Shown here: positions 1 to 6,580 of the stretch, piece after piece
Layout: each line of letters opens with the position of its first letter
Numbering within the stretch: position 1 is the first letter of the stretch
From: Candidatus Zhuqueibacterota bacterium
GTDB taxonomy: Bacteria > SM23-31
Direction: 5' to 3'
DNA: 6,580 nucleotides
Assembly (NCBI GenBank): GCA_022562855.1
Contig: JADFON010000104.1
Location: 1 to 6,580 of the forward strand
Notes under the pieces: model-generated
What the model was told of the DNA's origin: nothing
The model's database searches: none
The model's input: the letters and a program-made list of their open reading frames with translations, nothing else
Position numbers and translations under genes: made by a program

Positions 1-112
1 ATGTGATTTTACACCAGAAACTATCTTTTATTGGACACAGATGTTCATACTTCAATTATGTTGGGAAAGTCGAAATATAAAATGATTATAACCTTTGAAT
101 TCCGGAATATCC

Positions 113-1417
113 TTACTTCAACAACACCATCTTCCTCGTCTGGACGAAATCGCCTGTTTGGAGGCGGTAGAAATAAATACCTGAGGAAAGGTCCGTTGCA
201 TCCAAACTGATTTCGTGATAACCTGCCGGCATTTCTCCATCAACGATGCGTGTCACTTCCTTGCCGAGCAGGTTATATACCGTCAGTTGGACCTTACCAG
301 CTTGTGGGAGCCCGTACGCTATGGTAGTAGTAGGGTTGAACGGGTTAGGATAATTCTGTCCGAGCGCGGACTGTGCCGGAATGTTTGATAACTTAGAATC
401 TTCCTCTACTTCAGTGACATCGGTTTTAACAAACTTTACTGACACCAACCATTTGATTGTGCCACTATTTTGAGGGTTCCAATTCTCTCCGCTATCTGTT
501 GTATGATATATCTTGCCCCACTTTCCAACGATCCATCCAATATTTTCATCAGTGAAATACACAGATTGTAACCATGAATCTGCTTCACTTTCTTGAGATG
601 TCCAACTCGTTCCGCCATTTGTCGTATTCAGAATTGTGCCGTTACTTCCCACCACCCAACCAGTATTTTCATCAATAAAATAGGAGGAAGTGAACCCTGA
701 TGAGTCTATTCCACTTTGAGAAATCCAATTTGAACCTCCATCGGTTGTTTTGAGGATAATTCCATCGAAACCATCTTTATCTCCAACTACCCATCCGGTA
801 TTTTCGTCGGTGAAATTGGCATAGTATAACCAACTCGCTTTGCTCGGATAGGTCTGCTGAATCCAATTTCTACCACCATCAGTTGATTTAAGAATAATTT
901 CAAGATCTGTCAGATTCAGGCTGTTACCTGTGGGGCTGTTTGGAGACGCCAGCATAAACAAGTCGACTTTCCGGTTTTTCAAGACCCGGACTATCTCTTC
1001 AACCGGGTATGAAAAGTCGGAATTCAGCTGTAAGACAATTTCATTTGCCCCGTTTGAGACAGCACACTGTTTATACAGTTGGAACGTCGGTTCGACCCGA
1101 AGCGCTGATTTGTTTTTTTCCAGCACAACGGATGCTGCAGCGCTTAGCATTTCGTCGGAACCAACGCCGACAACAATACATTTTTCCGGGAGCCCGAGAA
1201 AAGAGCTCAACTCTAATTTTAACCGGGTTCCCGTCAAGGACGGATACCTGTTCCAGTGACTTCTACAAACCTCTTCCGTGATCTCTTGTTTAAGAGCCGC
1301 CGGAATATCAAAAGGGCTTTCATTCTGATTTAGTTTAACCTCGCATGATAGTTCATTATATGAATAAGTTCCAGCTTCGAGGAGACTGTCTTTTACTATA
1401 TTTCCCCAATCAGACAT
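113..1417 (-). CDS. Chimeric ORF: N-terminal half of histidinol-phosphate aminotransferase (HisC) fused in frame to Ycf48-like repeats and a T9SS sorting domain
   Basis: This is an uninterrupted 434-codon frame made of two unrelated parts. Residues 1 to about 173 are the N-terminal half of HisC, the PLP enzyme converting imidazole-acetol phosphate and glutamate to histidinol phosphate: GVGSDEM at 84-90, EPTF at 109-112 and SPNSPTGN at 158-165. The rest of HisC (DEAY motif, PLP-binding lysine, C-terminal arginine), roughly 180 residues, is absent. Residues 174-313 are Ycf48/BNR-like repeats, and 349-434 a type IX secretion C-terminal domain. The ATG overlaps the hisD stop by 8 nt and has an AGAGG Shine-Dalgarno 6 nt upstream, so the start is the genuine hisC start in the his operon. 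There is no signal peptide, so the sorting domain would be stranded in the cytoplasm. The product cannot be an active aminotransferase. It is best read as a deletion/rearrangement junction or an assembly chimera. The open frame is certain; the biological reality of the fusion is not. Confidence 0.85.
   Translation of the reverse strand: MSDWGNIVKDSLLEAGTYSYNELSCEVKLNQNESPFDIPAALKQEITEEVCRSHWNRYPSLTGTRLKLELSSFLGLPEKCIVVGVGSDEMLSAAASVVLEKNKSALRVEPTFQLYKQCAVSNGANEIVLQLNSDFSYPVEEIVRVLKNRKVDLFMLASPNSPTGNSLNLTDLEIILKSTDGGRNWIQQTYPSKASWLYYANFTDENTGWVVGDKDGFDGIILKTTDGGSNWISQSGIDSSGFTSSYFIDENTGWVVGSNGTILNTTNGGTSWTSQESEADSWLQSVYFTDENIGWIVGKWGKIYHTTDSGENWNPQNSGTIKWLVSVKFVKTDVTEVEEDSKLSNIPAQSALGQNYPNPFNPTTTIAYGLPQAGKVQLTVYNLLGKEVTRIVDGEMPAGYHEISLDATDLSSGIYFYRLQTGDFVQTRKMVLLK
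116..373 (-). other. Type IX secretion (Por) C-terminal sorting domain
   Basis: Residues 349-434 of the chimeric protein contain QNYPNPFNPTT (354-364), then a beta-rich segment with LTVYNLLGKEV (378-388), AGYHEISLDATDLSSGIYFY (398-417) and the terminal KMVLLK. This is the classic type A T9SS sorting domain, which directs outer-membrane translocation and surface attachment or release in Bacteroidota and relatives. It is preceded by a short linker (VTEVEEDSKLSNIPAQSALG, 334-353). It only functions after Sec export, and no signal peptide is encoded upstream in this frame. Confidence 0.9.
479..898 (-). repeat. Ycf48/BNR-like repeats within the chimeric ORF
   Basis: The encoded protein shows four T(D/N)xGxxW motifs: STDGGRNW at residues 178-185, TTDGGSNW at 224-231, TTNGGTSW at 265-272 and TTDSGENW at 306-313. 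They alternate with three DENxGWxVG motifs at 204-212, 249-257 and 290-298, a period of about 41-46 residues. This is the signature of Ycf48-like (photosystem II stability factor-like) beta-propeller repeats, which are common in secreted FCB-group proteins. A complete propeller usually has about six or more such blades, and an exported one starts with a signal peptide. Only the last three to four blades remain, so the 5' part of this gene has been lost at the junction with hisC. Confidence 0.8.
899..1417 (-). pseudogene. hisC: hisC, 5' fragment (truncated histidinol-phosphate aminotransferase)
   Basis: This is the part of the chimeric frame that is recognisably HisC, residues 1-173. It holds the substrate-side N-terminal arm (KLNQNESPFDIP at 28-39) and the first half of the large PLP domain up to the SPNSPTGN loop. 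A normal HisC is about 350-360 residues, so about half is missing, including the lysine that forms the Schiff base. It directly follows hisD with an 8-nt stop/start overlap, the usual arrangement for translational coupling in hisG-hisD-hisC operons. The exact break is uncertain by a few codons, because NLTDLEIIL fits HisC while IILKSTDGG fits the repeat family. Confidence 0.75.
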
Positions 1418-2681
1418 TTCGTACCTCTATAGATTTCGCATGGGCAAACAGTCCTTCGGATCCGGCAAAAGTAATGATTGAATGCATTGCGTCTTTTAAG
1501 GCATCCTTCCCGAATTTGACGATAGAAGAAAATTTCATAAAATTCATTACACTTAGCGGAGAGGCGAAACGCGCGGCGCCAGAGGTTGGCAGTGTATGAT
1601 TCGGTCCTGCCCAATAGCCCCCAACCGCTGCCGGAGTATAAGCGCCAAGAAACATTGTCCCGGCATTCTTTATTTTTTTTGATATGTTTTCGGGGTTTTC
1701 AGTCAATATTTCAAGATGTTCGGGAGCAAGCTTGTTAATGAGGTCAATGCCCTCATTTATGGACTTTACAGTAATTACTGCGCTATTTTTCCCAATTGAC
1801 TTTTCGATTATTTTAATCCTCGGCGAGGATTTTGCAAACTTTTCAATATTACTCATTACATCATTATTAAAATTCCGGGAAGTGGAAATCAAAGCCGTTT
1901 TTGCATCAGGATCATGTTCCGCTTGTGCGATTAGGTCCCAGATTATATATTCCATGCTTACGGACCCATCAGTAAAAATAACAAGTTCGGTAGGACCCGC
2001 CGGCATGTCTATTCCCACTTTGCCAAAAACCTGCCTTTTTGCTTCATTGACATACTTGTTTCCGGGTCCTGTAATCATTGCGACAGGTTTAACCGATTCG
2101 GTTCCATATGCAAGAGCGGCTATCGCCTGAGCGCCTCCAATACAATAAACCTCGTCAATTTCCATCAAACCCGCACAACCGAGAATCAAAGGATTCATTT
2201 CACCATTTTGACAAGGCGGGGAGACAACAGCAATTCGCGGGACACCAGCCAATTGTGCCGGTACACAGTTCATAATAAGTGTGGATGGATAAGCGGCTCT
2301 TCCACCCGGCACATATATTCCTGCTGATTCTATAGGGGTAAATTTTTGTCCCAGGGTTACCCCATTTTTTGATTTCTCTAACCACGATTCCGGGATTTGG
2401 CGGCTATGAAACCGTCTGATATTTTCTGCTGCATTTTTTACGATCTCAGCGAAATCCCGGTCAAGCTGATTTTTTGCTTTTTCAATCGCGGAATGTTCTA
2501 CGCGAAATTTTCTAATATCCACTCCATCGAATTTTTTCGTATAATCAATAAGCGCCGAATCTTTTCTCACACGAACGTCTTCGATAATTTGCATTACCCG
2601 ATGTGTGAGATCATCGGTTTTGTCGTTGGCTGGCCATTGCCAGAATTCGACTAATTCATTTGATTTTTGAAATTCTTTCAT
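1410..2681 (-). CDS. hisD: Histidinol dehydrogenase
   Basis: HisD carries out the last two steps of histidine synthesis, oxidising histidinol to histidine with two NAD+; it is a zinc-dependent cytoplasmic homodimer. The 423 residues are a normal length. Family motifs are in order: GIYVPGGRAAYPST (121-134), GGAQAIAALA (182-191), GPGNKYVNEAKR (205-216), DMPAGPTE (225-232), QAEHDPDA (253-260), PEHLEI (320-325) and GPNHTLPT (359-366). By comparison with E. coli HisD, Gln253, His256 and His414 are zinc ligands and Glu321/His322 the catalytic pair. The fourth ligand, Asp in the family's GDY motif (Asp360 in E. coli), is Gly355 here (codon at 1617-1619 on the minus strand), which is unexpected. The gene starts 20 nt after hisG with no strong Shine-Dalgarno, so it is probably coupled to hisG, and it overlaps hisC by 8 nt. 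Identification is certain; full activity is open. Confidence 0.97.
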   Translation of the reverse strand: MKEFQKSNELVEFWQWPANDKTDDLTHRVMQIIEDVRVRKDSALIDYTKKFDGVDIRKFRVEHSAIEKAKNQLDRDFAEIVKNAAENIRRFHSRQIPESWLEKSKNGVTLGQKFTPIESAGIYVPGGRAAYPSTLIMNCVPAQLAGVPRIAVVSPPCQNGEMNPLILGCAGLMEIDEVYCIGGAQAIAALAYGTESVKPVAMITGPGNKYVNEAKRQVFGKVGIDMPAGPTELVIFTDGSVSMEYIIWDLIAQAEHDPDAKTALISTSRNFNNDVMSNIEKFAKSSPRIKIIEKSIGKNSAVITVKSINEGIDLINKLAPEHLEILTENPENISKKIKNAGTMFLGAYTPAAVGGYWAGPNHTLPTSGAARFASPLSVMNFMKFSSIVKFGKDALKDAMHSIITFAGSEGLFAHAKSIEVRNV

Positions 2682-2701
2682 AAGCCGTTTACCACTGGTT
2701 T

Positions 2702-3610
2702 CTAATAAATTACCTTGTTTAGCGGGTATTCGATGATATCCCGCGCTTCTATTTTTTTCAGCAGAGGTATAATATCCCTCACTTCTTTCTCTTTGGTTAC
2801 AATTTCAAGGGCAACCCAGTTTTCGTCCAACAAAGACGATATTGTTGGATCTTTCATTGCCGGCACCAAACTCCTCGCCTCCTCTATTCGGTTACGGGGC
2901 AAGTTGAACTTCAAACCAACCAAACCGTAGGCATTAAGCGCTCCCTGCAGCAATAGCGCTATTTGATCTATTTTTTCCTTTTTCCATGAATCTGCATAAC
3001 TTTCCTTGTTCGCTATGAATCTGGGAGTGGATATGAGAATAGTATCTATTATTCTCAAATTATTCTCCTTCAGGGACCTGCCCGTTTCTGTTGCTTCCGC
3101 TATCGCATCGACAAGGATTGGGGATTTTACTTCTGTAGCCCCCCAGGAAAATTCTACGGAAGCCGATATACCTTTTTCCGCAAGATAGTTCCTGGTTGTA
3201 TTGACCAGTTCCGTTGCAATACTTTTATTATTCAAGTCGTTTACGGTTTTTATTTCTGAATCCTCGGGAACAGCCAGCACCCATTTTACCGGTTTCATCG
3301 ATCTCTTCGAGTAAGCCAATTCTATTATTTCGATTACGTCGGCTTCATTTTCCATAATCCAGTCTTTACCCGTGATACCAGCGTCAAACACACCCTTGTC
3401 GACATATCCTGCAATTTCTTGTGCCCGAATCAAGACTACCTCCAGTTCATCGTCGTCAGCGACAGGATAATAAGACCTGCTATTACGCAAAAACTTGAAT
3501 CCCGCCTTTTCAAATAGCGCAAATGTCGCCTCTTCCAGGCTGCCTGAAGGCAAACCTAACTTTATTGATTTTTCCGAACCGCCACCGTTAATATTAAATT
3601 TCTTGTTCAT
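2702..3610 (-). CDS. hisG: ATP phosphoribosyltransferase, long form
   Basis: HisG condenses ATP with PRPP to phosphoribosyl-ATP, the first committed and feedback-inhibited step of histidine synthesis. Counting from the chosen ATG it has 302 residues, the long HisG type that works without HisZ. The N-terminal catalytic domain starts with IKLGLPSGSLEE and contains DAGITGKDW (about 76-84). The PRPP-binding loop is EATETGRSL (about 172-180). The C-terminal 75-80 residues (NRIEEARSLVPAMKDPTISSL, then VALEIVTKEKEVRDIIPLLK) are the ACT-like regulatory domain that binds histidine. A TTG codon immediately precedes the ATG, but GAGGAG lies 5 nt upstream of the ATG and only 2 nt from the TTG, so the ATG (3608-3610) is preferred. 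It is the first structural gene of the operon and sits about 20 nt after the attenuator terminator. Confidence 0.97.
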   Translation of the reverse strand: MNKKFNINGGGSEKSIKLGLPSGSLEEATFALFEKAGFKFLRNSRSYYPVADDDELEVVLIRAQEIAGYVDKGVFDAGITGKDWIMENEADVIEIIELAYSKRSMKPVKWVLAVPEDSEIKTVNDLNNKSIATELVNTTRNYLAEKGISASVEFSWGATEVKSPILVDAIAEATETGRSLKENNLRIIDTILISTPRFIANKESYADSWKKEKIDQIALLLQGALNAYGLVGLKFNLPRNRIEEARSLVPAMKDPTISSLLDENWVALEIVTKEKEVRDIIPLLKKIEARDIIEYPLNKVIY

Positions 3611-3631
3611 CAAATCTCCTCACTTTATTGC

Positions 3632-3661
3632 AAAAAAAAACCCGCCGTTTATGGCGGGTTT
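3632..3661 (-). terminator. Intrinsic terminator of the his attenuator (pairing 3:4)
   Basis: On the minus strand, CCCGCC (3641-3646 complement side) and GGCGGG form a six-base-pair GC stem, extended by three A-T pairs, around a six-base loop (3647-3652). Nine consecutive Ts follow (3632-3640). It lies before hisG, not after a gene: its U-tract ends about 20 nt upstream of the hisG ATG and follows the histidine-rich leader ORF. That position makes it an attenuator and not an end-of-operon terminator. Confidence 0.93.
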
Positions 3662-3736
3662 CGAATTCATTATTAAATATATCTCGACTATACCACTCCC
3701 ACCATCCCTTTTAAGAATGTCATATGATGATGGTGG
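3651..3736 (-). promoter_or_regulatory. his attenuator: mutually exclusive 1:2 and 2:3 pairings
   Basis: Three complementary segments precede the terminator's 3' arm. Segment 1 (3729-3736, transcript CCACCAUC) lies in the His codons. Segment 2 (3698-3706, transcript GAUGGUGGG) lies near the leader stop. Segment 3 (3651-3658, transcript CCCGCCAU) is the 5' arm of the terminator. Segment 1 pairs with segment 2 over 8 bp, and segment 2 with segment 3 over 8 bp with one G-U. Inferred mechanism: a ribosome stalled on His codons masks segment 1, 2:3 forms and hisG is transcribed. A ribosome reaching the stop at 3688-3690 masks segment 2, so terminator 3:4 forms. With no translation, 1:2 also leaves 3:4 free. 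This is the enterobacterial his logic, read here directly from base complementarity. Confidence 0.88.
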
Positions 3737-3768
3737 CGATGAGTGATCTGTACAGTGTAATTTTTCAT
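3688..3768 (-). CDS. hisL: his operon leader peptide (26 aa, HRHHHH)
   Basis: This 26-codon ORF runs from ATG (3766-3768) to TAG (3688-3690). Residues 10-15 are His-Arg-His-His-His-His, five histidines in six codons (CAT CGC CAC CAT CAT CAT). It then reads MTFLKGMVGVV to the stop. Such a run is the hallmark of his leader peptides, whose translation senses charged tRNA-His; E. coli HisL has seven consecutive His codons. It sits between a good promoter and an intrinsic terminator, directly before hisG. No clear Shine-Dalgarno precedes the ATG (the upstream 20 nt are A/T-rich). The in-frame codons upstream offer no better start except weak non-ATG ones, and the expected transcript start is only about 24 nt away. 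Confidence 0.93.
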   Translation of the reverse strand: MKNYTVQITHRHHHHMTFLKGMVGVV

Positions 3769-3798
3769 TTTAAAGAATTTACTCAGTTTAATTGCTTC

Positions 3799-3827
3799 AG
3801 TATACAAAAAAAATAAACCAATTTCAA
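3799..3827 (-). promoter_or_regulatory. Sigma-70-like promoter of the his operon
   Basis: On the minus strand there is TTGAAA (3822-3827) and TATACT (3799-3804) separated by exactly 17 bp. Both hexamers are one base off the TTGACA/TATAAT consensus. Initiation is expected near A3792, giving a 5' leader of about 24 nt before the leader-peptide ATG at 3768. The -35 element lies only about 40 bp downstream of the permease stop codon. The match is to a classical vegetative promoter, not the TAnnTTTG type of Bacteroidetes. Confidence 0.75.
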
Positions 3828-3866
3828 GAAAATAATGGTGTTTATGGCGCAGCGAATAAAATTTCC

Positions 3867-4787
3867 TTATTGGTCATCATTGGTTTTGCCATTTTTGTAT
3901 TTTAATGATAACCGGGTAATCGTAACACCTCCAAGTATTCCCGCACCTCCCAATACCTGCTGGGAGTTGACCGTTTCGTGGAGAAAAATCATCGCAACGA
4001 TTACCGCCATTACAGGCACCAGATTTTGAAAAATCGCTGTTTGAACATTGCCCACTTTGGAAACGGCATAAAACCAGACAGTGTAGCCTATAACGTTTGC
4101 AAAGAAAAACGAAAAAAACAGCAATCCCCAGCTTGTCTTTGAGACTGCCGCCCAGTCCATTGAAACAAAATCAGGTATAGCAGTGGGGATAAGAAACACC
4201 GTGCCAAAAACAAATGTGACCGAGACAACCTTTATCATTGAGGTTTCTTCAATGAGCGGTTTTGCAAATACGGTAAAAATACTCCACAGCAGCGCTGTAA
4301 TCAGAATGAGAATATCACCGGTTAAATTGCTCCTGGAAAACTCAATGCCACTCACTGAATTGTTAAGTATAAGAAAAATTCCGGCAAACGAAATAAATAT
4401 TCCAACCCAGGTGAGACCCCGGACTTTTTCGTATTTCATCGCCACACTCAAAATCGCCACAAACATAGGAACAGTCGAATACATGAGCGAGCTGTTGCTG
4501 GCGGTTGTCAGGCTGATCCCTTCGATAAACAAAATTTGTAAAATTGTGTTGCCCAGCACGGCAAGAATAATGAGCCGCCCGAAGTGCCGTTTTATAAAGC
4601 CATAATCCTTTATAAAGAAATGGTAGTATAGAATAAAAAAGATTGATGAACCGATAAATCGAAGCGCGTTAAATGCAAAAGGAGGAATTTCATTCAACGC
4701 AATTTTGATGACGGTAAAATTCAGCGCCCAGATTATTGCTATAAAGAACAAGAGAGAATCAACAACAGGAAGAGAAGTTTTTTTCAT
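3867..4787 (-). CDS. DMT-superfamily (EamA-type) permease
   Basis: This is a 306-residue inner-membrane protein with two EamA halves of five helices each. Hydrophobic segments lie at about 10-30, 37-57, 70-90, 97-117, 126-142, 157-175, 185-203, 219-240, 248-268 and 276-292, with a basic C-terminal tail (KYKNGKTNDDQ). WALNFTVIKIALNEIPPFAFNALRF near the start and the QNLVPVMAVIVAMIFLHE stretch in helix 9 are typical of drug/metabolite exporters of the RhaT/YdcZ/EamA kind. Family members export amino acids, nucleotides or drugs, but the substrate cannot be read from sequence. The ATG has no obvious Shine-Dalgarno. No intrinsic terminator follows, so some transcripts may run into the his leader, where the attenuator would still control them. 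A link to histidine transport is only positional. Confidence 0.9.
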   Translation of the reverse strand: MKKTSLPVVDSLLFFIAIIWALNFTVIKIALNEIPPFAFNALRFIGSSIFFILYYHFFIKDYGFIKRHFGRLIILAVLGNTILQILFIEGISLTTASNSSLMYSTVPMFVAILSVAMKYEKVRGLTWVGIFISFAGIFLILNNSVSGIEFSRSNLTGDILILITALLWSIFTVFAKPLIEETSMIKVVSVTFVFGTVFLIPTAIPDFVSMDWAAVSKTSWGLLFFSFFFANVIGYTVWFYAVSKVGNVQTAIFQNLVPVMAVIVAMIFLHETVNSQQVLGGAGILGGVTITRLSLKYKNGKTNDDQ

Positions 4788-4983
4788 CCGGAAAATCTAA
4801 ATTGAAAATGACAAATGCACCAATTAGATCAATTTTTTTGATATGGTAATGATTTTTGTATAAACTTCAAATATACGGCAAGCACCGTCAATAAACAAGA
4901 TTTTTTGAAACTCTAAAAAAATAATATGCTCTTGCAGCAATACAAAGGTCAGATAATAATTCATTCATCATTGAATATAAAAC

Positions 4984-5017
4984 AAAAAACCCCCGCTATA
5001 AATGTTGCGGGGGTTTT
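4984..5017 (-). terminator. Rho-independent terminator after the RGG-rich secreted protein gene
   Basis: On the minus strand a CCCCCGC/GCGGGGG stem (4990-4996 with 5007-5013) is extended by four A-T pairs to 11 bp, has a 10-nt loop (4997-5006), and is followed by six Ts (4984-4989). It starts 22 nt after the stop codon at 5040. The plus-strand side has only four Ts after the stem, so it serves the minus strand. It separates the M14/RGG unit from the permease gene. Confidence 0.92.
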
Positions 5018-5039
5018 GTAGTAATCATCTAAACAATTT

Positions 5040-5675
5040 CTAATTGCGACCAAAACCCGTTTGACGTTCATCAAAGGAGGGTTTGATCAACTGCTGTTGA
5101 AAACCCCCGCCTCCACGGCTACCGCGGACTCCACCTCCGCCGCCGCCGCCTCTACCAGCGCCACCACCGCCTCTGCCGCGTCTGCCGCCGCGTTGCGGAC
5201 GTGTGTAATTAAATATCTCTTTCTGCCCGTCAGTCAGCATTTTCTCAATATTGCCGAGATGTTGATCGAGGTCTTTTATCTTGTCCTCATATTTTTTTCT
5301 CAATTTATTATCCTCGGTAATGTAGGTACGGTACGATTCCATTGTCGCCTGAAAATCACCGCCTCCACCGCGACCACGACCGCCTCGTCTGCCGCCAAAA
5401 CCAAGCCCGGCGGTAACCACCGTTTCAGGCAATCCCAGTTTCTCTGCAAGCTCAGCCGATTCTTTCAGGTATGGTTCATAAATTTTCACAAGTTCGTCCA
5501 CTTCCTTATTGAATTCACTCATTTGACTGTCGACGATTCCCAATAATTCAGCGGCAGCTTCCTTATCCAAAAGGAAAACGGCCCGCGCCCTTCCCCTGCC
5601 GCCGCGTTGCGCATAAGATACACTCGCGACCGCAAGCAATAAGACAAGCATCATTATACTTGATTTACGAAACAT
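5040..5675 (-). CDS. Secreted Arg-Gly-rich protein with a Spy/CpxP-like helical body
   Basis: The 211-residue protein has a clear Sec signal peptide (MFRKSS, hydrophobic core MMLVLLLAVASV, probable cleavage after SYA at residue 22). An AGGAGG Shine-Dalgarno 8 nt upstream supports this ATG. The mature part alternates charged helices with RGG tracts. Helices occupy about 35-81 (LLDKEAAAELLGIVDSQMSE onward) and 108-157 (ending EKMLTDGQKEIFNY). RGG tracts occupy 23-32, 94-107 and 160-191. LTDGQ at 147-151 resembles the LTxxQ motif of periplasmic Spy/CpxP stress chaperones, and the helical spacing fits, but the family link is tentative. It could be a periplasmic chaperone or metal/stress-responsive protein. 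Function is not established. It follows the M14 gene by 164 nt with no terminator seen between, and ends at a strong terminator. Confidence 0.85.
   Translation of the reverse strand: MFRKSSIMMLVLLLAVASVSYAQRGGRGRARAVFLLDKEAAAELLGIVDSQMSEFNKEVDELVKIYEPYLKESAELAEKLGLPETVVTAGLGFGGRRGGRGRGGGGDFQATMESYRTYITEDNKLRKKYEDKIKDLDQHLGNIEKMLTDGQKEIFNYTRPQRGGRRGRGGGGAGRGGGGGGGVRGSRGGGGFQQQLIKPSFDERQTGFGRN
5103..5198 (-). repeat. RGG low-complexity tract in the secreted protein
   Basis: This codes residues 160-191 of the secreted protein, almost entirely Arg and Gly (for example RRGRGGGG, AGRGGGGGGG). On the plus strand it appears as repeated CCNCC/GCC triplets. A second, shorter tract of the same kind lies at about 5358-5396 (residues 94-106). 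Tandem triplet composition makes both prone to length change by slippage. Confidence 0.8.
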
Positions 5676-5839
5676 CTCTTATCCTCCTCAAATATAGAGA
5701 GCAAATAATGATTACATAACATGTGTTTCCTTAAGTACAATCGGTGTCAAAAGATAATTCATACTTTCCTTTATAATTTATTGGGTATTTATAAACAGCA
5801 TCCGATATAAAGAAATCACAAGAATTGATTCTAATATAA

Positions 5840-6580
5840 TTACCGGAAATACTTAAATATTGGGTACAACACACTATTATTCTCAATTCCTTGAGCTTTC
5901 AAATAATCATCAAAATAATTCCATGTAGCCAAGCCATCGTCCGATTGCGGTTCGAGAAGATAGAATGTCAGATAAGCAAGCGGCTGGGCAAGATCGACCT
6001 TGTATGATCCTGCCGGGAATTCTTTGCTGGCTTCCCGGAATGTCCCCTTGAGGTTTACCAATGTATGCCGATTAAACCGTGTCGCGGTTACTTCCAATTC
6101 GTTGACAATATATTCTTCGCCTTCAAAGGTGGTTGCTTTGCCCAACTTTGTAACGGTAATGCCATGCTCCGATAGCTTATCGGCGATAACTTGAAAATCA
6201 GCAGGAAATATATAGCCCCTGGGGACAGTACTTGTCAGTGTCGGTTCATACTTGTTATAATTGAGAACACCGGGATATGACAAAATTCTGCCGGTCGGAA
6301 CATTTCTTCCTCTTCCCCTGCCTCCTCTTCCACGACCGCCTCTTCCGCCTCTGCCTTCACCCCTACCCCCTCTTCCAGCGACTTGCGCACCGGCAGGTTC
6401 GCTCGGAACAAAGTTGGTTTCTCTGACCAAAAGTTCGAAGGGTTCATCAAGCGGAACAACCTGAAACTGAACACCCTTTTGGAACTGTCCGGCATTATCC
6501 CGAATTTGCATTATCGTTTCGCCTTCCGCTATTATATTTGTCTGCATTATTTCCGAGCCGTTTTTGTTTGTGAATTCCAG
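5840..6580 (-). CDS. M14-family zinc carboxypeptidase, C-terminal part (partial at the window edge)
   Basis: The frame is open to the right edge: eleven codons (LEFTNKNGSEI) precede the first internal ATG at 6545-6547, so the 246 residues seen are the C-terminal part of a longer gene. No HxxE...H zinc site is in this part. The assignment rests on the C-terminal region typical of large exported M14 peptidases: GYIFPADFQVIADKLSEHGI (fragment residues 122-141), then FPAGSYKVDLAQPLAYL (188-204), then LLEPQSDDGLATWNYFDDYL (208-227) and a YPIF ending. An RGG tract (residues 70-92) sits between the peptidase-side beta domain and this tail. The enzyme would be Sec-exported and trim C-terminal residues from peptides outside the cytoplasm, if the missing catalytic domain is intact. 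The family call is from recognition of the tail only. Confidence 0.7.
   Translation of the reverse strand: MEFTNKNGSEIMQTNIIAEGETIMQIRDNAGQFQKGVQFQVVPLDEPFELLVRETNFVPSEPAGAQVAGRGGRGEGRGGRGGRGRGGRGRGRNVPTGRILSYPGVLNYNKYEPTLTSTVPRGYIFPADFQVIADKLSEHGITVTKLGKATTFEGEEYIVNELEVTATRFNRHTLVNLKGTFREASKEFPAGSYKVDLAQPLAYLTFYLLEPQSDDGLATWNYFDDYLKAQGIENNSVLYPIFKYFR
6305..6376 (-). repeat. RGG low-complexity tract in the M14 peptidase
   Basis: This codes residues 69-92 of the partial M14 protein, a run of Gly-Arg-Gly and Gly-Arg-Gly-Gly units with a single Glu. On the plus strand it is a C/T-rich tract of imperfect CCTCTTCC/CCTCTGCC units of about nine bases. It interrupts the linker before the conserved C-terminal module and resembles the RGG tracts of the neighbouring secreted protein in composition. 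Confidence 0.75.

Follow-up and report, generated by a model that had tools for sequence, protein, structure and literature searches.

The window, the whole stretch of 6,580 nucleotides analysed here, carries on its minus strand, in this order, a gene for an EamA-type transporter, a gap of 98 nt, an open reading frame (ORF) of 26 codons, a terminator hairpin, hisG and hisD (Table 1). Translation confirms that the short ORF upstream of hisG is rich in histidine, with five His among six codons, as the original prediction had it. The ORF was also said to lie between a promoter and a terminator, and this holds: each is close to chance in a scan on its own, and both are matched in the nearest relative (G001). 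In the same frame, a TTG at position 3807 could also serve as the start of a longer leader. Inspection of the window sequence found no Shine-Dalgarno sequence before the leader ORF; hisG has one.

Table 1. Features of the hisG leader region and neighbouring genes, with window coordinates
Feature	Position	Strand	Role or basis
EamA-type transporter gene	4787..3867	(-)	Upstream neighbour of leader
Promoter-like TTGAAA-17-TATACT, ~30 nt before leader ATG	3827-3799	(-)	Hexamer scan; match in G001/L003
Leader peptide ORF, MKNYTVQITHRHHHHMTFLKGMVGVV, 26 codons	3768..3688	(-)	Translation; counterparts in L003, L004, L008
Strand 1 (CACUC...CCACCAUC)	3745-3729	(-)	Pairs with strand 2 when ribosome-free; predicted fold
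Regulatory codons His-Arg-His-His-His-His, overlapping strand 1	3741-3724	(-)	Direct sequence reading
Strand 2 (GAUGGUGGGAGUG), inside codons for GMVGV, the last leader codons	3706-3694	(-)	Alternative partner of strands 1 and 3
Intrinsic terminator hairpin (3:4), GAAACCCGCC-AUAAAC-GGCGGGUUUU	3662-3637	(-)	Scan, folding, compensated pair against G001
Strand 3 (CCCGCCAU), terminator 5' arm plus two loop bases	3658-3651	(-)	Pairs with strand 2
hisG, ATP phosphoribosyltransferase, 302 aa, AGGAG upstream	3610..2702	(-)	TIGR00070 (167.5 bits), TIGR03455
hisD, histidinol dehydrogenase	2681..1410	(-)	Profile matches

On this minus strand, hisC (113-1417) breaks off after about 180 residues, at a junction near 870-885; from there the frame stays open through YCF48-type repeats to a T9SS sorting tail. 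The rest of the assembly showed no high-identity match to the second half of hisC; an intact hisC is present in the related genome G002, and hisF is encoded at the beginning of a separate contig (C208:66). Either the fusion is genuine or it is an artefact of a chimeric assembly. The earlier assignment of the DNA to the FCB group has a single support in the window, the T9SS sorting domain (TIGR04183), and that domain sits on this doubtful fusion. Two adjoining ORFs, at 5040-5675 and 5840-6547 of the minus strand, contain long Arg-Gly-rich tracts and gave no match to Pfam or NCBIfam.

Six genomes of the phylum were in the collection, five of them with hisG. A leader ORF and a terminator precede hisG in the family's two other sequenced genera, so that the search upstream of hisG in relatives suggested with the original prediction was borne out: His runs and terminators are conserved in both. 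In G001, whose HisG is 74% identical to that of the window, the leader MNFNFHHHYHHVAFRYGMVGVLY contains HHHYHH and is followed by a terminator; in G002 (66% identity) the leader MKINITINNSQHHHHHHHHSISG contains HHHHHHHH and is followed by two terminators in tandem. Both of the latter sit between the His8 leader and hisG (L004, 1340-1460). Genes upstream of the leader differ among the three genera. A leader followed by a terminator (MKNIYFTHIYIHFHYWYWNHKSRGLP) also precedes hisG in G005, from another family of the same class; no leader was found before hisG in G004, of the same class, where another coding frame ends shortly upstream. The leaders of the two family relatives (L003, L004) likewise have no Shine-Dalgarno sequence, and its absence, held at first to be distinctive, does not set the window apart.

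Comparison with G001 shows what is kept. A promoter-like TTGAAT-17-TATACT is found there with the same hexamer spacing and at the same distance from the leader start. The peptide is conserved between relatives only in its His codons and in those of strand 2, where the stretch ATGGTGGGAGT, coding MVGV, is invariant between the window and G001. One terminator pair has changed on both sides from G-C to A-U, the antiterminator is still paired at that position through a U-G/U-A switch, and the core of the 1:2 hairpin remains paired via one-sided changes. With an alignment of no more than two close sequences, this covariation is suggestive rather than statistical.

The leader RNA is predicted to form a set of mutually exclusive pairings, 1:2, 2:3 and 3:4. 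The fold of the full leader has a z-score of -4.4, and none of 200 shuffled sequences was equally stable. The terminator hairpin is predicted at -15.4 kcal/mol and has a nine-T tail (U-tract 3640-3632). The antiterminator comprises 8 bp between AUGGUGGG of strand 2 and all of strand 3, at -14.6 kcal/mol, with 1.6% of shuffles as good (p 0.0155); the corresponding p values are 0.0105 in G001 and 0.004 in G005. In G002 it is the second terminator that has an antiterminator partner, of 11 bp and just past the leader stop (p 0.0005), and pairing of the first terminator with that partner is not beyond chance. The 1:2 hairpin appears in the predicted fold, with p values against shuffles of 0.0545 in the window and 0.0135 in G001; the same test was not significant in G002 and G005. 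Predicted folding of RNA truncated ahead of strand 4, with the middle His codon occupied by a ribosome, gave 2:3; with the ribosome at the leader stop codon it gave the terminator. Since strand 2 lies in the last codons and the leader stop is 25 nt before the terminator, a ribosome finishing the leader would cover strand 2 and free the terminator. As modelled, the geometry of the window is that expected for ribosome-mediated attenuation. The ORF, its codons, the terminator, the exclusive pairings with their geometry, and the retention of the design in relatives are shown by this analysis.

The best explanation for these features, and one that we regard as very probably correct, is that transcription of the his operon is controlled here by ribosome-mediated attenuation; the earlier proposal of a his leader acting in this way is supported, in that G001 and G002 keep the His-run ORF and the terminator before hisG. 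Consecutive His codons before a biosynthetic operon and an intrinsic terminator between them are present, as in a classical his attenuator, and so, by prediction from the sequence, is an antiterminator that excludes the terminator and is free to form on stalling. The start site, the translation of the leader ORF, the stalling and the regulatory response that we infer are as follows. RNA polymerase would begin near position 3792 and transcribe the leader, with a ribosome trailing behind on its ORF. Given ample charged His-tRNA, this ribosome would pass the five His codons, reach the UAG and cover strand 2; strand 3 would then pair with strand 4, and the resulting terminator would stop transcription before hisG. 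When His-tRNA is scarce, the ribosome would halt at the regulatory codons and block strand 1, leaving strand 2 free to form the antiterminator with strand 3; no terminator would form, and hisGD and the genes behind would be transcribed. If no ribosome is loaded, 1:2 would form and the terminator would win.

Leaders of a similar kind are found before another operon of the phylum. Reading of the sequences upstream of trpE in G001 and G002 (G000, the window's own genome, was excluded, as its trpE is cut by a contig end) gave the leaders MILFSVKYYWWWYIMEESAV and MAELKLHKVRESYWWYYWYCKQYEFTDWCD; behind each lies a GC-rich hairpin with a U-tract. The two leaders contain the Trp-rich stretches YYWWWY (G001, L231) and YWWYYWYC (G002, L233) and are likely to be trp attenuators in the same phylum. 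Such a match between leader codons and pathway, His with his and Trp with trp, is a signature of attenuation. Inspection by eye of the regions upstream of leuA revealed no obvious leader. The G005 hisG leader mixes Tyr and Trp codons among its His codons (HIYIHFHYWYWNH; L008, 622-700). It is conceivable, if rather unlikely, that a shortage of aromatic amino acids would also release the his operon there, and that the his and trp operons of the phylum are under one style of attenuator in which some leaders mix signals. The Bacteroid-trp motif stands before trp genes and contains Trp codons. This structured motif of Bacteroidetes (Rfam RF01692; PMC2864571) can be compared with the trpE leaders of G001 and G002 and concerns trp rather than his; it had no match in L231 or L233 at an E-value of 0.1.

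It might be argued that the ORF is a chance frame, that the hairpin simply ends transcription of the EamA gene and that hisG has its own promoter. The EamA gene, whose end lies some 100 nt upstream, has no obvious terminator of its own, and the scans of the window, taken alone, were not above chance for either promoters (2 found, 2.2 expected) or terminators (1 found, 0.8 expected). However, the His run recurs at this place in all three genera of the family despite the different upstream genes, and such runs are almost absent elsewhere in the genome: in the 2.5-Mb assembly only two sites have four consecutive His codons and a nearby fifth, namely the hisG leader and one antisense inside a transposase gene. 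Moreover, the complementarity between strand 2 and the terminator arm exceeds chance, and relatives place Trp codons likewise before trpE. A chance frame is thus very improbable. This transposase site (C75 of G000) and a further tetra-His site in the phylum's genomes, antisense to another coding gene (C119 of G003), were rejected as leaders.

We give an equally low probability to control of translation by the leader, through altered access to the hisG ribosome-binding site or through reinitiation. Some his attenuators do hide a ribosome-binding site (PMC9413887), and reinitiation behind leader genes has been suggested to be a general effect, but the distances reported for it are 10-14 nt (PMC4833913), against 77 nt here from the leader stop to the hisG start. 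A strong hairpin and nine U also stand between leader and hisG, and the AGGAG of hisG lies outside the hairpin. HRHHHH could bind metal ions, but that the product is the peptide itself, a metal-binding His-rich micropeptide, is the least credible account of all, as the peptide is not conserved between relatives beyond the His and strand-2 codons, Trp-rich equivalents precede trpE and a terminator directly follows the ORF.

Attenuation of the his operon was also looked for beyond the phylum, in hisG upstream regions sampled across the phylum to which a named Bacteroidetes genome belongs; any ORF with four or more His in a stretch of eight residues was counted as His-rich. At loci with the typical HisG of Bacteroidota (about 26-32% identity to that of the window), 32 of 44 have such an ORF on the coding strand, compared with 1/44 in the antisense control; these genomes are related to each other, and the counts of loci are not of independent events. 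Chance frames may account for one or two of the 32 (e.g. L189, L229). At loci with a window-type HisG (54-60% identity) in the same sample, no coding-strand His-rich leader was found (0/46; 2/46 on the opposite strand). Among 14 Bacteroidota leaders with a detected terminator, the 2:3 pairing reached p <= 0.05 in 12, and the terminator usually lies 24-35 nt behind the leader stop. Several leaders end in GVGL(V), EVGVL, EAGVL or GAGIL, at the position of GMVGV and strand 2 in the window. These leaders commonly have mixed or broken His runs (NHRHHH in L193, HHHNHH in L205), and the Arg-interrupted run is thus not the distinctive variant it was first taken for.

His-rich short ORFs were also observed upstream of hisG in L030 and L032 (Planctomycetota), L063 (UBA2214) and L015, with a terminator-like hairpin behind the ORF in the first three. 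These four are possible further his attenuators.

These results extend the known range of his attenuation to an uncultured phylum. In the sampled Bacteroidota with a typical HisG, His-rich leaders are the rule before hisG, and those scanned were missed by the Rfam model. Gene calling usually passes over ORFs of this length; many unannotated attenuators would be recovered by a new covariance model or by scanning for leader codons, and these attenuators show to which amino acid an operon responds.

The Rfam His_leader model (RF00514), suggested at the outset as a check, scored the window at 29.0 bits, below the gathering threshold of 49, with an E. coli control at 131.6 bits; all 19 other upstream regions scanned were also below threshold. 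Sub-threshold matches, to several leader families, were driven by the terminator and U-tract, and no T-box model was among the Rfam matches in the window up to E = 5. Because terminator and U-tract make up most of the shared signal, a covariance model of the group would not separate descent from convergence.

Attenuation of this kind, described at the outset as best known in gammaproteobacteria, is not confined to them and has cases in Bacteroidota and Firmicutes. In Flavobacterium psychrophilum and other Flavobacteriaceae, a conserved 5' element without Rfam hits precedes hisG, and leader-peptide attenuation has been reported before amino-acid operons (PMC9723704). The Bacteroidota hisG leaders resemble that of the window in their His-rich ORF, their stop-to-terminator distance of about 24-35 nt and a terminator arm of the ACCC(C)G type, but differ in the type of HisG enzyme that follows; the shared layout may be convergent. 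His-leader attenuators are also known from the Bacillus cereus group, Eubacteriales and Erysipelotrichales of the Firmicutes, a phylum in which the Rfam model found no his leader (PMC9413887). Like the window, these have a leader with His codons (three to five in a row) and a terminator and antiterminator before the his operon (PMC9413887), although phylum and sequence are different. The enterobacterial hisL attenuator (E. coli, L230) shares with the window a short ORF with a His run, exclusive pairings and an intrinsic terminator, with hisG next. There is no likeness at the Rfam threshold, however, and in contrast to hisL the window has strand 2 inside the leader ORF and a His run broken by Arg. 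The element in the window very probably works like enterobacterial hisL: the mechanism is one already known, and the phylum is, as far as checked, new for it.
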